The notes under the pieces: generated by a model
What the model was told of the DNA's origin: nothing
The model's database searches: none
The model's input: only the letters and a program-made list of their open reading frames with translations
Translations under genes and position numbers: made by a program
Shown: in pieces, positions 1-64,000 of the stretch
Layout of the letters: each line of letters begins with the position of its first letter
Position numbering within the stretch: position 1 is the stretch's first letter
NCBI RefSeq assembly: GCF_900188415.1
Contig: NZ_FZNV01000003.1
Coordinates: 682,001-746,000, forward strand
Length of the DNA: 64,000 bases
Reading direction: 5' to 3'
Origin: Maribacter sedimenticola
GTDB lineage: Bacteria; Bacteroidota; Bacteroidia; Flavobacteriales; Flavobacteriaceae

Positions 1-1275
1 GAAAATCTTGTGAATAGCCAAAATCTTCCTGTTATAATTTTTGGTGATCATACTAAAGCAATAAAATATGTAGATTTTCCAATCGCACTAGGTGCTGATG
101 GGGCGAAAGCATTAACATTAAAAACCGATTATGCTCGATATGTATACTATACTTTAAAAAATCTGAAGCTACCTGAAGCTGGTTATAGTCGACATTTTAA
201 GTTTTTAAAGGAAAGTAAACTTGCCATTCCAAAAAAAATTGACGACCAAAAACGCATAGCGCAAGTCCTGACCGATTGTGAAGAACTCATTGCCAAGCGA
301 AAAGAAAGTATTGCCCTATTAGATGAGTTGTTGAAAAGTACTTTTTTGGAAATGTTTGGGGATATAAGAGCGAAGAAATCACCATATAAATGGGAGAAGT
401 TTCGGCCATATATAAAGGCTCAAAGTGGTAAGTCAAGCAAGTTGGTTAAGTCTATTGAAAAAACTGATTTTCCGATTTATGGTGGAAATGGCACAAATGG
501 TTGGGCCACAAAACCATTATATAATAAGCCAATAATTATAGCGGGAAGAGTTGGGCAACATTGTGGCGTAATACATAAAGTTAATCAGCCTTGCTGGGTT
601 ACAGACAACGCTATTGTTTTGACAATTCTAAACAAAGAAAAGCTTAACATAACTTATCTCTCTTTTGCTTTATCTAATTCACCAATTCTAGAAAAAGTTA
701 AACAACTTGATTTACCCTTTATAAATCAATCAATGATTTTAGATATTACCGTGCCCATTCCACCTTTTGAAATTCAGAACAAATTTGAAAAAATTGTTAA
801 AGAAATAGAAAAAGCAAATGAACTCTTTCAAAACCACTTATTTGAATTGGAAAACCTCTACGGTCGTTTAAGTCAAGATGCTTTTAAAGGGGAGTTGGAT
901 TTGAGTAAGGTGGTGTTGAGGGAGGAGTTTTTAGAAGATTTTGAATCATCAACTAGTAAAGAAAACTTAATAGAAGAAAAAGAATCCAAAGATTCAAATA
1001 TATTTTCCAATACCCTTTTTGACGTAACTGAAATAGACACATACCTTGAAAATCTTATAAAAAGCAATTTTGGTGTAGAAAGCTTTGTTTTTGATGATAT
1101 TAAAGATTTGCTATTTCAAGATTCTAAGATTCAAGATTATCAAGACAATTATGATTATTGGAAAACGAATTTCTTTAGTCTGCTGAAAAAAGAGAATAGC
1201 CAAATAGAGCAGTGTTTTGACACTGAAGAAGGCCGTATAAAATTTAAACTTAAAGATGAAGTTAATCAGGTTTAA
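1..1275 (+). CDS. hsdS: Type I restriction-modification specificity subunit HsdS, 5'-truncated by window edge
   Basis: The reading frame is open from base 1, so the gene begins upstream; the GTG at position 10 is probably internal. HsdS directs the methylase and restriction subunits to their target. What remains is a coiled-coil conserved region after the first recognition domain (IPKKIDDQKRIAQVLTDCEE, then LLDELLKSTFLEMFGD), a second recognition domain (about residues 120-260 counted from position 10, including the GGNG and INQS motifs typical of the family) and a final helix ending LYGRLSQDAFKGEL. That last motif normally sits near the C-terminus, but here about 120 further acidic residues follow, which is unusual. 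The stop lies 20 bp inside the next gene, suggesting translational coupling to the AAA ATPase. hsdM and hsdR would be expected to the left. Confidence 0.9.
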   Translation, partial: ENLVNSQNLPVIIFGDHTKAIKYVDFPIALGADGAKALTLKTDYARYVYYTLKNLKLPEAGYSRHFKFLKESKLAIPKKIDDQKRIAQVLTDCEELIAKRKESIALLDELLKSTFLEMFGDIRAKKSPYKWEKFRPYIKAQSGKSSKLVKSIEKTDFPIYGGNGTNGWATKPLYNKPIIIAGRVGQHCGVIHKVNQPCWVTDNAIVLTILNKEKLNITYLSFALSNSPILEKVKQLDLPFINQSMILDITVPIPPFEIQNKFEKIVKEIEKANELFQNHLFELENLYGRLSQDAFKGELDLSKVVLREEFLEDFESSTSKENLIEEKESKDSNIFSNTLFDVTEIDTYLENLIKSNFGVESFVFDDIKDLLFQDSKIQDYQDNYDYWKTNFFSLLKKENSQIEQCFDTEEGRIKFKLKDEVNQV

Positions 1276-3088
1276 ATTAAATAGCCAAGGAGGTTTTCGT
1301 TCTCTTCCTGAGGGTTTCGAAATACATTTTCTCAGAGATTTTCATCATGATGAAGCAACTGAGTTTAACCCTTATGTTTTAGCGGGGCTGAATGGTAGTG
1401 GTAAGTCGAACATTTTAGAAGTACTAGCAGAGATTTTCTATCATCTGGACTGCATGTTTCTGTCTAAACGACCTGACTATTTTGACACTACAGAAGAAAA
1501 CCCGAAAGGTTTTAACCCGGAATCTAGTTTAATAGAGGCCTATGAATTAGAGTACTTTACATTTTTGGATTCCGAAACCTTTTCTGATTTGGATGTTTCA
1601 AAAAAAGCGGAAATTCATATTACCAAAAAGGCACAAGAACGCCCGAAAATAAACTGGGTAAACCAAGAAGCGTTTCGCAAGGTCAAAGAACTTTCCAGGG
1701 CTGAATCAAAAGCCCTGTTGCCTGAATTTGTTGTAGGCTATGCCTCTGGTCTCAACCAAACGCTTAGTTTGCCATTTTTTAAAAGTCGATTTTTACAATA
1801 CGATGCCTACCTAGAAAATTTAAAAACCGGGGAGTATGTAGCACCAAGGCCCGAATCATCATTGGTTTTTCTAGACAATACATTTAGTCAGGCAATACTG
1901 TTATCCAATTTATTGATGAATAATTTGGAAGATGAAAACAGTGTGCTAGGTCCTTTTAAGAATTATGTAAATCTATCGGATATTGAATCCTTTAGATTAA
2001 TCATAAAAACAAGTGTTAAAGCGGAAATTCATAGCGAAATAACGTATGAGGACGGCATTCCGAATAATGGTAATGAAATAAGAAAGTATAATATTTTTGA
2101 GAGTTTAAGGGGGGTGGATGGTAGTAGGAAAAATTATACTCAATCGTATCTTGAAAAATTAAAACGCTGTGCTACGGCCTATAGCGAGAAAAGCTTTTTA
2201 GAGAATGAGGTTTATGATAGTGAATTGACATTTGAAGCAGATGAAACCAAATACCTTTATTTAGATTATTTAGTGAACGATGCAACCAAGGAAGCCTTTC
2301 AACTCCATTTTGACCATGACCCCCTTAAACTATTTGAATTGTTTCAGCTCTTACTGATTTTCAATAATTATGAATTCAGCATCCAAGAAAAACATGCAAC
2401 CCTAGGGTCAAAAAACATCTTTCTTGTTAATGACATGCAACGTCAACCCAAAGAAAATGATAGGGTTCTCCGATTTAAAGACTTATATATTAAAAAGGAA
2501 GGGGTAGCCAATTCAATTTATACAAAAAACCTGTCCGATGGAGAACACCAGTTTTTACACACACTAGGACTCTGTCTACTTTTTAAAGATACAAGGAGCT
2601 TATTTCTGTTAGATGAACCCGAAACGCACTTCAATCCTGATTGGAAGGCAAAATACATTTCCAGTATAAGAAACAGTTTTAAGAAAGAAGAATTGGATAG
2701 TACGATGACGATGCGAGAAATGCTTATTACCACACATTCTCCATTTTTGATTTCCGATAGTGAAATGCAGTATGTTCTACTATTTGATAAAGATGAGCAA
2801 ACAAGGAAGGTAAAAGAGGTTCTTAGACCTGACTTTCAAACTTTTGGAACCTCTGTTAATAAAATTGGCATTAGATTGTTTGCAATGCCTAATACTATAG
2901 GAGAATTTGCTCAAGCCAAGGTTACGGAGTTTAGAGAGAAAAGCTCTAATTTGAGAAATAATGAAGAAAAGGAGGACCTTATCAAAAAAATAAAGGAATC
3001 GCTTGGAGAATCTGTAGAGCGAACTCTTCTTATACATGAAATTCTAGAGTCTATGGATGACGAAAGTCCTAACCCAATGCCAGCCTAA
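1256..3088 (+). CDS. Restriction-system-associated AAA family ATPase (OLD/SMC-like, PtuA-like)
   Basis: A 610-residue ATPase of the ABC/SMC-like class found with type I restriction loci and in Septu-type defence. Walker A is GLNGSGKS at residues 44-51. Near the C-terminus are a signature-like SDGEHQF, Walker B LFLLDEPETHFNPDW (D453/E454) and a switch TTHSPFLISD. The roughly 400-residue insertion between the two halves is the usual position of a helical or coiled arm. The gene overlaps the end of hsdS by 20 bp and is followed after 2 bases by an HNH nuclease gene, an ATPase-plus-HNH order that matches PtuA/PtuB of Septu. No TOPRIM domain is apparent, so it is not a classical OLD nuclease. The ATPase class is clear; the Septu comparison is inferred from order and motifs. 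Confidence 0.82.
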   Translation: MKLIRFKLNSQGGFRSLPEGFEIHFLRDFHHDEATEFNPYVLAGLNGSGKSNILEVLAEIFYHLDCMFLSKRPDYFDTTEENPKGFNPESSLIEAYELEYFTFLDSETFSDLDVSKKAEIHITKKAQERPKINWVNQEAFRKVKELSRAESKALLPEFVVGYASGLNQTLSLPFFKSRFLQYDAYLENLKTGEYVAPRPESSLVFLDNTFSQAILLSNLLMNNLEDENSVLGPFKNYVNLSDIESFRLIIKTSVKAEIHSEITYEDGIPNNGNEIRKYNIFESLRGVDGSRKNYTQSYLEKLKRCATAYSEKSFLENEVYDSELTFEADETKYLYLDYLVNDATKEAFQLHFDHDPLKLFELFQLLLIFNNYEFSIQEKHATLGSKNIFLVNDMQRQPKENDRVLRFKDLYIKKEGVANSIYTKNLSDGEHQFLHTLGLCLLFKDTRSLFLLDEPETHFNPDWKAKYISSIRNSFKKEELDSTMTMREMLITTHSPFLISDSEMQYVLLFDKDEQTRKVKEVLRPDFQTFGTSVNKIGIRLFAMPNTIGEFAQAKVTEFREKSSNLRNNEEKEDLIKKIKESLGESVERTLLIHEILESMDDESPNPMPA

Positions 3089-3090
3089 AA

Positions 3091-4191
3091 ATGCACTTTA
3101 CATTTACCTACATACCGCATAATATTGAAAAGCTACAAGAATATTTAGATTTCTTGTTTTATGAGGTATGGTTAAAGGCAGATGGTGATTTCGATGCGGA
3201 TAAATTGTCTGGTCATCCAGAGCTACAGCAGATATACATTGATTTAGGATATAAAGAGGGTAAATGGGCCCAATTTTTTAACTCCTCCATTGAAAATATT
3301 TATCGGGAATTTTTAAAGCTAGACTCGAAATATAGAGCCTTTCTGTCCGTCAGGTATGCAAATAACAACAACATTGAAGGGTTGTGCTGCGACAAAACAA
3401 TTGAACCAATAACCTATGAGGAAATTTCACAATCACACCCTGACCTTTCAAAAGCCCTAAAGTCATTTTATTCAAAATTATACGGTAGTAATTCTCCTTT
3501 TAATCTAGAAGATTTTGGGTTTTTAAATAAGGATCTTATTACGGATTATGACATGGCTTTTATGGAAAAAAACAATCAACAAGTTTGTCCTTTTTGTGCC
3601 TTAACCCACCTAAAAGCAAATAACCACAGCTATAGAGAGGCCTATGACCATTACATCCCTAAAGGTTCTTATCCATTTAATGTGCTAAATTTTAGAAACT
3701 TAGCACCCATGTGCAACGAGTGTAATAGTACATATAAACTATCCAAAAGTCCATTGTACCCTATTGACCCCTTAAAAGGAAAAAATGCAAGAACCAAGGC
3801 TTTTTATCCCTATGCAGATGATCATCCTGAAATTTCATTCAAAATTGAAATATCCAATTCTAATATCCTAAATCTTACTCCAGATGATATTTCTATCACA
3901 ATACATGCAGATTCTGGTTATAAGGAAGAAATTGAAACATGGATGAGAGTTTTTGGTTTAGAAGAACGCTATAAAGCAACTTTATGTAGCCCTAATGATG
4001 GTCAAGTTTGGTTCAACAAAGCTATCGATGAATTCGAAAATGCAAAAGAGCTGGCAAATATTGTTGACTATGATGTTTTCTATAAACGCATCTTAAGGGA
4101 AGCGCAAAAATACCCGCTTTCGGACAAAGGTTTTTTAAAAGCTCAGTTTTTGGAAGAGTGTCGAAAAAAAGGGTTATTCAATTCAATTTAA
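3091..4191 (+). CDS. HNH endonuclease, PtuB-like partner of the upstream ATPase
   Basis: A 366-residue protein with a zinc-ribbon HNH nuclease core: CPFC at residues 166-169, the catalytic DHYIPKG from D186/H187, a FNVLNFRNLAPM strand, and the second zinc pair CNEC at 208-211. The order C-x2-C, DH, N, C-x2-C is that of HNH proteins paired with defence ATPases. The N-terminal 160 residues are unrecognised and may bind the ATPase. It starts 2 bases after the ATPase stop, so the two are almost certainly co-translated. By analogy with Septu it would be the DNA-degrading effector; the target is not visible from sequence. Confidence 0.82.
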   Translation: MHFTFTYIPHNIEKLQEYLDFLFYEVWLKADGDFDADKLSGHPELQQIYIDLGYKEGKWAQFFNSSIENIYREFLKLDSKYRAFLSVRYANNNNIEGLCCDKTIEPITYEEISQSHPDLSKALKSFYSKLYGSNSPFNLEDFGFLNKDLITDYDMAFMEKNNQQVCPFCALTHLKANNHSYREAYDHYIPKGSYPFNVLNFRNLAPMCNECNSTYKLSKSPLYPIDPLKGKNARTKAFYPYADDHPEISFKIEISNSNILNLTPDDISITIHADSGYKEEIETWMRVFGLEERYKATLCSPNDGQVWFNKAIDEFENAKELANIVDYDVFYKRILREAQKYPLSDKGFLKAQFLEECRKKGLFNSI

Positions 4192-4200
4192 AATTTACTT

Positions 4201-4839
4201 ATGGAAGGAATTATTGTAAAATACATTGCTCAAAACAATCAAAAATTCCATCGCTATAATTCTTGGAATCACTGTTATAGTGCCTTTGAAAATAAAAACT
4301 TAGACACCAATACACTTGCCCTATATTTAGGAATGTATTTAGCCAGTTGGGGTATGTACAGAGGGTCAAGTGGTTTGCTCCAAAAAGACTATTTGGTGCA
4401 TGAAGGTGCGGTTGAAATACTCAAGAGTTTTTCACACTTAAGATGTTCTGGAGAACATGAAGTAAACAAATTATCAATACCAGAAATTGAAAAATTAATC
4501 ACACTTCTTAAAAAACATTATCGTTCTTTTCAGTTCGAGACCCTAAAAGGGGTTACCAAAAACATTTCACCTACAGATACATTAATCAGTAAAATATTAT
4601 TAGGAACTCTTGGCTGCGTTCCTGCGTTTGACCGCTTTTTTATTGAGGGTGTCATTAAAAAAGAAGAAGCGTTCAAATCACTTCAAAAGAATAGCTTAGA
4701 AAAATTATTTGAGTATGCTGATAATAATGAGAAGATGAAAATGCTTCAAAAGAAATACTCTGAATATCCAAAAATGAAGCTTGTCGATATGTATTTCTGG
4801 CAAGTTGGTTTTAATAAAAACAGAAAGGATAAGAAATGA
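4201..4839 (+). CDS. Conserved hypothetical protein in defence block
   Basis: A 212-residue predominantly helical protein, not recognised. A Trp/Tyr/Gly-rich segment (YLGMYLASWGMYRGSSGLLQ, about residues 45-65) is the most distinctive part; the C-terminus is rich in Lys. There is no signal peptide, membrane segment or clear catalytic motif. It begins 9 bases after the HNH gene and its stop overlaps the next gene by 4 bases (ATGA), so it belongs to the same transcription unit. It could be a regulatory or accessory component of the restriction system or an unrelated passenger. Confidence 0.7.
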   Translation: MEGIIVKYIAQNNQKFHRYNSWNHCYSAFENKNLDTNTLALYLGMYLASWGMYRGSSGLLQKDYLVHEGAVEILKSFSHLRCSGEHEVNKLSIPEIEKLITLLKKHYRSFQFETLKGVTKNISPTDTLISKILLGTLGCVPAFDRFFIEGVIKKEEAFKSLQKNSLEKLFEYADNNEKMKMLQKKYSEYPKMKLVDMYFWQVGFNKNRKDKK

Positions 4840-5246
4840 ATTTTAAAGAAAAGTATAAACCAGTATCCTATTCGTCCCTTAATTCTAAACAAAAAGAGAA
4901 CTACAATTTTCATAAAGTTGCCGCAACGTTAGCTGACTATGGTTTTAATTCTTTACGTCTAAACGATGATTGGCAAGGAGCTGATTTTATATCCGTTCAT
5001 GTTTCCGGTGCGGATATACTCAAAATTCAATTAAAAGCTCGTTTTACAATTGACAAGAAATATATTGGCAAAGATTTGTATATAGCCTTTATAGAAGAAG
5101 GAAAAGTGAAATTATATTACCATGATGATGCTATTAATATGATTCCCGAAAACATAGAAAATTCAACATCTTGGATTAGAGATGGCCTCTATACCTGGGG
5201 TAAAACTCCTGTAATATATGAACCAATAATTTCAATTTTGAATTGA
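4836..5246 (+). CDS. Small protein with PD-(D/E)xK-like core
   Basis: A 136-residue protein whose centre reads DDWQGADFISV, then ILKIQLKAR, then a hydrophobic strand DLYIAFI. The spacing of the Asp in GADF and the Q-x-K motif on the next strand fits a PD-(D/E)xK nuclease fold in which Gln replaces the Glu of ExK, as in many restriction-linked small proteins. The following IRDGLYTWGK resembles the tail of such proteins. It overlaps the previous gene by 4 bases. It may be a nuclease or a non-catalytic member that only binds DNA; the fold is inferred from motifs. Confidence 0.65.
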   Translation: MNFKEKYKPVSYSSLNSKQKENYNFHKVAATLADYGFNSLRLNDDWQGADFISVHVSGADILKIQLKARFTIDKKYIGKDLYIAFIEEGKVKLYYHDDAINMIPENIENSTSWIRDGLYTWGKTPVIYEPIISILN

Positions 5247-5261
5247 TAAAAACTTCATATT

Positions 5262-5957
5262 ATGACTTTTGCAGATAAGGTTATTACTTTCAATAAAGAG
5301 CTGAATTTGCCAGATACGGTTCAATTACCAAAGAACATTGCAATTATGAATCCTTTTAAGGATAATGGTAAAGAGACTGTCAAATTATCTACAGAGTTCT
5401 ACAAGAGATATTTTTCAGATCATAAGAAACGTCACCTAGTTCTAGGTGTAAACCCTGGTAAAAACGGCGCTGGTGTAACCGGTATACCCTTTACCTCTCC
5501 ACAAAACTTAAAAGAATCTTGCAACATTTTCTGTGAACAAAATCACCATGAGGTTTCGGGTGCCTTTATATACCGCATGATAAAACAATATGGAACTATT
5601 GAGGACTTTTACAGTAAGTTTTTTATAAGTAATGTTAGTCCTTTAGGCTACATCAAAAGAAACGAAAACAATGAAGAAATTAATAAGAACTATTATGACT
5701 ATATTGATTTAATGGTCTCTACCACTCCCTTCATCATCGAAACCTTAAAAAAACAAATTGAATTTGGTATTTACACTGACAAAGTATTTTGCCTTGGAAA
5801 TGGAGATAATTACAATTACCTATACAATCTAAACAAAGAGTATGGTTTATTTGACCAAGTAATAGCTTTGCCTCACCCAAGATATATTGCTCAGTATAAA
5901 AGAAAACAAGAAACAAAATATATTGACCTTTATCTAGAACAGTTTAAAAGTATCTAA
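5262..5957 (+). CDS. SMUG2-like uracil-DNA glycosylase family protein (DUF4918)
   Basis: A 231-residue cytosolic protein of the uracil-DNA glycosylase superfamily. The active-site loop LVLGVNPGKNGAGVTGIPF lies at about residues 59-77 and the second loop, LPHPRY with H205, near the C-terminus replaces the canonical HPS motif. FISNVSPLGY is a further family feature. These enzymes excise uracil or other damaged bases. It sits in line with the defence genes, 15 bases after the preceding stop and one base before the next start. A role against phage carrying modified or deaminated bases is possible but is inference; ordinary repair is equally compatible. Confidence 0.8.
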   Translation: MTFADKVITFNKELNLPDTVQLPKNIAIMNPFKDNGKETVKLSTEFYKRYFSDHKKRHLVLGVNPGKNGAGVTGIPFTSPQNLKESCNIFCEQNHHEVSGAFIYRMIKQYGTIEDFYSKFFISNVSPLGYIKRNENNEEINKNYYDYIDLMVSTTPFIIETLKKQIEFGIYTDKVFCLGNGDNYNYLYNLNKEYGLFDQVIALPHPRYIAQYKRKQETKYIDLYLEQFKSI

Positions 5958-5958
5958 T

Positions 5959-7428
5959 ATGCAACTCACCAAAACCGACTTTATACATTACCTACAATGT
6001 CCAGAAAGTTTTTGGTTGGCAAAAAAAGAACCTGAGAAATATCCAAAAGGGGAGTATTCACTCTTTTTACAAAAGTTGATCAATGAGGGCTATGAGGTAG
6101 AAAGTTATGTAGGTGAATTATTCCCTAACGCAATAGTGTTATCAAATTTTGCAAATCCATTAGAAACAAAGGGAGCTCTAAACAAAGGGGGAGAAACCTT
6201 TCTACAACCTTCTTTCATAACCGAAAAAGGAGTATTTGCCCGTATTGATGCATTGGAAAAACTTGCCGATGGTAGTTGGCATTTATACGAGGTGAAATCT
6301 TCTGTTAGGGTTAGTGAAAAACCCGCACACAACCATATATACGATGTCTGTTTTCAAAAATATGTGCTAGAACAAAATGGTTTAGTTATTTCTAGATGTA
6401 GCATAATTCATCTCAATGGAGAGTTTATAAGGAAAGGGGAAATAAAAGCAGAAGATCTTCTGACCATTACAGATGTTACCGAAAAAGTGGAAAACGCCTT
6501 TTCTGATATAGTAAACAAGATTCATGCAGCACTCCAACTATTGAAGATTTCCAACTTGTCGTATGAGGGCTGTTCTTGTTTGTATAAAACCCGTGCCAAC
6601 CATTGTGAGACTTTTGACTTTTTTAATCCCGATGTGCCCCAACCTAGTATCTATGAGCTAAAACGCCTTTTTGAAAAGAAAATAAAGGAGCTTGTAGACT
6701 CTAGTAATTATGGCCTTGTGGATGTTCCCGAAGGTTTTGAGCTTACTGCAGGGCAGCAATTACAATATAATTCTTTTGTACAACAAGAACCAATAATCAA
6801 CATTTATTCAATTAAAAAAACACTAACCGAATTGGAATACCCGCTACATTTTTTTGATTATGAAGCTTATGGTAGCGCTGTACCCAAAATAGATGGCTTA
6901 AAGCCTTTTGAACAAATTCCGTTTCAGGTAAGCATACATTCTATGCAAGAAGATGGTTCTTTAAGTCATTTTGAATTTTTATGCGATCAATTGGAGTTTC
7001 CAAAAACAATGTTGAAACAAATGCAAGCTTTTACCAAAATGGAAGGCACCTTTGTGTCTTGGCATGCTTCTTACGAGATAGGCACTAACAATCGAATGAT
7101 TTCATGGTTGCCAGAACATGAGCAGTATCTTGAATATATTAACACCCATATTTTCGATTTAGAAAAAGTGTTTATGAAAGACTATGTGGACTACCGTTTT
7201 AAAGGATCTTCTTCCATAAAAAAAGTCTTGCCCGTTTTAGTGCCCAAATTGAGCTATAAAAACCTAAATGTACAGGATGGTACTATGGCTATGGATACAT
7301 GGGGAAAGATCGCCTTTGATTCCGTTAGCCAAAAAGAAAAAAAACAGATACGACAAGACCTCTTGGAATATTGTAAACTGGATACTTGGGCTATGGTAGA
7401 GATTTTTAAAGTTCTGCAAAAACTTTAA
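5959..7428 (+). CDS. DUF2779 protein: Cas4/RecB-like Fe-S nuclease fused to DEDD exonuclease
   Basis: A 489-residue two-domain nuclease. The N-terminal half has YLQCPESFWL (C14), a catalytic Asp in ARIDAL (D97), ExK in YEVKSS (E111-K113) and a cysteine group C205, C207, C216; one early Cys plus three late Cys is the pattern of Cas4/AddB-type iron-sulfur PD-(D/E)xK nucleases. The C-terminal half opens with HFFDYEAY (D300, E302), followed by a WHASYE motif and LLEYCKLDTWAMV, matching exo I to III of DEDD 3'-5' exonucleases and the DUF2779 family. It starts one base after the glycosylase. Its stop overlaps the stop of the convergent next gene, with no terminator visible between them. Confidence 0.85.
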   Translation: MQLTKTDFIHYLQCPESFWLAKKEPEKYPKGEYSLFLQKLINEGYEVESYVGELFPNAIVLSNFANPLETKGALNKGGETFLQPSFITEKGVFARIDALEKLADGSWHLYEVKSSVRVSEKPAHNHIYDVCFQKYVLEQNGLVISRCSIIHLNGEFIRKGEIKAEDLLTITDVTEKVENAFSDIVNKIHAALQLLKISNLSYEGCSCLYKTRANHCETFDFFNPDVPQPSIYELKRLFEKKIKELVDSSNYGLVDVPEGFELTAGQQLQYNSFVQQEPIINIYSIKKTLTELEYPLHFFDYEAYGSAVPKIDGLKPFEQIPFQVSIHSMQEDGSLSHFEFLCDQLEFPKTMLKQMQAFTKMEGTFVSWHASYEIGTNNRMISWLPEHEQYLEYINTHIFDLEKVFMKDYVDYRFKGSSSIKKVLPVLVPKLSYKNLNVQDGTMAMDTWGKIAFDSVSQKEKKQIRQDLLEYCKLDTWAMVEIFKVLQKL

Positions 7429-9209
7429 AAATTTAGAAATCTTTTCGGGTTAGTATGAGCCAACCTGTTCCACTTTTCATGTCCTAACGTATTTTGCATA
7501 TCTATCCAATATTGTTTTTCACTTTTATGGTTACTAACAACGTAAAAATCTGTTCCAAAAAGAATACGCTTTCCAATTTTTTTGTTATCCATAATTTCGG
7601 ATAATAAATTCAGATATTTTAAATCATGTACGGTATAACTGATATCGGTATATACATTATCAAAAGAAAGCATCATCGAAGAAATAATGGAAAACCAATC
7701 AACATAATGCCATAAGCTGTATAAAATTGTTAGGTTGTCCATTCTATTTAATAAATCTAACCCAATGGTAGGTTTGTTAATAATAGCATTAGCTTCATCG
7801 AAACGATCTTTAGCTAAAAATTCATCCCAATTCTCAGAACCTCCATAATGAGCTAAATTAATTTTTAAATTAGATAAATTTCTATCTAATTTTTTTTCAT
7901 TATTTTCTGGGTCATAGCCAAATAATTTGTTCAGATTTGAATCGTTGTGAAAATCCAAAACTCTTTTTAAAAATGTTTCGTTAAGCAAGCAGACGTAATT
8001 TAAAGGATGTGTAAAATTCCTTTGAAATACTCTATTTTTATGTAAGGGTAGACGAAATGGCTCAATCTTATTCTTTCCTTTCAAATTCTTACCAATTATT
8101 TCGTCGAAGACTGGATGACGGTCAATTCCTCTTTTAAAGGTCTTTTTTTTACCTTTTTCTAAATCCTTTAAATTCCCTCTATAAAAAATTGGCCCTACCG
8201 AACAGTGAGTTGTTATTGGGATATTATTTTGGGCGCAGTATAACCATAAGGGCAGTAAAGTTTCGTCAAATGGATAATAACCCATTGCTGGATAAATTTT
8301 AACCCCTGTACATCCATTTTCAAAATAATCCTTCACTTCTGAGGTACCTAAAATATATTTTCCACTACCATTTAAATTACCCTTAAAGTATGGTTTGCCA
8401 TTATGGACTTCTATCATCCTTTTTGGATGCGCAAATAGGAATGGATAAATATCTTGGCTGTTACTTTTCTTTATTTTCAAAAGCTGGGCCATTTGTATGC
8501 GATATGGCCTTTTAACAGGTCCTGCTGCCATGAATTCCATATCCATAGGCAAAGCAACAAACTTAGTGCCAGGTGGATATTGATTTTTGAGTTTATTAAA
8601 AATCCCCTTCATATTACCGTATCCAGCAAAAAGCAGGATATTTCTATATCTTAACATGAACTCTACCCAGTCGTTACCTAGCCTTTTTTTGATGCTCTTC
8701 CAGATCAGCGAAAAAAACCAATTCTTGATTTTCTTAAAGAAAAGAAAGATGAACAATATGATAGAGATATAGTAAAATCTTTTAGGAAAAAACAACAGAT
8801 ACTGTGAAATCTCATTTTCATACAATCCATTCAACCAGCCTTTTATGGGCCAAAAAGTAAATATCGGTTGTATGATATAAAGAGCATAAAAAAAGAAAAT
8901 TATATTTACTACAATTAAAAACACCCTTTTTGCCAACTCAAATATAGGAGACTTTGAAGAACGATATTTTTGCCAGATTTTATTTTTAGCCCTATATCTA
9001 AACTTTTTTGCCTGTCGTTTTCTATGTTTTTTTAAAATAGAAATTGCCCATTGTGTATTTAGTAAATAATAAAATGGCCAAATGACAAACCGTTTTACTA
9101 AATGGTTAGGAGTATCATTAGCATTAAATATGTGTGTATGGGCGTTTATAAAATATTTTTCATTCCCTATTTCGTTCAACCTTTGTTGATAAATTTTATT
9201 TATTTTCAT
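7425..9209 (-). CDS. Membrane-anchored amidohydrolase-family protein
   Basis: A 594-residue metal-dependent hydrolase of the amidohydrolase (TIM-barrel) superfamily. Probable metal ligands are HTH (H24, H26), K304 in GVKIYP, H335 in ITTHCS, H454 in LAHYGG and D554 in FGTDFY. Between the first and second ligand motifs is an insertion of roughly 150 residues, very basic and carrying two hydrophobic segments (about 95-117 and 143-160), so the barrel appears interrupted by a membrane hairpin. No signal peptide precedes the HTH motif, so the catalytic domain is probably cytoplasmic. It overlaps the upstream outer-membrane gene by 14 bp. The substrate cannot be told from sequence. Confidence 0.8.
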   Translation of the reverse strand: MKINKIYQQRLNEIGNEKYFINAHTHIFNANDTPNHLVKRFVIWPFYYLLNTQWAISILKKHRKRQAKKFRYRAKNKIWQKYRSSKSPIFELAKRVFLIVVNIIFFFYALYIIQPIFTFWPIKGWLNGLYENEISQYLLFFPKRFYYISIILFIFLFFKKIKNWFFSLIWKSIKKRLGNDWVEFMLRYRNILLFAGYGNMKGIFNKLKNQYPPGTKFVALPMDMEFMAAGPVKRPYRIQMAQLLKIKKSNSQDIYPFLFAHPKRMIEVHNGKPYFKGNLNGSGKYILGTSEVKDYFENGCTGVKIYPAMGYYPFDETLLPLWLYCAQNNIPITTHCSVGPIFYRGNLKDLEKGKKKTFKRGIDRHPVFDEIIGKNLKGKNKIEPFRLPLHKNRVFQRNFTHPLNYVCLLNETFLKRVLDFHNDSNLNKLFGYDPENNEKKLDRNLSNLKINLAHYGGSENWDEFLAKDRFDEANAIINKPTIGLDLLNRMDNLTILYSLWHYVDWFSIISSMMLSFDNVYTDISYTVHDLKYLNLLSEIMDNKKIGKRILFGTDFYVVSNHKSEKQYWIDMQNTLGHEKWNRLAHTNPKRFLNF

Positions 9210-10908
9210 CTGGCGTTGTACTTGATTTTGGCTTAAAACGATTTACAAATGAGGTTAAGTTGGTTGCGTAACCTACTAAAACTTGAGGGAAAATAGCATC
9301 TGACGCTGTATGATAAGCGACTCCAACCCTAGCATACACACCGCCAGTAGTTTTTCCTGGATTTGTTAACCAATAAAAATTGGTAGAGACATTAACTAAA
9401 TTATGTTTAACTAAAAAGGAATTAGATTGATCTTGAATAATTATATCATCTCTAAAATCTCGTTCATTAACTTCTAACTGATCATTCAAATTAAATTCTT
9501 CTAAACTCAACATGATATCTGCACCGAAATTATCTTGAGGACGAAACTCAAAATTAACATATGGGCCATGCGAAATGGAAAGCACTTGACCTTTAGTAAT
9601 TACATCTTGATCACTAGATTGGGTGTTGGAATATTGAAACCCTGTACGATAAAATCCTAAATTATAGCCTAAGGAATAGGTTGAAAACCACCCTTTTGAC
9701 TCAAAACTTAATACATCCACACCTATCATAGCATTTAGATTGTTCTTTTTCATTAAATCAAAATGAGAAACCATCTCCGTATCAGAAAAGTTTATAAAAC
9801 GAGAATCATTTTCAAAACTGTTGTTTAAAGCCACATTAGCCGTTAGCTTAAATTGTTTTAATGCGGTCAATTTTGCCCAATTACCTAAATTCAATGGCAT
9901 TATCAAATCTGCCTGAGCATTGATGAGTGAATTACTATTCTCAGTATTAAATCCCATTAAATCAGAATAAATAATCGCGGTAAAAAAGTCAAAAAAACGT
10001 CGCTGTACCACCTTATAAGAATTAGACTCATTCTCTCCATTCGCAAGTCTAAATCGCTGATTGGCTATCGAAAATCCAAAATTCCCTTTGTTTTTTTCTC
10101 CGATATTTTTGTAATCGAAAATATCATTTACATGTACTTCAATCTCTTCACCATTTTTGGCTTGTCCTGTTAAAACATATTTAACTCTTACTAATTTACT
10201 GGCATTGTCATAAAAATTGAAGGCGCGCAATGGAATACTATACTTATAGTTATATAACTCAATTATCTCATGTTCTTGGCTGTTTTTACATTCGATGGTC
10301 GCCTCCACTGAAATTGCAGAAGCTTTATTATTAAAAAATACAATAACGGCATTGTTTAAAATTAGATTTTCTTTTTGATGAGTATGTGTTGTATCTACAT
10401 TTCGATAATATTTTTGCCTTTCGAATTTGGAGGGAGAATTAATTAGAAATTTCGTTTTATCCTTTAAAACTATGGTTGCAGCATCTTCATCAACAAATTT
10501 ATCAACGCCTTCTGTAGTTTTTTGGACCTCTGATTTATCATTTTCTATTAGACTATTTACTTTATCCAATAATTGTTCTAGATAAACCCTTTCTTCTGGT
10601 CTAACCAAACTGTCATTATCGAAGGCGCTATCAACACCAGATTTAATTGTAAAATCAATAATTGCATCAGCTAACATTTGAGGAAGTATTTTATGATTAA
10701 AGCCTTGTGTTGGACCATGACAACTATCTATAGTGCTAGTGCAAATTTTCGCCTTAAATTCTCTTTGAAAATTTTTAACTTTCACCTTATATACACGTTT
10801 GTTTAATGAAATGTTGTCTACGGTTATATACTCATCTTTTTCTTCTGTAGATTGGGCCGCTATTAAAATGGGAATTAATAATAGGATAATTGTTATACGC
10901 TTAACCAT
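9196..10908 (-). CDS. Secreted protein with predicted outer-membrane beta-barrel C-terminus
   Basis: A 570-residue protein with a signal peptide (IILLLIPILIAAQS, cleavage near residue 19). The N-terminal half is soluble-looking, with a Cys pair (KICTSTIDSCHG) and a helical stretch near residues 85-160. From about residue 270 onward there are alternating amphipathic strands with many aromatic residues, ending in a transmembrane-strand-like segment, which suggests an outer-membrane barrel. The family is not recognised. It is the first gene of a two-gene minus-strand operon with the amidohydrolase. A palindrome 63 bp upstream of its start is shared with the two-component operon at 15.8 kb. Confidence 0.72.
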   Translation of the reverse strand: MVKRITIILLLIPILIAAQSTEEKDEYITVDNISLNKRVYKVKVKNFQREFKAKICTSTIDSCHGPTQGFNHKILPQMLADAIIDFTIKSGVDSAFDNDSLVRPEERVYLEQLLDKVNSLIENDKSEVQKTTEGVDKFVDEDAATIVLKDKTKFLINSPSKFERQKYYRNVDTTHTHQKENLILNNAVIVFFNNKASAISVEATIECKNSQEHEIIELYNYKYSIPLRAFNFYDNASKLVRVKYVLTGQAKNGEEIEVHVNDIFDYKNIGEKNKGNFGFSIANQRFRLANGENESNSYKVVQRRFFDFFTAIIYSDLMGFNTENSNSLINAQADLIMPLNLGNWAKLTALKQFKLTANVALNNSFENDSRFINFSDTEMVSHFDLMKKNNLNAMIGVDVLSFESKGWFSTYSLGYNLGFYRTGFQYSNTQSSDQDVITKGQVLSISHGPYVNFEFRPQDNFGADIMLSLEEFNLNDQLEVNERDFRDDIIIQDQSNSFLVKHNLVNVSTNFYWLTNPGKTTGGVYARVGVAYHTASDAIFPQVLVGYATNLTSFVNRFKPKSSTTPDENK

Positions 10909-10961
10909 AACTGATTTAAATAATTATTATGCTAAAATTATATTGAACAATATTTTTTAAC

Positions 10962-10981
10962 AATACCCACTAATAGGTATT
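10962..10981. promoter_or_regulatory. Imperfect palindrome, candidate LuxR-type regulator operator (copy 1)
   Basis: AATACCCACTAATAGGTATT has 8-bp arms with one mismatch around a 4-bp centre. It is centred about 63 bp upstream of the start codon of the minus-strand outer-membrane gene, followed on that strand by a TATAAT-like element. A related copy lies at 15912-15931, upstream of the operon that encodes a LuxR-family response regulator. Regulators of this family bind inverted repeats of this size. The pairing is inference. Confidence 0.45.
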
Positions 10982-11157
10982 TTTAATCCAAATAACTGTT
11001 AATTAGTTAGTTGCATAAGAAATGCTTAATGCCAATTAAAAATGAATTGTGAGCTTTTATTTTTAGTAGCTTATAAAACCTCCAGCACGAATACCAAAAA
11101 GCAATCAAAATTCTTTTCCCCGAAAACGGTATCTTCGAGAGCCATACCTAATGCATT

Positions 11158-11448
11158 ATGCCCAAAAACACTACATCGCAATCTTGGGTTGCTACATTAA
11201 TTGAACTGGTGGAAGTCTTTTTTACCAGTTTTCGCCAAAGTAAAAGAGGTAGAACGTGGCACCAACATGTGGTGCCTTATAAAAATGCTTGGGCCGTACG
11301 GCGCGAAGGGAACAAACGTATTACCTCCAAGCATAGGCTACAGCTTACGGCAATCAACAAAGCCAAGCGATTGGCTCGTAAATACAAGGCAGATGTGATT
11401 ATCCATAGAGAGGACGGCACCATACGAGACCGTATCAACTATGAGTAA
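11158..11448 (+). CDS. DUF2188 domain protein
   Basis: A 96-residue protein. The C-terminal 60 residues carry the DUF2188 pattern: HVVPYKNAWAVRREG, a helix LTAINKAKRLARKYKADV, then VIIHREDGTIRDRINYE. The N-terminal 30 residues are hydrophobic and variable. Function in this family is unknown; members are small basic proteins that often occur singly. It stands alone between two minus-strand genes. An alternative overlapping frame at 11201-11398 has no family pattern and is a shadow. Confidence 0.75.
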   Translation: MPKNTTSQSWVATLIELVEVFFTSFRQSKRGRTWHQHVVPYKNAWAVRREGNKRITSKHRLQLTAINKAKRLARKYKADVIIHREDGTIRDRINYE

Positions 11449-11628
11449 TTGGGCATAGAATAAAAGGGAGATGAGAAGTATTTTACAATCTCAAATTTTA
11501 TACTTAGTTCTGCTTTGCATAGCCCAAAAACAATGTCTTTATAAAGAGGCCGCTGAAACTCCCTTTGGGTAAAAAATAGATGTGTTTAATAAAATGGTTT
11601 TCTATCCTTATTTTAGGTTGTCCGCTTA

Positions 11629-12666
11629 TTATAAAACTATGTCCCCTTGTATGAGGTAGTCGGTCAGCAAGGAGCGCATGGCGTTCTGGTCCAAGCCTAC
11701 CGGAGTTTCGGTACGATAGAGGGTCTTAATGATCTCCTGGTCAAAGGTGTTAAATTGGTCCGCCGGCCCGGAGCACATAACACTGGTTGCCTCGGTGTCG
11801 CAGTATTGGTCCGAGGTATGTCCCAAACCAATTATATGGCCAAACTCATGTTTAAAGAGGCCTTCATCTGGACCACGCATCCATATTCTACCTTTATAAA
11901 TTTGGTAATCACTATCCGTGTTATAAAGTGCATAACCACCAAAATTTCCATCACTGATCAAGTCGTACATATCGGGCCAAATGGTCACAACAGCGCTAGT
12001 TGGACCCATAATTAGATGTACATTGGATTCTTCTGGAGTAGCCACCAATTCAATTGTAGTGCCATCTGTCATCAATACTCTAAATTCTTCCAAATAGTTC
12101 TCAACAGTAGCGGCATAATCACTTGGCAAATCTCCTTCAATATATAATTGTACCGCTCCTTGCCATTTTTCACTGAGATTGCCACCACTGGCCGTGGGTG
12201 ATAATTTATACGTTAAATAAATATATTCGTTTATAAAACTTTTTTGAAAATTGGTCAATGGTCCGTCATCTTTGTCCAATATATCTATGGTAACCGTCGC
12301 AATAGTCTTATTTCCTTTTATGTCCTTAGCGCTTACATTAAACGATATTGATTGTGTGGTTTCATAATCAAAAATGGGCGTTCTTTTTGTCCAAATCTCA
12401 CCTGTGTTAGCACTGACGGTCAGTTCAATATCCGATTCCAATGCATATGTAATTTTATCCCCTTCAGGGTCCTGCGCAGTAACGCTTCCAATGGAAGTTA
12501 GCTCAAAAGGGTTTTCATAAATAGTAAACTGCTGATCCGCCATTATAGGACTAGCATTAACCGGAACAGGCTCTTCAATATCCGCTACTTCATCTTTGGC
12601 ACAAGAGAACATGAACAAAAGACCCACTACGCTAAGAACGTTATACACTTGCTTATTGATTCTCAT
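11629..12666 (-). CDS. Lipoprotein zinc metalloprotease with cadherin-like domain
   Basis: A 345-residue protein with a lipoprotein signal (LLFMFSC, C22). Residues 40-133 form a cadherin-like beta domain (QFTIYENPFELTSIGSV, then VTAQDPEGDKITYAL, ending TIDILDKDDGP). The second half is a metzincin-type protease: HEFGHIIGLGHT (H273, E274, H277, H283) with a Met-turn SVMCSG near residue 297. The catalytic domain is intact. It is probably anchored at the cell surface. The gene starts 37 bp after the end of the response-regulator gene on the same strand and may be read through from that operon. Confidence 0.87.
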   Translation of the reverse strand: MRINKQVYNVLSVVGLLFMFSCAKDEVADIEEPVPVNASPIMADQQFTIYENPFELTSIGSVTAQDPEGDKITYALESDIELTVSANTGEIWTKRTPIFDYETTQSISFNVSAKDIKGNKTIATVTIDILDKDDGPLTNFQKSFINEYIYLTYKLSPTASGGNLSEKWQGAVQLYIEGDLPSDYAATVENYLEEFRVLMTDGTTIELVATPEESNVHLIMGPTSAVVTIWPDMYDLISDGNFGGYALYNTDSDYQIYKGRIWMRGPDEGLFKHEFGHIIGLGHTSDQYCDTEATSVMCSGPADQFNTFDQEIIKTLYRTETPVGLDQNAMRSLLTDYLIQGDIVL

Positions 12667-12703
12667 ATACTGTTTTATTACGATTACTATTTATGCTAAC
12701 TTT

Positions 12704-13318
12704 CTAAAACTCATACTTCTTCTCTACCGCATACCTCAACAATTCCCCTGCACCGCTCAAACCCAATTTACGGATCATGTTCTTACGGTGGGTGTCTACG
12801 GTACTTTTGCCAATAAAGAGTTCGTCCGCAATTTGATGGCTGGTATGGCCTTTGGCAACCAATTGTAAAATTTCGCGTTCACGGGATGAAAGCACACTTT
12901 TAGAGCTGTTCCTTTCCGCATCCGGTAAGTGAATCTTTTTATCGAAATAGGTTCTGCCATCGGCAACGGTGCGTATGGCTTCCAATACCACCTCTAAACT
13001 ACTATTCTTTAAAATATAGCCTTGCGCCCCGGCCGCCAGCATCTGTTTAACGGCATCATCTTGGTCAAACATCGTAAAGGCCACTACTTTGGTATGGGGC
13101 AACTCCTTTAATATAATTTTGGTGGCCTCTATACCATCTAGTTTAGGCATACGAATATCACAGAGCACAACCTTGGGCTGCCTTAACCTCACCAACTTCA
13201 ACAACGCTTCTCCATTATTGGCATGGCCAATTACCGTAATGTCATCCTCATATTTTACATAGGATTTAATGCCGTCTATTAGGGCTTGGTGGTCTTCGGC
13301 TATGGCTACGGTGATCAT
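12704..13318 (-). CDS. LuxR/NarL-family response regulator
   Basis: A 204-residue two-domain regulator. The receiver domain has the acidic pair E8/D9, phosphoacceptor D54 (VVLCDIRMPKLDG), a conserved Thr in VAFTMF and Lys in ILKNSS. The DNA-binding domain is a LuxR helix-turn-helix (SSREREILQLVAKGHTSHQIADEL then IGKSTVDTHRKN). Its start overlaps the kinase stop by 4 bp, so kinase and regulator are translationally coupled. It probably controls its own operon and perhaps the gene at 9196-10908 through the shared palindrome. Confidence 0.93.
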   Translation of the reverse strand: MITVAIAEDHQALIDGIKSYVKYEDDITVIGHANNGEALLKLVRLRQPKVVLCDIRMPKLDGIEATKIILKELPHTKVVAFTMFDQDDAVKQMLAAGAQGYILKNSSLEVVLEAIRTVADGRTYFDKKIHLPDAERNSSKSVLSSREREILQLVAKGHTSHQIADELFIGKSTVDTHRKNMIRKLGLSGAGELLRYAVEKKYEF

Positions 13319-15147
13319 ATGGGTATATCTATTAAAATGGAAGTGCCCTTGCCCAATACACTATCTATGGTGAAATGGCCCTCTAAATGTTCTATACGCT
13401 TTTCTATATTGGTCAATCCCATACCGTTTTTGCCCTTTACGGCGTTGGTACGGTCAAAACCTTTGCCATTGTCTTCTACAATGATGTTCAAGGTGTCCTT
13501 ATGTTGGGTTAATTGTATATTTAACGTTGTGGCTTCGGCATGTTTAATGGCATTGGCCACCAATTCCTGTACCGTTCTAAAAAGGCTTAGTTCCAATGAA
13601 TTTTCAAGTCGGTCGCCCATGCCGAAATCTTCCACGGTTACCTGTAGCGCATTGGTTTCGGTAATTACCTGGGCCATTTTTTTTATGGCGGGCAATAGAC
13701 CTTGGTCGCTCATTACGCCAGAGTTTTTGCTATGGGCCATACCCCTTACTTTTTGATAGGCCTCTTCCAATAAGGTTTCCGCTTGGTGCAAGGCCGGGTC
13801 CTTAAATTTGCTTTTCACGGTGTTGAAATGCAGTTTTATCGTTGCCATTAGACTGCCCAAATCATCATGTAGTTCATTGGCCACCCGTTGTCGCTCCTTT
13901 TCCTGGCCCTCTATCATGGCATCTATACTAACGAGCTCTTGCTGCTTTAATAGGTTGTCTACCCGTTCTTGTTTTAGTTGGGTTTCCTGTTCTGCCAATA
14001 ACCGTTTTTTGGTCGTGTTCTTCTGAAGTAATAGGGCAAAACCAGCACCAAAAACCAATGCAAGTGTAGTAACTATTAGCCAATTCTGAGTTGATTTTCG
14101 CTTGTTCTCACTAATAATTTGATCTAATTTTAATTTATCGGTTTGATTTTCGACTGCTAACAAAGAGGATTCCAGTGTATTGTTTTTATACCCTAAGTTA
14201 TATTCGGCAACTAATGAACGATTTAAATAAAAATAAGCCGAGTCATGTTTAGCTTCAGTTGCAAAAATATCTGCAGCTAGTCTATCGTCATAAAATTGAT
14301 CTTTTAAATCTTTACTTGTAGTTCTAGATTGCTCTAAGTATTTTTTAGACGCCCTTAAATCCCCTTGCAGAAGTTTGGTGTCTGCCAATTGCCAAATGTT
14401 TGAGTTTTTCAAAGACTTAAAATCAAGTTTACTTTTACATAAACTATTTGATTTAATGAAATAATACTCCGCCAAACTATAGTCTCCTTTAATTTTAGCT
14501 TCAATTCCTTTTTCATGAAAATAAACTGGATAAAGTATATGTGTATCCGACAATTGATTAAAAATAGAATCTAATTTCAGCACATAATCAAAATAATTAA
14601 AATCCACCTTTAATTCTTGGTTTGCCTTCGAGTAAAAAACCAATTGATAAAGCAATAGTATAATTTCATCTTCGATATCTGCCTTAATATCATCGAAATA
14701 ATTTAGATATAGTTCAAATTGTTTACTGCCGATAAAGATTTCCTCTTTCAATAAATCTAATATGCCAATAAGTGCAGTTTTGGTATAAGCAATGTTTCCT
14801 AAGCTTTCAGAGATAGCCAAAGCTTTTGAAAATTCTTGGTAGGCAATAATCGTTGAGTCACCGCCTAATAATTGAGCATTATAGCCAGCTATCATCTTTT
14901 TTAGAAATAAAACATCTTTATTTTTAGATGTATTGGTACCTAAATCGACGGGCTTTTTGTGTATACGTAAATTAGATAATTTAATACAATAGCTTCTTAC
15001 AGAATCGTTCTTTATTTTTTCCGAAATTTTCAGTGCGTTTTCATATTGCCTGTTTTTAAGATTTACTAAAACTGTCTCCGTTGTAATGTCTTTTTCACCT
15101 TGTTGAATAAAAATAAACATCAAGAAAATGATTAGACTTTTACACAT
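13315..15147 (-). CDS. Sensor histidine kinase, HisKA_3 type with TPR-like sensor region
   Basis: A 610-residue kinase starting at ATG 15147; the longer frame begins at a TTG overlapping the upstream stop. A signal or anchor helix is followed by about 310 residues of TPR-like helical repeats, a transmembrane helix (about 355-375), a coiled coil, then HisKA_3 dimerisation with RQRVANELHDDLGSL (phospho-His about residue 427). The ATPase domain shows QELVANAIKHA, VEDNGKGFD and GMGLTNIEKRI. The TPR region is presumably periplasmic. The gene adjoins the preceding secreted-protein gene and overlaps the regulator, forming a three-gene operon. Confidence 0.92.
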   Translation of the reverse strand: MCKSLIIFLMFIFIQQGEKDITTETVLVNLKNRQYENALKISEKIKNDSVRSYCIKLSNLRIHKKPVDLGTNTSKNKDVLFLKKMIAGYNAQLLGGDSTIIAYQEFSKALAISESLGNIAYTKTALIGILDLLKEEIFIGSKQFELYLNYFDDIKADIEDEIILLLYQLVFYSKANQELKVDFNYFDYVLKLDSIFNQLSDTHILYPVYFHEKGIEAKIKGDYSLAEYYFIKSNSLCKSKLDFKSLKNSNIWQLADTKLLQGDLRASKKYLEQSRTTSKDLKDQFYDDRLAADIFATEAKHDSAYFYLNRSLVAEYNLGYKNNTLESSLLAVENQTDKLKLDQIISENKRKSTQNWLIVTTLALVFGAGFALLLQKNTTKKRLLAEQETQLKQERVDNLLKQQELVSIDAMIEGQEKERQRVANELHDDLGSLMATIKLHFNTVKSKFKDPALHQAETLLEEAYQKVRGMAHSKNSGVMSDQGLLPAIKKMAQVITETNALQVTVEDFGMGDRLENSLELSLFRTVQELVANAIKHAEATTLNIQLTQHKDTLNIIVEDNGKGFDRTNAVKGKNGMGLTNIEKRIEHLEGHFTIDSVLGKGTSILIDIPI

Positions 15148-15149
15148 TA

Positions 15150-15842
15150 TCAATACAATTTATTGTACCCTGTTTTACACCTTAATCCTGGTCTTAAAAA
15201 AAAAGAATCAATATTTACTTGAGAACTTCTTTCTTCATAATTTTCTTTTTGAACAATATGGGTTAGGCCATCAAATGCAAAAAACTCCGTATCTACAATG
15301 AAATTATTGTGAGGTTTAATTTTAAATGTTCCCAAATCATTTTTAAATGTAAAATCTCCCTGAACATTTTCAAAATCTTCTACTTGACTTTCAATGAACA
15401 TTGGCATCAGATACTTTTCTGTAACTACAATACTGTTTTGTTTTAACTTTATAATCTCGTCAGTTAACGGTATCTGGCATGAAACTTTTGTAATTGCTTT
15501 ATTAAATTTTTTTGCTCTCACATATATCTTAAACTTTAAAGAATCGCTCTTAATAGAACAACTGTCTAGAACGGCTTTCTCTATTCCCATAAAAATTTTT
15601 GATTTATAATTCATTATAATGAATTCTGCTCCTAGTAATTGTCTGACGCTAGCCTCATCAGTTTCTTTTGATATTAATTTACCATGAATTCCATAATTTG
15701 AATTATAGTTCTGGCTTGACATAAATGGCTGAAACTCTTCTGAATTCATAACTAGCGTTCCGTTCAAATTTATTGTTTCTTCTTGAGCACAAATAAGATT
15801 AACAATAAGCAAGAAGGAAATTAAAGTCTGTAGTTTTTTCAT
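15150..15842 (-). CDS. Secreted hypothetical protein, first gene of two-component operon
   Basis: A 230-residue protein with a signal peptide (LISFLLIVNLICAQ). The mature part is mostly beta (KIYVRAKKFNKAITKVSCQIPL, KIKPHNNFIVDTEFFAFDG). Residues 30-55 (NLNGTLVMNSEEFQPFMSS) recall a CarboxypepD_reg-like or periplasmic beta-sandwich fold, but no family can be named. The stop lies directly before the kinase start, so it is co-transcribed with the kinase and regulator and could be a ligand-binding accessory of the sensor. It is preceded by the palindrome at 15912-15931. Confidence 0.7.
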   Translation of the reverse strand: MKKLQTLISFLLIVNLICAQEETINLNGTLVMNSEEFQPFMSSQNYNSNYGIHGKLISKETDEASVRQLLGAEFIIMNYKSKIFMGIEKAVLDSCSIKSDSLKFKIYVRAKKFNKAITKVSCQIPLTDEIIKLKQNSIVVTEKYLMPMFIESQVEDFENVQGDFTFKNDLGTFKIKPHNNFIVDTEFFAFDGLTHIVQKENYEERSSQVNIDSFFLRPGLRCKTGYNKLY

Positions 15843-15911
15843 GGCTTTTGTGTTTTAGTGATTCTTAGTTTTTTGGTTTGGTTAAAATTGAAATAAATTA
15901 TAAAGAAATAG

Positions 15912-15931
15912 CATCCCTATAAGTGGGTATT
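15912..15931. promoter_or_regulatory. Imperfect palindrome, candidate autoregulatory operator (copy 2)
   Basis: Reading the minus strand, AATACCCACTTATAGGGATG matches the first copy at 10962 in 16 of 20 positions and keeps the AATACCCACT half site intact. It is centred about 79 bp upstream of the first gene of the kinase/regulator operon. The half-site orientation relative to the gene is opposite to copy 1, which is compatible with a near-symmetric site. No other copy was noticed in the intergenic stretches of the window. Confidence 0.45.
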
Positions 15932-16132
15932 TTAAAACCGCGGTACTTATCATTCATCAATATGAAAAAGACGGCATCACTACAAAGTAGCTATCAAGCA
16001 GGGGGAAGGATGATAGGCGTTGCTACTCAATTCATTAACAATTTAATGTTTTATCCGGATATATCACAACGGAAAACACAGTAATCAACTGACCAACAAC
16101 CCTTTATCGCAATAAACTTTTAGACCACATAG

Positions 16133-16172
16133 AAAAAGCCCCTATCAAGAGTTCTTGATAGGGGCTTTTTTT
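16133..16172 (-). terminator. Rho-independent terminator of the M14 peptidase gene
   Basis: A near-perfect hairpin (AAGCCCCTATCAA, short loop, TTGATAGGGGCTT) flanked by A and T runs on both sides, about 20 bp beyond the stop of the minus-strand peptidase gene. The flanking A/T tracts would let it work in both directions. Confidence 0.85.
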
Positions 16173-16192
16173 ATCATATCTAAGATAACGTA

Positions 16193-18808
16193 CTACTCCG
16201 CTGCTCCTTCATAAATGGTGTTGAAGATCAATTTGTACGTACCACGGGGCTGTGCCCTAAACTGGGGCCTGAAAGCAAATAATACTACAGAGCCCTTGCC
16301 ATATTTTGCCTTTACCATGGCCGGTTTCTTGGCAATATATTTCTTTTCGCCCATGGCCCAACCGCTCATAAGCAGGTCTTTTTCCGCATAATTGGCAATT
16401 ACCTCAATTTCCGGTGCGGGAGCATCGGCTATTTCTTCGGTGCCGCCTTCTCCCTTTTTCCTCTGCTTGATAATCTCAAAGGCACGGCTTTTATTGAACG
16501 ATACCGCAACGGTATCCTGCATACCAAATGCCAAGGGGTGCGAAGTATCAAAACCTGTCTTGATCAACGATCCCGGTATAAAGAATTGCTTACTACTGGC
16601 GCCTTCCGTAGCATCCTTTAAAGGCAGTCCAAATTGCTCGATCACAAAATTACTGGCCTCATCGAACGCCATAAGGGTACCTCCATTTTTTACATAATTG
16701 CTCAGTGCCAAGGAACCTTCAAGACCCAAGCCTCCAGTAAACTTTTCTGGCATGGAGAGGGTCGTATGCCCATGTAACAATGATTTTACACGTTGTGACG
16801 GTAATATCAGCACATCATACTTGGATAGGTCCGCCGTTTGTATATCCCGGTCATGTAGGGTATCCGTCTCAAAGGTATATTCGTCCATTACAAAGCGGGT
16901 CCAGCCTTCATCCATATTGGACACCCAAGATTTATACAGTCCCACTTTAGGGGTGTGTATCTTGACCATATCTACCTTAGGTTTTGAGGATAGGGCCGTA
17001 AACTCCAATCCGTATGTATTTGCCAATTCATCTACAGAGGCCGTACCTCCAGAAACTACATAGGAACCTGCCGGATGAGTGGTCTTGCCCAGCTTTAATG
17101 CTGCCTTGGTCCTATATGCCGTTCCTCCTCCTTTTAAAATTTTGTTGGTAGCAATGACGGATGCATTGGAATTGGCGCTCAATAGATATCCAAAATCAGC
17201 CTTTTTAGGACCGTCCGGTGCATAATACGGTACCAACCCGTCCACTTTCTCCGTAGCAATATCCATGGCCGTAGCAATTCTATCTACAGACACGCCCATT
17301 TGTAAGGGCAATGTCCACCCTGCCAAATCATAAGGGGTATCCGGTGGGCCACCGGGATATTGAAAACGGGTAGGATAATTCTGTTTTTCCAAAAGATCCA
17401 TTAAATAGGGTCTAAATGCCTGTCCGCCATAGATTACATAGGACCCTGCATCATATTTGGTGCCGTCCACTTCAAAAGGTTTGGTAGCTTTTTCAATCTC
17501 TATACCGCCCCGCAACAATACGTTCACCAAATTAACGGACTCAAAAGTATCCCATTGGTCCTTACCGATGACATAGGCATAGGGACCTTCCGTTTTTGCC
17601 TTTTCAATGGCCGAAGCTCCCATTTTGTAAATATTATGTAGATAATTGCTCTTGCGGTCCGCAGCCAGGTCCAATGTGGCCCAGGTGGCGGTCAACATAT
17701 AATCTACCGCATCCCTAAAATGTGATTCCCCACCTTTCCATGGGTCGGGATACATGATATCCGTACCGTCCGTAGGTGTACCCCCCGCTACGGTCTTGGG
17801 CAATTTCTTTGGGTCATAGAACCGTGGAGTTGGAGTTGTGTGTCCGGTTTCGGTCAAAATACCGATCATATTATGGTAGTAAGGCACGGTACGCCCACCG
17901 CCGTTCCAGAACATGGTATAGAAATTATCCGCTATGGCACCCGGCATGTTTTCCAATGAAAAACGCTTGGTCATGGCAGAACCCACCTCACTTACCGCAG
18001 CGGTTATGGCCGGGTGGATCTTTGGGTTTACGGGATCTGCATAGGGCGGTAAGGAAATCTTGGTCCACGATGGCGAGGACTGGTGGTGGTTGTATACTAT
18101 TTGTGGATACCATTCATTGTACAATATCTTGGTTACATTATAGGTTTCCGGCATGGTGTTCATGAACCAATCCCTATTGTTGTCATGGCCCATATAATAG
18201 TGGTACAAAATGGGTGGGCGAGAGGTTTCATAGGCGGTACCCAGATTCTTTTTGTACCAGTCCACCACTATATCCAACCCATCTGGGTTCATGACCGGCA
18301 TTAACAATGTAATGACATTTTCCCTGATTTTTTTCATTTCTGTAGACTCCGAAGTGGCCAAGGTATAGGCCAGTTCCGAGGTCATTTGCCCGTGTGCCAA
18401 CTCGGTAGAATGCATACCACCATCTATCCAGACAATAGCCTTGCCCTCTTCGGACAAACGCAAGGCTTCCTGTTCATTTACCTGTACCCGTGCCAGTTTG
18501 GTGCTGATATCCTTCCATTTATCCAACTGTTGCAGATTCTCTTCGCTAGATATAAAAAGTACGTACATTTTTCTGCCCAAAACGGTTGTACCAATCTCTA
18601 TTTTTTGCACCCTATTGGATGCCGCATCGAGCTGGGATAAATAATCTTCGATCTGTGAATAATCCGCAAGCTTATAATCATCGCCTACGTTAAAACCATA
18701 CACATCTTTTGGAGCAGGGACATTTTGCGCCACCGCTAAGGATACACAAAACAAGGCCATTACAACAGCCAACAGTTCGACTTTGCAACTTGTAATTTTT
18801 GAAATCAT
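16193..18808 (-). CDS. M14-family zinc carboxypeptidase-like protein, secreted
   Basis: An 871-residue protein with an N-terminal signal peptide (LLAVVMALFCVSLAVAQ). The M14 catalytic domain occupies the first 400 residues: zinc ligands HSTE (H133, E136) and a later His in IVYNHHQSS (241/242), plus MNPDGLD and NRDWF substrate-side motifs, and LTETGHTTP toward the end of the domain. The remaining 450 residues look like glutamine-amidotransferase/Rossmann-type domains (YDVLILPSQR, GGTLMAFDEAS), a common extension in Bacteroidota members. It probably degrades peptides in the periplasm or outside the cell. It stands alone with its own terminator. Confidence 0.88.
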   Translation of the reverse strand: MISKITSCKVELLAVVMALFCVSLAVAQNVPAPKDVYGFNVGDDYKLADYSQIEDYLSQLDAASNRVQKIEIGTTVLGRKMYVLFISSEENLQQLDKWKDISTKLARVQVNEQEALRLSEEGKAIVWIDGGMHSTELAHGQMTSELAYTLATSESTEMKKIRENVITLLMPVMNPDGLDIVVDWYKKNLGTAYETSRPPILYHYYMGHDNNRDWFMNTMPETYNVTKILYNEWYPQIVYNHHQSSPSWTKISLPPYADPVNPKIHPAITAAVSEVGSAMTKRFSLENMPGAIADNFYTMFWNGGGRTVPYYHNMIGILTETGHTTPTPRFYDPKKLPKTVAGGTPTDGTDIMYPDPWKGGESHFRDAVDYMLTATWATLDLAADRKSNYLHNIYKMGASAIEKAKTEGPYAYVIGKDQWDTFESVNLVNVLLRGGIEIEKATKPFEVDGTKYDAGSYVIYGGQAFRPYLMDLLEKQNYPTRFQYPGGPPDTPYDLAGWTLPLQMGVSVDRIATAMDIATEKVDGLVPYYAPDGPKKADFGYLLSANSNASVIATNKILKGGGTAYRTKAALKLGKTTHPAGSYVVSGGTASVDELANTYGLEFTALSSKPKVDMVKIHTPKVGLYKSWVSNMDEGWTRFVMDEYTFETDTLHDRDIQTADLSKYDVLILPSQRVKSLLHGHTTLSMPEKFTGGLGLEGSLALSNYVKNGGTLMAFDEASNFVIEQFGLPLKDATEGASSKQFFIPGSLIKTGFDTSHPLAFGMQDTVAVSFNKSRAFEIIKQRKKGEGGTEEIADAPAPEIEVIANYAEKDLLMSGWAMGEKKYIAKKPAMVKAKYGKGSVVLFAFRPQFRAQPRGTYKLIFNTIYEGAAE

Positions 18809-19157
18809 TTCTTTGAGTAGTTTGTTTGGACTAGTAAATTAAGCATTACCACAGAGGAAATTAAATATTACTCAGCAAGAAAATGTTAAAAGAACTGTTA
18901 ATTTCCATCTGCGTAATTTGAAGGGCGTTTAATTGCCGATTTGAAAGGTCAACCCCCCTCATTAACATTTTGTCAACCAAAGCCCATACACCCTTTAGAC
19001 GTAATTTTATCTTTTTAAAGGCCTAAAAAAAATTGATGATAGAGGACTTGCCACTGCATATACCTGAGCTTTTAATATGTCCTAGATTGTTAAAACCTAT
19101 ACCAACCCTAAAATAAAATCTTACTTTTAACGGTACCAACAACCATAAAACCAACCA
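18809..19157. other. Divergent intergenic region
   Basis: About 350 bp between the minus-strand M14 gene and the plus-strand sorbosone-dehydrogenase-like gene. It must contain both promoters, but no clear -33/-7 pair, hairpin or small gene could be identified. Confidence 0.4.
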
Positions 19158-20426
19158 ATGACAACAAAGACCAAAACCAAAAGCCTGCTTCATGTAGGTG
19201 CTTTTGCAATACTGGTATTCTTTACAGGATGCAAGGACGAAACCAAAACCCCTGAAAAAAAGGCAACCAATAACACAATTCTTAAAGCTCCGAGCGGATT
19301 TTCAGTAGAAGAGATAGGGAAAGATTTGGGAGCTGTACGCCACTTGACCGTGGCCAGCAACGGGGATATCTATGCCAATAGGTCCGTGCTTAACGAAGGT
19401 AAGGCCATTATTGTTCTGAAAGATACCGATGATGATGGTACCGTGGACACACAGCATGAATTCGCAGACCTGCCCGGTACCGGAATACTGGCTACGGATA
19501 AATATCTCTACGCTTCTTCAAATGCTGCCATATTCCGATATGCGTTCAATGATGATCTAGAACTAATGGATACCGATAATCCTGAAAAAATAGTGGACGG
19601 CCTTATTGATATGGGTGCGGACAATGCTAAGCCTTTTACCATAGACAAGGACAATACCCTTTATGTGACCATTGGTTCCTGGAACGATGCCTGTAGGGAT
19701 AACGAAACACAGGAGGGAATGATTCCTTGCCCCATTTTAGAAACCGCCGGAGGTATTTGGAAATTTCAGGCCAATGTTCCTGACCAAACCTTTACAGATG
19801 GGGAACGGTATGCAACGGGACTTAAAAATGCGGTGGGTATTACATGGAACCAAAGCACAAATTCATTGTTCGCCACTGATCACGGCCGTGGTGGCCTGCA
19901 CAATTTTTATCCGGACCTCTATTCCAAAAAACAGGATGGGGAACTACCGGCGGAAACTTTGTACGAAATAAAGGAAGGTGATAATGCCGGATGGCCTTCT
20001 ACCTACTATGATCCAATACAGAACAAACGTGTACTGGCACCGGAATATGGCGGGGACGGTGATAAAGAGGGAGAAATAGACGCTATTGAACCCCTAATGG
20101 CCTTTCCAGCTCACCTAGGCCCCAATGATTTGCTTTTTTACACCGGGAATATGTTTCCGGAAAAATACAGGAACGGCGCCTTTATAGCCTTCCACAACCA
20201 ATCTCCAGAGCTTAAAATTGGTTTTTTGGTTGCTTTTGTGCCCTTTAAAGACGGTAAACCTAGCGGAAAATGGGAAATATTCCTGGATAATTTTGCAGGA
20301 TATGACCTAAAAAACCCTGAGGGAGGAACTTTGCTACATAGACCTTGTGGACTGGCTCAAGGTCCCGACGGCGCCCTTTATGTCTGTGACGATTTTGGCG
20401 GTAGCATATTTAAAATCACTTATTAA
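19158..20426 (+). CDS. PQQ-dependent sugar dehydrogenase / sorbosone dehydrogenase-like lipoprotein
   Basis: A 422-residue protein with a lipoprotein signal (ILVFFTGC, C25). The body is a six-bladed beta-propeller of the glucose/sorbosone dehydrogenase type: FSVEEIGKDLGAVRHLTV at the start, a repeated D-x-D-x-D-G motif (DTDDDGTVD, which may bind calcium), GLKNAVGITWNQ, ATDHGRGG, GDNAGWPSTYYDP and a final CGLAQGPDGALYVCDD. It would oxidise sugars or aldoses in the periplasm using PQQ; the substrate is unknown. It is followed 22 bp later by the DUF3500 gene, probably in one transcript. Confidence 0.85.
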   Translation: MTTKTKTKSLLHVGAFAILVFFTGCKDETKTPEKKATNNTILKAPSGFSVEEIGKDLGAVRHLTVASNGDIYANRSVLNEGKAIIVLKDTDDDGTVDTQHEFADLPGTGILATDKYLYASSNAAIFRYAFNDDLELMDTDNPEKIVDGLIDMGADNAKPFTIDKDNTLYVTIGSWNDACRDNETQEGMIPCPILETAGGIWKFQANVPDQTFTDGERYATGLKNAVGITWNQSTNSLFATDHGRGGLHNFYPDLYSKKQDGELPAETLYEIKEGDNAGWPSTYYDPIQNKRVLAPEYGGDGDKEGEIDAIEPLMAFPAHLGPNDLLFYTGNMFPEKYRNGAFIAFHNQSPELKIGFLVAFVPFKDGKPSGKWEIFLDNFAGYDLKNPEGGTLLHRPCGLAQGPDGALYVCDDFGGSIFKITY

Positions 20427-20448
20427 GTATCAACTAAAAAACGAAATC

Positions 20449-21459
20449 ATGAATCAATTAATGAACAAAACGCTAGTATGGGTCGTATTGGCCATGGCCC
20501 CCAGTTTGGTGGTTGGCCAAGATGCATCCATCGCCAGTACGTTTATATCCACCTTGACCCATTCTCAAAAAGAACAAACCGTATATCATTTTAAGGCCGA
20601 AGATCGGGATGATTGGCATTTTTTACCGTGGAGTTCCTATAAACGCCAGGGCATCCCCCTAAAAGAACTGAATACGGCGCAGAAGGATTTGGTGCATCAG
20701 CTTTTACAATCTTCGCTTAGCGATACCGGCTATCAACAGACAACTGAAATTATTGCGTTGGAGCATGTATTGGCCGCAAGTTCCGGTGACCCTGTTTATA
20801 GGGACCCCGAGCAGTACTATATTGCCATTTATGGAGACCCGGCCCAAGATGATGTTTGGATGTGGAGTTTTGAAGGCCACCATGTAGCGCTACAATTCAC
20901 TACCGTTGGTGATACCGTTTCCTATACCCCAAGGTTTTTTGGTTCAAACCCCGGTAGGATCATGGAAGGTGATCGCAAAGGTTTTAGTCCGTTAATCAAC
21001 GAAGAGGATATGGGCCTGCAACTGATACATATGCTTACCGATGAACAGCAGAAGGTAGCTATTGTCAGCGAAAGGACCTATAATGACATTATTAGCTTTA
21101 ACACCCCTGTGGCCAAAAAACCGGATTTAGAAGGTATATTGGTCCAAGACATGACGGAGAAACAGAAAAAATTATTGATGGATATTATTTACGAATATGC
21201 CTCTACCATACCTGCAGATCAGGCCATGCAACGTATGGGCAGTATCCGCAAAGAGGAGCTTGAAAACCTACGGTTTGCATGGGCCGGTGCCACCGAACTT
21301 GGTAAGGCACATTATTACCGTATTCAGGGAAATACCTTTATGATCGAGTTTGATAATAGTCAAAACAATGCCAACCACATACATACCGTATGGCGCGATT
21401 TTGATGGTGATTTTGGTAGGGATATCCTAAAGGAACATTATAAGAGCCATACCCACTAA
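20449..21459 (+). CDS. DUF3500 domain secreted protein
   Basis: A 336-residue protein starting at ATG 20449; a longer in-frame start at 20347 lies inside the preceding gene and would hide the signal peptide (WVVLAMAPSLVVGQ). The DUF3500 pattern is clear: LPWSSYKRQGIPLKEL, MWSFEGHHVALQFT, SNPGRIMEGDRKG, FAWAGATELGKAHYYRIQG and IHTVWRDFDGDFG near the C-terminus. Biochemical function of the family is unknown. Pairing with the sorbosone-dehydrogenase-like gene suggests a role in extracellular sugar or phenolic metabolism, which is inference. Confidence 0.88.
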   Translation: MNQLMNKTLVWVVLAMAPSLVVGQDASIASTFISTLTHSQKEQTVYHFKAEDRDDWHFLPWSSYKRQGIPLKELNTAQKDLVHQLLQSSLSDTGYQQTTEIIALEHVLAASSGDPVYRDPEQYYIAIYGDPAQDDVWMWSFEGHHVALQFTTVGDTVSYTPRFFGSNPGRIMEGDRKGFSPLINEEDMGLQLIHMLTDEQQKVAIVSERTYNDIISFNTPVAKKPDLEGILVQDMTEKQKKLLMDIIYEYASTIPADQAMQRMGSIRKEELENLRFAWAGATELGKAHYYRIQGNTFMIEFDNSQNNANHIHTVWRDFDGDFGRDILKEHYKSHTH

Positions 21460-21541
21460 ACCTCTACTACATTTTAAAAACCCCTTAAATAACACATTTA
21501 ATTTATAGGGTTGATGATATATAAAAGGCTGGATGTAAAAC

Positions 21542-21570
21542 AAAAAAACCCTTCAATTGCTTGAAGGGCT
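21542..21570 (-). terminator. Terminator of the tRNA gene
   Basis: On the minus strand CCCTTCAAGCAATTGAAGGG forms an 8-bp stem with a 4-base loop followed by TTTTTTT, just beyond the 3' end of the tRNA. Confidence 0.85.
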
Positions 21571-21584
21571 GTCCTCGAAGGAAG

Positions 21585-21658
21585 TGGTCCCACCTGGGCT
21601 CGAACCAGGGACCCCCTGATTATGAGTCAGGTGCTCTAACCAGCTGAGCTATAGGACC
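21585..21658 (-). tRNA. tRNA with CAT anticodon (tRNA-Ile2 or elongator tRNA-Met)
   Basis: A 74-nt cloverleaf: acceptor GGTCCTA pairing with TGGGACC, D arm GCTC/GAGC, anticodon stem CCTGA/TCAGG with loop CTCATAA, T arm CCTGG-TTCGAGC-CCAGG, discriminator A and no encoded CCA. The anticodon CAT could be elongator methionine or, after lysidine modification, isoleucine AUA. The acceptor pairs C4-G69 and C5-G68 agree with determinants described for the lysidine synthase TilS in E. coli, so tRNA-Ile2 is favoured. An initiator tRNA is unlikely because the anticodon stem lacks the three consecutive G-C pairs. Confidence 0.95.
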
Positions 21659-21673
21659 CGCGAAATGCGGATG

Positions 21674-21704
21674 CAATATTACTACTTATTTTTAACTGTC
21701 ACAA
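21674..21704 (-). promoter_or_regulatory. Probable promoter of the tRNA gene
   Basis: On the minus strand a TTG (-33) is followed after 20 bases by TAATATTG, one mismatch from the Bacteroidota -7 consensus TAnnTTTG, ending 15 bp before the tRNA 5' end. Spacing fits the known promoter architecture of this phylum. Confidence 0.45.
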
Positions 21705-21716
21705 ACAAAATAAGCG

Positions 21717-22121
21717 TTACTCTTTAATTTCTTGGCACAACTCTACCAGCACCCCATTGGCGCTCTTAGGATGAACAAAGGCTACCCATTTATTATCCGC
21801 ACCTTTTTTGGGCTTCTCGTTCAACAATGTAAATCCTTCGTGCTTTAAACGTTCCATCTCCGCTTTAATATCATCTACCTCAAAAGCAACATGATGTATA
21901 CCCTCGCCCTTCTTTTCCAAAAATTTGGCAATTGGTCCGGTAGGATCCGTTGCTGCCAAAAGCTCGATCTTATTAGGTCCGTTTTGAAAGAAAGAGGTCA
22001 TTACCCCTTCACTGGCAACTTCTTCCTGTTTATAGGGTGCAACGCCCAATAATTTCTCAAAAAGTTTATTGGAATCCTGCATGTTGTGCACTGCAATTCC
22101 CAAATGTTCTATCTTTTTCAT
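21717..22121 (-). CDS. mce: Methylmalonyl-CoA epimerase
   Basis: A 134-residue single-domain VOC-fold enzyme that interconverts (R)- and (S)-methylmalonyl-CoA in propionate metabolism. KKIEHLGIAV supplies the first metal His; GIHHVAFEVDDIKAEMERL the central motif; WVAFVHPKSANGVLVELCQ the C-terminal metal-binding Glu strand. Length and motif order match the family. It is transcribed divergently from rbfA, and no methylmalonyl-CoA mutase gene is present in the window. Confidence 0.92.
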   Translation of the reverse strand: MKKIEHLGIAVHNMQDSNKLFEKLLGVAPYKQEEVASEGVMTSFFQNGPNKIELLAATDPTGPIAKFLEKKGEGIHHVAFEVDDIKAEMERLKHEGFTLLNEKPKKGADNKWVAFVHPKSANGVLVELCQEIKE

Positions 22122-22174
22122 GCCTAAATTGCTTCAGAGTGCATTCTATAGGGCTTAAGATACATTTTTCTATG

Positions 22175-22182
22175 TACTTTTG
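22175..22182 (+). promoter_or_regulatory. -7 promoter element upstream of rbfA
   Basis: TACTTTTG fits TAnnTTTG exactly and lies only 4 bp before the rbfA start codon, which would place the transcription start at or near the ATG and give a leaderless or almost leaderless message. A clear -33 TTG is not seen. Confidence 0.4.
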
Positions 22183-22186
22183 CAGT

Positions 22187-22579
22187 ATGGAAACGCAAAG
22201 ACAACGTAAAATAGCTGGGGTCATTCAAAAGGATATTGTCGATATTCTACAGAAGGCCGCCATAGATGGGGGACTACGAAATACGCTTATTTCGGTTTCC
22301 AAAGTTTCCGTTACGACAGATTTGTCCATCGCAAAAATTTACCTGAGCATTTTTCCCAATGATAAGGCCGGTGAACTTATGGAAGGCATAAAATCTAACC
22401 AGCCTTTAATTAAGCACGAACTATCACAGCGTACCCGAAATCAATTACGCAGGGTTCCAGAACTATTGTTCTACCTTGATGATTCTTTGGACTATATAGA
22501 AAATATTGAAAAATCGTTAAAACGCGAGGAAAACCCTATTGAAAACAGGGATTTATTGCCCAAGCGAAAAAAGTCCTGA
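22187..22579 (+). CDS. rbfA: Ribosome-binding factor A
   Basis: A 130-residue protein that assists late maturation of the 30S subunit. The ATG at 22187 is chosen because METQRQRKIAGVIQKDIVDIL is the normal RbfA N-terminus; an upstream in-frame extension to 22037 runs antisense to mce and is spurious. ISVSKVSVTTDLSIAKIYLSIF and RTRNQLRRVPELLFYLDDSLDYIENIEKSL are the family's core KH-fold motifs. It is followed immediately by a permease gene, a common neighbour order in Flavobacteriaceae. Confidence 0.94.
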   Translation: METQRQRKIAGVIQKDIVDILQKAAIDGGLRNTLISVSKVSVTTDLSIAKIYLSIFPNDKAGELMEGIKSNQPLIKHELSQRTRNQLRRVPELLFYLDDSLDYIENIEKSLKREENPIENRDLLPKRKKS

Positions 22580-22583
22580 TCGT

Positions 22584-23789
22584 TTGAATTTTCCCTTATA
22601 TATCGCCAAACGATATGTGCGTTCCAAAAGCTCACAGAACGCGGTCAACATTATTAATTTTATTACTTTTTTGGTAATCGTTATCGGTTCTGCCGCACTG
22701 TTCATTGTACTGTCCGCATTTGCCGGATTAAAAACTTTTAGCCTTTCGTTTACCGAATCCTTTGATCCACAACTAAAAGCCTTACCCATTACGGGAAAGA
22801 CATTTTCATTGACCCCGGAACAGGAACAAAAATTGCTGGCAATAGATGGCCTGGCACACTATTCCAAAGAACTGGAGGAAAAAGTTTCCTTGGAACATAA
22901 AGGGAAGAACCATATTGCGTACATAAAAGGAATAGACAGTAATTATACCAAAGTAACGGGCGTAGATAGTACCTTGTACATTGGTGACTGGACAATTAAC
23001 GACACCCAAGTGGTATCTGGGTTGGGTATCGCCAATATCCTAGGGGTAACCATAAACCAGTTTAGAAGCCCATTACAGATTTATGCCTTTAAACCGGGTA
23101 AGGGCTCTATTTCTCAACAACGCATTTCATCGCTCTATAATCAACTGCCAATGGTAATTGGTGGGGTATATGCGGTGGAGGCAGACCTGGACAATAAATA
23201 TGTTTTTGCCGATTTACGCCTTACACAGGCCTTATTGGAGAAAGATTCGCTACAGGTATCTGGGGTAAATTTTAAAATGGACGAGGGTATTGACCCCAAT
23301 ACCGTGCGCCCTGCATTACGTGCCGTTTTAGGCCCTAATGTGGTGTTGAAGGATAGGCAGGAACTTAATAGTACGCTGTATAAAATGCTGAATACCGAAA
23401 ATGTTGCCACATACCTTATTTTCACCCTTGTACTGATCATTGCCCTGTTCAATGTGGTGGGTGCCATTATCATGATGATCTTGGACAAACAACAGAATTC
23501 TAAAACATTATACAGTCTAGGAACAACGATAAAGGAATTGCGACACATTTATTTTGTCCAGGGAATATTGGTAACCGGTTTTGGAGGGTTGATCGGAGTT
23601 TTAATCGGAGTGCTCCTAATATGGTCCCAACTAACCTTTAGCTGGCTTATGATTACACCTTCTCTTGCCTACCCGGTTAAATTTGAGTTTATCAATATCG
23701 TCATTGTACTGACTACAATAGTGGTATTGGGCATCATTGCATCCAAGGTGGCGAGTAGTCGCATCAACAAAAAACTAATTGAAAGCTAG
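22584..23789 (+). CDS. LolC/FtsX-family ABC transporter permease
   Basis: About 400 residues: an N-terminal transmembrane helix (NIINFITFLVIVIGSAALFIVLSAFAGL), a periplasmic MacB-PCD-like domain of about 220 residues, and three C-terminal helices (YLIFTLVLIIALFNVVGAIIMMIL; GILVTGFGGLIGVLIGVLLIWSQL; FINIVIVLTTIVVLGIIA). This is the layout of lipoprotein-release permeases. The preferred start is the TTG at 22584 (then NFPLYIAKRY), 4 bases after rbfA; an ATG at 22539 inside rbfA would add 15 unlikely residues. No ATPase partner (LolD) is adjacent. It ends overlapping the convergent dusB stop. Confidence 0.87.
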   Translation: MNFPLYIAKRYVRSKSSQNAVNIINFITFLVIVIGSAALFIVLSAFAGLKTFSLSFTESFDPQLKALPITGKTFSLTPEQEQKLLAIDGLAHYSKELEEKVSLEHKGKNHIAYIKGIDSNYTKVTGVDSTLYIGDWTINDTQVVSGLGIANILGVTINQFRSPLQIYAFKPGKGSISQQRISSLYNQLPMVIGGVYAVEADLDNKYVFADLRLTQALLEKDSLQVSGVNFKMDEGIDPNTVRPALRAVLGPNVVLKDRQELNSTLYKMLNTENVATYLIFTLVLIIALFNVVGAIIMMILDKQQNSKTLYSLGTTIKELRHIYFVQGILVTGFGGLIGVLIGVLLIWSQLTFSWLMITPSLAYPVKFEFINIVIVLTTIVVLGIIASKVASSRINKKLIES

Positions 23790-24784
23790 GAAAGGGTAAA
23801 TTCGTGGTCTCCAAATTTTTCCAATACCTCATCAAAGGCCTCAAATACCGAAGCAGAATCGTCACTAGTGACCATTTTCATACGATACTCCTTAAAATTG
23901 GGAATTCCTTTGAAATAATTGGTATAATGCCTTCTGGTCTCGAACACACCCAATGTCTCTCCTTTCCAATCAATGGACATCTGTAAATGACGGCGCGCGG
24001 CATCTACACGTTCTTCCATGGTTGGCGGGGCCAAATGTGTGCCCGTTTCAAAAAAGTGCTTAATTTCCCTAAATATCCAAGGATATCCAATACTAGCGCG
24101 ACCGATCATAGCGCCGTCCAGACCAAATTCATCACGCATTTTCATTGCCGCTTCCGGAGAATCCACATCACCATTGCCAAAAACGGGAATATGCATTCTT
24201 GGGTTGTTCTTCACCTCTCTAATGGGGTTCCAATCCGCATTACCCTTATACATCTGCGCACGGGTTCTACCATGTATTGAAATTGCCGCACAACCTACAT
24301 CTTGTAATCGTTCTGCAACCTCAACGATTTTTATAGAATCATCGTCCCAGCCCAATCTTGTCTTCACAGTAATGGGTAAATTGCTGTGCTCTACCATGGC
24401 CTTAGTCAAGGATACCATTAAATCAATATCCTTTAGAATACCTGCACCTGCGCCCCTACTTACTACTTTCTTTACAGGACAACCAAAATTAATGTCTATA
24501 ATGTCCGGGTTGGATTTTTCAACAATTTCCACGGACTGTAGCATACTCTCCAGATTGGCACCAAAAATTTGAATACCTACCGGGCGTTCCTTTTCATAAA
24601 TATCAAGCTTCATCACGCTCTTTGCCGCATCACGTATCAACCCTTCTGACGATATGAACTCCGTATATACGACATCTGCTCCCTGCTCCTTGCAAAGGGC
24701 ACGAAACGGGGGGTCGCTTACATCTTCCATAGGAGCTAAAAGCAACGGGAACTCCGGTAATTGTATGTCTCCAATCTTTGGCAC
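23786..24784 (-). CDS. dusB: tRNA-dihydrouridine synthase
   Basis: A 332-residue FMN-dependent TIM-barrel enzyme that reduces uridines in the tRNA D-loop. Motifs: LLLAPMEDVSDPPFRALC at the start, the catalytic Cys in IDINFGCPVKKVVSRGAGAG, ITVKTRLGWDD, AISIHGRTRAQMYKG, VFGNGDVDSPEAA and GAMIGRASIGYPWIF. It uses a GTG start at 24784, supported by the -7 element 23 bp upstream and by PKIGDIQLPEFPLLLAPM being the usual N-terminus. It converges on the permease with overlapping stop codons. Confidence 0.94.
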   Translation of the reverse strand: MPKIGDIQLPEFPLLLAPMEDVSDPPFRALCKEQGADVVYTEFISSEGLIRDAAKSVMKLDIYEKERPVGIQIFGANLESMLQSVEIVEKSNPDIIDINFGCPVKKVVSRGAGAGILKDIDLMVSLTKAMVEHSNLPITVKTRLGWDDDSIKIVEVAERLQDVGCAAISIHGRTRAQMYKGNADWNPIREVKNNPRMHIPVFGNGDVDSPEAAMKMRDEFGLDGAMIGRASIGYPWIFREIKHFFETGTHLAPPTMEERVDAARRHLQMSIDWKGETLGVFETRRHYTNYFKGIPNFKEYRMKMVTSDDSASVFEAFDEVLEKFGDHEFTLS

Positions 24785-24806
24785 GGTACCTTATATTTTA
24801 AGGATG

Positions 24807-24814
24807 CAAAGTTA
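24807..24814 (-). promoter_or_regulatory. -7 promoter element of dusB
   Basis: On the minus strand TAACTTTG matches TAnnTTTG and precedes the GTG start by about 22 bases. No convincing -33 TTG is present. Confidence 0.4.
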
Positions 24815-24987
24815 TATAAAATTACGAGATGCACCTTGGAAAGGATTTGACCACTACCCTAATTGCCAGAACCCTACTTGAGCAGCATGCACGCTCAATT
24901 TAAAAGAAAGCGTGTAAATTAGTACTCCTAATTGCTCATAACCGGGCGTACAACTATTAGAATCCATTTTTATTGGACAATACTCCT

Positions 24988-25770
24988 ATGAATAATTCCT
25001 TGCTTGTTGTCCCTATCCCTTTTGAGCCTACCGTTTTTGGCGTTACGTTGAACATGCATTTGATTTTGGAATATTTGGCCTTTTTTATCGCCTTTAGGTA
25101 TTATATCATCTTACGCAAAAAAAAGGGGGATGCCATTTCTTCGGAAAACAGGCTTTCCATAATAATCGGTGCTGTGTTTGGGGCCTTGCTCCTATCAAGA
25201 CTGGTAGCCTTTTTAGAAAACCCCAACTTACATTTTGAGCAAGGTCTACTTTTTAACCTGAACAACAAAACCATTATGGGCGGCCTTTTTGGCGGATTGT
25301 TGGGGGTAGAACTGGCTAAAAAGATAATTGGAGAACAACGTTCTTCTGGGGACCTTTTTACCTTGCCTATACTTTTTGGAATTATCATAGGTCGGTTAGG
25401 ATGTTTTCTGGCCGGTGTAAAAGAGTTTACCTATGGTAAAGAAACTTCTTTTTTTATGGGGATGGATTTGGGTGACGGGGTTACAAGGCACCCTATCGCA
25501 TTGTACGAAATTCTTTTTTTGTCCGTACTTCTGATAGTCATCAAAAAACTACAAAAAAACAACGCATTACCTACTAACGGCGACTATTTTAAACTATTTA
25601 TGGTTAGCTATTTTGTATTTCGTTTTGCCGTGGAATTCTTAAAACCCAACCAGTTTTATATCCTTGGCCTAAGCAGCATTCAAATATTATGTTTAATTTG
25701 TTTCCTATACTACCACAAGTTCATTGTTCAAGGAATTGTCTATGCCCGAAAAAAGTTACACGTATTATGA
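24988..25770 (+). CDS. Prolipoprotein diacylglyceryl transferase (Lgt) paralogue, membrane protein
   Basis: About 260 residues with seven hydrophobic segments. It carries Lgt landmarks: FGVTLNMHLILEYLAFFIAFRYY, GRLGCFLAGVKEFTYG (the GRxGN-FxN-x-E-x-YG region of Lgt, here with Cys and Ala substitutions) and RHPIALYEILF (Lgt HPxQLYE). Canonical Lgt moves diacylglycerol from phosphatidylglycerol to prolipoproteins. The altered catalytic loop suggests a paralogue with a different acceptor or donor. ATG 24988 is preferred over a TTG at 24973. It overlaps the following radical SAM gene by 29 bp, a strong sign of linked function. Confidence 0.75.
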   Translation: MNNSLLVVPIPFEPTVFGVTLNMHLILEYLAFFIAFRYYIILRKKKGDAISSENRLSIIIGAVFGALLLSRLVAFLENPNLHFEQGLLFNLNNKTIMGGLFGGLLGVELAKKIIGEQRSSGDLFTLPILFGIIIGRLGCFLAGVKEFTYGKETSFFMGMDLGDGVTRHPIALYEILFLSVLLIVIKKLQKNNALPTNGDYFKLFMVSYFVFRFAVEFLKPNQFYILGLSSIQILCLICFLYYHKFIVQGIVYARKKLHVL

Positions 25771-27136
25771 TTTTACTATAAGCCTATGCCCAGAATGTCT
25801 TAGAAGGGTAGATGCCAAAATCGTTTTTGAAAACGAGAAGGTATATATGCTTAAACACTGCAAAGAACACGGCAGGTCCAAAGTTTTGATTGCTGATGAT
25901 ATTGAATATTATAAGAACATAAGAAACTATAACAAAGCTTCTGAATACCCAAAAACGTTTAATACCCAAACCCACTTTGGTTGTCCGTATGACTGCGGGC
26001 TCTGCCCTGACCATGAACAGCATTCGTGCCTAACGGTCGTTGAACTTACAGATCGTTGTAATTTAACCTGCCCTACCTGTTATGCAGGCTCGTCTCCCAC
26101 CTATGGCCGTCACAGGACCGTGGAGGAGGTAAAACAAATGCTTGACGTTATCGTGAAAAATGAAGGCGAACCGGATGTGGTTCAATTAAGTGGTGGCGAA
26201 CCTACAATGCACCCCCAATTCTTTGAAATCATGGACTATGCAAAAACATTGCCCATTCGTCATTTAATGTTGAACACCAACGGAATAAAGATTGCCAAGG
26301 ATTTTGAATTTGCCAAACAATTGGCAACCTATGCCCCTGACTTTGAGATTTACCTTCAGTTCGATTCCTTGAACGATACTATTTTACAAACCTTAAGGGG
26401 TGCAGATTTGGCGAATATAAGGTTACAGGCCCTGGAACATTTAAACCGGTTAAACCTTTCCACTACCTTGGTGGTTACCCTGCAGAAAGGCCTTAACGAC
26501 CATGAAATGGGCAGCACCATAGACTTCGCCTTAAAACAACAATGTGTTCGGGGGGTCACTTTTCAACCCACACAGATTGCAGGTAGGTTAGAAAATTTTG
26601 AAGTGGATGAAAATAGGATAACCCTAACCGAGGTTCGAAGAAAAATTTTAGAACAGTCCCCTTTATTTAGTGCAGACGATCTTATCCCGGTACCCTGTAA
26701 TCCAGATGCCTTGGTCATGGCCTATGCTTTAAAGCTGGGAAATGAGGTTAGTCCGCTAACACGTTATATTAATCCTGATGATTTGTTGAACGAAGGAAAA
26801 AACACCATTATATATGAACAGGACGAACAATTGCACGGAAAAATGATCGAACTGTTCAGTACCGGCAATTCCGTAGAAACAGCATCTGAAAACCTAAAAA
26901 GCATTATGTGCTGCCTGCCGGAAATCGATGCCCCAGAACTGGGATATGACAACCTGTTCAGAATTATCATCATGCAATTTATAGATGCCCATAACTTTGA
27001 CGTTAGGGCCATTAAAAAGTCATGCGTGCACATTGTAAACAAAGATTACAAAATCATTCCTTTTGAAACCATGAACCTATTTTACAGGGATGAAAAGGTG
27101 GCGCGTTTAAAAGAACTACAAACAGAAGTGTTATGA
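25742..27136 (+). CDS. Multi-cluster radical SAM protein, tetraether-synthase (Tes/MJ0619)-like
   Basis: A 464-residue radical SAM enzyme starting at ATG 25742 inside the end of the Lgt-like gene. The radical SAM cluster is CNLTCPTC (C106, C110, C113), followed by a GGEPTMHP SAM-binding motif. The N-terminus adds further Cys: C16/C19 (CPEC), C40 (HCKEHG) and the group GCPYDCGLCPDHEQHSC (C81, C85, C88, C96). This N-terminal arrangement, with CPxDCGLCPDH before the SAM motif, is the hallmark of the family that includes the archaeal tetraether synthase Tes and the methylase MJ0619, which act on lipid chains or pterins. C-terminal CCLPE and KSCVHIV may bind a further cluster. The exact reaction is unknown. 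Confidence 0.85.
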   Translation: MPEKSYTYYDFTISLCPECLRRVDAKIVFENEKVYMLKHCKEHGRSKVLIADDIEYYKNIRNYNKASEYPKTFNTQTHFGCPYDCGLCPDHEQHSCLTVVELTDRCNLTCPTCYAGSSPTYGRHRTVEEVKQMLDVIVKNEGEPDVVQLSGGEPTMHPQFFEIMDYAKTLPIRHLMLNTNGIKIAKDFEFAKQLATYAPDFEIYLQFDSLNDTILQTLRGADLANIRLQALEHLNRLNLSTTLVVTLQKGLNDHEMGSTIDFALKQQCVRGVTFQPTQIAGRLENFEVDENRITLTEVRRKILEQSPLFSADDLIPVPCNPDALVMAYALKLGNEVSPLTRYINPDDLLNEGKNTIIYEQDEQLHGKMIELFSTGNSVETASENLKSIMCCLPEIDAPELGYDNLFRIIIMQFIDAHNFDVRAIKKSCVHIVNKDYKIIPFETMNLFYRDEKVARLKELQTEVL

Positions 27137-27333
27137 TATTGGAAGTTGGTAACCTTGATGGCATCTTTATACTGATCTTCTTGATCATGTTTGGTCCCGC
27201 CCTATTATTCATACTCATTGGAAGTATATTATTTGCCAAAAAAAAGAAAAAGGCCGGCAAGGTTTTTATGATCTTAGCAGGGGTCTATCTATTGATCAGT
27301 ATTGGATACTGTGGTATATTGATGTCCTCCTAA
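27133..27333 (+). CDS. Small two-helix membrane protein
   Basis: A 66-residue protein with two hydrophobic segments (ILIFLIMFGPALLFILIGSILF and VFMILAGVYLLISIGYCGILM) joined by a KKKKKAGK loop. Its ATG overlaps the radical SAM stop by 4 bases (ATGA), so it is translationally coupled to the cluster. No family is recognised. It may hold the radical SAM enzyme at the membrane or be a minor partner of the Lgt-like protein. Confidence 0.7.
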   Translation: MILEVGNLDGIFILIFLIMFGPALLFILIGSILFAKKKKKAGKVFMILAGVYLLISIGYCGILMSS

Positions 27334-27337
27334 ATCT

Positions 27338-29737
27338 TTATAATCGTTTTCCCTCATCAGTATTCTTGCGCTTGTAATTATCACGAATCTTGGTATTGCC
27401 AAATTTATATCTAAAACCAAATACAAATAGCCTGTTTTCCCACCTGGTACTGATACTGTTTCGTTGGTCAAGATAATTTCTGGTTGAATTATAATTACCG
27501 TTGTTAAATATATCCTCCACGGCCAGAGATAAACTGGCCGCCTTGTTCCATAATGTCTTTCTAAAGGCAAGCCCCAATTTACTAAAGGACTCAAATTTGG
27601 CGTTACCACTAATACGAGGCGTAAAATGGGTAAACGTTAAATCTGCATACAATGATTTATCACTCAACAAGGTAAAACTGTTCGTTGCTCGGGTATGGGT
27701 GGTCCATATATCATTTTCTACGATGAGACCCGTTCCCGGATCTCTAAAACTATCCTTGTCATAGTAATGACTAATGAGGAAGAACAAGTTCCAATAAGAA
27801 GTCAGGTTTTTGGAAATACTGGCATCCAGGCCATAATAATAATTGGTTTCCAGATTAATGTATTGGGTACGTAATATATTGGCGGTATTATCCTGAAACA
27901 CTTGTTGGGATTGCTCATTTGATTTTTTACTGGCAAACAATACTAGCTTATAGGTTTTGTCATACACATAATCTAACTGGAGATAATCACTATATGCCGG
28001 TTTAAGTTCTGGGTTGCCCTCTTCAATGGAATTGGCCGAATAATAAAATTGAAAGGGGTTTATATCCCCATATCTTGGTCTGGTAATGCGCCTAAAAGAT
28101 TTTAGGTAAAAGGCATTTTTATCTATGGTGTATGACACGGACAATGAAGGGAAAACGTTAAAGTATGACCTTGTAGTTGTATTGACCCCAGTATTCAACT
28201 CACCTTTAGAATCTGTATATTCCCCTCTAAGACCTACGTTCATTTTCCAATTTTCCCAGTTGTTATTTAGGCTTATATAACCGGCATAAATCTGTTCGTC
28301 GTAATTGAAAACCCCAAACTCCGTAGGCTGTACCCCCTCTACTGCAGTATCAAACCCTATTTGTTCAATACCTGCTTCAGAATTTATGGTGGCCAGCCTT
28401 AAACCTGTCTCTAAGGTTGTGTGGTCGTTAAAAGGGTACGTTAGATCTGTCTGCAAACTGTATAGGTTAATGATCTGGTCAGATGACACTTCTAAAGTGT
28501 TTTCTGAAGTATAGACTGATGCGCCCTGAACAATGTCATTCGTTATAACCTGCTCCCTTTTATTATCATAGTACGTAAAGTGTGCATTGGTGGATAGTGT
28601 GGCTCCTTTATCGTTTATTTTATGTACCCAATCTATATAATTAGCACTATTGAACATATCATTGTCCAATGTATTCAATCCTTGCAATTGCGCGGTCAAC
28701 TCCCCATCAAGGTCCTCAATAGCGGTCTGGGAAGAAAAACGCCTTGCCCTATTGGGGGTAAAACTGCCATTTGAAGTAACGCTAAGGGTGTTTTTTTCAT
28801 CCAGCTGAATATCTAAAAATACATTAAGGTTATGTTTCTTTTCTTTAGTGACCGATTTTTGCTCGGCGGTCCATTGTTCACTTTCCTGCCCATCTTCAAA
28901 AAAACTGGTGATATCCGTATATCGTGCCCAATTGCGGTTATGACTAAAACTATAATTCGTAGAAAAATCTATTTTTCTGCCCTTAAAGAAATGGTCCATA
29001 CCTATTGTATGTTTTGGCAGGACTCCTTGGGTGTACCTATTAAAAACGGCACCGTTATATCCTGAGACCAAATTCTTTTTCATTTTAATATCAAGCACCA
29101 ATCCGCCTTCTGCACTGTACTTGGCGGGTGGACTCGTAATTACCTCTATGGATTCTACGTTACTTGCAGAATTGCCCGTCAGTAGATTAATAATATCCTC
29201 TTCCGGCAAATTGATCCTTTTGCCATTGATCATGATGTTTACTTTGGAACTACCGTTAATATACAGTTTGTTGTTCATGACCATTACACCGGGAGTACGT
29301 TTTAAAACGTCCCAAATATCTCCCTCTGCCAAAGCGGTGTTTTCAATATTAAAAATATGCCGGTCAGCCAAATGTTCAATCTTAGGTTTTTGATGGGTTA
29401 CCACTACCTCATCCAACAATTGGGCATTGTTCAACCTCAGCGTAGGCATTTTCATGTCTTTGGTCAATTTAAATACAGGGCTTTCAACCGTATTTTCTAT
29501 GTAACTGGCCGCTATGCTATACTCGCCTTCGGTTACAGATTTAAACATGTAAAACCCCTTATCATCGGTTACGGTGCCCTTAATGAAATCACCAGTATTG
29601 GTCAATAGAATAATATTGGCCAAAACAACCGGTTGCTCCTCGGAATCCATGATCAAACCGGTAATCGTAAAATCTTGCGAAAAGGCTAGGGATGTTGTAA
29701 AAAGTAGTAATAGTGTGGTAATTAAATCCCTCCTCAT
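27338..29737 (-). CDS. TonB-dependent-receptor-like outer-membrane protein (copy 1)
   Basis: A 799-residue protein with a signal peptide (TLLLLFTTSLAFSQ), an N-terminal carboxypeptidase-regulatory-like beta-sandwich (DFTITGLIMDSEEQPVVLANIIL), a plug-like domain (DVLKRTPGVMVMNNKLYINGSSKVNIMINGK, VITSPPAKYSAEGG) and a barrel of about 600 residues ending in FGFRYKFGN. This matches the outer-membrane beta-barrel family common in Flavobacteria. The substrate is unknown. It forms a tandem pair with the next gene, which has the same domain order but is well diverged. The stop converges on the small membrane protein gene with only 4 bp between them. Confidence 0.86.
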   Translation of the reverse strand: MRRDLITTLLLLFTTSLAFSQDFTITGLIMDSEEQPVVLANIILLTNTGDFIKGTVTDDKGFYMFKSVTEGEYSIAASYIENTVESPVFKLTKDMKMPTLRLNNAQLLDEVVVTHQKPKIEHLADRHIFNIENTALAEGDIWDVLKRTPGVMVMNNKLYINGSSKVNIMINGKRINLPEEDIINLLTGNSASNVESIEVITSPPAKYSAEGGLVLDIKMKKNLVSGYNGAVFNRYTQGVLPKHTIGMDHFFKGRKIDFSTNYSFSHNRNWARYTDITSFFEDGQESEQWTAEQKSVTKEKKHNLNVFLDIQLDEKNTLSVTSNGSFTPNRARRFSSQTAIEDLDGELTAQLQGLNTLDNDMFNSANYIDWVHKINDKGATLSTNAHFTYYDNKREQVITNDIVQGASVYTSENTLEVSSDQIINLYSLQTDLTYPFNDHTTLETGLRLATINSEAGIEQIGFDTAVEGVQPTEFGVFNYDEQIYAGYISLNNNWENWKMNVGLRGEYTDSKGELNTGVNTTTRSYFNVFPSLSVSYTIDKNAFYLKSFRRITRPRYGDINPFQFYYSANSIEEGNPELKPAYSDYLQLDYVYDKTYKLVLFASKKSNEQSQQVFQDNTANILRTQYINLETNYYYGLDASISKNLTSYWNLFFLISHYYDKDSFRDPGTGLIVENDIWTTHTRATNSFTLLSDKSLYADLTFTHFTPRISGNAKFESFSKLGLAFRKTLWNKAASLSLAVEDIFNNGNYNSTRNYLDQRNSISTRWENRLFVFGFRYKFGNTKIRDNYKRKNTDEGKRL

Positions 29738-29845
29738 TTATGTTGGTTCTTACCACTAAAATAGGAAAGTAAATCGGAAATGTCTGACAGAAATGTTAAA
29801 AAATTAACAGGAAAAATTACTAAATTTTTAAAATTGAATCTGTAC

Positions 29846-32275
29846 TCAATTATCCAGGCGATCACGCTCTATTTTATCGATATCCCTTTGATTATCCTCT
29901 AAACGGAAATTACCAAAATTATAGGTGAACCCAAATTTAACGTACTGGGTTTCCGGGGTAGACAGAAACCTATTGTCCTGGTTGAGGTAAGTGGAAGTAA
30001 AATAGGTATTGTACTTGTTTAAAAGATCATTGGCGCTTAGACTTAAAACCATTCTATTTTTGTTAAAGGATTTTCTAAGTCCCAAGGTCAAATTCATTAA
30101 TTCATCTTGAATATAGGACCCTTGCAAATAGCCCGATAAGTACACAAAGCCCAATTCTCCCTTAAAGGTGCCGTCCTTGGACAGCGTTAGGTAATTGGTC
30201 AAATCTACATAAGCTCCTTGATAATCAAGAGCGAACGAATTTTCATTGCTCTGTACGGCCAAGAATGTTTCGTCCTCATGAAAGAGAGATATGTAGCTGT
30301 ACAAGTACCAATTGTTGCTGATAGACTTTCCATAGGTGAAGTCTATGCCGTAAGAGGTGCTTTTCAACACATTCTGGGTTACGTCCCGTACCACCAAATT
30401 GGTATTGTCCTGAAAGGTCAATGTTGAAATGTACCTACCATTATCCCGGTAATAAAAATCAAAAAAGTATTCTTGTTGTAAGGTATAGTTAAGATTAAAA
30501 TTATGGCTAAAATTTGGGGTCAGGTTAGGATTGCCCTCCTCAAAAGTACGTTCGTTGATATATGTTCTGAACGGGTTTAAATCATCATATCTTGGCCGTT
30601 TCAACTTCCTGGAATAGTCCAATGAAATACTATGGTCATCATTTATGGTATGTAATACGAACACGGAAGGGAAAAACTCCAGGTATTCCAGATCATTAAT
30701 TGTGGTAACACTTGCAGATACGCCCGTACTTTTAGTTTGCTCTGCACGTAACCCAGATTTAATACTCCATTTCTCCCAATCTTTGGACAGACTAACATAA
30801 GCGGAATACACATTTTCATCATACGTGTAATCATCTGACAGATTGGCTATGAACTGGGAGCCATTATTCTGTAAAAAATAATCAAGGGTACTTTTTGAAT
30901 CTATAAACGATCCCTTGACCCCGGTTTCAAATGAAATACTGCCAAAATAATTGCTATAATCCAATTGTGCGGTTTTTATATCTATTTGCTGGTCCGCAAT
31001 CGTAAAAAAATTATACTCGCGCACAAACGACCCGTCAGGTAAAAAATAGTCCGAACCCACATCCTGGCCACGGTTAAAATCAAAATACGTGTAATGGGCA
31101 TTTGCGTTTAAACTGCCCTGGTCTTTAAAGGTGTGCTTAAAGGTTAAATCACCCGAAAGGTTAGTTTTTTTCTCGTCCAAATAACTGTTTGTAGTAAATG
31201 TGGAATCTATAATACCGGCACCGTTCCTTATTATGGTTTCTTGAAAATACTCGGCATCCCGCTTGGGCTGTAATTGGGTATTGGTCGTAAGGCTTAAGAC
31301 ATTTCTGTCATCTATCTCATAATCAATGTTCAGTGCGGCAATATGTGCCTGGGTACGTATTATTTGGTCAAAATCAGTGTGCCAAATGGAAAAAACACCT
31401 CTCTCATCCTTAAAATTAATGGTATTCAACAAACCCTTATATTCCTTTTTTGGTACATAATTATAATTGGCATTCACATTCAGTTTATTGGTCTTATAAA
31501 AGTGCGATGTGCCAAAATTATACTTTGGAAATACTCCTTGGGTATACCCTGCACTAACATTGCCTTTATACCCCAATGAAACATTTTTACTGGTAATGAT
31601 GTTCAGCACTGAGCCCCCTTCCGCATCATAACTTGCGGGCGGATTATGAATGACCTCTACCGATTTTATATGCTCCCCTTGATAGTTTTCCAAGAGACTA
31701 CGTACTTCTTCTGCCGATAGTTGTACTTTTCTATTGTTAATATATACAGTAGTGGCTTGGTTACGAACCTTTAATTCATCATTGTTCACGATTACTCCTG
31801 GAGTCTGGCGCAATATATCCCAAGAACTGTTTTGGGACAACGCCGTGTTTTCCACGTTAAAAACTATACGGTCTACCTTACGTTCAACGGCTGGTCTATT
31901 GCCCACCACCGTAACTTCATTTAACTCTTCTGCACGCTGGGGTATAAGGATGGCACCTATTCTGGTGTCCATAAAAATTTCCAATGCCAAATATTCTGAA
32001 GTTTGACCAATATAAGAGGCCTGTAAAAAGTAAAGGCCTTCATTGATATTGTCCATTATGAAAGCTCCATCTTCATCTGCAGAAGTTCCCTTGACCATAG
32101 TAGAGTCAGAAACTTGTAATAGAAATACTGAAGCAAAAGGAATGGGTTCTTGGTTTTGATCCTTGATACTACCCTTTAATTCATAGGTTTGTGCAAGAAT
32201 ACTTTGGGTTATACCCAATACAAACAACAAGGTGGTCAATAGTATTTTCAATGCTAACTTGGGGTTATATATCAA
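29846..32275 (-). CDS. TonB-dependent-receptor-like outer-membrane protein (copy 2)
   Basis: An 809-residue paralogue of the adjacent receptor: signal peptide (LLFVLGITQSILAQ), regulatory beta-sandwich (YELKGSIKDQNQEPIPFASVFLL), plug-like region (WDILRQTPGVIVNNDELKVRNQ, VIHNPPASYDAEGGSVLNI) and barrel (GYTQGVFPKYNFGTSHFYKTNK; the other copy has YTQGVLPKHTIGMDHFFKGRK at the same point). The gap to copy 1 is 108 bp with no terminator seen, so the two may share a transcript starting here. Confidence 0.86.
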   Translation of the reverse strand: MIYNPKLALKILLTTLLFVLGITQSILAQTYELKGSIKDQNQEPIPFASVFLLQVSDSTMVKGTSADEDGAFIMDNINEGLYFLQASYIGQTSEYLALEIFMDTRIGAILIPQRAEELNEVTVVGNRPAVERKVDRIVFNVENTALSQNSSWDILRQTPGVIVNNDELKVRNQATTVYINNRKVQLSAEEVRSLLENYQGEHIKSVEVIHNPPASYDAEGGSVLNIITSKNVSLGYKGNVSAGYTQGVFPKYNFGTSHFYKTNKLNVNANYNYVPKKEYKGLLNTINFKDERGVFSIWHTDFDQIIRTQAHIAALNIDYEIDDRNVLSLTTNTQLQPKRDAEYFQETIIRNGAGIIDSTFTTNSYLDEKKTNLSGDLTFKHTFKDQGSLNANAHYTYFDFNRGQDVGSDYFLPDGSFVREYNFFTIADQQIDIKTAQLDYSNYFGSISFETGVKGSFIDSKSTLDYFLQNNGSQFIANLSDDYTYDENVYSAYVSLSKDWEKWSIKSGLRAEQTKSTGVSASVTTINDLEYLEFFPSVFVLHTINDDHSISLDYSRKLKRPRYDDLNPFRTYINERTFEEGNPNLTPNFSHNFNLNYTLQQEYFFDFYYRDNGRYISTLTFQDNTNLVVRDVTQNVLKSTSYGIDFTYGKSISNNWYLYSYISLFHEDETFLAVQSNENSFALDYQGAYVDLTNYLTLSKDGTFKGELGFVYLSGYLQGSYIQDELMNLTLGLRKSFNKNRMVLSLSANDLLNKYNTYFTSTYLNQDNRFLSTPETQYVKFGFTYNFGNFRLEDNQRDIDKIERDRLDN

Positions 32276-32382
32276 ATCTAATTAAAAAATTGATGTTTTC
32301 AATTACAAATACTGTAATCCAAAAAGAAACTTAAATACATTAAATAGACCAATACGGCAAAGTTTAGCGCTTTAATTTAGAT

Positions 32383-32390
32383 TATATTTG
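32383..32390 (+). promoter_or_regulatory. -7 promoter element of lepA
   Basis: TATATTTG fits TAnnTTTG, 65 bp upstream of the lepA start. The -33 region is weak. Confidence 0.35.
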
Positions 32391-32455
32391 CAGTCGCTCA
32401 ATATCAACAGCGATCGTACCGTTGTTGTTTTGGCCTTTTTATTATCGTAATCGCT

Positions 32456-34252
32456 ATGAAAAACATTAGAAATTTCTGCATAATTGCCCATATTGACCAT
32501 GGTAAAAGCACCTTGGCCGATCGTCTTTTGGAGTTTACCGGTTCTGTTACGGACCGTGAAAAGAAAGAGCAATTATTGGATAGTATGGATCTTGAAAGGG
32601 AACGTGGTATTACCATTAAGAGCCATGCCATACAAATGGACTATATCTATAAAGGTGAACAATACGTGTTGAACCTGATAGATACCCCGGGCCATGTGGA
32701 TTTTTCCTATGAAGTTTCGCGCTCCATTGCTGCCTGTGAAGGGGCTTTGTTGGTGGTAGATGCGGCACAGAGTATACAAGCACAGACCATTTCTAACCTA
32801 TATCTGGCGTTGGAGAACGACCTGGAGATCATACCGGTTTTGAACAAGGTAGATTTGCCCAGTGCCAACCCAGAGGAAGTTACGGACGATATCGTTGACC
32901 TGTTAGGTTGTAAGGCAGAGGAGGTCATACCTGCCAGCGCAAAGACCGGTATAGGTATAGAGGAAATTTTGAGCGCTATTATTGAACGTATTCCCGCTCC
33001 AAAAGGTAATCCTGACGAAGCACTACAAGCGTTGGTGTTCGATAGCGTTTACAATCCGTTCAGGGGAGTGGAAACTTACTTTAGGGTAGTAAACGGTTCT
33101 ATTAAAAAAGGGCAAAAGATAAAATTCGTAGCTACGGATAAAAGCTATTTTGCCGATGAGGTAGGTACCCTAAAATTAACACAACACCCTAAAAAAGAAA
33201 TTAAAGCTGGTGACGTAGGTTATTTGATCACCGGTATCAAGGATGCCAGGGAGGTAAAGGTGGGTGATACGATTACGGATTCCGCCAATCCTACAAAAAA
33301 TCCCATTGGTGGTTTTGAAGATGTAAAACCTATGGTATTTGCAGGTATATACCCAGTGGATACCGAAGATTTTGAAGAATTGAGGTCCTCCATGGAAAAA
33401 CTACAGCTGAACGATGCCTCTTTGGTATTTACTGCAGAAAGTAGTGCTGCCCTCGGTTTTGGATTTCGTTGCGGATTCTTGGGAATGCTGCACATGGAAA
33501 TTATACAGGAGCGCTTGGAGCGTGAATTTGATATGACCGTTATTACAACGGTACCCAACGTAAGTTATCATGCGTTTACCCGCAAAGACCCTACGGTGCC
33601 TTTGATCGTAAACAACCCCAGCGACCTGCCAGACCCTTCTACCATTGATCGTGTAGAGGAGCCTTATATAAAGGCAACCATAATAACAAAGTCTGATTTT
33701 GTGGGCAACGTCATGTCCCTTTGTATTGAAAAGCGTGGGCAAATTACCAATCAGACCTATTTGACCACAGAACGGGTGGAACTTAATTTTGATATGCCCT
33801 TGGCCGAAATTGTTTTTGATTTCTATGATCGTCTAAAAACAGTTTCCAAAGGTTACGCCTCATTTGATTATACCCCTATAGGTATGCGCCAATCTAAATT
33901 GGTACGTGTGGATATCCTGTTAAATGCCCAGACCGTGGATGCCCTCTCTGCGCTGATACATTTTGATAGCGCTACCACTATTGGTAAAAAGATGTGTGAA
34001 AAGTTGAAAGAATTGATACCAAGACAGCAGTTTGATATTCCTATACAGGCGGCTATTGGATCTAAAATCATTTCCAGGGAAACCATTAAGGCCCTTCGTA
34101 AGGATGTTACCGCCAAATGTTATGGTGGTGATATTTCACGTAAGAGAAAGCTTTTGGAAAAACAGAAAAAAGGTAAAAAACGTATGCGCCAAGTGGGTAA
34201 TGTGGAAATTCCACAAGAAGCTTTTATGGCCGTTTTAAAACTTAACGATTAA
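32456..34252 (+). CDS. lepA: Elongation factor 4
   Basis: A 598-residue translational GTPase that back-translocates or remodels stalled ribosomes. G1 is [22 protein letters not shown], switch [13 protein letters not shown]3 [13 protein letters not shown]4 NKVDLP, G5 SAKTG. The C-terminal domain special to LepA is present ([42 protein letters not shown]). Length and termini match the family. It converges on the antiporter gene with a 4-bp stop overlap and no terminator. Confidence 0.97.
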
Positions 34253-36111
34253 GGCTTTTCTTTGTTATCGTCCTTTTTTTCCGAATCATCTGTAGGGAAC
34301 ATTTTGCCTAAATAGGCCAATTTGTACCCTTTTTGAATATCGGTAAAATCCTTGCTGAAAGCCGTAATGATCTGTATATCTCCCTCTAAATCCTTTAGGA
34401 ACAATGGAATAATGTCGTTATCCGCCTTGGTAATCTCGATCAAGCCTTCATAGTGTTCCGTATCATGAAGTTCTATCTCATGAATGGCAGGAAATTTCCT
34501 GGCCGCCTCGGCAAGTTTTATAAAATCATCTGTATGGGAGAACAATCCTTCCTTAGGGTTTTTCTCGGGATCGTTCATTTCATCTGCATCTACCAGTCTA
34601 AAAGAACCATTTTCCCCAAAAGCATCCTGAAATTTATTGATGGCATATTTGTTAATGTCTGAATTTCCTGTCAATGCCATTAAATATCCAATATCGTTCA
34701 GTTCAATATTGTCCGTCAAATTATCGGAATATACGTTCGCAGAAAAGGCTTCTAGACCGAGCTTGCTGGCCTTGTCAATGTTTGTCTGGTTATTGTCGAT
34801 CAACACTACATGCCTATCGTTCTTGTGTAAATATTCCCCAATTAACCTTGATGCCTTAGAAGCTCCTAATATCAAAATCCCTTCTGATTTGTTTAAGAAC
34901 ACTCCCACCATTTTGGCAAAGATACGGGCAGTGGTGGCATTTAAAAGCACAGTTCCCAAAACAATCATAAATACCAGAGGGGTAATGTACTCGGCACCGG
35001 GCTCTCCTCTGGACAAAAGTTTGGAGCCGAACAAAGAAGCAATACCTGCTGCAACGATACCACGCGGTCCTACCCAACTAATGAACATTTTTTCATTGAA
35101 CTTTAAGTTAGAGCCTATGGAACTTAAAAATACCCCTAGCGGCCTAATAATCAACACAATACTTAGGAACAGGGCAATGGTCTTCCATGTAAATATTAAT
35201 TGAAGGTCCGTAATATTTATATTGGCTGATAGTAATATAAAAAGTATGGAAATCAACAGGATGCTCAACGATTCCTTAAAGTAAAGCAATTCCTTTATAT
35301 TGGGCAGTTCCGTATTGCCCATAACCATACCCATGACCACAACGGCCAATAAACCGGATTCATGGGCAAATAAATCTGACATGACAAATACCCCAAGGAC
35401 AACGGATAGGGTGGCAACGTTTAATAGGTAATGAGGAATAGCATTCTTCTTGATTAAAAAAGTCAACGCATGTGCAAAAGTGAAACCAAACGTAAAACCG
35501 AACAACAGGATTTTACCAAATTCTATTAACGCCGTCATAGTATAGGCCTGCCCTTCGCCAACACTTATGAATTCATACACCAGTACCGCGGCCAAAGCAC
35601 CTATTGGGTCTATAAGAATACCTTCCCATTTTAATATAGCGGATACATCCTTTTTAAGGGGTATATTCCTTAATATGGGAGTAATTACCGTTGGGCCGGT
35701 CACGATAATCAAGGCGGAGAACAAAAAACATAATTGCCATGAAAGGCCAAAAAGAAAATAGGCGGCCAAAGCTGCACCAAAAAAGGTTGTTACACTACCC
35801 AGTGTTATCAGTTTCGTAATTACAGGGCCTATGCTTCTAATTTCTGAGCGCTTTAAGGTGAGTCCACCCTCAAATAAAATTATACTTATGGCCAAAGAGA
35901 CAAAATAATACAGACTTTCTCCGGGAAACAATCCTTTTTCCCCATTCCAAATAGGTGCTATGATTTTTGAACCATCTTCCGTATATAGTGTAGATAAAGG
36001 CCCTACCAGAAGACCTATAAGAATGAGCGGTAAAATTGCAGGAAGCTTTAAACGCCATGCCACCCATTGTGCAAGTATTCCCAAAATAATGATTCCTGCC
36101 AGTTCTAGCAT
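34249..36111 (-). CDS. CPA1-type Na+(K+)/H+ antiporter with C-terminal TrkA-N domain
   Basis: About 620 residues. ATG 36111 ([37 protein letters not shown]) is preferred over ATG 36159 because it matches the usual NhaP-like N-terminus. About 12 membrane segments follow, with the exchanger motifs [10 protein letters not shown] and [36 protein letters not shown] is typical of CPA1. The C-terminal 200 residues begin [22 protein letters not shown], a Rossmann TrkA-N domain that probably senses nucleotides and gates transport. It exchanges monovalent cations for protons in the inner membrane. Confidence 0.9.
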
Positions 36112-36806
36112 ATTCTGTATTTTGGTTAAAAATAACAATTTAACGGTATTAAACACCATAAAGTCTTATCCTAAACCTAGCATTTTTGACGCTTTGAAAA
36201 ATTGTAGCAATTTTGTCTGCTAATTTAAAAGAATCAAAGGACGTTAAATCATTCCTCTCCTTACTTACAAAACTTTATAGTTCATTTCCATTCGGGTTAT
36301 CTTCACCTTCACATAAGACCAACTTTTTCGGAAACCGCGCATATTGTAAATTTTCTTACAGAAAATGTTTGTATTACCAAAAATAGTGGCATTACCAAGG
36401 AGTACCGCTCTTGATAATTAAAATTCCCCATCTGAAGATTAGAATATTGGCTATAGAAGATAACGAAGCCAGAAACCGTATTTATTAGAGGCATTACCCG
36501 AGCTTACAACCGTAATACTTGATTTTCAATATAGCGTTAATTATCAGGGATATTCAGCTAATTGCCCGTAGATTTTAATACAATTATTCTACTTAACAAT
36601 AATTTTTAAACCCCTATAGACCACTAATAAAACACCCACCTCGTTTTAAATTTTATAATACGCTTTGTCTTACAAATTTCGCAGAAATTACCTGTAGTTA
36701 AAAATCATTTTTTAACTTTACTTATGTTCTCCCCAACATAATAAAAATTAATACTTATGAACTAATATGTTGGCAGAACCCAAATTATATTTCAAAACAT
36801 TCTTAA
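36112..36806. other. Long intergenic region before the hybrid-type sensor gene
   Basis: About 700 bp without an intact gene. It contains the decayed receiver-domain fragment at 36411-36571 and, just upstream of it, an unremarkable open stretch of about 60 codons without a start. The last 200 bp are very AT-rich and should contain the promoter of the 1397-residue kinase gene, but no convincing promoter pair was found. Confidence 0.4.
36411..36571 (+). pseudogene. Remnant of a receiver-domain (REC) gene, frameshifted and truncated
   Basis: The plus-strand frame from 36411 reads LIIKIPHLKIRILAIEDNEARNR, whose ILAIEDNEA is the first strand and acidic pair of a response-regulator receiver domain, and stops at 36486. 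Shifting frame at about 36479 gives YLLEALPELTTVILDFQYSVNYQG, which continues the expected first helix and second strand, before a stop near 36569-36571. No phosphoacceptor half is found downstream. This looks like the 5' end of a decayed receiver gene directly before a sensor kinase; the call rests on a short stretch. Confidence 0.45.
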
Positions 36807-39800
36807 ATGTTTGAAAAAAAATATTTTTCCATATTTAAAAAACCCCTCTTAATTGGGTTCTTGGTATTTCTGCTTTCCTTCATTATTATTCAAGCATTTA
36901 TATATCAAAGGGTTCAATTACAACTAAAAGAAGAGCAGCAGAGGGTTCATAATAGGGCATTGAAATTAAAGGGCGACCTTAATTTTGCCATGGGACAAAG
37001 TTATTTGACCACCCAAACGTTGTCCTATATCGTTGAAAATTATGGAATACCGAAAAACTTTGATAGTATTTCCAAACTTTTGCTCAACAACAATGCCTAT
37101 GTAGATGCACTGGAATTGGTTAATGGCGAGGGGACCATAACCCATATTTATCCTTTAGCGGGAAATGAAATTTTAGGGTTCAATATCTTTAAGGATTCCG
37201 TTGCCAAAAAAGGGGCCCTGTACAGTAAGGAAAAAAATGACCACTTTACCATTGGACCAATTAGATTAAAACAAGGCGGAGTAGGTTTTGTATCTAGAAA
37301 ACCGTTGTATAAAGAAAATCAATTTGCAGGTTTTGCCGCAGCTATTATACGGTTATCCACTATAGTGGAACTAGTGGAGTCCGCTTCAGAAGACCTAACC
37401 GCTTTTTCGTACCAACTAGCAAAAATAAACGAAGATCAAACAGAAGAGGTCTTCTATTCTTCAAAAAATATTGCTCTGGACAATGCAGTTAATGTACCCA
37501 TAACTACCCAACAGGGAGAATGGAAGTTATATGTAATATCTACCGACCCCCATTCCTTTGCTGCTTTTTGGCCCATATCAATGCTTGGTTTTGTTTTTTC
37601 TTTCATCTGTGGCGCTTTTATCTGGTTTATTACCCGCCAACCTATAAAATTGAACCAAATGGTCCAAGAAAAGGTGCTCTTGCTAAAAGAAAACCAACAC
37701 AAATATGAAACCTTGGTGGAGCAAGCTTCAGACGGGATCATTGTTTCTAACAAAGCGGGAGATATTTTGGATATCAATGAAACAGGTACCGCAATGTTCG
37801 GGTATACCAAAAAAGAAATATTAGAAAAAAACTTTAATGATCTGGTGTCCCCAGAAGATTTGGCCAAACTACCGCTACGCTATCATAAAATTACAAAGGA
37901 AAAGCCCTTTGTGTCCGAGCGGAACATGATTCGTAAAGATGGCAGTACATTTTCTGGCGAAATAAGTTCCAAGGTTTTACCGGACAACACCGTACAAGGC
38001 ATAGTAAGGGACGTTACGGAAAGAAAAAATCTGGAAAAAATTGCGCAGAACAACCTAAAAATTTTCAGCAAGGCGTTTAACAATAGTACCATTGGTATGA
38101 CCATTAGGGACGAAAACAATCTTTTAGTGGACGCCAATACATGCTTTTTAACATTAACGGGGTATAGCCTAGAGGAAATAAGGGGGAAATCCATATCTGA
38201 ACTGGGACTGGTCAACACCAAAGATTTGAACAGGGAAAATACTGCTGCCCATTCCTTGACCAGTGCGGATAAAATCGACAAAATGGAGGTCGACATCTTT
38301 GATAAATCAGGCAAAACTTTGCATGTGCTGGCTTCTGTAGAACCTTTTGAGTTTGAAGGCAGAAACTTATGTCTTTCTACCTTTATAGATCGGACAGAAA
38401 CCAAAAAAGCACATATAAGCCTGCGTCAACGGGAAAAGGAGTATAGACAGTTGACCGAGCGAATTTCCGATGCCTTTGTTTCTTTTAATAGGGAATGGAA
38501 GTTTAAGAGCATCAATGCCAAGGCGGCAAAAATTGTAGGTATGAAGGTCGAAAAAATGATCGGCAAAAATCTGTGGTCTACGTATCCCGAATTTAAAGAC
38601 TCTGACGCTTATGCTGTTTTTACAGGCGCAATGGAAACTCAAGAGTACACCCATTTTGTACAATATCATGCCACACATGATAGTTGGATCGAAAACCATT
38701 TGTATCCATCAGAAGATGGGCTATCCATATACTTTAGGGATATCACCAAAAAGAAACAGGCAGAACTTGAAAAACAGCAATTAATAGCCTTGGTTGAGAA
38801 CAGTCCCGGTTTTATTGGATTGGCAACCTTAGAAGGGAAATCTATCTATGTGAACAAGGCCGGCAAACAATTAGTGAGTATTGCTCCCGATGATGATCTT
38901 TCCCAAATAAATATTTTAGATTATTTTCCTATAGAATATAGGGATATTGTTGCTTCCAGTCATTTACCCTCTGTTCTTGAAAACGGTATTTGGACCGGTG
39001 AGATTGCTTTTAGAAATTTTAAAACCAATGAACCTATACCCTTAGAACTATCCAGTTTTTTAATCCATGATAGCGCCAATAATCCTATAGCAATAGGCTG
39101 TATTGCATTTGATCTTACAGAGCATAAAAAAGCACAAAATGAAATACTTGACCTTAAAAGTAAAATGGACACGGCAATACGTATTGCCAAAATAGGGTAT
39201 TGGGATTGGAACCTTGATACCGGGATCATTGATTGGTCGCCAAGGATGTATGAAATTTATGACGTTACCCCCGGGACCTTAATTACGGCAGATATGGTTG
39301 AAAAATTAGTTCACCCAGATGACCTTGACCACCATAAAAATATCTTGGAGCAGTTAAGCCCAAAAAATGAAGGTAGCTCTTTTACCTACAAAACCATAAA
39401 TGCTGCCGGTAAAATTAAATATGTGCTGGTAGAGATGGAAGTGGAAGAGGATGAAAACAACAAACCCATTCGATATAGGGGAACTGTAATAGATATCACA
39501 AAACAGAAAGAATCAGATAATAAGATAATTGACCTACAGGCAAAAATGAACGCCGCGATTAGAATAGGAAAATTTGGGTACTGGAATTGGAATATGGACT
39601 GTGATATTGTAGAATGGTCACAAGAAATGTACAGCATTCATCATATTGAACCCAACACCCCAATGACCGTTGATATGGTCAAAAACGTCATATATGAAGA
39701 TGATAGGTCTATTCTAGAAAATAGGTTAAATGTAAAAATGGGTGAAAAAACAGATTCACCAAGTGTTTATAGAATTTTACTAAAGGATAAAACGTTTAAG

Positions 39801-41000
39801 TACATTCTGGCATTTTCTGAATTAATTTATGATAAAAACGGTAAACCAATACGGTACCATGGTACTGCTATGGATATAACAAATAGTGTCTTGGCCGAAA
39901 GAGCATTAAAGGAAAGCCAAGAGAAGTTTGAAAAGGCCTTTCAGACAAACCTAATGGGTATGCTCATCATAGATTCCAACAGAAGGGTTCTAGAGGTAAA
40001 CTCAACAGTGCTTACACTCTTTCACCTTAATAAAAATGACCTTTTAGGTAAAACTATATTGGAGAGCGGCGCTGTTGTTATGAACGATTATGACGATAAT
40101 AAAAGAGCAAAATTATGGTCAAAGTTTACAGAAGAGGGTAGATTAAAGAACTATGAGTTTAAAGTAAGCTTGGCCAACGGTCAACGAATAACCTTGCTTG
40201 TCTCCATAGAACCCCTATTTTATAACCACAAGGAAAATTATCTGGTTACACTAATAGACGATACCAAACGAAAAGATGCAGAAGACGCTTTGGCCCTGCA
40301 AAACGTACAACTAAAGAAAACGAATTCTGAACTGGATAGTTTCGTGTACAGTGCCTCTCATGAACTAAGGGCTCCATTAACTTCCGTTTTAGGGCTTATT
40401 GACCTTAGCATGTCCGAAAATATTGATCAAGATTTGATGATCAATCTTCAAATGATGGAAAAATCAATTAAAAGATTGGACGATTTCATAAGGGATATCA
40501 TTGAATACTCAAGAAACAAACACTTACAGATCAGCAAGGAACCTATATCTTTCCAGCAACTAATTGAAAGTGCCATAGATACTTTTTGGTACCTTGAAAA
40601 CACGAAAAACATAAAAATAAACGTTAGTGTTAAAGATGAAATCCCATTTGTGTCGGATACAAAGAGAATTTCAATCTTATTGAACAATTTTATTTCTAAT
40701 GCCATTAAATACCATGACCTATCCAAAAAGCATCCAATGATATGGATAGATATCACCACCTCTAAAAAAGAAGCGGTGATCGTGATCAAGGATAACGGCC
40801 TTGGAATGGAAGAAGCACAAATAGAACGTATTTTTGATATGTTCTATAGAATATCATCCCAAATCATGGGTACGGGTATAGGCTTATTTATCGTTAAGGA
40901 AATTATGACGAAACTAAACGGTACGATCAATGTTACATCATCCTTGGGAGAAGGATCAACTTTTACTTTAAAATTACCAAATGAATCAAGAACAAACTAA
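36807..41000 (+). CDS. Large CHASE / multi-PAS sensor histidine kinase
   Basis: A 1397-residue kinase. TM helix about 13-33, a CHASE-like periplasmic domain (about 45-250, with YVDALELVNGEGTITHIYPL and GFNIFKDS), a second TM about 254-276, then about seven PAS domains (near 300, 417, 540, 660, 785, 905 and 1040), a HisKA domain with phospho-His 1185 (YSASHELRAPLTSVLGL) and an HATPase_c domain (NNFISNAIKYHD, IKDNGLGMEE, GTGIGLFIVKEIM). PAS 5 and 6 share WDWN/WNWN openings and DITKQKES/DITNSVLA endings and look like a recent internal duplication. The stop overlaps the next gene by 20 bp. The signal is unknown; several PAS may bind haem, flavin or small ligands. Confidence 0.92.
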   Translation: MFEKKYFSIFKKPLLIGFLVFLLSFIIIQAFIYQRVQLQLKEEQQRVHNRALKLKGDLNFAMGQSYLTTQTLSYIVENYGIPKNFDSISKLLLNNNAYVDALELVNGEGTITHIYPLAGNEILGFNIFKDSVAKKGALYSKEKNDHFTIGPIRLKQGGVGFVSRKPLYKENQFAGFAAAIIRLSTIVELVESASEDLTAFSYQLAKINEDQTEEVFYSSKNIALDNAVNVPITTQQGEWKLYVISTDPHSFAAFWPISMLGFVFSFICGAFIWFITRQPIKLNQMVQEKVLLLKENQHKYETLVEQASDGIIVSNKAGDILDINETGTAMFGYTKKEILEKNFNDLVSPEDLAKLPLRYHKITKEKPFVSERNMIRKDGSTFSGEISSKVLPDNTVQGIVRDVTERKNLEKIAQNNLKIFSKAFNNSTIGMTIRDENNLLVDANTCFLTLTGYSLEEIRGKSISELGLVNTKDLNRENTAAHSLTSADKIDKMEVDIFDKSGKTLHVLASVEPFEFEGRNLCLSTFIDRTETKKAHISLRQREKEYRQLTERISDAFVSFNREWKFKSINAKAAKIVGMKVEKMIGKNLWSTYPEFKDSDAYAVFTGAMETQEYTHFVQYHATHDSWIENHLYPSEDGLSIYFRDITKKKQAELEKQQLIALVENSPGFIGLATLEGKSIYVNKAGKQLVSIAPDDDLSQINILDYFPIEYRDIVASSHLPSVLENGIWTGEIAFRNFKTNEPIPLELSSFLIHDSANNPIAIGCIAFDLTEHKKAQNEILDLKSKMDTAIRIAKIGYWDWNLDTGIIDWSPRMYEIYDVTPGTLITADMVEKLVHPDDLDHHKNILEQLSPKNEGSSFTYKTINAAGKIKYVLVEMEVEEDENNKPIRYRGTVIDITKQKESDNKIIDLQAKMNAAIRIGKFGYWNWNMDCDIVEWSQEMYSIHHIEPNTPMTVDMVKNVIYEDDRSILENRLNVKMGEKTDSPSVYRILLKDKTFKYILAFSELIYDKNGKPIRYHGTAMDITNSVLAERALKESQEKFEKAFQTNLMGMLIIDSNRRVLEVNSTVLTLFHLNKNDLLGKTILESGAVVMNDYDDNKRAKLWSKFTEEGRLKNYEFKVSLANGQRITLLVSIEPLFYNHKENYLVTLIDDTKRKDAEDALALQNVQLKKTNSELDSFVYSASHELRAPLTSVLGLIDLSMSENIDQDLMINLQMMEKSIKRLDDFIRDIIEYSRNKHLQISKEPISFQQLIESAIDTFWYLENTKNIKINVSVKDEIPFVSDTKRISILLNNFISNAIKYHDLSKKHPMIWIDITTSKKEAVIVIKDNGLGMEEAQIERIFDMFYRISSQIMGTGIGLFIVKEIMTKLNGTINVTSSLGEGSTFTLKLPNESRTN

Positions 41001-41397
41001 TAAAGCACTTTCGGTATTGTTAATTGATGACTCCGATGTCGACAACTTCATCAATAAGGCGATCATTTCAAAAGAAAAATGTGTGGACTCTATAATAATC
41101 AAATCTTCTGGAATGGATGCCCTAGCTTATTTGAACAGTGTTGCCGATAATCCAGATACGCATCCGGATGTTATATTTTTAGATATTAGAATGCCTAGAA
41201 TGAACGGCTTTGAATTCTTGGACGAGTATATAAAACTGCCCGAAGAATTAAAAAAACATCCACAAATATTTATTTTAAGTTCTTCATTGGATCCCGTAGA
41301 TAGTGAAAACGCGGAAAAATATGATTTTATAAAAGGCCATCTATCCAAACCATTGGCACATCATAACCTTACCGAACTTTTACTAAAGGAGGCATAG
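40981..41397 (+). CDS. Stand-alone response-regulator receiver protein
   Basis: A 138-residue CheY-like protein with no output domain. Acidic pair D16/D17 (LLIDDSDVD), phosphoacceptor D68 (VIFLDIRMPRMNGFEF), Ser in IFILSSS and Lys in LSKPLAH. It starts inside the last codons of the sensor gene (20-bp overlap), so the two are translationally coupled and it is the cognate phosphate acceptor. Output is presumably by protein contact or onward phosphotransfer. Confidence 0.93.
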   Translation: MNQEQTNKALSVLLIDDSDVDNFINKAIISKEKCVDSIIIKSSGMDALAYLNSVADNPDTHPDVIFLDIRMPRMNGFEFLDEYIKLPEELKKHPQIFILSSSLDPVDSENAEKYDFIKGHLSKPLAHHNLTELLLKEA

Positions 41398-41521
41398 CAA
41401 ACATTTTGGACTTATAAACCCGGCCATTTCAATGTCAAATTTAATTTTGGCCCAAATACATAAATGATAATATATTCTTAATAATCCTATCATTTCATGT
41501 GCTTTTATTATTTTGCCCTTT

Positions 41522-42388
41522 ATGAAAATTTATCCTGTAGAAACCGGCAACTTTAAATTGGACGGAGGGGCCATGTTCGGAGTTGTTCCCAAGACTATTT
41601 GGCAGAAAACAAATCCTGCCGATGCCAATAACCTTATCGATATTGCCGCCCGAAGCCTTTTGATAGAAAATGGCGACCAACTGATTTTGGTAGATACAGG
41701 TATGGGAAACAAGCAGTCCGATAAATTTTTTAGCTACTATAACCGTTGGGGAGATTTTACCCTGGACAAGTCACTTAACAACCTTGGTTTTCACAGAGAT
41801 GATATTACGGATGTCTTTTTGACCCACTTGCATTTTGACCATTGTGGAGGAGCCATACAATGGAACAAAGATAGAACAGGTTATGAGCCCGCCTTTAAAA
41901 ACGCAAGGTTTTGGTCCAATGAAAAGCATTGGAAGTGGGCAACACAGCCAAACCCTAGGGAAAAAGCTTCTTTTTTAACGGAAAACCTTATGCCTTTGCA
42001 AGAAAGTGGTCAATTACATTTTATAAAAGAAACGGAAACCGCTTTTTCATCTAACAACTCGTTGGATTTTGATATTCGCTTTGTAAATGGGCATACGGAA
42101 AAACAAATGTTGCCACAATTTACGTATAAGGAAAAGACCATGGTCTTCATGGCTGATCTTATACCTACCGTAGGACATATTCCATTGCCTTATGTAATGG
42201 GTTATGACACCAGGCCGCTGTTAACCATGCAAGAAAAAGAACGTTTTTTAAACGAAGCTGCGGAAAACCATTATTACCTTTTCTTTGAACACGATGCCCA
42301 CAACCAATTATGTACTTTAAAACATACCGAAAGAGGTATACGCCTAGACCAGCTTTTTACTTTTAATGAAGTATTTGGTCAAAATTAA
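41522..42388 (+). CDS. MBL-fold metallo-hydrolase
   Basis: A 288-residue metallo-beta-lactamase-fold protein. ATG 41522 (KIYPVETGNFKLDGGAMFGVVPK) is chosen; a TTG 9 bases earlier is possible. Metal motif THLHFDHCGG supplies the HxHxDH ligands, followed by a His in FVNGHTEKQM, Asp in VFMADLIPT and a final His in FEHDAHNQLC. GGAMFGVVPKTIW is typical of the N-acyl-homoserine-lactonase/YtnP-like subgroup, but substrate cannot be assigned. No signal peptide. Confidence 0.88.
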   Translation: MKIYPVETGNFKLDGGAMFGVVPKTIWQKTNPADANNLIDIAARSLLIENGDQLILVDTGMGNKQSDKFFSYYNRWGDFTLDKSLNNLGFHRDDITDVFLTHLHFDHCGGAIQWNKDRTGYEPAFKNARFWSNEKHWKWATQPNPREKASFLTENLMPLQESGQLHFIKETETAFSSNNSLDFDIRFVNGHTEKQMLPQFTYKEKTMVFMADLIPTVGHIPLPYVMGYDTRPLLTMQEKERFLNEAAENHYYLFFEHDAHNQLCTLKHTERGIRLDQLFTFNEVFGQN

Positions 42389-42421
42389 CTGTAAATCTTA
42401 AAACTAATTCAATACCCATAT

Positions 42422-44071
42422 ATGACAAATACATATTTAAAACCCCTGATAATTACTTCCTTGGTTGCCCTATTAACAAGTTGTGGCAGTACCAGCCCTG
42501 CTTCCAGTGGCGGATTAATTCTTACCCCTGTTGAAAACATTGATGCTACACCTCTAAAAATTTCTAATCTAACCGATGATGAAAAGAAAAATTGGGGACA
42601 CTTAGACCTTGTAGCCGATACCATACCGGGTATGAGCGTCAACAAGGCTTACGATGAAATCATTAAAAATAGAAAAGGGACCAAGACAATTGTTGCGGTG
42701 CTTGATTCTGGAATTGATTTAAACCATGAGGATTTGGATGGTGTTTTATGGACCAATACCAAAGAAAAGGCAGGAAATAACATTGATGATGACGGTAATG
42801 GTTATATAGATGATATTCATGGATATAATTTTCTGGGCGAATCTTACAATGAACAATTGGAGTATGTACGTATGCTCCGCTTAAATATTGGAGACGCCGC
42901 AACCTTGTCCAAGGCAAAAGCAGAATTGGATAAAAAATATAACGAAGCCCTACAGGGCAAGCAACAATATGAGCAAATCTATCAGGCCGTAAAAAATGCG
43001 GATGCTGAGGTCAGGACATATTTAAAAAAAGATGTCTATACCAAAGAAGACCTTGCGGGTATTGAAGCAAACAGCGAATCAATGCAAAGAAATTTGGCTA
43101 TCCTAAACCAAATGTTCAGTATTAAGGATTCCATACCAGAGGTATTAAAGGAATTGCAAAATGGTATAAAGCATTATACGGAACAACTTAATTATAATTT
43201 AAACAAAGATTTTGACGGTAGAGCCGTCGTTGGTGATGATGCTTATGATATTACAGATACAGATTATGGCAACGGCAACCCACAAAATAGGGTAGATGAC
43301 GAGAGCCATGGAACGCATGTTGCTGGTATAATCGCTGCAGAACGAAACAACGGCATTGGTGTCAACGGTGTGGCCAACAATGTGGCTATTATGAGTATTA
43401 GGGCGGTTCCTAATGGGGATGAATATGATAAGGATATTGCACGTGGAATACGCTATGCGGTAGACAACGGTGCCAGAATCATTAACGGTAGTTTTGGTAA
43501 ATCATTTTCGCCCAAGGCAGAATGGGTATATGAGGCTATCAAATATGCGGCGAAAAACAATGTGCTTTTCGTACATGCGGCAGGTAATGATGGCGCTAAT
43601 TTAGATGATCCAAACAATGGAAATTATCCTAATGACCAAATAAACAACGGTCCAGAAATTGCGGATAATGTATTGACAGTTGGTGCCCTAAATCCAAAAT
43701 ACGGTTCCGAGCTGGTAGCCTCATACTCTAATTATGGCGATATCAATGTAGATGTTTTTGCTCCAGGCACTGATATCTATTCAACCTATCCCAACAATTC
43801 ATACGAGTTTTCACCAGGTACCTCTATGGCAGCTCCGGCAGTGGCAGGTATTGCAGCCCTTGTTATGTCTCAATATCCGTCATTGACAGCGGCACAGGTA
43901 AAACAAATCATATTAGAGTCTGGCCTGCCTATAAAATCAAAAGTAATTTTAGGTGGGGACAATAGTAAAAATGCTTCTCTAAAGGAAATATCAACTTCTG
44001 GAAAAATTGCCAATGCCTATAATGCATTGGTAATGGCAGGACAAGTTGCTTCTGGAAAGCTTAAATTATAA
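42422..44071 (+). CDS. Subtilisin-like S8 serine peptidase, lipoprotein
   Basis: A 549-residue protein with a lipoprotein signal (TSLVALLTSC). The catalytic triad is intact: Asp in VAVLDSGIDLNHEDL, His in ESHGTHVAGIIAAERNN, Ser in SPGTSMAAPAVAGIAAL. Between Asp and His is an insertion of about 180 helical residues (KAKAELDKKYNEALQGKQQ and so on), longer than in classical subtilisins. Probably anchored in the outer membrane and degrading extracellular or periplasmic protein. It is followed 15 bp later by an M1 peptidase on the same strand. Confidence 0.93.
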   Translation: MTNTYLKPLIITSLVALLTSCGSTSPASSGGLILTPVENIDATPLKISNLTDDEKKNWGHLDLVADTIPGMSVNKAYDEIIKNRKGTKTIVAVLDSGIDLNHEDLDGVLWTNTKEKAGNNIDDDGNGYIDDIHGYNFLGESYNEQLEYVRMLRLNIGDAATLSKAKAELDKKYNEALQGKQQYEQIYQAVKNADAEVRTYLKKDVYTKEDLAGIEANSESMQRNLAILNQMFSIKDSIPEVLKELQNGIKHYTEQLNYNLNKDFDGRAVVGDDAYDITDTDYGNGNPQNRVDDESHGTHVAGIIAAERNNGIGVNGVANNVAIMSIRAVPNGDEYDKDIARGIRYAVDNGARIINGSFGKSFSPKAEWVYEAIKYAAKNNVLFVHAAGNDGANLDDPNNGNYPNDQINNGPEIADNVLTVGALNPKYGSELVASYSNYGDINVDVFAPGTDIYSTYPNNSYEFSPGTSMAAPAVAGIAALVMSQYPSLTAAQVKQIILESGLPIKSKVILGGDNSKNASLKEISTSGKIANAYNALVMAGQVASGKLKL

Positions 44072-44086
44072 TACGAATACAACGTT

Positions 44087-45940
44087 ATGATAAAATCACT
44101 TTTTACCTTATTGACCGTTTTTGGTTTCGCTTTTGCAACAGCTCAAAACAAGACCGACTATTGGCAACAACATGTAGATTATACTATGGATGTCAATATG
44201 GACGTAGACACCTTTCAATATACCGGAACCCAAAAATTGGTCTACACCAATAATTCTCCAGATGAATTGAACCGGGTATATTTTCATTTATATTTCAATG
44301 CCTTTCAACCCGGTAGTGAAATGGATATTAGGTTACAGACCATTCCAGATCCAGATAGTAGAATGATCACCGAGGAAAAGGTTAGTAGAATATCCACACT
44401 TACAGATTCCGAAATGGGATATCTTCATGCCACGTCTTTGACCCAAGATGGCAAACAATTAAACTATTCAGAAGAAGGTACCGTATTGGTCGTTAACCTT
44501 GCTACTCCTATTGCGCCGGGGAAACAAACTACCTTTAATATGGAATTTAAAGGCCAGGTGCCTTTACAGATCAGAAGGTCAGGTAGAAATAGTGAAGAAA
44601 ACATTGCCCTATCCATGAGCCAATGGTATCCAAAACTTGCGGAATACGATTTTGAGGGGTGGCACGCAGACCCATATATTGCAAGGGAATTTCATGGTGT
44701 CTGGGGAGATTATGACGTAAAATTGACTTTAGATAAAAATTACACTGTTGGCGGTACCGGTTATCTTCAAAATGCAGATGAGATCGGCCATGGTTATGAA
44801 TCTCCGGGCACAAAAATAAAAAAGCAAAAAGGGAAAACACTTACTTGGCATTTTAAAGCCCCAATGGTACATGATTTTATGTGGGCTGCCGATCCAGAAT
44901 ATATACATGATGTGCAACAAGTACCTAATGGGCCAACATTACATTTTTTATATAAGGACGATCCAAAATTATTGGAAAACTGGAAAAAACTTCAACCCAA
45001 AACGGTTGAGGCTATGGAGTTTTTTAGTAAAAACATAGGTGAGTACCCGTATGACCAATATTCCGTGATTCAAGGTGGTGACGGTGGTATGGAATATGCC
45101 ATGTCCACATTAATTACCGGTGACCGTAAATTTGGTAGTCTTGTAGGCGTTATGGCCCATGAATTGGCCCATTCCTGGTTTCAGCACATTCTTGCCACTA
45201 ATGAGGCCAAACATGAATGGATGGATGAAGGCTTTACCTCTTTTATCTCTAAACTTTGTATGGGTGAGATAATGGACCTTGACAAGGAAAATCCTTTTGA
45301 GGGCACGTACAAAGGATACAGGAACTTAGCGCTTTCAGGTAAGGAACAACCCCAAAGTACCTATGCTGATCGCTATGCGCTTAATTTTGCCTATGGTATT
45401 TCTGCCTATAGTAAAGGTTCCATATTTCTGTCCCAATTGGGTTATATCATTGGTCAGGATAAATTAATGGAAACCATTCGTAAATATTATACCGATTTTA
45501 AATTTAAACATCCGGTCCCAAATGATTTTAAAAGAGTTGCAGAAAAAATATCCAACATGGAACTGGACTGGTATTTAACAGATTGGACCCAGACAACGAA
45601 TACTATAGATTATAGTATCAAAAATGTAGCGGACAAGGAAAAGAGTACCCAAATTACTCTAGAGAGAATTGGACTTATGCCAATGCCTTTAGATATTCTA
45701 GTGGTATATGAGGATAATACGAAAGAAACATTTTATGCTCCTTTAAGAATGATGCGTGGGGAAAAAGACAATCCTTATTCCGGTATTGAACGAACAGTGC
45801 TGGAAGATTGGCCTTGGGCATATCCTACTTATACCTTTGCTATTGAGAAACCAATGTCGTCCATTAAAGCCATTGTTATAGATCCTTCTCAGCTCATGGC
45901 AGATGTTGACCTTGAAAACAACGTTTGGCAAGCAGAATAA
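44087..45940 (+). CDS. M1-family zinc metallopeptidase, secreted
   Basis: A 617-residue aminopeptidase-type enzyme with a signal peptide (LFTLLTVFGFAFATAQ). An N-terminal beta domain precedes the catalytic core: exopeptidase-type GGDGGMEYAMST (in place of GAMEN) and the zinc site HELAHSWFQHILATNEAKHEWMDEGF (HExxH with a downstream Glu). The C-terminal beta domain ends with VIDPSQLMADVD. It removes N-terminal residues from peptides in the periplasm or outside. Probably co-transcribed with the S8 gene; a terminator follows. Confidence 0.92.
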   Translation: MIKSLFTLLTVFGFAFATAQNKTDYWQQHVDYTMDVNMDVDTFQYTGTQKLVYTNNSPDELNRVYFHLYFNAFQPGSEMDIRLQTIPDPDSRMITEEKVSRISTLTDSEMGYLHATSLTQDGKQLNYSEEGTVLVVNLATPIAPGKQTTFNMEFKGQVPLQIRRSGRNSEENIALSMSQWYPKLAEYDFEGWHADPYIAREFHGVWGDYDVKLTLDKNYTVGGTGYLQNADEIGHGYESPGTKIKKQKGKTLTWHFKAPMVHDFMWAADPEYIHDVQQVPNGPTLHFLYKDDPKLLENWKKLQPKTVEAMEFFSKNIGEYPYDQYSVIQGGDGGMEYAMSTLITGDRKFGSLVGVMAHELAHSWFQHILATNEAKHEWMDEGFTSFISKLCMGEIMDLDKENPFEGTYKGYRNLALSGKEQPQSTYADRYALNFAYGISAYSKGSIFLSQLGYIIGQDKLMETIRKYYTDFKFKHPVPNDFKRVAEKISNMELDWYLTDWTQTTNTIDYSIKNVADKEKSTQITLERIGLMPMPLDILVVYEDNTKETFYAPLRMMRGEKDNPYSGIERTVLEDWPWAYPTYTFAIEKPMSSIKAIVIDPSQLMADVDLENNVWQAE

Positions 45941-45954
45941 TAAGCATAGATAAA

Positions 45955-45985
45955 GAACGCCCCTGCATTTAGGGGCGATTCTTTG
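45955..45985 (+). terminator. Terminator after the M1 peptidase gene
   Basis: CGCCCCT-GCATTT-AGGGGCG, a 7-bp GC-rich stem extended by AGA/TCT pairs, followed by TTTGATTTT. It lies 18 bp after the stop and just before rnpA. Confidence 0.8.
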
Positions 45986-46001
45986 ATTTTAATTTATATA
46001 A

Positions 46002-46385
46002 ATGGACCAAACTTTCGGTAAAAAGGAAAAGCTTAAAAGTAAAGTGCTTATCACCAAACTGTTTGATGAGGGCAAGGGTATTTCCAGTTTTCCGTTAAAG
46101 TTGATTTATTTGCCCGTTACCAACCACTCCGTTTCTTTTAAAACTGGCGTTACCGTTTCTAAACGAAACTTTAAAAGTGCGGTAGATAGAAATAGGATTA
46201 AGCGTTTGCTTAGAGAGGCCTATAGGCGTAATAAAGCGCTGGTTTTTAACAATACGGAGGGTAACTATGCGTTTCTATTTTTATACCTTGGTAAGGAAAT
46301 GCCATCCTTTGAGCAATTAGATCATAAAATGAAGCTCGTTTTAAATAAGTTTAAGCTACAGATCAATGAAAAAAATACTCAGTAA
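46002..46385 (+). CDS. rnpA: Ribonuclease P protein component
   Basis: A 127-residue basic protein that supports the RNase P RNA in maturing tRNA 5' ends. FGKKEKLKSKVLITKLFDEGKG and VTVSKRNFKSAVDRNRIKRLLREAYR are diagnostic (the RNR motif contains NRIKRLLREAYR). It is not next to rpmH or dnaA as in many bacteria; here its end overlaps the S41 peptidase gene by 20 bp, an arrangement usual in Flavobacteria. Confidence 0.95.
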   Translation: MDQTFGKKEKLKSKVLITKLFDEGKGISSFPLKLIYLPVTNHSVSFKTGVTVSKRNFKSAVDRNRIKRLLREAYRRNKALVFNNTEGNYAFLFLYLGKEMPSFEQLDHKMKLVLNKFKLQINEKNTQ

Positions 46386-47994
46386 AAAAATACTTGTTCC
46401 CATTATTGCTGTTGCCTTTCTTTTTATAGGTAGTAGTTATAAAAGTGATTTTTTTGAAATAGCCAAGCAAATAGAAATTTTTACAACACTGTTCAAAGAA
46501 TTGAACATGAACTATGTAGATGAGACCAACCCTGCAGAATTAATGGATACCGCCATTAAAAATATGCTGGAAGAGTTGGACCCCTATACCAAATTCCTAA
46601 ATGAACAGGATGTTGAAACTTATAGAATAAACAATGCGGGGGAATATTCCGGTATTGGTGCCTTGGTACGTACCTACAAAGATAAATTGTTGATCATAGA
46701 GCCACATGAAGGTTATCCTGCGGATAAAGCCGGTTTAAAGGCCGGTGACGAGATAATACAGATCGGAGATGTCAAAGTGGCGGATTTTGAAGATAATGCA
46801 AGTGAGCTTTTAAAAGGGGCTAACGGGTCTTCTATTGACGTTACATATAAAAGACAAGGAGCTTTAAAAACGACCACCATTACACGAGAAGGAATAGAAG
46901 TAGATGCCGTTCCCTTCTTTAAACTTATCAATGACGAGACGGGTTATATTGTCCTATCAAAATTTAATGCAAAAGCAAGTGAACAGACCAAGGCCGCTTT
47001 GTTGGACTTAAAGGAAAAAGGGGCAAAAAAAATTATTTTGGACCTAAGGGACAATCCAGGCGGTTTACTTTCCGAAGCTATAAACGTAACCAATTTATTT
47101 GTTCCTAAAGGGGAACTGGTCGTGACCACAAAATCCAAGGTCAAAAAATTCAACAGGGAGTACCATACCAAAAACCAACCTGTTGACGAAAATATACCAT
47201 TGGTGGTTTTGGTAAACGGCAGTAGTGCATCTGCAAGCGAAATTGTATCTGGAAGTCTCCAAGATTTGGATAGGGCCGTGGTCATGGGAGCACGTAGCTT
47301 TGGAAAAGGCTTGGTTCAGCGCCCATTAAAATTAACATACGGTACGCAACTTAAGGTTACCATCTCTAGATATTATACCGCATCCGGCCGTTGTATACAG
47401 GCACTTGACTATTGGAACAGGGATGAGGGCGGAAATGCAGTTAGAAATACACAGTTTAATGATTTCTTTACCAGAAACGGTAGAAAAGTACAGGATGGTG
47501 GAGGTATCTTACCTGATATTGAAATAGCTACGGTCAAAACCAATGACCTTACCATGGCCTTGCTTCAAAACAATGTAATTTTTGATTATGCCACTAATTT
47601 TCATTATCAGAACACGTTTGATAAGGTAACCGACTTTAAATTTACCGATGCTGATTTTAACGCGTTCAAGAACTATGTACAACAAAGTAACTTTTCTTTT
47701 GAAACAAAAGCGGAAATAGCCATCAAAAAAGCACTCTCAGGTGATGAAAACGATTTTTTAGGTACTGATGTCAAGGATAGTTACAAGACACTACTGGCCA
47801 ATATTGAAAAGGGAAAAATCAACGCATTGGATAAATACCAAAGCGAAATTCAAAAAAACCTGGAAGACGAAATCGTTAAGCGCTATTTTTATAGGGATGG
47901 ATTATATCAATATTACCTTAAAAACGATGATGCCATATTGGCCGCTACGGAATTATTGCAAAATACCTCCAAGTATACCAGTATATTAAAATAA
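46366..47994 (+). CDS. S41-family C-terminal processing peptidase (CtpA/Prc-like)
   Basis: A 542-residue periplasmic protease with an N-terminal anchor helix (ILVPIIAVAFLFIGSSY). The PDZ domain spans about residues 85-175 (YSGIGALVRTY, EGYPADKAGLKAGDEIIQIGDVKV). The catalytic domain has the Ser in NGSSASASEIVSGSLQDLDRAVVMG and the Lys in RSFGKGLVQ, with DLRDNPGGLL upstream, so the Ser-Lys dyad is intact. It trims C-termini of exported proteins. It starts inside the end of rnpA and is co-transcribed with it. Confidence 0.93.
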   Translation: MKKILSKKILVPIIAVAFLFIGSSYKSDFFEIAKQIEIFTTLFKELNMNYVDETNPAELMDTAIKNMLEELDPYTKFLNEQDVETYRINNAGEYSGIGALVRTYKDKLLIIEPHEGYPADKAGLKAGDEIIQIGDVKVADFEDNASELLKGANGSSIDVTYKRQGALKTTTITREGIEVDAVPFFKLINDETGYIVLSKFNAKASEQTKAALLDLKEKGAKKIILDLRDNPGGLLSEAINVTNLFVPKGELVVTTKSKVKKFNREYHTKNQPVDENIPLVVLVNGSSASASEIVSGSLQDLDRAVVMGARSFGKGLVQRPLKLTYGTQLKVTISRYYTASGRCIQALDYWNRDEGGNAVRNTQFNDFFTRNGRKVQDGGGILPDIEIATVKTNDLTMALLQNNVIFDYATNFHYQNTFDKVTDFKFTDADFNAFKNYVQQSNFSFETKAEIAIKKALSGDENDFLGTDVKDSYKTLLANIEKGKINALDKYQSEIQKNLEDEIVKRYFYRDGLYQYYLKNDDAILAATELLQNTSKYTSILK

Positions 47995-48008
47995 ATGCCT
48001 ATTTAATT

Positions 48009-48866
48009 CTAATAGGCGCAAGATGCCGCATCGTCAATTACATAATAGTCCCTATAGTTTTTTGCTTTAGGGTCTGTACACCCCTTTAGATTCTTGATCT
48101 TGATCGACCTAAAATCTATTGGTTGACCTTCGCTCTGCAAAGCAATCAATCCTTCTTTTAAAGGTTTCCCATCTTGTTTTAAATTGGCATCAAACCCATT
48201 GACCACCCCGCCACCTATTTGTGGTTTAGTATATTGTAATACCGTCTTGCCATTAATGATATGGGTAATCAAAGAATCATGTAGTACTATCAGTTCAGCT
48301 GTTACCCATTCATCCCCATAATACGTATCAGAGGTAGAGTTTATACAGTGCCTAGGGTCTATTTTACCTTCATACACCACATCTGTGCCCGGAGAGCACA
48401 TGTTACCTGTAGGACGCTCTTTACCCTCTTCTATACCCGCCAAAAACTGCATTTCTACGGAAATTGGCCAATCTTGTTCTTTTAGCATTGTTCTTGGGTC
48501 TTGGGAGTGGAACATAATACCACTGTTAAGCAACGTGTAATCCGGAGCACCTGGGTGTAATTCTCCCACAAATCTATATTGCAAGGTCAAATGAAAATCT
48601 GAAAAAGGTTTATCGTAATACAGGTGAGAAAACCGGTCGTTGAATTCCCCTTCATAACCATCGTATCTTACTTTAACCATACCGTCCTCGGCCCTAAAGG
48701 TATCCCCATAATTGTCCCCTACTTCATAATGGTGGATCTTGGTTGTCCATCCTTCAAGATCTTTACCATTGAACATGGTTTCCCAACCATCTGTACTTTG
48801 AGATTGTAAGGTGGTACATCCTATAGCCAACATCAATACGGAACATAAAAAATCTTTCTTTACCAT
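48009..48866 (-). CDS. DUF1080 (3-keto-disaccharide hydrolase) domain protein, secreted
   Basis: A 285-residue protein with a signal peptide ending near a Cys (LMLAIGCTTLQSQ), possibly a lipoprotein. The DUF1080 jelly-roll is intact: WETMFNGKDLEGWTTKI at the start, SHLYYDKPFSDFHLTLQYRF, LLNSGIMFHSQ, QMEFLAGIEEGKERPTGNMC and GLIALQSEGQPIDFRSIKIKNL. Members cleave 3-keto-glycosides or bind sugars. The C-terminal 25 residues, with two Cys (KGCTDPKAKNYRDYYVIDDAASCAY), look like a short disulfide-bonded tail. Confidence 0.88.
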   Translation of the reverse strand: MVKKDFLCSVLMLAIGCTTLQSQSTDGWETMFNGKDLEGWTTKIHHYEVGDNYGDTFRAEDGMVKVRYDGYEGEFNDRFSHLYYDKPFSDFHLTLQYRFVGELHPGAPDYTLLNSGIMFHSQDPRTMLKEQDWPISVEMQFLAGIEEGKERPTGNMCSPGTDVVYEGKIDPRHCINSTSDTYYGDEWVTAELIVLHDSLITHIINGKTVLQYTKPQIGGGVVNGFDANLKQDGKPLKEGLIALQSEGQPIDFRSIKIKNLKGCTDPKAKNYRDYYVIDDAASCAY

Positions 48867-48901
48867 TTATATTTTCATTTGTGCATTTGCTTTATACTAT
48901 A

Positions 48902-50089
48902 CTAATCTTTAAACTCTTTTAAATTCATTATTAAGGGGTCTTTTTCCTTAAGCAATCTTTTTGATCTTAGGTATCTACCAACATTATAGGCATCATAATT
49001 TTGGGCATTTTCATCTACACTGCTTACCCGTACCATATCCGATGAATGTATGAATTGTTGGTCTCCTATCCACATTCCTACGTGAACCACTTTTTCTGCA
49101 GTGGAATCCGTTGCCTTTTTTCCAAAGAACAATAAATCACCTTTCCTTAATGCATTAAAATTTGCCAAAGAATCTACAGAACTACCTGTATGCACTTGTT
49201 GAGAAGCATCTCTTGGAATAACCATCCCGTTCAAAAAATAAATTGTTTTTGTAAAACCGCTGCAATCTACTCCTTTAGTAGATGTACCTCCCCATAAATA
49301 AGGGACCCCCATTAGTGTTTTGGAAGTTTCTACCAGAGCTTCTTCCCCTACATTTAAATTTCGTAACCAAACATTATATTCCTGGGCTTGGGTCATAGGT
49401 ACAAAAGCCGTTCTGCCATCAGGAAATTGAACTTTGTAATTCCCTGAATCCATTTCCAATAATTTAAGTAAACTACCGGCAACTAAATCAGATATCCGGT
49501 TTGTTCCGTTTACCGTATCAATAGCATGTGCATAAGTGTTGGTAACTATAATCTTGTTACTATTGGTCCATTGGGTTAAATCAGTTTCATTCAATAGAAC
49601 GATACCACCAGCATCTACCCAGGCCAAATACTGGTCTGGTGTCTGTACCAAATACCAACTTCCTTCTTTTTTTAAAACCTTTACCGTTGTACCCATAATT
49701 GCTTGGGTAGCAAGCTCTGCTGAATGTTTGGGACTACTCCTTAAATTAGCTGCAGAAATATTGACCACGGCATGGTTGTAACCCTCTAAATCTATAGAAG
49801 GCAAACGTATTATCTCATCCTTAAAATCTATTCCTTTGGATTGGAGGATAGACCTTAAAGAATCTATTGCCTGTGGTTGGTTGCTCTCCCCTTTTAAAAC
49901 TATCGTTTGTGAACCCTCCAAAACATCAATATCAAAAAGAGCGGTTCTTTTATCAGGTGCCGCATATTTTTTAAGAACAGCAATCTCCTGTTCAATCATT
50001 TCCTTTTCATTACCTGTATTACAGGACATTTGTACAGTAATCAAAATCAGTATAAATGCTTTAAGGAATTGTATTTTCTTCATACCCAT
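48902..50089 (-). CDS. NlpC/P60 peptidoglycan peptidase with SH3 domains, lipoprotein
   Basis: A 395-residue protein with a lipoprotein signal (ILILITVQMSC); an ATG two codons later (50083) is an alternative start. Two bacterial SH3 domains precede the catalytic part (HAVVNISAANLRSSPKHSAE; VKVLKKEGSWYLVQTPD). The NlpC/P60 domain has the catalytic Cys in GVDCSGFTKTIYF, preceded by LMGVPYLWGGTS, and His in EKVVHVGMWIGD. This is a gamma-D-glutamyl-diaminopimelate endopeptidase architecture for murein remodelling. It lies 35 bp upstream of the DUF1080 gene on the same strand. Confidence 0.92.
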   Translation of the reverse strand: MGMKKIQFLKAFILILITVQMSCNTGNEKEMIEQEIAVLKKYAAPDKRTALFDIDVLEGSQTIVLKGESNQPQAIDSLRSILQSKGIDFKDEIIRLPSIDLEGYNHAVVNISAANLRSSPKHSAELATQAIMGTTVKVLKKEGSWYLVQTPDQYLAWVDAGGIVLLNETDLTQWTNSNKIIVTNTYAHAIDTVNGTNRISDLVAGSLLKLLEMDSGNYKVQFPDGRTAFVPMTQAQEYNVWLRNLNVGEEALVETSKTLMGVPYLWGGTSTKGVDCSGFTKTIYFLNGMVIPRDASQQVHTGSSVDSLANFNALRKGDLLFFGKKATDSTAEKVVHVGMWIGDQQFIHSSDMVRVSSVDENAQNYDAYNVGRYLRSKRLLKEKDPLIMNLKEFKD

Positions 50090-50137
50090 TATATTTTGGT
50101 AGTATTTCCCTCGTGAATTTATGTAATTTTATCGCAA

Positions 50138-51367
50138 ATGAAGAAACTTAAGGTTATAGAACTTTTTGCCGGTGTAGGCGGTTTTAGATTAGGACTGGAA
50201 GCGACCGGTAAATTTGAGGTGGTGTGGAGCAATCAATGGGAACCGAGTACTAAGAAACAACATGCGTCCTTGGTCTATGAAGCTAGATTCGGTAAAAAAA
50301 ATCATAGTAATACAGATATATCAGAGGTACCAACACATAAAATTCCAGATGCAGATATTTTGGTAGGCGGTTTTCCTTGTCAGGATTATTCCGTTGCGAC
50401 CACATTACAGAATTCCAAAGGTCTAATAGGTAAAAAAGGTGTGTTATGGTGGAGCATCCATAAAATATTATCGGAAAAAAAGAATCCCCCAAAATATCTT
50501 TTTCTTGAAAATGTAGATCGTTTATTAAAATCGCCATCTACACAACGTGGAAGAGATTTTGCCATAATGCTAAAAAGTCTGGATGATTTAGGTTACGCCG
50601 TGGAATGGAGAGTTATCAACGCTGCAGATTATGGAATGCCCCAAAGGCGCAGGCGTATTTTCTTTTTAGGATATCATAAATCTACATTGCGCTATAAAAC
50701 GCTCAAAAAAGCGAGCGCATGGGATTGGATATTCAAATCTAGTACTATTGTAAATGCTTTTCCTATTACAAGTACTACCTCTAAAATAGATTCCTTTGAA
50801 ATTACGGATGACCTTGTTTCACTTTCAGAAAATTTTAATATAGGAGAAAAATTATCGCCCTTTAAAAATACTGGTTACTTTGTAAACGGAACAGTTTATA
50901 CGACAAAGACAACTCCTACCTATGAAGGTAAACGAACAGTATTGGGCGATGTTCTAGATGAAGAACCCGTAGCGGAAGAATTCTATATACCTAAAAATGA
51001 TTATGCAAAATGGGAATACCTGAAAGGTGCAAAAAAAGAAGTGCGTACCGCCAAATCTGGTTTTATATATAACTATAGCGAAGGTAGTATGGTTTTTCCC
51101 GATGCATTGGACAATGCATCACGCACAATAATTACGGGTGAAGGAGGTAAAAGTCCGTCTAGATTTAAACATGTAATACAGACCAATAATGGTTTGCGTA
51201 GATTAACTCCAAAAGAAATTGAACGTTTAAACATGTTTCCTGAAAACCATACTGCACTAGATGGTATATCCAATACCAAACGTGTGTTTTTCATGGGAAA
51301 TGCCTTGATAGTTGGTGTGGTCGAAAAAATTGGAGAATCACTTATAGAAAAAATTCATTTATCGTGA
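50138..51367 (+). CDS. DNA (cytosine-5-)-methyltransferase of a type II system
   Basis: A 409-residue m5C methylase. Motif I KVIELFAGVGGFRLGLEATG, motif IV GGFPCQDYSV with catalytic Cys, motif VI LFLENVDRLL, motif VIII PQRRRRIFFLG, then a target-recognition region of about 160 residues and motifs IX-X (RRLTPKEIERLNMFPENH, VFFMGNALIVGVVEKIG). It is complete. Its stop overlaps the start of the next gene by 4 bases (GTGA), which suggests that gene is the cognate restriction endonuclease. The recognition sequence cannot be read from the protein. Confidence 0.93.
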   Translation: MKKLKVIELFAGVGGFRLGLEATGKFEVVWSNQWEPSTKKQHASLVYEARFGKKNHSNTDISEVPTHKIPDADILVGGFPCQDYSVATTLQNSKGLIGKKGVLWWSIHKILSEKKNPPKYLFLENVDRLLKSPSTQRGRDFAIMLKSLDDLGYAVEWRVINAADYGMPQRRRRIFFLGYHKSTLRYKTLKKASAWDWIFKSSTIVNAFPITSTTSKIDSFEITDDLVSLSENFNIGEKLSPFKNTGYFVNGTVYTTKTTPTYEGKRTVLGDVLDEEPVAEEFYIPKNDYAKWEYLKGAKKEVRTAKSGFIYNYSEGSMVFPDALDNASRTIITGEGGKSPSRFKHVIQTNNGLRRLTPKEIERLNMFPENHTALDGISNTKRVFFMGNALIVGVVEKIGESLIEKIHLS

Positions 51368-51972
51368 AAAGTACTTTTACATCTGATTTGAACAAAGAAA
51401 GAAAACTTTCAGTTCTATTGGATGTGTACTATACTAAATATTTGACCCAATACAACACTAAACGTATAGTTGATTATAAACAACAATTGGCCGGTATAGA
51501 TGTTATCTTTACCCATAAAAAAACCAAGGCTGTCTATTATATAGATGAAAAAGCCCAGTTAGATTACGTTAATGATGACCTGCCTACATTTGCTTTTGAA
51601 TTATCTTATTTCAAAAATAATTACCATAAAGAAGGATGGCTTTTTGATACAAGAAAAAAGACGGATTTTTATGCCTTGGTCACTGCAATATATGAGGATG
51701 AACCTTCTATTTACACAACATGTAAAATAACATTGGTAAATCGTAAAAAACTTTGCTCCTTTTTAGAAGCACGGAAAATTACCAAGACTTCTTTAGCATC
51801 CTATTTTAAAAATAGCAACGTTACTCAGGGTAAACTAATAATTAATGAACTTGACCACCGTACGGAAGGTTACCTTTATTTTTCTACGAACACCAAAGTT
51901 GAAAAACCAATAAACCTTATTCTAAGATTAGACTTTCTTATTGAAAACGGTTTGGCAAAACGATTGGTGTAA
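51364..51972 (+). CDS. Candidate type II restriction endonuclease partner
   Basis: A 202-residue protein that begins with a GTG overlapping the methylase stop. RIVDYKQQLAGIDVIFTHKK followed by AVYYIDEKAQLDYVN gives an Asp on one strand and E-x-K on the next (GIDV, DEKAQ), the PD-(D/E)xK pattern of restriction enzymes. LPTFAFELSYFKNN is consistent with the next helix. The recognition family is not known. Coupling to a solitary methylase strongly supports the role, but activity is inference. Confidence 0.62.
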   Translation: MKSTFTSDLNKERKLSVLLDVYYTKYLTQYNTKRIVDYKQQLAGIDVIFTHKKTKAVYYIDEKAQLDYVNDDLPTFAFELSYFKNNYHKEGWLFDTRKKTDFYALVTAIYEDEPSIYTTCKITLVNRKKLCSFLEARKITKTSLASYFKNSNVTQGKLIINELDHRTEGYLYFSTNTKVEKPINLILRLDFLIENGLAKRLV

Positions 51973-52050
51973 GCCATTAATATATCTTAACATATTGTTA
52001 ATCAGTATATAAAATTTGTAATTCTCCTAAATTATGATATCTTATAAGGT

Positions 52051-52425
52051 ATGGTAAAAGTAGAAAAGTCAGAAAACACGGAATTTTTAGAAAAATCTAT
52101 ACAACATTTAGAAGCCACAGGTTTTGAAAATATCAAGGCAGATATAGAGGGTTATGAAACTCCTAAATCATATTCGAGAAAAGGAAAAGATGATAATATT
52201 ACACCTGATATCGTAGCTGTTAAAAATGGTAGAAAATATTATTTTGATATTAGTCTAAAATCGCACAGTACAAGATTATTAAAATCTAAATGGCTTTTTT
52301 TGGATACATTAAGTAGAATGAATTCCAATAGATTCAGAATAATAACTACCAGGGGGCATTACAAGTTTACGGATACAATGCTTGAAGATATTAACCTAAG
52401 TAATAAAACACCCATTAAAATTTAA
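52051..52425 (+). CDS. Hypothetical protein, possible nuclease-like fold
   Basis: A 124-residue protein of unknown family. NITPDIVAVKNGRKYYFDISLKSHSTRLLKSKW has an Asp on one strand, a beta-hairpin and an acidic residue with Lys (D-x3-K) on the next, followed by WLFLDTLSRM and FRIITTRGHYKFT; this resembles a PD-(D/E)xK fold but with irregular spacing. It is 78 bp after the restriction candidate on the same strand and may be part of the same locus or an independent conserved gene. A bidirectional terminator follows. Confidence 0.6.
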   Translation: MVKVEKSENTEFLEKSIQHLEATGFENIKADIEGYETPKSYSRKGKDDNITPDIVAVKNGRKYYFDISLKSHSTRLLKSKWLFLDTLSRMNSNRFRIITTRGHYKFTDTMLEDINLSNKTPIKI

Positions 52426-52445
52426 TAATAAAATTTATATCAACT

Positions 52446-52478
52446 AAAATGCCGCAATGTTGCGGCATTTTTTTTTAA
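52446..52478. terminator. Bidirectional terminator
   Basis: AATGCCGCAA and TTGCGGCATT form a 10-bp stem with a tiny loop, with an 8-T run on the plus strand and an A-rich stretch before it. It lies between two convergent genes and can serve both. Confidence 0.8.
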
Positions 52479-52918
52479 TTCATAATCATTTTAATATGAG
52501 GTATACCATCTTCTAAATATTCCTCGCCTACCTTTTTAAATCCTAAAGAAGAATAGAATTTTATCAGATAGGTCTGCGCAGATAATTGAATGGTATCTAT
52601 ATTAAAATGTTCCTGTACCCCCTTTATAGAACTTTCCATTATTTCCTTTCCATAACCAAAACGTCTATATCGTTTATCTACAGCTACCCTGCCAATACTA
52701 GCTTCCTTAAAATAATCTCCAGGTCCAAATATTCTAGTATAGGCCACTATAATGTTGTCCCGAATACCAATAACATGAAGTGCTTTTTTATCTTTATCAT
52801 CCAAATCTTGATATACACAGTTTTGTTCCACTACAAATATCTCACTCCTTAATTTCAAAAGTTCATAAAGTTCAGATGTGTTCAGTTCATTGAACTTTTT
52901 AATGTGGATATGAAGCAT
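52475..52918 (-). CDS. ElaA-type GNAT acetyltransferase
   Basis: A 147-residue GNAT-fold protein. FNELNTSELYELLKLRSEIFVVEQNCVYQDLDDKD is the ElaA N-terminal signature, followed by ALHVIGIRD, TRIFGPGDYFKEASIGRVAVDKRYRRFGYGKEIMESSI (acetyl-CoA loop RRFGYG) and IQLSAQTYLIKFYSSLGFKKVGEEYLEDGIPHIKM. Substrate unknown. It is a single gene with a shared terminator at its 3' end. Confidence 0.9.
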   Translation of the reverse strand: MLHIHIKKFNELNTSELYELLKLRSEIFVVEQNCVYQDLDDKDKKALHVIGIRDNIIVAYTRIFGPGDYFKEASIGRVAVDKRYRRFGYGKEIMESSIKGVQEHFNIDTIQLSAQTYLIKFYSSLGFKKVGEEYLEDGIPHIKMIMN

Positions 52919-53019
52919 ATATAGGACTACTAACGGGTTGTGTTTATATCTTTAGAGATTAACTGTTTATATTTCAGTTATTTATATAATAACAAACAAG
53001 GTTATGAACATAATAATTT

Positions 53020-53448
53020 CTATACCGGTATCTTTTCAACCCTACGTTCATGTCTACCCCCACTAAAAGAAGTAGCTAAAAAAGTCCTCACCATTTCCAA
53101 AGCTTGGGGCAAGGAAATATAGCGGGCCGGTAAACTTAATATATTGGCATCGTTATGTTCCCTGGCCAATTGGGTAATCTCTTTGTTCCAACATAGGGCA
53201 GCTCTTACATTTTGCTGTTTATTTGCTGTCATACAGGCCCCATTGCCGCTTCCACAAATAATGATTCCCATATCTACATTACCTTTTTCCACATCATAGG
53301 CTACAGGATGTGCATGATCAGGGTAATCCACACTGTCCGTACCGTCCGTACCGTGGTTAATAACTTCAATCTGCATTGATTTCAATAAACCAATTATAGC
53401 TAATTTGTATTCCGTTCCCGCGTGGTCATTACCAATAGCTACTTTCAT
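53020..53448 (-). CDS. rpiB: Ribose-5-phosphate isomerase B
   Basis: A 142-residue enzyme interconverting ribose 5-phosphate and ribulose 5-phosphate. ATG 53448 is preferred over 53460 because KVAIGNDHAGTEYK is the normal N-terminus. Active-site elements are DHAG (D and H), NHGTDGTDSVDYPDHAHPVA and the Cys in GIIICGSGNGACMTANK, with the LCWN and EHNDANIL segments downstream. It is transcribed divergently from rnr across a long AT-rich region. Confidence 0.94.
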   Translation of the reverse strand: MKVAIGNDHAGTEYKLAIIGLLKSMQIEVINHGTDGTDSVDYPDHAHPVAYDVEKGNVDMGIIICGSGNGACMTANKQQNVRAALCWNKEITQLAREHNDANILSLPARYISLPQALEMVRTFLATSFSGGRHERRVEKIPV

Positions 53449-53460
53449 AAGCGTATTCAT

Positions 53461-54094
53461 TATAGGTTAATAAGTTCATAGATAATATCCTCAGGGGAAA
53501 GATAAAACCTTGCTAAAGGTACGATAATCAGCTATTGACAACAAAATTTAAGTACTACACAACATTTATTACTAACTTAAATTTAATCGTTGTTAATTAC
53601 TTCGTTATAAGCAAGATTAGTACATGCATAAATTGTTTAAAAAAAAATGCTCAAAAACTTGCATTTAAGATTTGATAGCTGCTTACACTTTAATTATAAA
53701 TAAGACGAAATAAATTTTTAGAAAGTGTTAGTGGATTTTCACCAAAAATAAGCTTCACGTTAACATAAAATTTACATTTAGTTATTAAAAAATTCATGTT
53801 AATAGTAGTTATAAACGTTTACTCATAACTTCCCAAAATTCTGATTTCCAATTATATTTAAAATGGATAGCATGTCAACAACTTTTGGTATGTCATAAAA
53901 TCAAGAAAATTATCGATAAGTTATACCAGTTATGAACAAGCTATAATAACCATTAATATTTAATTTAATTTAAAAGAAAAACTGTCTATTATATTATAAT
54001 TGTTGATAACAGTAAAGTTCTTTATCCTTTCAATAAGAGTTGGTTTATTGGTAGTGGATTATAATTCGTAATTTTCCAACAAATAAAAAGATGA
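53461..54094. other. AT-rich gene-free region between rpiB and rnr
   Basis: About 630 bp, strongly AT-rich, with no open frame of any promise. It contains two sequences of the loose DnaA-box form TTATNNACA (TTATGAACA at 53930-53938 on the plus strand and TTATCAACA on the minus strand at 54001-54009), but such matches are expected by chance in DNA this rich in A and T. It must also contain the promoters of the two divergent genes. Confidence 0.4.
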
Positions 54095-56290
54095 ATGTCG
54101 AAAAGAAATAAGAAGGCGAAGAACCATAGGACCAATGAAATTACCAAAGGTATTTTTACTGTTCTTGAAAATGAACCGAACAAAAGCTTTAATTACAAGC
54201 AAATAGCTGCAAAGATAAATGTTACCGATGCCCAAGATAGAAATACCCTTATAAAAAGATTAACCCAATTAAAGGAAAAAAAGCGTATTCAAGAGGTTGA
54301 TCGTGGGCAATATAAGGTATTGGAAAATTCAAAAAGTGTACATGAAGGTACCGTAGATGTTACCGGAAAGGGTAATGCATATATTATTGTAGAAGGTATG
54401 GACGATGATATTTTCATACCTGCTCATAAATTAAACAAAGCCTTTCATAAGGATAAGGTTGAAGTATATATCTATCCTAAAAAGAAAAGTAAAAAACTTG
54501 AAGGAGAGGTTGTTAAGATTTTAGAACGTTTTAAAACAACCTTTGTTGGCATAGTGGATATGCAAAAGACCTTTGCTTTTGTAAGACCTTCTGATTTTAG
54601 AATGTATACGGATATATTTGTATCCAAAGATAAATTGGGTGGTGCCAGTGATGGTGAGAAAGTATTAGTTGAAATTACGGATTGGCCAGATGATGTAGAT
54701 TCACCTTTTGGCAAGGTAACGGAAGTTTTAGGTGTACCTGGAGAACATGATACTGAAATTCATTCCATACTTGCAGAATATGGTCTTCCCTATTCTTTTC
54801 CTCCAGAAGTTCAGCATTTTGCAGATCAACTGGATACTTCCATTAAAAGAGAGGAAATTTTAAAACGTAAGGATTTAAGGGATGTTTTGACATTTACGAT
54901 TGATCCCAAGGATGCCAAGGATTTTGATGATGCCCTTTCCTTTAAAAAATTGGAAAATGGTAATTTTGAAATAGGAATACATATAGCAGATGTGTCCCAT
55001 TATCTTGAAAAAGATACCATACTGGATGAAGAAGCATATAATAGGGCTACCTCTGTATATTTAGTAGACCGTGTTGTTCCTATGTTACCTGAAGTATTAT
55101 CCAATAATGCGTGCTCGCTGCGGCCAAATGAAGAAAAGTATACTTTTTCGGCAATTTTTGAATTGGATGATAAGGCTGTTTTAAGAAATCAGTGGTTTGG
55201 TAGAACGGTAATCAATTCCAATGAACGTTTTGCTTATGAAGAGGCACAGTATATAATAGAAAATGGAAATGGTGCCATTCCAAAAGAGGTTTCTATAAGG
55301 GAAAATGGTGCCTACAAAGTTTCTGATGAGGTTGTAGAGGCTACATTGACCATGGACCGTTTAGCTAAAATAATGCGTGAAAAGCGTATGGATAAAGGGG
55401 CTCTGTCTTTTGATAAGGTAGAAGTTCGTTTTAACCTAGACGAAAATAGCAATCCGGTTGGGGTATATTTCAAGGAATCTAAAGATGCCAACAAACTAAT
55501 AGAAGAGTTTATGCTCTTGGCCAATAGAAAAGTGGCAGAATTTATAGGTAAGCAAAAACCTAAAAAGACTTTTGTATATAGGGTTCATGATGATCCGGAT
55601 CCGGATAAATTAATGGCTTTAAACGGTATTGTATCTAAATTTGGTCATAAACTGGATTTTAAGGATAAAAAATCCATTAGTTCTTCATTAAATCAACTTT
55701 TACAGGATGTAAAGGGTAAAAAGGAACAAAATATGGTAGATACCTTGACTATACGTAGTATGAGCAAAGCTATATATACCATAGATAATATTGGTCATTA
55801 TGGTTTGGCTTTTGATTATTATACCCATTTTACTTCACCAATACGTAGGTATCCAGATGTTATGGTGCATAGATTGTTACAACATTATCTAGATGGTGGT
55901 AAATCTGTTAAGGATGAGGAATATCAAAAGAAATGTAAACATTCTTCAGATATGGAATACTTAGCTTCAAGTGCAGAGCGAGATTCTATAAAGTACATGC
56001 AGATCAAATTTATGCAAGATCATAAGGATGAAGAATTTAGGGGCGTCATCAGTGGTGTTACCGAATGGGGTATCTATGTGGAAATCATTGCAAATAAATG
56101 TGAGGGCATGATAAGAATCAGGGACATAAAAGGAGATTATTTTATCTTTGATGAAAAGCAATATGCCATTATTGGAGAAAGAACTAAAAGAAAATATCAA
56201 TTAGGTGATGAAGTTACTGTAATGGTAAAAAGTACCGATTTAATTAAAAGGCACCTTGATTTTGCTTTGATTCCCGATGAACAGAAATAA
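54095..56290 (+). CDS. rnr: Ribonuclease R
   Basis: A 731-residue 3'-5' exoribonuclease. An N-terminal winged-helix segment (NKSFNYKQIAAKINVTDAQDRNTLIKRLTQL), cold-shock domains, then the RNB catalytic domain with TIDPKDAKDFDDALSF (metal-binding Asp residues), GIHIADVSHYL, STSVYLVDRV-like ATSVYLVDRVVPMLPEVLS, and HFTSPIRRYPDVMVHRLL. A C-terminal S1 domain follows (GVISGVTEWGIYVEIIANKCEGMIRI). Only a short basic tail is present. It degrades structured RNA in the cytoplasm. Confidence 0.96.
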   Translation: MSKRNKKAKNHRTNEITKGIFTVLENEPNKSFNYKQIAAKINVTDAQDRNTLIKRLTQLKEKKRIQEVDRGQYKVLENSKSVHEGTVDVTGKGNAYIIVEGMDDDIFIPAHKLNKAFHKDKVEVYIYPKKKSKKLEGEVVKILERFKTTFVGIVDMQKTFAFVRPSDFRMYTDIFVSKDKLGGASDGEKVLVEITDWPDDVDSPFGKVTEVLGVPGEHDTEIHSILAEYGLPYSFPPEVQHFADQLDTSIKREEILKRKDLRDVLTFTIDPKDAKDFDDALSFKKLENGNFEIGIHIADVSHYLEKDTILDEEAYNRATSVYLVDRVVPMLPEVLSNNACSLRPNEEKYTFSAIFELDDKAVLRNQWFGRTVINSNERFAYEEAQYIIENGNGAIPKEVSIRENGAYKVSDEVVEATLTMDRLAKIMREKRMDKGALSFDKVEVRFNLDENSNPVGVYFKESKDANKLIEEFMLLANRKVAEFIGKQKPKKTFVYRVHDDPDPDKLMALNGIVSKFGHKLDFKDKKSISSSLNQLLQDVKGKKEQNMVDTLTIRSMSKAIYTIDNIGHYGLAFDYYTHFTSPIRRYPDVMVHRLLQHYLDGGKSVKDEEYQKKCKHSSDMEYLASSAERDSIKYMQIKFMQDHKDEEFRGVISGVTEWGIYVEIIANKCEGMIRIRDIKGDYFIFDEKQYAIIGERTKRKYQLGDEVTVMVKSTDLIKRHLDFALIPDEQK

Positions 56291-56372
56291 TTTGGAACGA
56301 ATTTTGGTATAAGGTCGCTGAATAAGGGAATTTTTTTTACAAATCCCTATTAAACAAGTTTATACGTAAAGA

Positions 56373-57050
56373 ATGAAACAAATAGCAATTATAGTGTTTC
56401 TCTTTGGTTGTATTTTGGTAAATGGCCAGGATAATAAAGTAACCCAGAATCTTGATGCTTTTAAAGAAATTAAGGGTTTTGATGGGTTATCTATCAATCT
56501 GATAAAATCAAATGAAAACAAAGCGGTTATTACTGGTGAGAATACATCCAGTGTGGCTATTGTTAATAATAATGGTGTTCTAAAGATTAGAATGCAAATA
56601 GGTAAAATTTTTAGTGGTTATAAAACGTTCATAGATGTTTATTATTCCAACCCTTTGGTAGTAATAGATGTTAATGAGGATGCTAGAATTATTACTGAAG
56701 ATATCATACAGCAAGATGTTCTTGAACTCAAGGCCCAAGAGGGCGGTGAACTTATTGTTCAGGCAGAGGTAGAACAAATGTTGATAAAGTCCGTTTCTGG
56801 TGGTATTATAAAAACATCAGGAAATGCCAATCTACAAGATGTGCAAATAAATACAGGTGGTGTTTATGAAGGAAAAAATTTTGAAACCAATTTTTCTACC
56901 ATTAATGTAAATGCAGGTTCTAGGGCAGAAATTAATGCAAGGGACTATGTAAAGGCTACCGTTAAGGCCGGTGGTGAGGTACTTGTATTTGGCAATCCTA
57001 AGAAATTGGAGGAAAAAACCGTTTTTGGTGGAACTATAAAAAGAATGTAA
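56373..57050 (+). CDS. GIN-domain (DUF2807) secreted protein
   Basis: A 225-residue protein with a signal peptide (IIVFLFGCILVNGQ). The repetitive beta-solenoid pattern is typical of the GIN domain: FDGLSINLIKSNENKAVITGENTSSV, VDVYYSNPLVVIDVNEDARI, then repeats such as ELKAQEGGELIVQAEVEQM, SVSGGIIKTSGNAN, INTGGVYEGKNF, VNAGSRAEINARD, VKAGGEVLVFGNPK. Function unknown, probably a surface or periplasmic adhesin-like protein. It is 6 bp upstream of the LysE gene. Confidence 0.87.
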   Translation: MKQIAIIVFLFGCILVNGQDNKVTQNLDAFKEIKGFDGLSINLIKSNENKAVITGENTSSVAIVNNNGVLKIRMQIGKIFSGYKTFIDVYYSNPLVVIDVNEDARIITEDIIQQDVLELKAQEGGELIVQAEVEQMLIKSVSGGIIKTSGNANLQDVQINTGGVYEGKNFETNFSTINVNAGSRAEINARDYVKATVKAGGEVLVFGNPKKLEEKTVFGGTIKRM

Positions 57051-57056
57051 ACTTAC

Positions 57057-57737
57057 ATGTTAGAAGATATCCAGGCTGCAATTCCTTTAGGCTTTTTTCT
57101 AAGCTTTATGGTAGGCCCTGTTTTCTTTGTTTTATTACAGACTAGTGCGGTAAAAGGATTTAGGGCTGCAATAACCTTTGATTTAGGTGTTCTTTTGGCC
57201 GATGTTTTATTTATAATACTTGCTTACTTTAGTAGTTTTCAGCTTCTTGAAAATTTAAGTAACCAACCGGGTCTATACGTTTTTGGCGGTGTTATTTTAT
57301 TGATATATGGTGTATTTACTTTTTTTAAAGTGGGTAATATTACCTTACCGGATGAGTCTAAACGTATTAGAAAATCTGATTTTCTCGGATTGTTTATTAA
57401 AGGTTTTCTTTTAAATTTTATCAATATAGGTGTTCTGGTATTTTGGCTAGGTATCATCATAATAGTTGGACCTAATTTGGATAACCAACCTAATAGGTTC
57501 ATAACTTTTTTTGCTACCGTATTGTTGTCTTATTTTGTAACGGATATTTTTAAAATATTACTTGCCAAGCAGTTAAAGAGAAAACTTACGGTAAATCGTA
57601 TTAAATGGATAAAGAAGATAATTGGGATTATATTGATAATATGTGGTATAGTTTTGATTGTAAAAGGATTTTTACCTAAAAACCAATTTGATATAGAAAA
57701 GAGGTTGGAAAATCTGGAATATAGTATAGTAGAATAA
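57057..57737 (+). CDS. LysE-family translocator
   Basis: A 226-residue inner-membrane protein with about six hydrophobic segments. IPLGFFLSFMVGPVFFVLLQTSAVKGFRAAITFDLGVLLADVLFIILAYF is the LysE/RhtB signature; LFIKGFLLNFINIGVLVFWLG corresponds to the conserved fourth-segment motif. It presumably exports amino acids or related small molecules. It ends in a bidirectional terminator. Confidence 0.9.
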   Translation: MLEDIQAAIPLGFFLSFMVGPVFFVLLQTSAVKGFRAAITFDLGVLLADVLFIILAYFSSFQLLENLSNQPGLYVFGGVILLIYGVFTFFKVGNITLPDESKRIRKSDFLGLFIKGFLLNFINIGVLVFWLGIIIIVGPNLDNQPNRFITFFATVLLSYFVTDIFKILLAKQLKRKLTVNRIKWIKKIIGIILIICGIVLIVKGFLPKNQFDIEKRLENLEYSIVE

Positions 57738-57766
57738 AAAAAGCCGGTAGAATTACCGGCTTTCTT
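57735..57766. terminator. Bidirectional terminator
   Basis: AAAGCCGGTA and TACCGGCTTT form a 10-bp stem with a GAAT loop, with A and T tracts on either side, between the convergent LysE and OmpH genes. Confidence 0.85.
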
Positions 57767-57781
57767 AAATATTTTGGAAGA

Positions 57782-58297
57782 TTACTTCTTGTATTTATCG
57801 TTTAATATTTTAACAATTTCATCGGTTAAATCATTAGCTTCCGTACCATAAAGAACACTTCCACCATCTCCGCCACCTAATATATAGGAATAACCATTGG
57901 CTTTACCATAAGCCTTTATTTCTTTTTTTACGGAAGATACAATACTATCCATTTCAGTTTGTCCTTCTATTTGAAGTTGTTGATCTTGTTGCTGTAATTG
58001 TTGACCTATCATTTGGCCTTTTTGCTGCATTGCTGCATATTCTTCTTGGGCCTTGCTTTGAGACATAGATTGTGCCTTAGTTTGAAAGGCTTGTGCTTCC
58101 ATTTGGAAAGCCTGTGAAATACTATCTCTTCTTTTAGCAAGTACATCTGCCCTTTCTTTAAATTTAGCTTCAACATCGATTTTTTGTTGATACTCGTCCA
58201 TCAATTTAACATTATCGACATATCCTATTTTTTCTTGCTGGCAAGATGCCAATAATACAATTGCCAATAATACAATTACGTTTTTCATTTTTTTCAT
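57782..58297 (-). CDS. OmpH/Skp-family periplasmic chaperone, lipoprotein-like
   Basis: A 171-residue protein. ATG 58297 is chosen (58288 also possible); a longer TTG start overlaps the promoter -7 element. The signal peptide ends in a lipobox (IVLLAIVLLASC), so unlike enterobacterial Skp it may be lipid-anchored. The mature part is KIGYVDNVKLMDEYQQKID followed by a long Gln-rich coiled coil (about residues 45-120) and a C-terminal YSYILGGGDGGSVLYG beta segment typical of OmpH. It would chaperone outer-membrane proteins. Confidence 0.88.
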   Translation of the reverse strand: MKKMKNVIVLLAIVLLASCQQEKIGYVDNVKLMDEYQQKIDVEAKFKERADVLAKRRDSISQAFQMEAQAFQTKAQSMSQSKAQEEYAAMQQKGQMIGQQLQQQDQQLQIEGQTEMDSIVSSVKKEIKAYGKANGYSYILGGGDGGSVLYGTEANDLTDEIVKILNDKYKK

Positions 58298-58309
58298 TTT
58301 TAGATGTTG

Positions 58310-58317
58310 CAAAAGTA
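58310..58317 (-). promoter_or_regulatory. -7 promoter element of the OmpH gene
   Basis: On the minus strand TACTTTTG fits TAnnTTTG and lies about 12 bp before the ATG at 58297, implying a very short leader. Confidence 0.4.
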
Positions 58318-58528
58318 GTAAAGCTTTTTAGATTGGTAATTGTATATTAAATAGATATCTACTAGAAATTTAGTAATTATTGATATTAGTTATTATAAAT
58401 TATTTTAATATAAGTAATACTGATAATATTTTACGTTATATAATGTATTTTAATGGGTTTTTTATAATTAGCTATATAAATACCTACTTTATTAATAAAT
58501 ATTCGTTTAAATAGCTTTAAAATGGATT

Positions 58529-59365
58529 TTATACTCTTTGTAGGGTATAAATTAATGAAGAATACTCTCCTGTGCGCCTAGCTTCTAAATTTGATTGCCA
58601 TCCTCTGTACATAGCATTAAAATAATTAATTTTTCCATTTTTATATTTTTCGGATAAAATGGATACGTAATAGGAGTCAAAATACATAGGGGTGATTTTT
58701 TTAATGTTCAACCCTTTTTTGTTAAAAAGTATTTTTATGGAGTTTTTAGAAAAATGCCATAGATGTCTGGGAACATCAAAAGCGGCCCAATGATGTTTGT
58801 AATACTTTGCATCATAGGATTTATAATTTGGTACAGCTATGATTAAGGTACCTCCTACTTCAAGCAAATTATCTAGCTTTTCTATCTGTTCCTCTAAATT
58901 AGGAAGATGTTCTAGTACATGCCATAAGGTAATAACGTTGTATTTTTTATCACCTAAATGTTCTATGGATTTTAAAATTTCTAGTTCTTTACTTTGAGCT
59001 TTTTCTCTAGCAATAGGATTAATTTCAATTCCGGTCGTTGTCCAGTTTTTTCTTTTGGCTTCATTTAGAAAATCTCCTGTTCCTGTACCAATATCCAATA
59101 ACGTTTGTGATTCATTTTGGTATTGTGAGATGAATTTAATTTTTTTATTTAGTGTGTATTTTTTTACAATAAAATAGATTTTATCTAAAAATAGTTTTGA
59201 TTCATCTTTATGTGAAATGTAAGATTCTTCTTTATAATATTTTGAAATATCTTTAGGTTGAGGCGTTGTTATAAGCATATCTAAAGAGGGTTCGTATTCT
59301 AATATAAACGATTCTTTACTTATAGAATAGTCCTTCGTTTTAATATAAACCTTTTTTTCGGACAT
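58529..59365 (-). CDS. Class I SAM-dependent methyltransferase
   Basis: A 278-residue cytosolic protein starting at ATG 59365 (an upstream TTG at 59389 is unlikely). The SAM-binding motif I is TLLDIGTGTGDFLNEAKRKNWTTTGIEINP, with post-I Glu; VITLWHVLEHLPNLEEQIEKL and LIIAVPNYKSYDAKYYKHHWAAFDVPRHLWHFS identify the Methyltransf_23 group. An N-terminal CarboxyKD/DKTGT-like segment may bind the substrate. Substrate unknown. It follows mnmG in the same orientation with a parS-type site between. Confidence 0.86.
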   Translation of the reverse strand: MSEKKVYIKTKDYSISKESFILEYEPSLDMLITTPQPKDISKYYKEESYISHKDESKLFLDKIYFIVKKYTLNKKIKFISQYQNESQTLLDIGTGTGDFLNEAKRKNWTTTGIEINPIAREKAQSKELEILKSIEHLGDKKYNVITLWHVLEHLPNLEEQIEKLDNLLEVGGTLIIAVPNYKSYDAKYYKHHWAAFDVPRHLWHFSKNSIKILFNKKGLNIKKITPMYFDSYYVSILSEKYKNGKINYFNAMYRGWQSNLEARRTGEYSSLIYTLQRV

Positions 59366-59400
59366 AAAATTGCTGTTGTTTATTTTCAAATTTTAATCAA

Positions 59401-59416
59401 TGTTCCACGTGGAACA
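59401..59416. promoter_or_regulatory. parS: parS-type centromere site, copy 1
   Basis: TGTTCCACGTGGAACA, a perfect 16-bp palindrome matching the ParB-binding consensus (Bacillus TGTTTCACGTGAAACA; Pseudomonas sites carry the TGTTCCACGTGGAAC core). It sits in the short gap between mnmG and the methyltransferase gene. Confidence 0.85.
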
Positions 59417-59423
59417 ATTTCCC

Positions 59424-61292
59424 CTACCGGCCTAAGAAAACCAAAAGTACACTGATGTCGCTTGGAGTAACTCCACTAATTCTTGATGCTTGCGAAATTG
59501 TTACCGGTTTAATTTTGGATAATTTTTCGCGCGCTTCAAAGGATAATGATTTTAATTTGGTGTAGTCAAAATTATCTGGAATTTTAACAGCTTCCAGTCT
59601 ATGCAATTTATCAGCATTAACTTTTTCCTTTGCTATATATCCAGAATATTTTATTTGTATTTCTGCTTGTTCCAGCACCTCGTTATCTAAATTATGAGTG
59701 GTAATGTAGTCAGATACTATGGGTAATGTTTTCATGTGGTCCATAGTAACATTTGGTCTGGAAAAAGGTTTGTACATTTTATCGGATTGTTTCACAGGTG
59801 CTGAATCTACTTCTTTTAAAATGGGATTTATATCCTTTGGCAATACACTGGTTTCCTTAAAGAAATTTACTAAAGCTTCGGATTTATTAAGTTTTTCTTC
59901 CATTCGTTTCATCCTATCTTCATCAGCTAATCCTATAGCATAACTTAAAGGAGTGAGACGTAAGTCTGCATTGTCCTGTCTTAATAATGTTCTATATTCT
60001 GCTCTAGATGTAAACATTCTATACGGCTCTTCAGTCCCTTTTGTAATTAGGTCATCGATTAAAACTCCAATGTAGGCCTCATCTCTTTTTAATATTAATG
60101 GGGATTGTTCATTATTTTTTAGATGTGCATTTATACCGGCCATTAATCCTTGGGATGCAGCTTCCTCATATCCTGTTGTTCCGTTTATTTGTCCTGCGAA
60201 ATAAAGATTTTCTACCAATTTAGTTTCTAACGTGTGTCTTAATTGAGTTGGTGGAAAATAATCATATTCAATAGCATAACCAGGTCTAAAAAATTTCACA
60301 TTTTCAAACCCTACCACAGAACGCAATGCTTTAAATTGTACGTCTTCCGGTAGTGAAGTTGAAAACCCATTAACATAAACTTCTACCGTTTTCCATCCTT
60401 CGGGTTCAACAAACATTTGATGGCTATCCTTATCTGCAAATCGATTTATTTTATCTTCTATGGAAGGACAATATCTAGGTCCTAAACTTTTTATTCTACC
60501 ATTGAACATTGGGGAACGGTCAAATCCTTCCCGTAACAGATCATGTACCAAAGCACTTGTATGTGTCATGTGGCAATCTCTTTGGTGTTGTAGTACTTGT
60601 GTATTTGTATACGAAAATTTTTCTGGTTGCGCATCACCTGGTTGAACAGACATTTTTGAATAATCTAACGACCTGCCATCTACTCGTGGTGGTGTACCAG
60701 TTTTCATCCTACCACTTTCAAACCCTAATTCTACCAATTGCTCTGTTATACCGGTAGCGGCTTTTTCTCCAGCCCTACCTCCACCAAATTGCTTTTCACC
60801 AATATGTATTAATCCGTTTAAAAAGGTACCGTTCGTTAAAATAACAGATTTAGATTTTATTTCAATACCTAAAGAAGTTTTGACTCCGGCTATCTTACCG
60901 TTTTCAACTAATAGTCCGGATACCATTTCTTGGTAAAAATCAACATTTGGTGTCCCTTCTAGCATTAGTCTCCACTCTTCTGCAAATAGCATTCTATCAT
61001 TTTGGGTTCTTGGACTCCACATTGCTGGTCCCTTGGATTTGTTGAGCATTTTAAATTGTATGGCAGATTTATCGGAAACAATTCCGCTATATCCACCTAA
61101 TGCGTCAATTTCCCTAACAATTTGACCTTTTGCAATACCACCCATAGCGGGGTTACAGGACATTTGTCCAATATTTTGCAAATTCATGGTGACCAAAAGA
61201 GTTTTTGACCCCATGTTGGCGGCTGCGGCTGCAGCTTCTGCGCCGGCATGACCACCTCCTACTACGATTACATCATATTTTTCTCCAAACAT
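59424..61292 (-). CDS. mnmG: tRNA uridine-5-carboxymethylaminomethyl modification enzyme MnmG (GidA)
   Basis: A 622-residue FAD protein that, with MnmE, installs the cmnm5U modification at tRNA wobble uridines. The N-terminal FAD fold is [30 protein letters not shown]; further motifs are [59 protein letters not shown] and the C-terminal [40 protein letters not shown]. It is full length. In many bacteria this gene lies close to the replication origin. It starts 4 bases after the ybeY stop. Confidence 0.97.
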
Positions 61293-61296
61293 ATCT

Positions 61297-61716
61297 TTAT
61301 TGTTCCACGTGGAACAGCTTTATTTTTTCGTCTTCTTTAAAACGCATCTCTGTTTTTGCCGAATGCGTTTTATCTGAATAACCCATTAAGTGTAAAACAC
61401 CATGTACCATTACACGCTTTAATTCATTATCAAAAGTAACATTAAACTCGTTCGCATTATCCTTTATACGATCTATGGAAATATATAGGTCGCCAAATAA
61501 GGTTTTTCCTTCCACATAATCAAACGTAATTATATCCGTAAGGTAATCGTGCTGAAGGTAGTCTTGATTAATTTTTAAAAGATAATCATCATCACAAAAA
61601 ATATAGTTCAGCTCTCCTATTGAAAATCCTTCGCTAATACAAACGTTAAACAACCAATTAGAAAATAATTCTTCTGTGTTTAAATGAAAATCAGTTAGAT
61701 AATTGAAGTTTATCAT
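61297..61716 (-). CDS. ybeY: Endoribonuclease YbeY
   Basis: A 139-residue metal-dependent RNase for 16S rRNA 3'-end processing and ribosome quality control. [32 protein letters not shown] and [16 protein letters not shown] are the family motifs. The usual zinc site HGxLHLxGYDH is altered: the third His is displaced to SDKTH, as is common in this phylum. The final residues LFHVEQ are imposed by the parS-type site. It overlaps the upstream DUF4175 gene by 26 bp. Confidence 0.93.
61301..61316. promoter_or_regulatory. parS: parS-type centromere site, copy 2, embedded in ybeY
   Basis: A second identical TGTTCCACGTGGAACA, 1.9 kb from the first. It lies within the last codons of ybeY (encoding the residues LFHVEQ) immediately before the mnmG start, so coding capacity and ParB binding share the same bases. 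Confidence 0.85.
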
Positions 61717-64000
61717 GGGCTTTGAAGTACTCTTTTACCTTTGTTCTAAAATTTTGGCGCAAAGGTAAGCTTTGCCTATTTAAAATTTCTACTTCATTGC
61801 GATAATTATCTAATAATGAGGGTTTAGTAGTAATAGGATTCGTGAAGTTTTTTAGGTTTGTATTACTTTCCCGTTCAGATTTTTTTCCTTGTTTTAACGC
61901 AGCATTTTCTAACTTAAGTAACTCATATTGAATGTTATTTGCTTTGTTGATAGTGCGTTGTGTAATTCCGTTTTCCAATAAATCATTCTCAAAATCTTCC
62001 ATTTGGCGTACTAATTTTTCTCCTAATTTCTGGTCACCACCGTTAATCATGTTTTTAAGTTGATCTTCTAAAGCTTGCCTTATTTTTTGCTGACTTTGAT
62101 AGATTTCAAAAAGTTCTTTCATCTCTTCCTCGCTCATTTGATCTTGAGCGTTTCCAGAAGTGGAATTTCCATTACCATTTTGACCATTTTGTCCCCCCTG
62201 GCCATTTTGTCCACCTTGTCCATCTTTGCCTTTTCCTTGTTTGCTATTTTTACCGGAACCTTCTTCACCTTTATCACCCTGTTCCCCTCCTTGTCCATCT
62301 TTGCCTTTTTCTCCGGATTTTCCTTTGTTCCCTTCCCCGCTCTTTCCATTTTTACCCTCTCCTTCAGCTCCTTTTTGACCATTCATTTTCTGACCAATAT
62401 TTTCTTGACCTTCTATAATATCGGGTAGTTGAAATTCATTTTCACTATTTCCGGTCCCTTTTCCCATTTGCATGTTTTGCTGCATATTGTCCATTACTTC
62501 TGCAAGAAAATCTGCTAGACTGTTTGCGGCTGTAAGAACATATTTTTGATGTGATATACCTTGGTAAACCTGACCATCTGCCAATGTTTGTAGAGATTTG
62601 TCAATATTATAATATACTTCTGTAATCTGTTCATTTACAAATTCAGATAATTCTGCCTGTCTTAAGGAAAGCGCAAAAAGACTATCGTCTACATGTTCAA
62701 ATAGTCCTTTTAATTCATTTTGGTCCTTTACGGTTTTAGAGTATTGATTGGCATCATAATCTTTTTGGGCGCTTAACCGATCATAAAGGTTTTCTTGCTT
62801 AAAAGAAAAAATAATTAAATTATCCAATATCTGACGTAACATTTCTGCATCTTCAGATAAGGAAGAACCACCCCCTCCACCTGCAGATGAAGACGACAAA
62901 TCTTCACTCATTTCTTTCATTTTATCTGATGCGGATTTTTGTTTTTCCGCTGCTGGATTTTTCTCAGATTGGTTTATATCTTGTTCTTTTTGTAGTTCTT
63001 TTAAAGCATCATCTTGGTCTTTTTGAATACCATCTTTTTTGCTTTTTTCTATTTTTAAATCAATTGGTTTTTTTAATGCCTCATTGTCCTTTTCCAAATC
63101 ATCTAACTCTGCTTCGATGGCATCAAATTTTTTGTTCAATTTATCTTGTGATTCAACTTTGTTTTTGTCGTTTACTTCCGTGGATAGTTTTTCCTGTTCT
63201 TTGGCCAAATCCTCAAGGTCTTTAGCTAATTGCGCTGCTTTTTCGGTAACATAATACCTCTTTGTCAGTTCTAACAATTGTTCCAGACTGCGCTCACTGT
63301 TTTGTTGATTTTTAGCTAGTTCCTCCAACTTCTTTTTTAACTCCTCCTTGTTGATTTTATCAGCTATCTTATTTAGTTCTTCCAATAATTTTTCGTTCTT
63401 TTTTGCTTCTAGTTCTTGCCGTTCCAAACGTTCTTGTAACAATTGGTTTAATTTGTTATCTTGGTTACTTTTTTTAAGATTTTCTTTCAACTCTTTGCTG
63501 AACTTTTGCATTTGTTGTTCTTGTCTTTCTTGCTTTTTCAGAAAATCCTTTATTTCGTTTTGATCACTAAAATTGAGACTGTTTTTTTCTTTTTGGTTTT
63601 GGTTGAGTTCTTCCAAAGATTCTTTTTGCTCTTTTGCGCGTTGTAAGGTTTTATCCAAGTCCTTAATCAATGTTTGTTGTGATTCCAAATCCTTATTTCT
63701 TAATTCATCATCATCTAATAAAGTTTGTTGAAAAACCTGTGTTTTAGCAGATTTACCTGCATGTATGGCATCATTGTCCGTAACTTGAAAATAGTAACTA
63801 TAATCTTTACCCGCATCAAGGTTTAAACCGGAGGGAAACGTATAATAAAATTGTTCAAAATTGTTTTTGGGTCTACTCAATTCCAGTGTTTGTGATTCTT
63901 TTTCATTTGCAGTTTCGTAGTAGACCAAAGTAATATTGTCCAATCCATAATCATCTGATGCATTTCCTGTAAAATAGGACACGTTCAGGTTTAAGGAGTC
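61691..64000 (-). CDS. DUF4175 family protein, 5'-truncated by window edge
   Basis: The frame is open to the last base, so the N-terminal part, with the expected membrane segments, lies outside. The visible 769 residues start with an extracellular-type beta domain (VSYFTGNASDDYGLDNITLVYYETANE), then a long highly charged coiled coil (about 110-340), a helical region (EMLRQILDNLIIFSFKQENLYDRL), a Gly/Lys/Gln-rich low-complexity tract of about 70 residues near 62160-62390, and a conserved C-terminal helix (EMKELFEIYQSQQKIRQALEDQL). This is the DUF4175 layout of Bacteroidota. Function unknown; it is the first visible gene of the ybeY-mnmG operon. Confidence 0.82.
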   Translation of the reverse strand, partial: DSLNLNVSYFTGNASDDYGLDNITLVYYETANEKESQTLELSRPKNNFEQFYYTFPSGLNLDAGKDYSYYFQVTDNDAIHAGKSAKTQVFQQTLLDDDELRNKDLESQQTLIKDLDKTLQRAKEQKESLEELNQNQKEKNSLNFSDQNEIKDFLKKQERQEQQMQKFSKELKENLKKSNQDNKLNQLLQERLERQELEAKKNEKLLEELNKIADKINKEELKKKLEELAKNQQNSERSLEQLLELTKRYYVTEKAAQLAKDLEDLAKEQEKLSTEVNDKNKVESQDKLNKKFDAIEAELDDLEKDNEALKKPIDLKIEKSKKDGIQKDQDDALKELQKEQDINQSEKNPAAEKQKSASDKMKEMSEDLSSSSAGGGGGSSLSEDAEMLRQILDNLIIFSFKQENLYDRLSAQKDYDANQYSKTVKDQNELKGLFEHVDDSLFALSLRQAELSEFVNEQITEVYYNIDKSLQTLADGQVYQGISHQKYVLTAANSLADFLAEVMDNMQQNMQMGKGTGNSENEFQLPDIIEGQENIGQKMNGQKGAEGEGKNGKSGEGNKGKSGEKGKDGQGGEQGDKGEEGSGKNSKQGKGKDGQGGQNGQGGQNGQNGNGNSTSGNAQDQMSEEEMKELFEIYQSQQKIRQALEDQLKNMINGGDQKLGEKLVRQMEDFENDLLENGITQRTINKANNIQYELLKLENAALKQGKKSERESNTNLKNFTNPITTKPSLLDNYRNEVEILNRQSLPLRQNFRTKVKEYFKAHDKLQLSN

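Follow-up and report, generated by a model that had tools for sequence, protein, structure and literature searches.

An operon joining an Lgt paralogue, a Tes-like radical SAM enzyme and a small Gly-x-Cys membrane protein: a candidate system for membrane-protein lipidation and lipid modification

What might a paralogue of the lipid transferase Lgt, a radical SAM enzyme resembling tetraether synthase (Tes) and a very small membrane protein do together? The question is raised by positions 24988-27333 (plus strand) of a 64,000-nucleotide stretch of Maribacter sedimenticola DNA (the window), where three overlapping genes encode LgtP (a label coined here for the Lgt paralogue of the operon), the Tes-like radical SAM enzyme and a small two-helix protein. 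ORF 1 (24988..25770, +) specifies LgtP, a 260-residue integral membrane protein of the Lgt family; ORF 2 (25742..27136, +) the 464-residue radical SAM enzyme; and ORF 3 (27133..27333, +) a 66-residue two-helix membrane protein that is a candidate acceptor. The first two ORFs overlap by 29 bases and the last two by 4, coordinates that bear out the overlapping three-gene set noted in a first-pass annotation. On either side of the operon the next long ORFs (23786-24784 and 27338-29737) run along the opposite strand.

LgtP, the radical SAM enzyme and the small protein are almost certainly one evolutionary unit, since conservation of gene order and of co-occurrence exceeds what chance would give. 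The representative loci number 148 (41 short and 20 long genome stretches, 7 plasmid loci and 80 contig loci; 20 short duplicates of longer stretches, loci with a lone LgtP and relic loci are omitted, and many of the short stretches come from one genus). LgtP is the same-strand neighbour of the radical SAM gene in 133 of them, in several phyla, with a median gap of 2 bases and a maximum of 1347, and the gene order on which the first-pass annotation had staked its proposal is conserved to that extent. The 15 loci without a nearby LgtP comprise four of Tes or methyltransferase-linked types (L065, L066, L070, L076), eight at contig ends, two (in genomes G377 and G583) whose LgtP is on another contig, and a single real miss, L169. 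Throughout L003-L047 LgtP lies beside or close to the radical SAM gene, except in L029, at a contig edge. Recurrent neighbour groups other than these two genes (89 loci) occupy 13, 12, 10, 6, 5, 4 and 4 loci; the group of 12 is a further small membrane protein, and those of 13 and 10 resemble, by eye, antisense frames.

Full-length orthologues of the radical SAM protein (at least 66% identity) occur in 18 of 295 Bacteroidia genomes, and matches at E up to 1e-30 in 26 of 296 Bacteroidota genomes. LgtP profile scores in 296 Bacteroidota genomes are gapped: 26 genomes score at least 215 bits and the next match 159.5. A survey of co-occurrence with the Lgt paralogue had been proposed beforehand and upholds the association: both genes are found in 25 genomes (including two with the genes on different contigs), LgtP alone in one (G134), the radical SAM gene alone in one (G402, locus L062, whose enzyme is Tes by the curated model) and neither in 269 (Fisher p 5e-34, kinship uncorrected; the two draws of 296 genomes, of the same size and with the same handles, are taken as the same set).

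The system is not confined to Flavobacteria, the group named at first: LgtP and a radical SAM relative also adjoin each other in Mycobacterium and Nonomuraea plasmid records and on contigs of other phyla. Ten records of the plasmid collection hold a relative of the radical SAM protein. LgtP adjoins it in four (Persicobacter, two Mycobacterium plasmids and Nonomuraea, with about 31% radical SAM identity in the last three), and the other six (M. vanbaalenii and five haloarchaea) gave no LgtP match; conversely, two of the six plasmid records in the LgtP search (Indioceanicola and Cellulomonas) gave no radical SAM match. A genome-contig scan with an alignment of the wider radical SAM group yielded 581 confirmed candidates, of which the best 80 were taken; these are mostly from Actinomycetota, together with Oscillochloris, Thermobaculum, Eremiobacterota, Armatimonadota, Planctomycetes and Fictibacillus gelatini.

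In the window's own genus the radical SAM gene is present, whole or as contig-end pieces, in 27 of 36 genomes. An intact small protein accompanies it in all 27 (in one as a tandem pair) and is found in none of the nine genomes without it, four of which are less than 90% complete. In genomes G015 and G020 the same flanking genes enclose remnants of both the radical SAM gene and the small protein, with no LgtP at these relic loci; in three further genomes lacking the radical SAM gene there is a short, stop-broken match to the small protein only. Relics and joint absences suggest that the genes of the operon tend to be lost together.

LgtP belongs to the Lgt superfamily (PF01790, 76.8 bits against a gathering cut-off of 24.9, E 2e-21) and scores below the Lgt equivalog model (TIGR00544, 45.7 against a cut-off of 118.9 bits). 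The canonical lgt of the same genome is on another contig (195.1 bits, against 76.5 for LgtP in the genome search). The AF2 model of LgtP (pLDDT 88.4) has the Lgt fold, and its sole PDB fold match with E below 0.001 is E. coli Lgt (5AZB; TMq 0.62, E 4e-7). The HPxxLYE motif by which the first-pass annotation had recognised an Lgt-like membrane protein is there, as HPIALYE (residues 168-174; 25489..25509, +), with H168 and Y173 each in 132 and E174 in 129 of 133 paralogue rows. In the GRLGC segment (residues 135-139; 25390..25404, +), Arg136 corresponds to E. coli Arg143, and Cys139 occupies the position of Asn146; both are in 133 of 133 rows. Equivalents of Arg143, Arg239 and Gly154 are likewise found in all 133 rows, of Tyr235 in 127 and of Glu243 in 125. 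Judged by alignment, the two retained arginines are the equivalents of the phospholipid headgroup-binding site.

Residues reported as essential in E. coli Lgt are Tyr26, His103, Arg143, Asn146, Gly154 and Arg239. Position 103 of the 133 LgtP rows is Leu, Met, Val or Ile in 127 (Met97 in the window's protein), Glu in three, and Ala, Thr and Phe in one each; none has His, Tyr or Trp. The Tyr26 position is His in 123 rows, and no row has Glu or Asp at the position of Glu151. The comparison set is 16 rows labelled canonical (L001 and 15 chosen from a longer match list; the labels are our own and the rows all from Bacteroidota), with His, Tyr or Phe at 103 in 15, Tyr or Phe at 26 in all 16 and Cys at 146 in 12. 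What these counts suggest is that the headgroup site has been retained, that the presumed base has been lost from helix 3 and that a new histidine has appeared on helix 1. Loss of His103 was rejected as proof of a dead enzyme, other Lgts being reported with Tyr, Trp or Phe there; Cys139 was also rejected as a mark peculiar to the operon, since 12 of the canonical rows share it. LgtP is not recovered as monophyletic in a quick tree (39 LgtP rows, 16 canonical ones), although monophyly is compatible with the data (AU p 0.36). One row that we labelled canonical, L184, is a long branch in this tree.

With no His, Tyr or Trp at position 103, with Glu151 replaced, and with E. coli Lgt needing its His103, LgtP may merely bind lipid. 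One can then suppose that LgtP binds or hands over phospholipid without transferring it, that the small protein is a scaffold, and that the Tes-like enzyme makes a free lipid with modified tails (joined, methylated or cyclised), in a bacterial counterpart of GDGT formation. The loss of a histidine or aromatic base at position 103 in 132 of 133 rows, and of Glu151 in all 133, while the phosphate-binding arginines are kept, fits this account, as do the complete Tes fold of the radical SAM protein and the proposal of bacterial Tes homologues as a source of branched tetraethers (Zeng et al. 2022). It leaves unexplained the conserved cysteine that closes the helix of the small protein and the tandem copies of that protein in several loci, and the sole true Tes found in Bacteroidota (L062) comes without LgtP and without a small protein of this kind. 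On balance we think this account rather unlikely.

Among solved structures, GDGT-MAS/Tes (7TOL, E 5e-68) is the best sequence match to the radical SAM protein. The AF2 model of the radical SAM protein (pLDDT 79.7) matches 7TOL over the whole chain (TMq 0.79); the next different fold is MoaA (TMq 0.37). (Both structure models were built on alignments of window and related-locus sequences only, so that few alignment rows lie near the window's clade.) As modelled, the protein has the complete Tes architecture. An N-terminal zinc ribbon or rubredoxin-like metal site (C16, C19, C40 and H43; 25787..25870, +; PF23545, E 5e-20) has its three cysteines in 67 of 67 rows and H43 in 66. The N-terminal auxiliary cluster motif CPYDCGLCPDH (residues 81-91; 25982..26014, +), of the CPxDCGLCPDH type that had been pointed out at the start, aligns with the same motif of GDGT-MAS, in which C73, C77, C80 and a His are described as cluster ligands (Lloyd et al. 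2022). The radical SAM CxxxCxxC (residues 106-113; 26057..26080, +) is in 67 of 67 rows. The N-terminal cluster cysteines are nearly absent from an actinobacterial-type subclade (0 or 1 of 38).

The Tes-typical ribbon, N-terminal cluster motif and radical SAM motif are thus all present, and the extra cysteines that the first-pass annotation had called typical of Tes are so at the N-terminal end, but the C-terminal pattern (CC..FC in Tes) is different. In the Bacteroidota clade (20 rows, Fictibacillus included) Cys427 and Cys442 are found in none, Cys323 in two, and Cys390 and Cys391 in all 20; positions 427 and 442 are Cys in the one Tes row (L062) and in 7TOL. Cys96 and Cys319 are in every one of the 67 rows except the Tes row. 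Replacement of two Tes cysteines and gain of two others in the Bacteroidota clade suggest that the chemistry may differ from that of Tes. The curated Tes model (NF045702, cut-off 450 bits) is missed at 291.5 bits (best piece 262.6 in the genome search) and reached by L062 at 493.8. The best-scoring curated model is TrsS (NF045646), a named selenoprotein family, also missed (330.1 bits against a cut-off of 490).

Kinship with Tes and MJ0619, as first proposed, accordingly stands as a place in the Tes superfamily, with 7TOL as best solved relative, and falls short of identity with Tes by the curated model; moreover, the two names should not have been listed as two enzymes, MJ0619 being the Tes of M. 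jannaschii (Lloyd et al. 2022). In a quick tree of 67 sequences, with long branches flagged, a branch with an SH-aLRT value of 98 separates 63 rows (LgtP-linked, contig-edge and unlinked cases, and L169) from one Tes and three methyltransferase-linked rows. Phylogeny thus agrees with the superfamily and separates the LgtP-linked rows from the single Tes row. Bacterial Tes homologues are already known, without an assigned function (Zeng et al. 2022; Lloyd et al. 2022), and have been named as candidate makers of the membrane-spanning lipids that serve as climate proxies. The present analysis splits off a large bacterial branch of the family whose genes are linked to those of a lipid transferase paralogue and of a candidate acceptor, so that they should not be counted, untested, as those of tetraether producers.

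The third protein is as tiny as first described, with two hydrophobic helices flanking a KKKKK loop, and matches no Pfam or NCBIfam family above cut-off. The earlier description lacked its conserved Cys60 (codon 27310..27312, +, in the context IGYC). This cysteine is the sole invariant column of an 18-row alignment in which four rows (the first copy of L010, L054 and both copies of L081) were chosen by motif and the rest by sequence match. Mechanically called ORFs of 45-300 residues in the 133 LgtP-linked loci were screened for a last helix closing on a Cys at most 25 residues from the C-terminus, near (within 1 kb) and far (more than 1.5 kb). With the -2 position left free, 119 of 794 near same-strand ORFs qualify, against 3 of 697 near antisense and 14 of 3884 far, and 105 of the 133 loci have a near one; Gly occupies -2 in 103 of the 119 near ORFs and in 3 of the 14 far ones. 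A stricter rule (Gly or Ser at -2), framed after examples had been seen, gives 109 of 794 near (in 97 of 133 loci), 1 of 697 antisense and 5 of 3884 far. The recount drops the -2 condition because that condition favours the result and alone bars most lipoboxes. One far match under the Gly-or-Ser rule, in L090, looks like a true member. A first hydropathy screen (41 of 133 loci; near 47/191, far 9/219) was replaced, having picked the wrong helix and missed the window's protein; an earlier automatic screen had scored 44 of the 80 contig loci as positive.

The 109 ORFs of the stricter rule carry on average 2.8 Lys or Arg ahead of the helix and 0.17 beyond the Cys, with a tail of median length 8 residues. 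Basic residues stay on the cytosolic side of the membrane (the positive-inside rule); from this charge pattern we infer that Cys60 is at the outer face of the inner membrane, where Lgt works. The C-terminal helix pattern, read from sequence, is basic, hydrophobic, Gly-x-Cys. The classical lipobox is [LVI][ASTVI][GAS]C; the window's IGYC does not fit it, and only 1 of the 119 near ORFs does. No helix-Cys ORF was found in 28 of the 133 loci with -2 free and in 36 under the Gly-or-Ser rule; a looser look at those 36 finds a similar end in about 17, by judgement and several in over-long frames; among background ORFs the looser rule matches 7 of 1708. No convincing small protein is present at the four loci of Tes or methyltransferase-linked type. 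Where LgtP is on another contig, a similar small ORF still adjoins the radical SAM gene in G583, and none was found in G377. What is new here is the small Gly-x-Cys protein as the conserved third member of the unit. No description of the three-gene set was found in the open-access literature (preprints and most subscription journals being outside the scope of that search).

The small protein could serve either as the acceptor or as a core partner. It could instead be the substrate of the radical SAM enzyme in a RiPP-like maturation (a thioether, C-C or methyl modification of a helix residue), with LgtP fixing or anchoring it. Precursor genes often come in tandem, and two tandem small ORFs are present in several loci; the G583 arrangement, in which the small ORF stays with the radical SAM gene, also suits this idea. 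The enzyme itself speaks against it: the overall fold is that of Tes, and peptide-modifying enzymes match the core alone; no SPASM or RRE model is among its Pfam matches; and the peptide-maturase models among the best 25 of 61 curated matches cover only the core, far below their cut-offs. We judge such maturation unlikely. A thiol/disulfide module, in which Cys139 of LgtP and the Gly-x-Cys cysteine give redox support to the radical SAM enzyme or to some other sulfur pathway, is the least probable explanation and one that we hold to be very doubtful. Its appeal lies in the presence of Cys139 in all LgtP rows and in the DUF4395 and ICMT-family genes that the L075 operon also carries; but the presence of Cys139 in 12 of the 16 rows labelled canonical means that it is not special to the operon, and no recurrent neighbour group was recognised, by eye, as thioredoxin-like.

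The reading that we prefer, tentatively and with rather less than even confidence, is that the operon is a dedicated system of membrane-protein lipidation and lipid modification, in which the Gly-x-Cys protein receives a lipid from LgtP and that lipid is modified by the radical SAM enzyme. The small protein would sit in the inner membrane with its KKKKK loop cytosolic and its Cys60 at the outer face. LgtP would bind phosphatidylglycerol or a related phospholipid and move its lipid moiety onto Cys60, with His24 on helix 1 perhaps replacing the lost helix-3 base. At the cytosolic face the Tes-like enzyme would use a 5'-deoxyadenosyl radical to activate an unactivated C-H of a lipid tail, forming a C-C bond, or else a C-S or methyl one, either ahead of the transfer or following it. 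(GDGT-MAS is described as binding phospholipid and coupling C-C, with a bond to its auxiliary cluster, and it bound E. coli phospholipids and archaetidylglycerol; Lloyd et al. 2022.) Such a pathway would yield a small membrane protein whose lipid anchor is unusual and perhaps tail-joined. How its steps are ordered is a difficulty, since Lgt works outside the membrane and Tes inside; modification of the lipid before its transfer would avoid the problem of opposite faces. A bolder extension of this lipidation scheme would give bacteria a second route of protein lipidation, marked by a C-terminal lipobox of its own (basic-hydrophobic-Gly-x-Cys), a transferase whose base has been relocated and a Tes-type enzyme joining the anchor tails, so that small proteins of many phyla would be tethered by a membrane-spanning or otherwise carbon-carbon-modified lipid. 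We regard that extension as improbable, slightly more so than RiPP-like maturation.

Among known systems, Lgt (PF01790, TIGR00544, 5AZB) shares with LgtP its fold, the equivalents of Arg143, Arg239, Tyr235, Glu243 and Gly154, and HPxxLYE; LgtP differs in its mostly aliphatic position 103, in the change of Tyr26 to His (123 of 133 rows) and in the replacement of Glu151. A further candidate for comparison, taken from the literature, is the second Lgt homologue of Mycobacterium smegmatis, MSMEG_5408, and the operon may supply a partner set for that protein. Tes/GDGT-MAS (MJ0619, NF045702, 7TOL) and the radical SAM enzyme have in common the whole fold, the N-terminal ribbon, the N-terminal cluster motif and the radical SAM core. 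On the other hand, identity over the Foldseek alignment is 29%, Cys427 and Cys442 are lost and Cys390 and Cys391 gained in the Bacteroidota clade, and enzymes of the window's type have LgtP linkage as well as Cys96 and Cys319, which are absent from the Tes row. These last two cysteines are common to the three methyltransferase-linked relatives, of which L065 and L066, the two that were scored, also fit TrsS best; the three differ from the window's enzyme in that they adjoin a methyltransferase gene and have no LgtP.

Downstream of the window operon, which encodes an Lgt-family paralogue (LgtP), a Tes-like radical SAM enzyme and a two-helix protein, the - strand carries two neighbouring long ORFs, each of roughly 800 aa (window 27338-29737 and 29846-32275). 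These two ORFs look like a tandem pair, because the first has two matches lying next to each other in locus L174 of a congener, one at 72% and the other at 31% identity. Decayed remains of operon genes persist in two congeners, at L174 (4816-7750) and at locus L175. In L174 the operon's flanking genes now enclose two ORFs; by eye, one resembles an M28 peptidase and the other a TolB-like protein.

A divergent Bacteroidota subtype of the operon (38% identity) occupies 4784-6941 of locus L075, in the order radical SAM, ICMT/PEMT-family methyltransferase, DUF4395 protein, LgtP, small Cys-ended protein. Locus L074, of the same subtype, has an arrangement that resembles it, as judged by eye.

An additional small membrane protein, which contains an RSKCxLRDTR-like stretch, is found in 12 of 89 loci (at 7467-7838 of L124, and in 11 others) and may be a fourth component of clusters of the actinobacterial type. 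Locus L068 also has a protein of this kind. The presence of an actinobacterial-type radical SAM gene, 65-69% identical to those of Mycobacterium and Nonomuraea, in a genome classed as Bacteroidota (G424; loci L063/L077) suggests gene transfer or a mis-binned contig.

In Mycolicibacterium vanbaalenii and two haloarchaea, a methyltransferase gene directly follows a gene for a radical SAM protein like the curated TrsS family (L065 7968-10336; L066 5986-8149; L070 4974-7084). TrsS-like enzyme with methyltransferase is another pairing within the same enzyme superfamily as Tes-like radical SAM enzyme with LgtP.
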